Below, piece after piece: positions 1 through 19,374 of a DNA stretch of 19,374 nucleotides. The notes below the pieces were generated by a model that did not search any database, was not told the origin of the DNA, and was given only the letters and a program-made list of their open reading frames with translations. The stretch lies in assembly GCA_020724025.1 (NCBI GenBank), contig DYHU01000043.1, positions 1 to 19,374 of the forward strand, given 5' to 3'. Numbering within the stretch: the first letter of the stretch is position 1; every line of letters begins with the position of its first letter. Both the position numbers and the translations under genes were made by a program. This DNA is from Syntrophorhabdus sp. (lineage in GTDB: Bacteria > Desulfobacterota > BSN033 > UBA1163).

Positions 1-807
1 TTGCAGGATCCCAACCGACCCATCGGCTCTTTCATCTTTATGGGGCCGACCGGTGTGGGAAAGACGGAATTGGCCCGTGCCCTGGCCGAGTTTCTCTTCG
101 ATGATGAACAGGCCACGGTCAGAATCGATATGTCCGAATTTATGGAAAAGCATTCGGTGGCACGGCTCATCGGAGCGCCACCCGGATATGTGGGCTATGA
201 GGAAGGAGGGTTTCTCACGGAAGCGGTCAGGAGAAGACCTTACTCCATTGTCCTGATGGATGAGATTGAGAAGGCCCATCCAGAGGTATTCAACATCCTC
301 CTTCAAATTCTCGATGACGGGAGGTTGACCGATGGCCATGGAAGAACAGTCGATTTTAAGAATACGGTCGTGATCATGACCTCCAACATCGGCAGTCAGT
401 GGATTGTGGATCTGGGAGAAAAGGATTATGAGGAGATGCGGCGGCGGGTGATGGAGGCGGTGAAGGCCCAGTTCAAGCCGGAATTTCTGAATCGGATTGA
501 CGAGTTGGTGATCTTTCATAGTCTCGGGATTGAGGAGATAAAGGCCATCGTTGAGATCCAGACGAAAAAACTTGAAAAGAGGCTTCTGGAAAGACGGATA
601 GCCCTCAAGATGACTGAAAAAGCAAAGGAATTTCTGGCAAAAGAAGGATTCGATCCTGCCTATGGCGCCCGTCCGCTTAAACGTGTGATTCAAAAGGAGA
701 TTCAGGATAGATTGGCGATAAGGATATTGGAAGGTAAATTTAAGGAAGGGGATACGGTCATTGTTGATATGGATAACAGGAAAGGGGAACTGGTATTCAG
801 AGCATAG
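1..807 (+). CDS. clpB: ClpB-type AAA+ disaggregase, C-terminal part (5' end outside window)
   Basis: This is the second nucleotide-binding domain and C-terminal domain of a ClpB/Hsp100 chaperone, which threads aggregated proteins through a hexameric pore together with DnaK. Visible motifs are Walker A GPTGVGKT (15-22 of the visible part), pore loop GYVGYEEGG (62-70), Walker B VLMDE (84-88), sensor-1 region TSNIGS (about 127-132) and sensor-2 GARPLKR (222-228). The window opens inside the gene: the first codon happens to be TTG, but family members run to about 860 residues, so some 590 residues lie upstream. No IGF/IGL ClpP-binding loop is seen, which fits ClpB rather than ClpA/ClpX. No clear terminator follows. 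The next element is the tRNA-Val promoter 21 nt downstream. Confidence 0.93.
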
Positions 808-828
808 AGGCATAAGTTAATAATTTTC

Positions 829-857
829 TTGACAATAATTATAAAAGGGGCTATACA
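829..857 (+). promoter_or_regulatory. Sigma70-type promoter for tRNA-Val
   Basis: TTGACA at 829-834, a 17-nt spacer and TATACA at 852-857 make a near-consensus housekeeping promoter. Transcription would start near 864, about 40 nt before the tRNA. Strong promoters are expected for stable RNA genes. Confidence 0.75.
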
Positions 858-903
858 TACAGGGAAATTTGAGTGGTTGCCGGTGTGCAAGGAGGAGGGT
901 TGG

Positions 904-978
904 AGGCACGTAGCTCAGGGGGAGAGCGCTACCTTGACGCGGTAGAAGTCTGGGGTTCAAATCCCCACGTGCCTACCA
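904..978 (+). tRNA. tRNA-Val (anticodon GAC)
   Basis: The cloverleaf folds by eye: acceptor AGGCACG/CGTGCCT, D arm GCTC/GAGC, anticodon stem CTACC/GGTAG with 7-nt loop TTGACGC (anticodon GAC, reads GUC/GUU valine), 5-nt variable loop, T arm TGGGG-TTCAAAT-CCCCA, discriminator A and an encoded CCA. Length is 75 nt. It stands alone between clpB and thrS with its own promoter. No T-rich terminator follows closely, so read-through toward thrS is possible. Confidence 0.95.
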
Positions 979-1045
979 TTTAAACCTTATTATTAAGAAG
1001 TGAAAGATAAGTTATTGGAAAAAAAGACATTTTAACAAGAATATT

Positions 1046-1087
1046 GGAGAGGCATCATTCATTTTTTCCTATGGGTGATGCCTCTTC
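1046..1087 (+). promoter_or_regulatory. Hairpin in thrS leader
   Basis: A 10-bp perfect stem, AGAGGCATCA (1048-1057) with TGATGCCTCT (1076-1085), is extended by G-T and G-C pairs to 12 bp around an 18-nt loop. It ends 19 nt before the thrS ATG. It is not followed by a T-run, so it is not a standard intrinsic terminator. The position suits an RNA element that controls thrS translation, as the E. coli thrS operator does, but no tRNA-Thr mimic could be confirmed. No T-box consensus is present. Confidence 0.4.
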
Positions 1088-1106
1088 CATTTGAATTCAG
1101 AGGAAG

Positions 1107-2996
1107 ATGGAAGAGAGAATCACCATCACATTACCCGATGGCGGGAAGAGATTGGTTCCGAAGGGAACGAAACTCATCGAATTTGCTGACGAAGGAGCAG
1201 TGGCCGCACAGATGGACGGCGTCTTAGTTGACCTTTCGAAGCCGCTGGAAAGGGATGCATCGGTATCTTTCATCTCGGTCCACTCCAGAAAGGGTCTTGA
1301 AATTTTGCGCCATTCCGCTGCTCATGTGATGGCGCAAGCGGTAAAAGAACTTTTCCCTTCTGTGAAGCTCACCTTTGGTCCATCCACGGAAGGAGGCTTC
1401 TATTACGACTTCGATTATGAGAAGACTTTCACTCCACAGGATCTCGAGTCCATTGAAAAGAGAATGGAGGAGATTGTCAAAAAGGATGAGCCTTTTATTC
1501 GAAATGAGGTTCTAAAAGATGAGGCCATCTTAGCATTCAAAAGGATGGGAGAGGATTATAAAGTAGAGCACATGGAGGACCTTCCTAACCTTGTCTCTCT
1601 CTATCGCCAGGGTTCTTTTCTGGATCTGTGCGAGGGGCCTCACCTTCCCTCAACGGGTAAGATCAAGGCGTTTAAGCTCTTAAACGTCTCAGGAACCTAC
1701 TGGAGAGGAGATGCCAGGAATCAGGTGCTCCAGCGGATTTACGGAACAGCCTTTCCGGACCCTCAGGGGCTGAAAGATTATCTTCATATGCTTGAGGAGG
1801 CCAGGAAACGGGATCACCGAAAGCTGGGGAGAGAACTCGATCTTTTTAGCCTCAGTGAGGAGGCCGGCCCGGGACTGGTGATCTATCATCCCAAGGGCGC
1901 CCTCCTCAGGATAATCCTTGAAGATTTTGAGAGGAAGGAACACCTGAAGCGGGGCTATCAGATCGTCATCGGTCCCCAGCTTCTCAAACTGGATATGTGG
2001 AAACGATCCGGACATTTTGAAAACTACCGGGACAAGATGTATTTCACCAAAGTGGAGGATGCCGAATACGGGATTAAACCCATGAACTGCCTGGCCCACA
2101 TGTTGATCTACAAATCGCAGATCAGAAGTTATCGGGACCTTCCTCTTCGCTACTTTGAACTGGGCACGGTCCATCGCCATGAAAAATCCGGGGAACTCCA
2201 TGGACTCCTCCGGGTGAGAGGTTTTACTCAGGACGATGCCCATATCCTCTGCCGGCCCGATCAACTGAACGATGAGATCGTTGCGATCATTGAATTCGTC
2301 GATGATGTGATGAAGGTTTTCGGTTTCGAATATGAGATGGAGTTGTCCACCCGGCCGGAGAAGTCCATCGGAACCGATGAAGACTGGGAGAAGGCGACCC
2401 AGGCCCTGCACAACACCCTTAAGGGGAAGGGTCTCCCCTTTGAGATCAACGAAGGGGATGGAGCCTTTTATGGTCCCAAGATCGATGTGAAGCTCAAAGA
2501 TGCCCTGAACCGGAGATGGCAGTGCGCCACCATTCAGGTTGACTTCGCCATGCCCGATAGGTTCGATCTCACCTATGTCGGAAGCGATGGAGAGCGGCAC
2601 CGGCCCGTGATGCTCCACCGTGTGATCCTCGGTGCCATGGAGAGGTTCATCGGAGTGCTCATCGAGCATTATGCCGGGGCGTTTCCGGTGTGGCTCGCCC
2701 CTGTCCAAGCCATTCTTTTGACCGTGACGGAACGGCATATCCCCTATGCGGAGAAGGTCTATCATCAGTTGATCCGGAAGGGGGTCCGGGTTGAAAGGGA
2801 TTTCAGGAATGAGAAATTAGGATTCAAGGTCCGGGAGGCGCAGATTCAGAAGATCCCCTATATGCTGGTGATCGGGGACAGGGAAGAGAAGGAACAAACC
2901 GTCTCCCCGCGCAAACGGAGCGGCGAGACGATCGGTTCAATGGGTGCGGAGGACTTCATCCGTCTGGTCGAATCGGATTATCCGAATTTTAGTTAG
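1107..2996 (+). CDS. thrS: Threonyl-tRNA synthetase
   Basis: It charges tRNA-Thr and hydrolyses mischarged Ser-tRNA-Thr in the cytoplasm. The 629 residues match the usual length of about 640. Domain order is TGS (about 3-63), editing domain with HxxxH (H69, H73) and CxxxH (C175, H179), class II catalytic core (about 240-530) with the expected zinc ligands C328, H379 and H504, then the anticodon-binding domain (about 535-625). The usual MNCPGH motif reads MNCLAH here; the zinc cysteine and following histidine are kept. The ATG at 1107 sits only about 3 nt after GAGG, an unusually tight ribosome-binding site, but no better canonical start exists. It heads the conserved thrS-infC-rpmI-rplT-pheST order. 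Confidence 0.97.
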
Positions 2997-3068
2997 ATTG
3001 CAGATTGCGGATTGCGGATTGCAGATTGAAAAAATCTGAAATCTAAAATCTGAAATCAAAAATTAAAA
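2997..3068. repeat. Heptad inverted-repeat element, thrS/infC gap
   Basis: Immediately after the thrS stop come about five 7-nt units of type GATTGCR (2997-3030), followed by about five 7-nt units of type AAATCTR (3031-3068). The second array is a degenerate reverse complement of the first, so RNA could fold into a long imperfect hairpin. It ends just before the infC Shine-Dalgarno. Confidence 0.8.
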
Positions 3069-3086
3069 TAGGAGGAGGTGGAATTT

Positions 3087-3611
3087 ATCGGCAGGGATGT
3101 ACGCGTCAATCGCGAGATTCGGGCAAGGGAAGTCAGGGTCATCGACTCTGAGGGAAAACAATTAGGGATTTTACCACTGGTAGAGGCGCTTCGGGCAGCG
3201 GCCAATGCCGATTTAGACCTGGTGGAGGTTTCGCCGAAATCGGAACCGCCGGTCTGTCGCATCATGGACTTCGGAAAGTTCAAATATCAGCAGAGCAAAA
3301 AGGCACATGATGCGAAGAAGAAGCAGGCTGTCGTCCATCTTAAGGAAGTGAAGTTGAGACCCAAGACAGAGGAACACGACTTTGAGTTTAAGCTCCGGCA
3401 TATTGAGCGTTTTTTAAAAGAGGGGAATAAGACCAAGGTCACCATCGTCTTCAGGGGAAGGGAGATTGCCCATTCCGACCTGGGAAAGAAGATGATGGAA
3501 CGAGTTGCAGAGCAGGCAAAAGAGTGGGGGAAGATCGAACAACCCGCAAAATTTGAGGGCAGGAATTATGTGATGATTCTAACTCCCCAGCCGAGCCAGA
3601 AGCCAGCATGA
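3087..3611 (+). CDS. infC: Translation initiation factor IF-3, probable ATC start
   Basis: IF-3 binds the 30S subunit, keeps it free of 50S and rejects non-canonical start codons. With the ATC at 3087 as start the protein has 174 residues. From that codon on it aligns position for position with the N-terminus of short IF-3 proteins such as that of Bacillus (a 7-residue lead, then NxxIRAREVR). It shows the core PPVCRIMDFGKF motif and the C-terminal domain. A GTG at 3078 is in frame but overlaps the Shine-Dalgarno GGAGGAGG (3071-3078) itself, so it cannot be served by it. The ATC lies 8 nt after AGGAGG. IF-3 genes commonly use ATT/ATC/ATA starts so that IF-3 represses its own translation. The start codon choice is inference. 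Confidence 0.93.
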   Translation: MGRDVRVNREIRAREVRVIDSEGKQLGILPLVEALRAAANADLDLVEVSPKSEPPVCRIMDFGKFKYQQSKKAHDAKKKQAVVHLKEVKLRPKTEEHDFEFKLRHIERFLKEGNKTKVTIVFRGREIAHSDLGKKMMERVAEQAKEWGKIEQPAKFEGRNYVMILTPQPSQKPA

Positions 3612-3618
3612 CTTATAT

Positions 3619-3680
3619 TGCAGATGCGGACCGGAGTAGGGAACGGTTTGAAACCGTTCCCTACTCATCCGAAATCTGCA
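3619..3680. repeat. Nested palindrome in infC/rpmI gap
   Basis: An inner perfect palindrome has 16-nt arms (3634-3649 and 3651-3666) around a single G. It is enclosed by an outer inverted repeat: TGCAGAT (3619-3625) with ATCTGCA (3674-3680) and CGGA (3627-3630) with TCCG (3668-3671). The outer part resembles the GATTGCAG-type units of the preceding gap, as if one palindrome had landed inside another. It starts 7 nt after the infC stop. Confidence 0.85.
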
Positions 3681-3716
3681 TTTGGTTCATTACTATTTCT
3701 AAAAAAGGAGGTCACT

Positions 3717-3914
3717 GTGCCAAAATTAAAGACGAACCGTGGAGCGGCAAAACGATTTAAAAAGACCGGGACCGGAAAGGTGAAGGCAAAGAGCGCCTTT
3801 GCCCGGCATATTCTGACGAAGAAATCGGCCAATCGGAAGCGAGGTCTCAGAAGACCTAAGATGGTCAGCAAGACGAATATTAAAGGGATCGAGAGATTGC
3901 TTCCCTATGTTTGA
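3717..3914 (+). CDS. rpmI: 50S ribosomal protein L35
   Basis: This small basic protein of the large subunit has 65 residues, the normal family length. It begins [20 protein letters not shown] and ends with the typical LPYV tail. The GTG at 3717 follows AGGAGG (3706-3711) by 5 nt. The open frame continues upstream to 3618, but that part runs through the palindrome and is not L35-like. It is co-oriented with infC and rplT and presumably co-transcribed. Confidence 0.95.
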
Positions 3915-3991
3915 AAGCCAAATAGGAAACATGTATCAATTTAGCTTTTTGAAAAACAGCATTAAATAGAGCGTCTAACGCTAACGGATTT

Positions 3992-4064
3992 GTCATTCCT
4001 TCTGCGAAAGCAGGAATCCAGTTCTTTTGGAAGCCCTCTGGATTCCCGCCTGCGCGGGAATGAC
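3992..4064. repeat. GTCATTCC-type palindromic element in rpmI/rplT gap
   Basis: The left arm, GTCATTCC...GGAATCCAG (3992-4021), and the right arm, CTGGATTCCC...GGGAATGAC (4038-4064), are imperfect reverse complements, each itself containing a smaller inverted repeat. This sequence type is a familiar dispersed palindromic repeat in proteobacterial genomes (from memory). It splits the normally tight rpmI-rplT pair with a 218-nt gap. I see nothing else in that gap apart from the rplT ribosome-binding site (GAGGAAGGAG, about 4115-4124). Confidence 0.8.
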
Positions 4065-4132
4065 GGGCAAAGAAACTTTTACAAAGCGCTAAAGTGTTAC
4101 GAAATGATTAATTTGAGGAAGGAGTATGTTAC

Positions 4133-4507
4133 ATGCCAAGAGTAAAAGGTGGACCGAAGACCAGAGCGAGAAGGAAAAAGGTCTTAAAGATGGCCAAGGG
4201 CTATGTGGGAGGACGGAGCAAGCTCTATCGGACAGCAGTGGATGCTGTCCACCGCGCCTTAGCTTATGCCTATCGGGACCGCAGGGCAAGAAAGAGGGAT
4301 TTTCGGAGGTTGTGGATCACCCGGATCAATGCGGCGGCGAGGGCGCACGGCCTTTCCTACAGCCGCCTGATGGATGCCTTGAAGAAAGCCCATATCGAAT
4401 TGGACCGGAAGATATTGGCCGATTTGGCAGTGAGCGATCCCGGCGCCTTTTTGAAGATTGTTGAGCTGGCCAAAGCCAATGCAGGGACAACGAACATTAA
4501 ACGATGA
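4133..4507 (+). CDS. rplT: 50S ribosomal protein L20
   Basis: L20 is an early 23S-binding assembly protein and, in several bacteria, the translational repressor of rpmI-rplT. The protein has 124 residues against the usual 117-119. It begins [20 protein letters not shown] and keeps the conserved [11 protein letters not shown] and [15 protein letters not shown] regions. The extra C-terminal residues (about TTNIKR) are encoded by the start of the following heptad repeat, so the repeat seems to have rewritten the gene's end. The ATG has an upstream AAGGAG. Confidence 0.96.
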
Positions 4508-4572
4508 ACAATGAACAGTGCAACCTCCTTTTTTTGTTCATTGTTCGTTGTCCATCGTTCATAGTACGTCCC
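4490..4572. repeat. Heptad inverted-repeat element overlapping rplT end
   Basis: Units of 7 nt (AACGATG, AACAATG, AACAGTG) begin inside the last codons of rplT. After a short T-rich spacer they are answered by 7-nt units GTTCATT, GTTCGTT, GTCCATC, GTTCATA. Perfect 12-nt arms GAACAATGAACA (4506-4517) and TGTTCATTGTTC (4535-4546) extend with wobble pairs to about 17 bp. A run of seven T lies in the loop, not after the stem, so it is not a standard terminator. Confidence 0.85.
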
Positions 4573-4600
4573 ACATGAGGGTCTTCAAAGGAAGAGATCA

Positions 4601-5617
4601 TTGAAAGAGGAGCTGGAAAAGATACGAGAGGAGTGCCAGGCCGCCCTCTCTCTGGCGAAGACGGAGACAGAGGTCTCCGAAATCCGGATCAGGGTGTTGG
4701 GGAGGAAGGGCGCTCTGACGCAACTTCTCAAGCGTTTGGGAACGCTTCCTGAGGCTGAGCGGAGAGAGATAGGCAGGAAGGCGAATGAGATCAAGGAAGA
4801 TCTGGAGGCAAGGATTGGGGAAGGTCTCCTCCAAATCCAGGAACAGGAGAGAAGGGAAGCCCTGGCAAGAGAGAGGATCGATGTGACCCTTCCGGGCAGG
4901 AGGATGGTCTCCGGGAGAAGGCATCCCCTCACTCAAACCCTGGATGAGATCATCCATATCTTCTCGCGGCTGGGCTTTGAAGTGGTCGAAGGCCCGGAAG
5001 TGGAGCTGGACTATTACAATTTCGAAGCCCTCAACATTCCAAAGGGACATCCCGCCAGGGAGATGCAGGCCACCTTCTTTATCTCCGAAGATGTGGTCTT
5101 GAGAACGCATACCTCTCCTGTCCAGGTCAGGACGATGGAGAAAAAAAGGCCGCCGGTGCGTGTAATCTGTCCAGGGGCGGTCTACCGGTGCGATTCGGAC
5201 CCGACACACTCTCCCATGTTTCATCAGGTCGAGGGCCTTCTGGTGGACAGGGGAATCACCTTTTCGGACCTCAAAGGAGTATTGACCGTCTTTGTTCACC
5301 AGATGTTTGGGAGAGAGACAAAACTGAGGTTTCGTCCCAGTTTCTTCCCCTTTACGGAACCGAGCGCGGAGATCGACATCGAATGCTTCATCTGCGGGGG
5401 AAATGGATGCGGTGTCTGTTCAGGCACGGGATGGCTTGAAATTTTAGGCTCCGGCATGGTTGATCCTGCTGTCTACCGATTCGTAGACTACGACCCTGAA
5501 GAGGTGACCGGCTTTGCCTTTGGCATGGGGATCGAAAGGATCGCCATGCTGAAGTATGGCATCAACGACATTCGGCTTTTCTTTACGAACGATCTGAGGT
5601 TTCTGAGGCAATTTTAG
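4601..5617 (+). CDS. pheS: Phenylalanyl-tRNA synthetase alpha subunit
   Basis: This is the catalytic subunit of the alpha2-beta2 enzyme that charges tRNA-Phe. The 338 residues match the family. An N-terminal coiled-coil region (about 1-90) contacts tRNA. The class II core follows, with [26 protein letters not shown] and motif 3 [14 protein letters not shown] (304-317). A four-cysteine cluster (C262, C265, C270, C273; CxxC-x4-CxxC) is typical of many bacterial PheS. The start is TTG at 4601 with AAGGAAGA about 7 nt upstream; no ATG fits. It is followed after 74 nt by pheT. Confidence 0.97.
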
Positions 5618-5620
5618 ATT

Positions 5621-5672
5621 TCACCCCCACCCATCCCTCCCCCCTCGAGGGGGAGGGTGAGGGAGGGGGGGA
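5621..5672. repeat. CCCTCC/GGGAGG hairpin between pheS and pheT
   Basis: A pyrimidine-rich arm (5622-5643) and a purine-rich arm (5650-5671) meet at the palindrome CTCGAG (5644-5649). They form a GC-rich imperfect hairpin of about 22 bp, starting 4 nt after the pheS stop. It is not followed by a T-run. Similar CCCTCCCCC-CTCGAG-GGGGGAGGG repeats are scattered in other proteobacterial genomes (from memory). It may tune pheS/pheT stoichiometry or protect the upstream 3' end; that is inference. Confidence 0.75.
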
Positions 5673-5691
5673 TTGATTTGATGGAAAGCAG

Positions 5692-8100
5692 ATGAAGATC
5701 AGTCTCAACTGGCTCAGGGATTATGTGGATATCCGGATGGGGTTGAAGGAGTTGATCAACCTTCTGACCATGGGAGGATTAGAGGTTGAGGCGGCCACGC
5801 CCACGGGTCAGGGGTTTGAGAAGATCGTTGTGGCTGAGATTCAATCCATCCGGAGACACCCCAATGCAGACCGTCTTTCCCTGGTCGAAGCGAGAACCTC
5901 TGAGGAAAAATTTTCGATCATCTGCGGCGCCACGAATATTCGGGAAGGACAGAGGGTTCCTCTGGCTCTGGTCGGGGCGAAACTTCCCGGCGGCGCTGAG
6001 ATCAAGCGGTCGAAGATCAGGGGAGAGGTCTCCGAAGGAATGCTCTGTTCGGAGATCGAGCTGGGCCTGGGGCAGGACGCCTCCGGGATTATGATCCTCG
6101 ATCACAATGCCTCTCTGGGCGCGAGCCTGGGGGAAGCCCTCGGATTGACGGATACGATTCTCGATATCAGCATCACGCCGAATCGCCCGGACTGCCTCTG
6201 TGTGATCGGAGTGGCAAGAGAGATTGCGGCCCTCACCCATCAGCGGATGAAATGTCCGGCCCTCTCGCTTTCTGACACGGGCAGTGAGATTCTTCAAAGA
6301 ACGTCCGTAACCCTTCTGGATCCGGATCTCTGTCCCCGGTATGTGGCGCGCATCATCGAAGGAGTAAAGATCGGTCCCTCTCCGAATTGGATGCGAAACC
6401 GGCTGGAGAAGGTGGGGATTCGCTCCATCAATAATGTCGTCGATGTGACCAACTATGTGATGATGGAGTATGGACAACCCCTCCATGCCTTCGATTTTGA
6501 ACTATTGGAAGAGGGGAGAATTGTGGTCCGCAGGGCTCGGAAGGGTGAGGGGTTTACCACGCTGGACGGGGTTAAGAGGGGCCTTGACGAAGAGATGCTC
6601 ATGATCTGCGATGGAGTTAAACCGGTGGCTGTTGCCGGCGTGATGGGAGGGCTCAACTCGGAGATCAGGACCGAGACCCGGACCGTCCTTCTGGAGAGCG
6701 CCTACTTTAATCCAATAAACAATCGAAGGACTTCCAAAAAGCTCGGCTTTGAGACAGAGGCCTCATACCGGTTTGGAAGGGGAATCGATTACGGAGGGTG
6801 TCTGGATGCGGCCAACCGCGCCGCCTCAATGATTCAGGAACTGGCAGGAGGAAGGGTCGTTGAAGGAGTAGTGGATGCTTATCCGAAACCCATCCGGCCC
6901 AATCCGATCCATTTGAGCATCCTCAGCGCAAACCGGATACTGGGAACGGAGATCCCGGCCCAACAGGTCAAGGCTTATCTGGAGGGTCTGGAACTGGATG
7001 TCCGTGAGGAGGATGAAGCGACACTGATCATAACTCCTCCTTCCTTTCGCGGCGATCTCGAGAGGGAGATCGATCTGATTGAGGAGGTGGCGCGCCTGAA
7101 TGGGTATGAGAATATCCCGCTTACCCTTCCGAAAGGGCCTCCTTCTTCCGAGGAGATGAGCCGGGAGTTCGTCCTTGAGCAGAAGGCAAAAGATCTCCTC
7201 ATCCGGCACGGTTACAACGAGGTGCTCACATATAGCTTTACGGCTCCCCTATCTTTGAATGGACTCGGCCTTTCCACGGACGATCCGAGGAGGAAGTGCC
7301 TTCCAATCCTGAACCCTCTGACAGAGGATTCTTCCGTGATGAGAACCTCACTGATTCCGGGTCTGATGGAAACCGCCCGTTACAATCTCTCCTATAAGAA
7401 TGTCAACATCAGGATCTTCGAGCTGAAAAAGGTCTATCTGATGGCGGAGGGGGAACGACTTCCAAAAGAGGTCAAATATCTAACAGGCCTGGCCATGGGA
7501 ATGGATGGAGACCTCCATTGGACCTCTTCAGTGAGGTCGGTCGATTTTTACGATGTCAAAGGCTGCATCGAGGATCTCTTCGAATTCCTGCAGGTAAAAG
7601 GGGTAAAATTTGACAGGACGGAGGATATCCCCTATCTTCATCCCGGGAAGTCATCGAAGGTCATCCTCGGAGAAGAGGTTCTGGGCGTTCTGGGAGAGAT
7701 CCATCCGGAAGCGCTAAACCATTATGAGATTCCCGGAAAGGTTTATCTCTTCGAGATCGATTTCGACCGGATGGTGAAATATGCAGAGGAAGGAAGGAAA
7801 TTTCGACCCCTTCCGAAATTTCCTGCGGTCCACCGAGACCTCTCCATCGTGGTCGAGGATCACCTCGAAGCGGAAAAGGTGGAAGAGGCCATCCGTCTGC
7901 TTCAGCAACCTTTTATCGAGGAAGTCAGACTTTTTGATGTCTATCGGGGTTCTCCGGTCCCTCAAGGAAAGAAAAGCGTCTCTTATCGAATCCGGTATCA
8001 AGCCAGCGACCGGACCCTGACGGACGATGAAGTGAACCAATATCACGAGAAGGTCATCTCCCGGTTGAGGGAAATCTTCAAGGCGGAATTGAGAGGTTAG
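5692..8100 (+). CDS. pheT: Phenylalanyl-tRNA synthetase beta subunit
   Basis: This is the non-catalytic, editing and tRNA-binding partner of PheS; 802 residues is the normal length. Domain order is OB-fold tRNA-binding domain (about 41-150), B3/B4 editing domain (about 205-385), B5 domain (about 402-475) ending in the FRGDLEREIDLIEEVARLNG motif, the inactive class II-like core (about 480-690) and the ferredoxin-fold anticodon-binding domain (about 705-801). The only possible start is the ATG at 5692 (an in-frame TGA lies at 5674). Its Shine-Dalgarno is weak (GGAAAG). A four-codon ORF (5681-5695) overlaps the start as ATGA, which may hint at re-initiation. Confidence 0.97.
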   Translation: MKISLNWLRDYVDIRMGLKELINLLTMGGLEVEAATPTGQGFEKIVVAEIQSIRRHPNADRLSLVEARTSEEKFSIICGATNIREGQRVPLALVGAKLPGGAEIKRSKIRGEVSEGMLCSEIELGLGQDASGIMILDHNASLGASLGEALGLTDTILDISITPNRPDCLCVIGVAREIAALTHQRMKCPALSLSDTGSEILQRTSVTLLDPDLCPRYVARIIEGVKIGPSPNWMRNRLEKVGIRSINNVVDVTNYVMMEYGQPLHAFDFELLEEGRIVVRRARKGEGFTTLDGVKRGLDEEMLMICDGVKPVAVAGVMGGLNSEIRTETRTVLLESAYFNPINNRRTSKKLGFETEASYRFGRGIDYGGCLDAANRAASMIQELAGGRVVEGVVDAYPKPIRPNPIHLSILSANRILGTEIPAQQVKAYLEGLELDVREEDEATLIITPPSFRGDLEREIDLIEEVARLNGYENIPLTLPKGPPSSEEMSREFVLEQKAKDLLIRHGYNEVLTYSFTAPLSLNGLGLSTDDPRRKCLPILNPLTEDSSVMRTSLIPGLMETARYNLSYKNVNIRIFELKKVYLMAEGERLPKEVKYLTGLAMGMDGDLHWTSSVRSVDFYDVKGCIEDLFEFLQVKGVKFDRTEDIPYLHPGKSSKVILGEEVLGVLGEIHPEALNHYEIPGKVYLFEIDFDRMVKYAEEGRKFRPLPKFPAVHRDLSIVVEDHLEAEKVEEAIRLLQQPFIEEVRLFDVYRGSPVPQGKKSVSYRIRYQASDRTLTDDEVNQYHEKVISRLREIFKAELRG

Positions 8101-8128
8101 AGATTTCGGGGAAAGGAGGATGAAGGCC

Positions 8129-8422
8129 ATGACGAAGGTCGATATTGTGGAGGCCATTTACGAGAAGGTCGGGTTTTCTAAGAAAGAGGTGGCCAAGATT
8201 GTGGAGTCCATCTTCGATATCATCAAGGAGCATCTCCAGCGTGAGGACAAGATCAAGATCTCAGGTTTTGGGAATTTTGTCATCCGAAACAAGAGGTCAA
8301 GACGGGGCCGCAACCCTCAGACAGGGAATGATATCGAAATCACTCCGAGGCGGATTTTGACTTTTAAACCAAGTCAGGTGTTGAAGGCCGGCCTCAACCG
8401 AAGGGACACCCAGACGGAATAG
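8129..8422 (+). CDS. ihfA: Integration host factor alpha subunit
   Basis: This DNA-bending HU/IHF family protein would pair with an IHF-beta encoded elsewhere. It has 97 residues against 99 in E. coli. Hallmarks are ISGFGNF (44-50) and the beta-arm motif GRNPQTG with intercalating P63. It begins MTKVDIVEAIYEKVGFSKKE, strongly like IHF-alpha, and sits directly after pheT as in E. coli. An ATG at 8120 is in frame, but it abuts the Shine-Dalgarno AAGGAGG (8113-8119). The ATG at 8129 has a 9-nt spacing and is preferred. Confidence 0.95.
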   Translation: MTKVDIVEAIYEKVGFSKKEVAKIVESIFDIIKEHLQREDKIKISGFGNFVIRNKRSRRGRNPQTGNDIEITPRRILTFKPSQVLKAGLNRRDTQTE

Positions 8423-8642
8423 AGTGACTTTCCGGAGTGAGTGAACCCCGCACCTCATATTAAACAAAGGGGTTTCGATGAGGCCGTTGTTTTGATATAC
8501 ACCTCCCTCCCCTTTCTAAAGAACGAAGCTTAAGAACGAAGCTTCAAATGGTACGGGGTGAATCGGAGCGGATGAGTCACCGTGGGTCTGCTTCCATCCC
8601 TGTGAAGGGATGGCGGGGTCGGCAGTGTGAGGGGGTAAGGCT
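8423..8642 (+). other. ihfA/merR gap with tandem 13-mer and small stems
   Basis: This 220-nt stretch shows a perfect tandem duplication of AAGAACGAAGCTT (8519-8531 and 8532-8544) and a 7-bp hairpin CCATCCC/GGGATGG (8594-8600, 8607-8613). It also has two interleaved 6-nt complements: AACCCC (8444-8449) with GGGGTT (8469-8474), and CCTCAT (8453-8458) with ATGAGG (8478-8483). The interleaving would allow a pseudoknot. No convincing promoter or open frame was found. Confidence 0.4.
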
Positions 8643-9038
8643 GTGACCAGATTGCTGAGAAAGCGAGAAATGGAATATCCCATCTCCCAGGAAAGGCTCT
8701 ATTACCGGATTGGAGAGGTGAGCCGGATCACGGGGATCAAGCCGCATGTCCTCCGTTACTGGGAGTCGGAGTTCAGAGTGATCAAACCCCACAAAGGAGG
8801 GTCCCTCCAGCGCCTCTACCGGAGAAAAGATCTGGACCTTATCCTGAAAATCAAAAAACTCCTCTACGAAGAGGGTTTTACCATCTCCGGAGCGAAGAAG
8901 AAGATCAGAGACCTTGAGCGTGCGGAGAACAACAGGGTGAAGCTGAGGCTGGTTGAGAGGAGACCAAACGGAAGAGATCGCGAATTGCTGTTGGCGATCC
9001 GGGAAGAACTGAAAGGGATCAGAAGATTACTGGAATAG
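8643..9038 (+). CDS. MerR-family transcriptional regulator
   Basis: A DNA-binding regulator of about 131 residues. The MerR winged helix-turn-helix (about 20-88) contains YYRIGEVSRITGIKPHVLRYWE, followed by the wing residues QRLYRRKDLD and the dimerisation helix. The C-terminal part is short, charged and lacks cysteines, so it does not look like a metal sensor. A MerR gene of this kind behind ihfA is common in deltaproteobacteria (from memory). The start is uncertain: GTG 8643 has a GAGGGGG about 8 nt upstream. ATG 8670 would give a 122-residue protein with a more typical N-terminal lead but no visible Shine-Dalgarno. Target and effector are unknown. Confidence 0.85.
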   Translation: MTRLLRKREMEYPISQERLYYRIGEVSRITGIKPHVLRYWESEFRVIKPHKGGSLQRLYRRKDLDLILKIKKLLYEEGFTISGAKKKIRDLERAENNRVKLRLVERRPNGRDRELLLAIREELKGIRRLLE

Positions 9039-9101
9039 GCCTTTTTGAAGAGAGAGGGTGCATCATTCCGGGGGCGATCGGGAAAGCAGAAGGAGGATTT
9101 T

Positions 9102-9569
9102 ATGAATTGGGTGGTGAGTTGTACGGCTTGTGGAAGTTCTTATGTCTATGAGTCGGGCCAAGGCCTCCCTGACATCTGTTCCGCCTGTTCTGAAAAGAGG
9201 AAGAAAGAGGTAAAAAAATTTCTGGAGAAGGAACAGAAGAGAAGGGAGATTATGGCCGTTCATGCTTCCGATTTCGGCAGCCGAAAAATTGTGAAGACAC
9301 TGGGAATGGTGACCCACGAACATATTTTCGGAGTGGGCCTGGTTCAGGATCTGGATTTGAAGAGGTTTAACGGAGGGGTTTCCATCTCCTGGGCGGAGAA
9401 GGTGAGGAGCGGAAGGGACCTCTGTATCCGGTCGCTTGAGGATGAGACAATTGAGATGGGAGGAAATGCCGTCATCGGAGTGGATGTGAACTATCAGGTT
9501 CTGGGAACGCATAATGATATGGTGATGTGGCTGGTGGCGGCCAGAGGGACCGCCGTGATCGTCGATTAA
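9102..9569 (+). CDS. Zinc-ribbon plus YbjQ/UPF0145-like protein
   Basis: A 155-residue protein with two parts. The N-terminus has a four-cysteine zinc ribbon (C7, C10, C26, C29) followed by a lysine/glutamate-rich helix. Residues from about 60 to 155 match the UPF0145/YbjQ (heavy-metal-binding-like) fold, with the GNAVIGVDVNYQVLG segment and the terminal GTAVIV strand. YbjQ proteins form oligomers; their role is unresolved. The ATG at 9102 follows AAGGAGGA by 5 nt, so the in-frame extension to 9045 is not used. It follows the MerR gene by 63 nt and could share its transcript. Confidence 0.8.
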   Translation: MNWVVSCTACGSSYVYESGQGLPDICSACSEKRKKEVKKFLEKEQKRREIMAVHASDFGSRKIVKTLGMVTHEHIFGVGLVQDLDLKRFNGGVSISWAEKVRSGRDLCIRSLEDETIEMGGNAVIGVDVNYQVLGTHNDMVMWLVAARGTAVIVD

Positions 9570-9615
9570 AGTGGTCTGGACTTTTATGATGAAATTGAAT
9601 ATACTGAAAACATAT

Positions 9616-9700
9616 TGGAATAATGGAATTATGGAATGGTGGAATGAACACCCAATATTCCAGTGTTCCGATATTTCGTTATTCCCTCATTCCGTGGTAT
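9616..9700. repeat. Octad inverted-repeat element upstream of tRNA-Pro
   Basis: Four 8-nt units of type TGGAATNN (9616-9647) are followed by five 8-nt units of type TTCCNNNN (about 9657-9696). The second array is a degenerate reverse complement of the first. It has the same architecture as the heptad elements but a period of 8. It lies between the YbjQ-like gene and tRNA-Pro. Confidence 0.75.
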
Positions 9701-9704
9701 TGAT

Positions 9705-9781
<77 letters not shown>

Positions 9782-9801
9782 TTTTCCCTTCTCTATGGAA
9801 T

Positions 9802-10557
9802 ATGGCCGATCCGTTCATCATTTTGGTTACCAATGACGATGGAATCTATTCGAAAGGGATTCTGGTCTTGGCAAAAGCTCTCCAGGAAATCGGGGAAGTA
9901 TTTATCGTTGCTCCGGATAGGGAGAAGAGCGCCATTGCTCACTCCCTTACCCTGCACCGCCCCCTTCGAGTCGAAAGAATCAAAAAGAATGTTTATGCCG
10001 TGGACGGAACTCCGGCCGATTGTGTTTACCTCGGGGTCAATGCGATTTTACCTGCGCGGCCACAGCTTGTCGTCTCCGGGATCAACAAGGGAGGGAATTT
10101 AGGGGATGATGTCACCTATTCCGGAACGGTTTCCGCCGCCTTTGAGGGGACCCTGCTGGGAATCCCTTCCTTTGCCATCTCCCTGGTCTCGCGGAGTCAT
10201 TTTAAATTCCATACGGCCGCCCGATTTGCCCTAAGGGTAGCGCGCCATATCCTCAAAAAGGGACTTCCCAAGGATACCCTCCTCAATATCAATGTCCCCA
10301 ATCTTGATGAAAGAGAAATCAAGTCCTACAAAATCACTCAACAGGGGAGATGGACCCATAACGGAAGTGCGGTCGTAGAGAAGATGGACCCCCGTGGTAA
10401 AAAGTACTATTGGATCGGCGAGGGACCGCTCACCTTTGATCAAAGAGGAGATACGGATTTCGAGGCGGTATCCAATTCCTATATCTCCATCACTCCGCTC
10501 CACCTTGATTTAACCAATTATTCCTCCATCCATACGCTAAAAAAGTGGAAATTGTGA
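9802..10557 (+). CDS. surE: 5'/3'-nucleotidase SurE
   Basis: A metal-dependent nucleoside monophosphate (survival protein) phosphatase of 251 residues, a normal length. The family signature VTNDDG gives the metal aspartates D12 and D13. The conserved stretch [19 protein letters not shown] follows, and later NVPN. The ATG at 9802 gives the expected short lead before the first strand. The upstream in-frame extension is only translated tRNA. It lacks a good Shine-Dalgarno (GGAA 2 nt from the ATG) and lies 20 nt behind tRNA-Pro, so it is probably co-transcribed with the tRNA. The next gene starts 32 nt after its stop. Confidence 0.95.
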
Positions 10558-10589
10558 GACAGAACAGTCCACCGACAAAGGAGGGGGTT

Positions 10590-11690
10590 ATGAAAACGAC
10601 ACTCAGCATTATCAAAGCGGACATTGGGAGCATTGGGGGGCATATCCGGCCCAGCGAGAGACTGATTGCGGAAGTCAGAAATTATGTGGCCGAAAAAGGG
10701 AAAGGAATAATCTCCGATTTCTTTGTAAGCCATACCGGAGATGACATTGCCATCCTCTTCTCACACGACCTTGGGAAGGGGAGCGAAAAAATCCATGGAC
10801 TGGCCTGGGACACCTTTGTGGCCGGGACAAAGGTGGCAAAGGATCAAGGGCTCTATGGAGCGGGCCAGGACCTGCTCAAAGACTCCTTTTCAGGCAATGT
10901 GAAGGGAATGGGCCCTGCTGTGGCTGAGATAGAATTTGAGGAGAGACCGAATGAGCCCTTTCTCTTTTTTGCCGCCGACAAAACCGATCCCGGAGCCTAT
11001 AATCTTCCGCTCTATCTGGCTTTTGCCGATCCGATGTATAATGCGGGGCTCATTCTCAGCCCCTCGATGAACAAAGGGTTCAAGTTCGTCATCATGGATG
11101 TCAACTATACGGAGGGAGACCGGCTGATCGAGCTGAATGCCCCTGAGGAGATCTATGACATCGCCACTCTTCTGAGAGACAACCAGCGATTCGTGGTCGA
11201 AGCCATCTATTCCAGAAACAATGGAGACATTGCTGCTTCGGTGAGCACGACCCGCCTTCACAATATCGCCGGCAAATATACTGGAAAGGATGACCCTGTC
11301 ATGCTGGTGAGAGTTCAAGGTGCCTTCCCTGCCACGGGTGAGGTTCTCGCTCCATTCAACATCGGCCATTATGTGGCAGGTTTTATGAGGGGAAGCCATA
11401 CAGGGCCGCTCATGCCCGTGAAGATGAATTCGAGTATCTCCTACTTCGATGGACCGCCCGTGGTCTGTTGTCTCGCTTTCTGCGTCCATAACGGCAAGCT
11501 GACCGAACCGGCCGATGCCTTTGACCATCCCTACTGGGACTGGGTGAGAAACAAAGTTTCCCAGAAGGCATCAGACATCCGCCAGCAGGGTTTTTCAGGA
11601 GCGGCCATGCTGCCTTATTATGAACTTGAATACGGCGGCATTGTCGAGAAAATGGGAATGTTGGATAAGAGGTTTAAGGTAAAAAAATAA
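10590..11690 (+). CDS. Fructose-1,6-bisphosphate aldolase/phosphatase, archaeal type
   Basis: This enzyme family makes fructose 6-phosphate directly from triose phosphates by joining aldolase and phosphatase activities in one active site, a gluconeogenic one-way step known mainly from archaea and deep-branching bacteria. The 366 residues fit the family. Visible are KADIGSIGGH with metal ligands D11 and H18, the pair D51-D52, and the GKYTGKDDP segment, where Y230 and K233 match the family's catalytic Tyr and Schiff-base Lys. HNGKLTEPADAF and the C-terminal LPYYELEYGG follow. The ATG at 10590 follows AAAGGAGGGGGTT; the in-frame ATG at 10545 overlaps surE and lacks support. Confidence 0.93.
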   Translation: MKTTLSIIKADIGSIGGHIRPSERLIAEVRNYVAEKGKGIISDFFVSHTGDDIAILFSHDLGKGSEKIHGLAWDTFVAGTKVAKDQGLYGAGQDLLKDSFSGNVKGMGPAVAEIEFEERPNEPFLFFAADKTDPGAYNLPLYLAFADPMYNAGLILSPSMNKGFKFVIMDVNYTEGDRLIELNAPEEIYDIATLLRDNQRFVVEAIYSRNNGDIAASVSTTRLHNIAGKYTGKDDPVMLVRVQGAFPATGEVLAPFNIGHYVAGFMRGSHTGPLMPVKMNSSISYFDGPPVVCCLAFCVHNGKLTEPADAFDHPYWDWVRNKVSQKASDIRQQGFSGAAMLPYYELEYGGIVEKMGMLDKRFKVKK

Positions 11691-11694
11691 CCAC

Positions 11695-11813
11695 AAGTTT
11701 CTAAAAGTTCAAATTACAAAGTTTAAATATCAAAGGAATGACAAATTCCAAAAGATTTTGACATTTTGGTTTTGGAGTTAATTTGAACTTTGAACTTTGA
11801 CATTTGGCATTCG
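11695..11813. repeat. Heptad inverted-repeat element, FBP-AP/miaB gap
   Basis: Starting 4 nt after the stop, loose 7-nt units of type AAAGTTC/AAATTAC (11704-11740) are mirrored by units TTTGAAC, TTTGAAC, TTTGACA, TTTGGCA (11783-11810). Perfect 13-nt arms AAAGTTCAAATTA (11704-11716) and TAATTTGAACTTT (11779-11791) confirm the inverted arrangement. Confidence 0.8.
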
Positions 11814-11861
11814 GTAGCCAGAGGCTATATCTGCTACGGGGTTAGAGTACAGGGGAGTCGA

Positions 11862-11878
11862 CTTATTCAATGAATAAG
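11862..11878 (+). promoter_or_regulatory. Small hairpin enclosing miaB start codon
   Basis: CTTATT (11862-11867) and AATAAG (11873-11878) pair around the 5-nt loop CAATG, which contains the ATG of miaB (11870-11872). The nearest Shine-Dalgarno-like stretch, GGGGAG, is about 15 nt upstream and poorly placed. Whether the hairpin forms is unknown; the stem is AT-rich. Confidence 0.3.
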
Positions 11879-13204
11879 CGCGTTTACATCGAAACCTATG
11901 GCTGTCAGATGAATGAGCACGACTCGGAGCGGATGCTCCGGCTCTTGGAAGGATCGTTTTATCTGGAGACGAAGGAACCCCAGGAGGCGGATCTCATTCT
12001 TATCAATACCTGTAGTGTAAGGGAAAAGCCGGAAAATAAGGTTTACAGCGCCTTAGGGAGATATAAAGGATTGAAAGAGGAGAGGAAAGCGATTCTCGGG
12101 GTGGCAGGATGCGTTGCCCAGCAGGAAGGCGTCCGGCTTTTAAACCGGGTTCCCTACTTAGATATGGTGATCGGGACGCATGCTATTTCGATCCTTCCGG
12201 ATCTGCTCAAAAAGATTGAAGCTACGGGAAAAAGGTTCTGTGAAACCAGTTTTGATGAGAATGGGACCTATCTGAAAACTCCCTTGCCCCCCGGCCCCCT
12301 TCCTAAAGTGAAATCCTTTGTGACCATCATGCAGGGGTGCGACCATTTCTGTTCCTACTGTATTGTCCCCTATGTGAGGGGAAGAGAGAAAAGCCGGCCC
12401 GGCGCTGAGATTCTTGCAGAGGTCGGACATTTGGCAGAAAGGGGTGTGAAGGAGGTTTGCCTGCTCGGTCAGAATGTAAACGGTTATGGGAGAGGGTTGG
12501 AAGGAGAGATGAGCTTTCCGGAACTCCTCCACCGCATCAATGAAATTGAAGGGATCGAGCGAATCCGGTTTACCACTTCCCATCCTAAGGATTTATCCGA
12601 GGAGTTAATCCAGGCCTTTTCAAGCCTTTCCAAGCTGTGCGAGCATATCCATCTTCCCTTCCAATCGGGTTCGGACCGAATTTTAAAAAGGATGCACCGG
12701 GGTTATTCGAGAGCCTCCTATCTCGAGAGAATAGAACGTTTGAGAGAGGGTTGCCCTCTGATGGCGATGACGGCCGATGTCATCGTAGGTTTTCCGGGGG
12801 AGGAAGAAGAGGATTTTAATCAGACCCTGGACTTGATGAAGAGGGTTCAATTCGATGACCTCTTTTCGTTTAAATATTCCACGAGAAGAGGCACCCGTGC
12901 CGCCCAATTCGATGATCAGGTTGAAGAAAAGGTAAAACAGGAACGGCTGGCGATCCTCCAGGGAATTCAAAAAGAGATCACCCTCCGGAAAAACCAGGCC
13001 TTAGAGGGCCGGATAGAAGAGATTTTAGTGGAAGGCCGTAGCAAGCAGAGCGATCGGGACGTGACCGGAAGAACCCGCACCAACAAAATTGTCAATTTTA
13101 AAGGCGATTTGAAATTAGCGGGGAGACTGATTCCGGTCAGAATAACGAACGCTTACGCTCACTCACTGAGGGGTGAGATGTTAAGTTCTGAGTCGGCCCA
13201 TTGA
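11870..13204 (+). CDS. miaB: tRNA-2-methylthio-N6-dimethylallyladenosine synthase MiaB
   Basis: A radical-SAM methylthiotransferase that converts i6A37 to ms2i6A37 in tRNAs reading UNN codons. The 444 residues fit the family. The N-terminal UPF0004 domain has the second-cluster cysteines C12, C48 and C81. The radical-SAM CxxxCxxC motif is C157, C161, C164 in the stretch GCDHFCSYCIVPYVRGRE. A TRAM domain occupies about 375-440. The Y-G-C-Q-M-N start and RGREKSR are diagnostic of MiaB over MtaB/RimO. It is followed after 22 nt by fbp. A MiaA gene is not in the window. Confidence 0.96.
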   Translation: MNKRVYIETYGCQMNEHDSERMLRLLEGSFYLETKEPQEADLILINTCSVREKPENKVYSALGRYKGLKEERKAILGVAGCVAQQEGVRLLNRVPYLDMVIGTHAISILPDLLKKIEATGKRFCETSFDENGTYLKTPLPPGPLPKVKSFVTIMQGCDHFCSYCIVPYVRGREKSRPGAEILAEVGHLAERGVKEVCLLGQNVNGYGRGLEGEMSFPELLHRINEIEGIERIRFTTSHPKDLSEELIQAFSSLSKLCEHIHLPFQSGSDRILKRMHRGYSRASYLERIERLREGCPLMAMTADVIVGFPGEEEEDFNQTLDLMKRVQFDDLFSFKYSTRRGTRAAQFDDQVEEKVKQERLAILQGIQKEITLRKNQALEGRIEEILVEGRSKQSDRDVTGRTRTNKIVNFKGDLKLAGRLIPVRITNAYAHSLRGEMLSSESAH

Positions 13205-13226
13205 GAAACGAAGGGAAGGAAACCCC

Positions 13227-14216
13227 ATGATCCGATTAGAGCAAACCTTCATGAATTTTCTCCTTCAACACCAGGAGAAACACAACCGCACCTACCACTT
13301 CCTTATCCTGATGGACGCCCTGATCAATGCGGCAAGACATATTCAGCATTACTATCTGACAGGCGCCTTAAAGGGAAATCTCGGCTTAGCGGGTGACGTA
13401 AACGTGCAGGGCGAGGATGTCATGCGTATGGATCAGATCGCCCAGGAGATTACGGTCCACTATTTGAGGACCTCGGGCCGGGTCATTCATGCGGTCAGTG
13501 AGGAATCGGAGGAGATCATCTCAATCAATCCTGAGGGGGGACGTTATTTTGTCTATTTCGACCCCCTGGATGGTTCATCCAATATCCCCCATGGACTGCC
13601 GGTCGGCTTTTTATTCGGCATTGCTAAACGAAATCTAAAAGGCCCTGAAGACGGCCACCTGAGGGCCGGGAGGGATTATATCGCCGCCGGCATGTTTGTG
13701 ATCCCAACAGGGACGTTTACTCTCGGACTCAAAGAGGCGGGGACCTGGAGATTCCACATTGACGAGACCATGACTTTTGTCAGGCCTACACGGATGGTCC
13801 TTCCCGAAGACACGAAAAGCTGGGAATTGTCATTTAACGCATCCAACCGCTATACCTATGCTGAATGGGTCCAGAAATGGATCATGGAGAATGAAAGCAA
13901 GTATGCCTTCCGATACCTCGGCGCGTTAGCCGGGGATTTTCACCGTGTTCTGGCGAACGGCGGTATGTTCATGTACCCGGCCATCGTCAATCATCCCAAT
14001 CCAAAAAAGAACCGTCCCGAGGGCAAACTGCGCCTGATGTATGAGGCGGCAGTGGTGGCCTTCATGTGCCGCGAAGCGGGCGGGATGGCTGTCAATGAAG
14101 AGGGAATCCCGATTCTTGATATCCAGCCGGCGAAGCATCACCAGCGAACAGCGCTCTACGTGGGGTCAAAGAGATTGGTGGAAGATATCGCCAGGGTCTT
14201 AAAAACAAAAGGTTAA
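13227..14216 (+). CDS. fbp: Class I fructose-1,6-bisphosphatase
   Basis: It dephosphorylates fructose 1,6-bisphosphate to fructose 6-phosphate. The 329 residues match the class I family. The metal-binding motif FDPLDGSSNI is at 111-120, with the preceding acidic SEESEE (91-96). The C-terminal substrate-binding region GKLRLMYEAA and the AFMCREAGG stretch follow. The ATG at 13227 has AAGGAAA 7 nt upstream. This is a second, unrelated FBPase besides the archaeal-type enzyme 1.5 kb upstream. Its stop codon lies inside a short hexamer array. Confidence 0.96.
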   Translation: MIRLEQTFMNFLLQHQEKHNRTYHFLILMDALINAARHIQHYYLTGALKGNLGLAGDVNVQGEDVMRMDQIAQEITVHYLRTSGRVIHAVSEESEEIISINPEGGRYFVYFDPLDGSSNIPHGLPVGFLFGIAKRNLKGPEDGHLRAGRDYIAAGMFVIPTGTFTLGLKEAGTWRFHIDETMTFVRPTRMVLPEDTKSWELSFNASNRYTYAEWVQKWIMENESKYAFRYLGALAGDFHRVLANGGMFMYPAIVNHPNPKKNRPEGKLRLMYEAAVVAFMCREAGGMAVNEEGIPILDIQPAKHHQRTALYVGSKRLVEDIARVLKTKG

Positions 14217-14235
14217 GGCTAAGGTTGAGGCTAAG
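14211..14235. repeat. Hexamer tandem array at fbp stop
   Basis: Four 6-nt units GGTTAA, GGCTAA, GGTTGA, GGCTAA run through the fbp stop codon (14214-14216). No inverted partner array was seen before the fba ribosome-binding site. It may be a short relative of the heptad elements. Confidence 0.55.
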
Positions 14236-14277
14236 AATGTTGGATACAAATTCACAGATTTAAAAGGAGAGAAAGCC

Positions 14278-15570
14278 ATGGCGAAAAAGAAAGTGTCCAA
14301 AGCCGATTTTAAAAAAGCCCTGGAGAAGGGGCGACCGCCCAATATCAAGAGACTTTTCCCCCATTCGAGGGCCTTAATCGTGAGCGGAAAGGTAATCGAT
14401 CGGGCCATGAGGGCTAAAGGTAAAACCATGGCCATGGCTGCAAACGGCAGAAATCAATTGATCATCCGGGGAGTCCTTCAGGCGGCCCAGCGAGCCAACG
14501 CTGTTGTCATCATCGAGATTGCAAAATCCGAAGGAGGAACAAAAGCCTATTGTGCGGTGAACTACTGGAATATGGCCATGCTGGTGGATGCCATGTGCAA
14601 CGAACTTGGCATTACCATCCCGGTGGCCATTCATGCGGACCATTATGGCATCAAAAACGAGAAGGACCTTGCCGTGGCGAAGGTTGAGATTCCCACCTTC
14701 TTTGAAGCCGGAATGACCTCGATTGCCATTGATGCGTCTCATCTCCCGGATGACCAGAACCTGTTGGCTAATATTGCCGTCCATCCCTTTATTCCCAAAT
14801 GGGCAGGGCTCGAAACAGAGGTGGGGGAGATCAAAGGCGAGGAAGGGCTTTCCACGGTGGAAGAAGCCCTGTTTCTTATCCAGGGGCTGAATGGACATGA
14901 TATCTTCCCGGATTGGATCGCTTTAAACAATGGAACGACACATGGCATCGAAGAGAAGGACTCCGGGATCCAGGTGCAATTGACCGCCGGTATTCACACC
15001 GCTTTAGAGAAATACCAGATCTCAGGCGCTCAACATGGAACCTCAGGCAACAGTTCCGAAAGGCTTCGCCAAATCATTGCCCAAACCCATACCACCAAAG
15101 CCAATGTCGCCACGGCTCTCCAGATGATCTCATGGGGTGTTCAGGTGAACGATTATGGAAATGCGATTCTGGATGGGGATGGAAATTTCAGTAAAGTGAA
15201 AGGAGAGGGGGTTTCAGAGGAGATGTGGGCAGAGATGGTGGTTTATGCCCAATCGAAGAACTGGAAAAAGGGGGACTATAAAAATCTGAACCTCCCCTTT
15301 GAAAATAAACTGCTTGCCCAGCCCAAAGAGGTCAGAAACCGGATGGCAAAGGGGGTGGAGGAGTTTGCTTACAAGATGATGACAGAGGTTTTTTATTGTC
15401 AGGATACAGCCCCGCTTGCCATCGAGGCCATTTTGAAGGCGGGCTCCTATGACCTTGGTCCTAAAGCGACACGAATAGAAAATCCTGCGGAATGGACGGA
15501 AAGCAAGATTATCGAACGAGCCTCCCAGCTTGGAAGAGACAAGGGGCCTGCCGGCAAATTTGACGACTGA
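14278..15570 (+). CDS. Class II fructose-bisphosphate aldolase, atypical long form
   Basis: A zinc aldolase of 430 residues, versus about 285-360 for the common class II types. Class II signatures are recognisable but shifted: HADHYG (119-124), where D121 and H122 match the catalytic Asp and first zinc His; the ETEVGEIKGEEG zinc-glutamate region; LNNGTTHG and AQHGTSGNSSERL for the other histidines; and the phosphate-binding VQVNDYGNAILD. A positively charged N-terminal extension and a helical C-terminal tail of about 90 residues add the length. The ATG at 14278 follows AAAGGAGAG. Substrate is inferred from motifs and the adjacent fbp; a related ketose-bisphosphate aldolase activity is possible. 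Confidence 0.85.
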   Translation: MAKKKVSKADFKKALEKGRPPNIKRLFPHSRALIVSGKVIDRAMRAKGKTMAMAANGRNQLIIRGVLQAAQRANAVVIIEIAKSEGGTKAYCAVNYWNMAMLVDAMCNELGITIPVAIHADHYGIKNEKDLAVAKVEIPTFFEAGMTSIAIDASHLPDDQNLLANIAVHPFIPKWAGLETEVGEIKGEEGLSTVEEALFLIQGLNGHDIFPDWIALNNGTTHGIEEKDSGIQVQLTAGIHTALEKYQISGAQHGTSGNSSERLRQIIAQTHTTKANVATALQMISWGVQVNDYGNAILDGDGNFSKVKGEGVSEEMWAEMVVYAQSKNWKKGDYKNLNLPFENKLLAQPKEVRNRMAKGVEEFAYKMMTEVFYCQDTAPLAIEAILKAGSYDLGPKATRIENPAEWTESKIIERASQLGRDKGPAGKFDD

Positions 15571-15601
15571 GAAAATGGGGGTCAATCGAGGCGATCAGTT
15601 T

Positions 15602-15688
15602 CATTGCGGATTGCAGAATGCGGATTGGGGAACGAAAAAACCAGAAAGAATCTTCATTCCGCACTCCGCAATCCGAATTCCGCAATGG
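15602..15688. repeat. Heptad inverted-repeat element between convergent genes
   Basis: The left array has 7-nt units ATTGCGG, ATTGCAG, AATGCGG, ATTGGGG (15603-15630). The right array has units ATTCCGC, ACTCCGC, AATCCGA, ATTCCGC (15656-15683). Perfect outer arms are CATTGCGGA (15602-15610) and TCCGCAATG (15679-15687). It ends 3 nt before the DUF47 stop and lies 31 nt past the fba stop, so it could serve both transcripts as a 3' structure. Confidence 0.85.
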
Positions 15689-15690
15689 AA

Positions 15691-16320
15691 TCAGGTGTGT
15701 TTCATCACGATGCTGGAGATGATGTTGGCGGCCTCATCCCCCCGGTCGGCCGCATTGCTGAGATGGCGGTAGATCTCCCGCATCTTGAGCATATAGACCG
15801 TATCCGTCCCCTTGAATAAATCTGCCAGGGCCAGATGATAAGCCTTCTCAATCTGATTTTCATAGGCCTTGGTTTTGACCGCATGCTCTGAGGCAATCTT
15901 GGGGTAGTCCTTCAGGATTTTGACCGCATCGTTTAACTCCCTGGCCGCTTTCCGGAGGATACTGACCATTTCTTTGATGTGGGCGTCTCCCTTGACCTCA
16001 TAAATCTCCATTTCATCCACGGTCGTATTCGCATAGTCCACCACATCGTCAATGGCACGGGAGAGGTCATAGATATCCTCCCGGTCCAAGGGCGTGATAA
16101 AGGTCTGATCCAGTTCCTGGATCAAAATCCGCCTCAGCTCGTCCGCCTCCCGCTCAATATTCCGGACCAGGCTGGCATTCTCCTTACTTCCGTTTTCAGC
16201 GAAGTTCCAGAGGGCATCCAGCCCCTCGATGCTCTTTAAGGATTGACGGGAGAGCAGGTCGAAGAAGCGGTTCTCACTACCGGAAAAGGGTTTCTTTCTT
16301 CTAAGGAAATCGAATACCAT
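15691..16320 (-). CDS. DUF47 / PhoU-like phosphate transport regulator
   Basis: A 209-residue all-helical protein of the DUF47 (TIGR00153-like, PhoU-related) family, which accompanies PiT transporters and is thought to control phosphate uptake. The start MVFDFLRRKKPFSGSENRFFDLL and the charged helix with REDIYDLSRAIDDVVDYAN are typical, as is the C-terminal DRGDEAANIISSIVMK. The ATG at 16320 follows AAGGAG by 8 nt. The open frame reaches upstream into pit but without similarity. It lies 17 nt after the pit stop, a two-gene operon. Confidence 0.93.
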   Translation of the reverse strand: MVFDFLRRKKPFSGSENRFFDLLSRQSLKSIEGLDALWNFAENGSKENASLVRNIEREADELRRILIQELDQTFITPLDREDIYDLSRAIDDVVDYANTTVDEMEIYEVKGDAHIKEMVSILRKAARELNDAVKILKDYPKIASEHAVKTKAYENQIEKAYHLALADLFKGTDTVYMLKMREIYRHLSNAADRGDEAANIISSIVMKHT

Positions 16321-16337
16321 GACTTTGCTCCTTTTCT

Positions 16338-17363
16338 TTAAAAATTGGGATGGGCCATCCGGATCAGAAGGAAACTGAGCCCTGCCATAATGGCAGAGGC
16401 AGGGATGGTGATGAACCAGGCCAGGATGATATTCTTTGCAACCCCCCACCGGACAGCGGAGAGCCTCTGCCCCGCCCCCACCCCCATGATACTGGAGGAA
16501 ACAACGTGGGTCGTTGACACAGGTCCTCCGAGGAGCGCCGCACCCAGGATGACCATGGCAGAAGCGGTTTGGGCGCAAAAGGCGTGAACCGACCTCAGGT
16601 GGTAGATCTTCGAGCCCAGGGTCTTAATGATTCGCCATCCGCCGCTTGCCGTTCCCAGGGAGATGGCGGCCGCACAGCTCGCGATCACCCAGAAGGGAAT
16701 ATGAAAATCCGGAAAGACACCGAGGATGACCATGGACATGGTGATAATGCCCATGGATTTTTGGGCATCATTGGCGCCATGGCTAAGGGAGAGGGCCACG
16801 GAGGAGAGGATCTGCACCCGGTTAAAAAAATGGGAGATTTGGGGCGGCGCCTTCCGGGAAAGGCGGAAAGTAGCCTTCAGAACGAGAGTGCCGAAGATCA
16901 AGCCCAGCACAGGGGTGAGGATTAAAAACGAGACCACATAGAGAAGTCCCTTCCAGAGGACCTTATCGGGCCCGTAAGCGATTAAAACCGCGCCGATCAT
17001 CCCGCCTACCAGGGCATGGGACGAACTGGACGGGAGCCCCCAGGCCCAGGTGATGAGATTCCAGGCGATGGCGCCAATCAGGGCGGCAATGACCAGGGAG
17101 ATGGAGAGCCCGGTTTGGCTTGGGTTAAAAGCGGAGATGTCAATAATCCCTTTTCCGATGGTTTGAGCCACTGCCGTGCCAAAGAGGAAAGGGCCTACGA
17201 AGTGGGCGATCGCCGCAAGTCCCAGAGCGCTTCGAGGGGACATGGCTCCAGTGGCGATGATGGTCGCCACCACATTGGCCGCGTCGTGGAAACCATTGGA
17301 GTAATCGAAGAAAAGGGCCAGGGCCACGACGATAATGACGGAGAGAAAAATGGAAGTTTCGAT
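16338..17363 (-). CDS. Inorganic phosphate transporter, PiT family; probable ATC start
   Basis: A low-affinity phosphate/cation symporter of the inner membrane, about 341 residues with roughly ten hydrophobic segments in two inverted halves. Signatures are FDYSNGFHDAAN (about 19-30) and its repeat LSHGANDAQKSMG (about 203-215), plus GLPSSSSHAL between. No ATG/GTG/TTG precedes residue 13; the GTG at 17327 would cut the first membrane helix and has no Shine-Dalgarno. An ATC at 17363, exactly 7 nt after AGGAGG, gives the family-like N-terminus ETSIFLSVIIVVALALFFDYS. The start is inference. It is co-transcribed with the DUF47 gene. Confidence 0.92.
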   Translation of the reverse strand: METSIFLSVIIVVALALFFDYSNGFHDAANVVATIIATGAMSPRSALGLAAIAHFVGPFLFGTAVAQTIGKGIIDISAFNPSQTGLSISLVIAALIGAIAWNLITWAWGLPSSSSHALVGGMIGAVLIAYGPDKVLWKGLLYVVSFLILTPVLGLIFGTLVLKATFRLSRKAPPQISHFFNRVQILSSVALSLSHGANDAQKSMGIITMSMVILGVFPDFHIPFWVIASCAAAISLGTASGGWRIIKTLGSKIYHLRSVHAFCAQTASAMVILGAALLGGPVSTTHVVSSSIMGVGAGQRLSAVRWGVAKNIILAWFITIPASAIMAGLSFLLIRMAHPNF

Positions 17364-17390
17364 CTTAAAACCTCCTGCTCAAAGCTAACT

Positions 17391-17433
17391 ACCTGTGTAG
17401 ACAGGTTATAAAGGAAAAGAGGAAAATTGTCAA
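17391..17433 (-). promoter_or_regulatory. Promoter and operator-like palindrome of pit
   Basis: On the - strand, TTGACA (17433-17428), a 17-nt spacer and TATAAC (17410-17405) form a good sigma70 promoter. Directly downstream and sharing two bases with the -10 box is the perfect 6-nt-arm palindrome ACCTGTctacACAGGT (17406-17391), placed around the expected transcription start. It could bind a repressor or form a 5'-end hairpin. Confidence 0.65.
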
Positions 17434-17493
17434 TATAATCTGATATCGGTCTTCATGAACTGAATCCCAGCCTCTTTTTCAGGCGAGCTTATT

Positions 17494-17883
17494 TTATAAA
17501 GGGTGAAGTTTTAAGTTGGGGATTTGGGTGAAGTGGTTGTCATGGGTGAATAGAGCGAGATCATATTCGAGAGCAAGGGTGGCTATGGCAGTATCTGTTA
17601 ATGGAAGATTTATACCTTTTCTCCTCAAGGACGATGAGAGTTTTCCTGCTTTAATCCATAAAGGGGTGGATATTTCTAAAATGCTGACTCCTGTTAGAAG
17701 ATCTGCTATCCGCTCCTCTTCAATCGGTTTTTTAATACCCTGCATTAATTCGGCTATGATTATTCCCGTCGAAACAATTCGATTGCTTTCGATGAGGTTC
17801 GTAATTTCCTTTGCGATTTTATCCGAACCTTTCAGAAAATCGATAAAAACAGAGGTGTCAACGATTACGCCATCTTTTATCAT
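17494..17883 (-). CDS. vapC: VapC-like PIN-domain toxin
   Basis: A 129-residue PIN-domain ribonuclease, the probable toxin of a type II pair. The four acidic active-site residues are visible: D9 in VIVDTSVFID, E45 in IIIAELMQG, D97 in LPLTDTAIA and D115 in FTHDNHF. The ATG at 17883 lies inside the antitoxin gene (26-nt overlap), giving translational coupling. Upstream in-frame codons back to 17961 are antitoxin sequence read in another frame. All catalytic residues are intact, so the toxin is probably active. Confidence 0.9.
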   Translation of the reverse strand: MIKDGVIVDTSVFIDFLKGSDKIAKEITNLIESNRIVSTGIIIAELMQGIKKPIEEERIADLLTGVSILEISTPLWIKAGKLSSSLRRKGINLPLTDTAIATLALEYDLALFTHDNHFTQIPNLKLHPL

Positions 17884-18094
17884 TCTCTTCCATCTCCTCA
17901 GTCTCAAGTTTTTCCAATTCCTCGGTAACGTCCTCAATCTGAATCTTGCCTCTGAGAGCAATCAATTCTTTCATCTTTCTCTGCCTTATGAATTCTTCCA
18001 TAGCAGTAATGATTGCCTTCGTCTTGGATTTCTCGCCAGAAATTTTTTGCACCTTGGAAAGGAGAGCGTCAGGTATGTTTAATGTCGCACGCAT
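17858..18094 (-). CDS. vapB: VapB-like antitoxin (DUF2191-type)
   Basis: A 78-residue protein beginning MRATLNIPDALLSKVQKISG, a ribbon-helix-helix DNA-binding N-terminus typical of the DUF2191/VapB antitoxins, with the family's EEFIRQRKMKELIALRGKI segment. The acidic C-terminal tail (about 52-78) would wrap and block the toxin. The ATG at 18094 has GGAGGTG 6 nt upstream. An in-frame ATG lies further upstream (18142), but it is inside the promoter spacer. It precedes and overlaps vapC. Confidence 0.9.
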   Translation of the reverse strand: MRATLNIPDALLSKVQKISGEKSKTKAIITAMEEFIRQRKMKELIALRGKIQIEDVTEELEKLETEEMEENDKRWRNR

Positions 18095-18114
18095 ATTAAG
18101 CACCTCCATTATAT

Positions 18115-18149
18115 GTATATATGATACGCTGTGATTCCTCACATGTCAA
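18115..18149 (-). promoter_or_regulatory. vapBC promoter with two operator-like palindromes
   Basis: On the - strand, TTGACA (18149-18144), a 17-nt spacer and TATCAT (18126-18121) make a sigma70 promoter. The spacer contains the perfect palindrome TGTGAggaaTCACA (18143-18130). Over the -10 box is a weaker one, GTATcatatATAC (18127-18115). Autoregulated vapBC promoters usually carry such inverted repeats for the VapB-VapC complex. Confidence 0.65.
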
Positions 18150-18182
18150 GAAGAAATTGTGTTTGGTTTTAAATTAAATAAC

Positions 18183-18325
18183 TTATTGAAAATTTAAGGG
18201 ATCTATCTTGTTTTCGGAAATGAGGGCAAAGTGAGAATTGGTGGAGATAATTTCTTTGATTCCATTGTTGAGAGTAGTGGTAGAAGGGAAGGATCAGGGG
18301 TAGTAATCTTTGTGGGTTAGGGATG
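18183..18325 (-). pseudogene. Remnant of a second PIN-domain (VapC-like) toxin
   Basis: Reading the - strand from about 18284 to the stop at 18183 gives STTTLNNGIKEIISTNSHF and then ALISENKIDPLNFQ. This closely resembles the C-terminal end of PIN toxins (helix ending xxNGIKEI, strand IIST, aspartate/asparagine region, final IDP). The frame is closed by a TGA at 18296-18294. The preceding DNA gives DPSLLP in another frame, as after a frameshift. No catalytic N-terminal half is seen. The call rests on motif resemblance only. Confidence 0.5.
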
Positions 18326-18329
18326 ATTA

Positions 18330-19346
18330 TTAAACCCTGAGGAGGTCTTGTGGGCTTTCGATGATGAGGTCGGCGCCGGACTGGAGGAGGAACTCTTTTG
18401 TTTCCTTCCGATTGGTATGACTGCTCAAAAAACCAATGGCAAGGATGTTGGATTCTTTCCGGGCAGCCCTTGCCGCTCTCATATCGTCCACCACATCACC
18501 GATATATCCGCATCGGGGATTGGAGATGCCGATCTCCTCGATGACCTTCAGGAGGGAATAGGGGTGGGGTTTGGTGAGTTTCCTCCTTTTTCCAGAAATC
18601 TTCAGAATGCGGGCTTCCTCTTGTTCGCATTCATCGAGGGTTACCACACTGTCGAAATAGGGAAAGATCCGGAACCGTTTCAGGGCCAGTTCCGCTTCGA
18701 ACCTCGGCCTGCCGCTGGCAATCCCCAATCTCGTCTTTTTTCGAAGGGATGAAAGAATGCTTCTCGGAATGAGGAGTCTTTCCTGGCGATAGAGCCCGTC
18801 TTCTTTGTGAAAGAGGCGAGGAAGGTGATAATAAGCAGTAAACTTTTTCCCGAGATAGACCTCCTGAAAGATGCGCTTCACCAGGTTCTCCCGGTCGAGA
18901 TCGCCGCTTCCATAGACCCAACCCTCCAATGAATTTTTCAGGCCATGGCGGACAGCTTTCAATCCCCCGCAAGAAGATTTAACTTTTTTCAGGAAGTCTG
19001 CGAGATGGTTCTTTTGGGGAGGTTTTATGGTTGTGGGTTTGAATTCGGAAGATTTTTTCTTGAGGAAAGTGAGGGCCTCTTTCACATTGGGAAATCTTCT
19101 CCTTTTTGGAGAGGGCGGGAGACCCGAAAGAGATAAAAGATAGAGAAGAAATCCCGTGGTCAAATCCCAATCGTTATTGAACCCCCCTACTGATTTAAAG
19201 AGAGAGATTTCCTCATGGGATACTAAATTTGCCCTCACCCCCAGGCAGTCTTTGAGATAGATATGAATGGTCTGCTGAATGGTCTTGCGATAGGACTGAG
19301 ACACATCGATCAGGACACCATCCATATCGAAGATGAGAAGATCCAT
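18330..19346 (-). CDS. HAD-superfamily hydrolase, subfamily IA-like
   Basis: A 338-residue phosphatase-like protein. HAD motif I is DMDGVLID (nucleophile D7, acid/base D9), motif II is in GIASGRPRFEAE, motif III is the lysine of LTKPHPYSLL and motif IV is YIGDVVDDMRAA. It is longer than typical IA enzymes (about 220 residues): a large lysine-rich cap insert of about 150 residues lies between motifs I and II. It resembles the hypothetical HAD-IA group TIGR01548 (from memory), so substrate is unknown. The ATG at 19346 has no clear Shine-Dalgarno. It is followed by the PIN-toxin remnant. Confidence 0.85.
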   Translation of the reverse strand: MDLLIFDMDGVLIDVSQSYRKTIQQTIHIYLKDCLGVRANLVSHEEISLFKSVGGFNNDWDLTTGFLLYLLSLSGLPPSPKRRRFPNVKEALTFLKKKSSEFKPTTIKPPQKNHLADFLKKVKSSCGGLKAVRHGLKNSLEGWVYGSGDLDRENLVKRIFQEVYLGKKFTAYYHLPRLFHKEDGLYRQERLLIPRSILSSLRKKTRLGIASGRPRFEAELALKRFRIFPYFDSVVTLDECEQEEARILKISGKRRKLTKPHPYSLLKVIEEIGISNPRCGYIGDVVDDMRAARAARKESNILAIGFLSSHTNRKETKEFLLQSGADLIIESPQDLLRV

Positions 19347-19374
19347 AAGCGTTAAGCACCAATCACCAAATCCC

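Follow-up and report, generated by a model that had tools for sequence, protein, structure and literature searches.

Why should so many of the gaps between genes in one stretch of Syntrophorhabdus DNA hold inverted arrays of short units that differ from gap to gap, and do such arrays arise in place or arrive from elsewhere? The window (the whole 19,374-nt stretch analysed here) was examined from thrS to phoU by direct reading, TRF and an inverted-repeat search, and repeats were found in nine of the 12 gaps of at least 30 nt. The original prediction, made from the sequence alone, had such elements in almost every gap; this holds for those nine but not for ihf–merR, merR–yhb and surE–fbpase, the other three gaps within 2997..15690, which contain none of the listed elements. 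A 13-nt unit does occur in two copies in the ihf–merR gap.

The nine sites are real and have the periods or palindromes first described for them, and at the five with a 7- or 8-nt period a degenerate tandem array is indeed followed by its reverse complement. All are given here on the forward strand. Two belong to the GATTGCR class, one in thrS–infC (2997..3068) and one between the convergent genes fba and phoU (15602..15688). The other three are a GAACAAT-class element in rplT–pheS (4480..4572), whose 5′ arm overlaps the end of rplT and provides its final codons, an 8-nt TGGAAT(N)2-class element between a yhb-like gene and tRNA-Pro (9616..9700), and a TCAAAnn-class element in fbpase–miaB (11695..11813). 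Three further sites are palindromes: one in infC–rpmI (3619..3680) that by eye is nested, GTAGGGAACGG/CCGTTCCCTAC lying within GATT-type outer arms; CATTCC..GGAATG in rpmI–rplT (3992..4064), which we take to resemble the dRS3-type repeats of Neisseria; and a C-rich/G-rich palindrome in pheS–pheT (5621..5672). The ninth, in fbp–fba (14205..14235), is a direct 6-nt array of AAGGTT/AAGGCT and forms no hairpin (RNA fold z −0.76); it is perhaps half of a longer palindromic element, GGTTACGGCTACG, found in the same gap of genomes G216, G298 and G301. An Rfam covariance search of the window at gathering score returned two tRNAs only and matched none of the elements.

Comparison genomes were congeners found through a scan of the PheS locus and a genus search. 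Repeat scans covered the gaps between genes, as called by a codon-bias script that misses small genes such as rpmI; gaps above 600 nt were left out (above 350 nt for hairpin work), and loci reading as N were dropped (8 of 41 in G001, 1 of 21 in G002, 1 of 5 in G176, and 2 of 5 in each of G003 and G020). The predicted 7-nt period exceeds dinucleotide shuffles in the 12 called gaps of the window (lag-7 autocorrelation z 4.8 in one run, 7.3 in another). It is genome-wide in the three congeneric genomes sampled (z 7.5–11.7 over their sampled gaps); it reaches z 20.1 and 18.7 in genome G136 and is absent from sampled gaps of a less close relative (z 1.3). Twelve of the 20 stretches in the lag-7 sample had been picked because their contig matched the GATT pattern or because they adjoined stretches already known, and without them z is 8.9, in a remainder that still includes the previously matched C13.

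We consider it somewhat better than an even bet (probability about 0.57) that the elements are several families of small (∼50–150 nt) non-autonomous dispersed repeats. Each array family would be defined by its degenerate 7- or 8-nt unit and keep to a single layout: an array that is mostly purine-rich, a short centre that varies, and finally the inverted array, mostly rich in pyrimidines. The whole element would be copied into intergenic DNA, by a putative trans-acting enzyme, with slippage altering the unit number; copies would survive mainly just 3′ of stop codons and away from divergent promoters, and on the time scale of a genus they would disappear, give way to other families in the same gaps or have such families insert into them.

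All nine elements have related places at E ≤ 0.01 in the sampled congeneric DNA, where shuffled queries average 0 to 0.6, and for eight of the nine some of these lie outside the element's own gap, although many matches are of a single arm. For the 2997 element, 24 of 26 related places are outside thrS–infC. The inner palindrome at 3619 recurs in G301, again within infC–rpmI, and in G238 at a single place elsewhere. That at 3992 has 7 of its 8 genus places elsewhere and 22 places in the G002 sample, and that at 5621 has 7 of 9 elsewhere and is also present in pheS–pheT of G216 and G300. Eight of 15 places for the 9616 element were counted elsewhere, two of which (L001, L223 9949) are probably yhb–tRNA-Pro too; the 14205 array has two of three elsewhere, and the 15602 element has 11 related places in other gaps, the fba–phoU gap itself not being recovered in congeners. 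The exception is the 4480 element: all nine of its related places are rplT–pheS in congeners and none lies elsewhere in the sampled congeneric DNA, so dispersal of the GAAC class finds no support. The TCAAA class gives whole-element dispersed copies, while most other window elements are matched by one arm or part. Copies of the 11695 element, ∼100 nt long and 72–79% identical, occur at other loci of G238, G141 and G001 in both orientations, and by eye have in common an irregular inner segment where the 7-nt phase is interrupted. In alignments that include the 2997 and 11695 elements, members of two families can be matched along most of the element. The earlier view that the sites do not derive from the copying of one mobile element is right in that more than one element is present, but the eight elements with relatives elsewhere in the genus go against the rest of it.

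That view had come with the suggestion of a process building each hairpin from local units. Local fold-back synthesis, by template switching and slippage, would account for the variable unit number and varying centre, and the GAAC class is known from one gap only. If hairpins were made in this way, their two arms might be expected to resemble each other most, and arms were therefore compared within and between elements, with several genomes pooled and the same element able to count as more than one entry. In five of six classes (14, 4, 4, 20 and 4 entries) similarity between the two arms of one element does not significantly exceed that between arms taken from different elements; in the TGGAAT class identity is 0.714 to the own arm vs 0.722 to other elements. 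The GATT class (54 entries) is the exception, with a small own-arm excess (0.734 vs 0.692) that does favour local synthesis, but single genomes carry its units many times over, and they are found in both of the two phyla covered by counts in roughly 500 genomes, the array-rich ones including G136, G377 and G413. Because relatives exist elsewhere, two families align along most of the element and five classes (three with four entries each) have no own-arm excess, local building is not supported, and we regard it as improbable. Where different genomes share a unit, their arrays may nevertheless have originated independently.

Polarity also bears on fold-back synthesis, as local events would yield both orders. 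It is near-fixed: the purine-rich arm comes first in 35 of 41 array hairpins, and with class patterns drawn up after inspecting examples, seven strict genus classes give 30 array-first elements and none of opposite order, some of the copies being orthologous. A loose GTGGAAn class gives three vs one. Four other genomes together give four vs two. Of 20 genomes searched for GATTGC, 11 carry the array-first order, with 37 matches at 33 distinct places, and none carries the opposite one. An alternative is that arrays are written rather than moved, a putative enzyme extending the two 3′ ends left by a DNA break or by hairpin processing with one purine-rich heptamer after another, as at telomeres, before these ends are joined head to head. 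Such end addition would produce an array, a variable centre and an inverted array, led by the purine-rich strand; the unit classes would come from different templates, and the nesting from breaks in existing hairpins. We nonetheless hold it to be very improbable.

The elements favour the 3′ ends of genes. Arrays occur in 47 of 283 codirectional and 8 of 30 convergent gaps, and in none of the divergent gaps, of which the sample holds only 36 (Fisher p 0.0027). The reported start within about 10 nt of the preceding stop codon is borne out by a median of 8 nt over 29 codirectional array hairpins pooled from the window, G001, G238 and G141. If the elements are dispersed repeats, this bias would reflect survival and not targeting.

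The same position is what one would expect if the hairpins were selected as RNA structures at 3′ ends (for stability, processing or attenuation), their units drifting while pairing is kept, as had also been suggested. The elements fold well, with RNA fold z of −4.3 (2997), −5.0 (4480), −3.75 (11691), −3.8 (15590) and −3.0 (9600), and −8.9, −2.3 and −2.0 for the three palindromes. The TGGAAT element is retained at yhb–tRNA-Pro in congeners, where its mismatches are 14 G·T vs 6 A·C and at two pairs some sequence has both partners changed; the covariation term from RNAalifold is, however, unfavourable at this site (+1.53). Over all arms G·T and A·C mismatches are equally frequent (34 vs 39, and 30 vs 32 at retained sites), and for this reason selection for a sense-strand structure is not supported. 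Retained sites carry 126 other mismatches, so that G·T and A·C together make up one third, as under random mismatching, and one family lies in either orientation relative to its flanking genes. Selection on RNA structure thus appears unlikely. Bidirectional transcription terminators would fit the strand-symmetric layout, purine first and pyrimidine last, and the per-gap frequency, which is highest between convergent genes. Yet elements sit within the infC–rpmI–rplT–pheS–pheT cluster, and a scan for intrinsic terminators (G+C stem plus T run) found none at the nine sites and 14 matches in the region against 17.1 in shuffles; we give this explanation little credence.

Ten congeners compared at the same gaps bear out the idea that the layout persists while units differ: one gap holds different families, or one family inside another. 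In rplT–pheS the GAAC hairpin of G300, G298 and G238 (outer arms degraded in G238) encloses a TGGAAT-class element, which is absent from that hairpin in the window, G216, G141 and G299. In pheS–pheT of G238 a GTAAGGC-type hairpin by eye lies inside CGAA arms. Under the dispersed-repeat reading, different classes at one gap would represent replacement. No target-site duplication was seen by eye at the compared gaps, and no transposition intermediate or autonomous partner was found; of the five places found where two same-class arrays could enclose such a partner, three were inspected, and by eye they hold host genes only and no transposase.

Heptamer arrays had been thought not to be known in inverted form, but this layout is already published. 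Xanthomonas GGGAATC heptamers form 70 and 75 convergent pairs in two genomes (PMC4692102), and classes 1–3 of Geobacter metallireducens are paired arrays on opposite strands (PMC2700814). Our elements are of the same kind, in that a degenerate 7- or 8-nt array has an inverted partner, and they lie between genes, close to the preceding stop codon and seldom in divergent gaps; they are also, 4480 excepted, dispersed. Xanthomonas has one G-rich unit class, discussed as a G-quadruplex former, compared with many classes here, and the available part of that report mentions neither several classes per genome, class turnover within a gap, nor nesting (PMC4692102). Geobacter is closer, with 7–8 nt tandem units in several classes, mostly in opposite-strand pairs at variable distance; its arrays lie between genes such as proBA and are proposed as IHF/HU sites, with alignments of 48, 47 and 16 sequences (PMC2700814). 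The printed units (GGGAATC for Xanthomonas; GTTGCTYN and MTYCTGA for Geobacter) differ by eye from the classes here, and the available parts of the two papers give no mechanism of origin (PMC4692102, PMC2700814). Beggiatoaceae TAACTGA repeats are likewise intergenic heptamer arrays, patchy across phyla, but the available text describes them as direct, reports a single indirect repeat and places most of them before start codons (PMC4679880). What is new here is that a single genome carries many classes, that one class spans two phyla, and that classes turn over and nest; in the literature searched, with subscription journals mostly outside its coverage, no paper was seen to describe inverted heptamer arrays of several classes that turn over. 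The window's genus offers a many-class system with near-fixed polarity, class differences at the same gap between related species and a unit class in two phyla, so that origin and spread can be tested by comparing close strains.

It also offers a defined element set for which a mover can be sought. REPINs, moved by RAYT (Y1) transposases, are inverted pairs of multicopy extragenic sequence that form hairpins and occur in several classes per genome, as here (PMC3116915), and PF01797 genes are present in 212 of 297 genomes, including the congeners G001, G238 and G141. But REPs are described as single palindromes tied to RAYTs (PMC3116915), and the arms here are unit arrays. G002 has a PF01797 gene yet lacks the 7-nt period, and G136, which of the 297 genomes has the most GATTGCR matches (204), is not among the 212 (the genomes are drafts). 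RAYT as mover is disfavoured by this array-rich draft with no detected PF01797 gene, and a REPIN origin strikes us as the least probable of the explanations considered. Centres differ between copies in array-rich genomes, which is unlike a classical MITE. Array classes also tend to occur together: of 12 CCAA-rich genomes (G008, with 12 matches to the reversed control against 9 to the pattern itself, is left out of the CCAA count), 10 are rich in GATT as well, where 1.1 would be expected.

Repeat elements, named here by their first nucleotide and classed by their unit, occupy nine of the 12 gaps of at least 30 nt in the part 2997–15690 of the window, in agreement with the original observation that repeats fill almost every intergenic gap. 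The array-then-inverted-array layout noted there is present at the five sites with 7- or 8-nt units; the 6-nt site carries a direct array only. From reading the ORFs, we take the genes to be, in order, clp-like, (tRNA-Val), thrS, infC, rpmI, rplT, pheS, pheT, IHF/HU-like, MerR-like, YhbX-like (our own name), (tRNA-Pro), surE, fructose-bisphosphate aldolase/phosphatase-like, miaB, fbp, fba and phoU-pit; the two tRNA genes come from computed tRNA detection.

Periodicity was measured as the autocorrelation of gap sequences relative to dinucleotide-shuffled controls. At lag 7, z was 7.3 in the window, 11.7, 8.4 and 7.5 in the congeneric genomes G001 (373 kb sampled of 3.4 Mb), G238 (152 kb) and G141 (180 kb), and 18.7 in 58 kb of G136, the genome with most GATTGCR matches among 297 of its phylum. 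Lag 14 was likewise high in all of these except G141 (2.2), and lags 6 and 8 were raised too within the genus. In the less close relative G002, lag-7 z was 1.3. A separate run gave 1.2 in ten Pseudomonas loci and 2.9 in one Geomonas locus, and another gave 4.8, 3.7 and 2.4 in three further GATT-rich genomes and −1.6, 0.3, −1.0 and 0.9 in four genomes without GATT matches. Pseudomonas intergenic DNA has a lag-9 excess (z 7.5; ten loci, including L057, L059 and L061).

At E ≤ 0.01 each of the nine elements matches related places in the congeneric DNA sampled, many of these matches spanning one arm only. Counted by gap, the places outside the element's own gap are 24 of 26 for element 2997, 1 of 2 for 3619, 7 of 8 for 3992, 0 of 9 for 4480, 7 of 9 for 5621, 8 of 9 for 11695, 2 of 3 for 14205 and 11 of 11 for 15602, whose own gap was not mapped; for 9616 they are 8 of 15, two of those 8 probably lying in its own gap and missed by the mapping. 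Copies of element 11695 lie at unrelated loci, in either orientation, and align with it over ∼100 nt; by eye they share with it an irregular stretch where the 7-nt phase is broken at the same place. GATT copies align in a common array-AAAA-inverted-array pattern, some with weaker right arms. Judged from these matches and alignments, the window's families appear mostly not to have been invented locally.

Ten genomes of the genus were found for comparison of the same gaps, classes being assigned by eye, and they bear out the expectation that units vary while the layout stays. Between thrS and infC, GATT is found in the window and G299, GTGGAAA in G001, G300, G216, G298 and G141, other palindromes in G238 and G301, and nothing recognised in G047 and G009. 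Between pheS and pheT there is a C-rich palindrome in the window, G300 and G216, GTTCGGA in G001, CGAA in G141 and G299 (G238 carries CGAA outer arms), GATT in G047 and G301, a different palindrome in G298 and none in G009. The rplT/pheS gap holds GAAC in the window, G216, G141 and G299, a degraded GAAC in G001, a TGGAAT element nested in GAAC in G300, G298 and G238 (outer arms degraded in the last), and none in G047, G301 and G009. Before tRNA-Pro a TGGAAT element is kept in the window, G300, G141, G298, G301 and G299, and the part of G216 examined covers only its right arm. Directly after the pheT stop, in the pheT/ihf gap, some congeners (loci L225, L227, L229 and L230) have repeats with ends like ACCCCGTTAG..CTAACGGGGT, absent in the window and G300; CCGTTAG ranks first among the 7-mers enriched in G001 gaps. 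A family of >100 nt starting GGTTACGGCTACGAAGCC or similar lies in fbp/fba of L227, L228 and L229 and in merR/yhb of L224, and by eye is reversed in rpmI/rplT of G298.

The elements have a near-fixed polarity. For seven strict classes in the genus sample the array came first 30 times and the reverse 0 times, orthologous copies being counted in; a loose class gave 3 versus 1, and four other genomes 4 versus 2. The GATTGC order CGGATTGC...GCAATCCG had 37 matches (33 distinct places by our count), spread over 11 of 20 array-rich genomes, and the opposite order had 0 matches in the same 20; the 11 comprise 4 of 13 from G001's phylum (G001 and G136 not among them) and all 7 from the phylum of G321, a genome whose locus L020 is titled Nitrospirae. 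Whatever the class, the purine-rich arm led in 35 of the genus's 41 array hairpins (p 5e-6, too small given non-independent family copies), 6 of 7 in G136, 2 versus 0 in G002 and 1 versus 1 in Pseudomonas. For period-less hairpins these counts were 28 versus 15 in the genus, 4 versus 8 in G002, 9 versus 6 in Pseudomonas and 5 versus 4 in three further genomes.

Of 297 genomes in G001's phylum, 47 contain GATTGCR triplets with one mismatch allowed (reversed control, 11), as do 29 of 198 in G321's phylum (control, 3; highest load 135 matches, in G377), 4 of 200 in that of Pseudomonas, with one match each, and 2 of 20 genomes reached via loci. With two mismatches allowed, CCAATAA-type arrays are present in 50 of the 297; because the reversed control matches many genomes once or twice, only those with at least five copies were counted (12 genomes, G008 dropped). 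Ten of these 12 are also GATT-rich (1.1 expected), or 6 of 8 (0.7 expected) without the four array-rich congeners. Y1 transposases, found in 212 of the 297 genomes, were not found in G136 in that search; these genomes are drafts, in which absence is no proof.

The layout itself is not new, since it has been published for Xanthomonas (PMC4692102) and for Geobacter metallireducens, in which PMC2700814 describes paired arrays of 7–8-nt units; the latter paper also reports that G. sulfurreducens has a different repeat between proBA. Added here are the many-class system, class differences within one gap, nesting and one class common to two phyla. Dispersed non-autonomous families best explain the copies, polarity, nesting and class differences jointly; they do not account for centres that vary, for a purine-first rule that holds whatever the class, or for the GAAC class, seen in one gap only. 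The first two of these therefore lead us to put forward, as a long shot, an enzyme that would write purine-rich heptamer units onto both 3′ ends at a break or hairpin, the ends then being joined head to head. As a check on fold-back copying, the mean identity of an element's two arms was compared with that to arms of other elements, several genomes pooled: 0.714 versus 0.722 (TGGAAT), 0.648 versus 0.638 (CCAA), 0.769 versus 0.805 (TCAAA), 0.598 versus 0.656 (CGAA), 0.568 versus 0.575 (GWGGAA) and 0.734 versus 0.692 (GATT; p 0.0002, with repeated entries and pooled genomes).

Of 283 gaps between codirectional genes 47 hold period-7 arrays, as do 8 of 30 between convergent genes and none of the 36 between divergent ones (Fisher p 0.0027). 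That they begin near the preceding stop was upheld: 24 of 29 codirectional array hairpins are nearer the upstream stop (median 8 nt, versus 27 nt to the following start codon). The corresponding distances of 29 other hairpins, 13 and 20 nt, do not differ significantly (p 0.37). Selection for a 3′-end structure in the sense-strand RNA, also proposed originally, would favour G.T over A.C mismatches in the arms. The tRNA-Pro site alone leans that way (14 versus 6), and its covariation term is unfavourable; there is no overall excess, with 34 versus 39 in array hairpins, 35 versus 40 in others, 5 versus 8 in convergent gaps and 30 versus 32 at retained sites; we consider such selection unlikely. 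An intrinsic-terminator scan gave no match at the element sites.

At 4480–4507 the final codons of rplT are supplied by the GAAC array's 5′ arm, and this gene end varies among congeners; arrays may remodel protein C-termini. A 20-nt inverted repeat before thrS (1043–1090, GGCATCATTCAT..ATGGGTGATGCC), which unlike the other hairpins is by eye conserved in loci L001 and L002, is perhaps a thrS leader structure. ORFs at 17494–18142 resemble, by eye, a VapBC-like PIN-domain toxin plus antitoxin.
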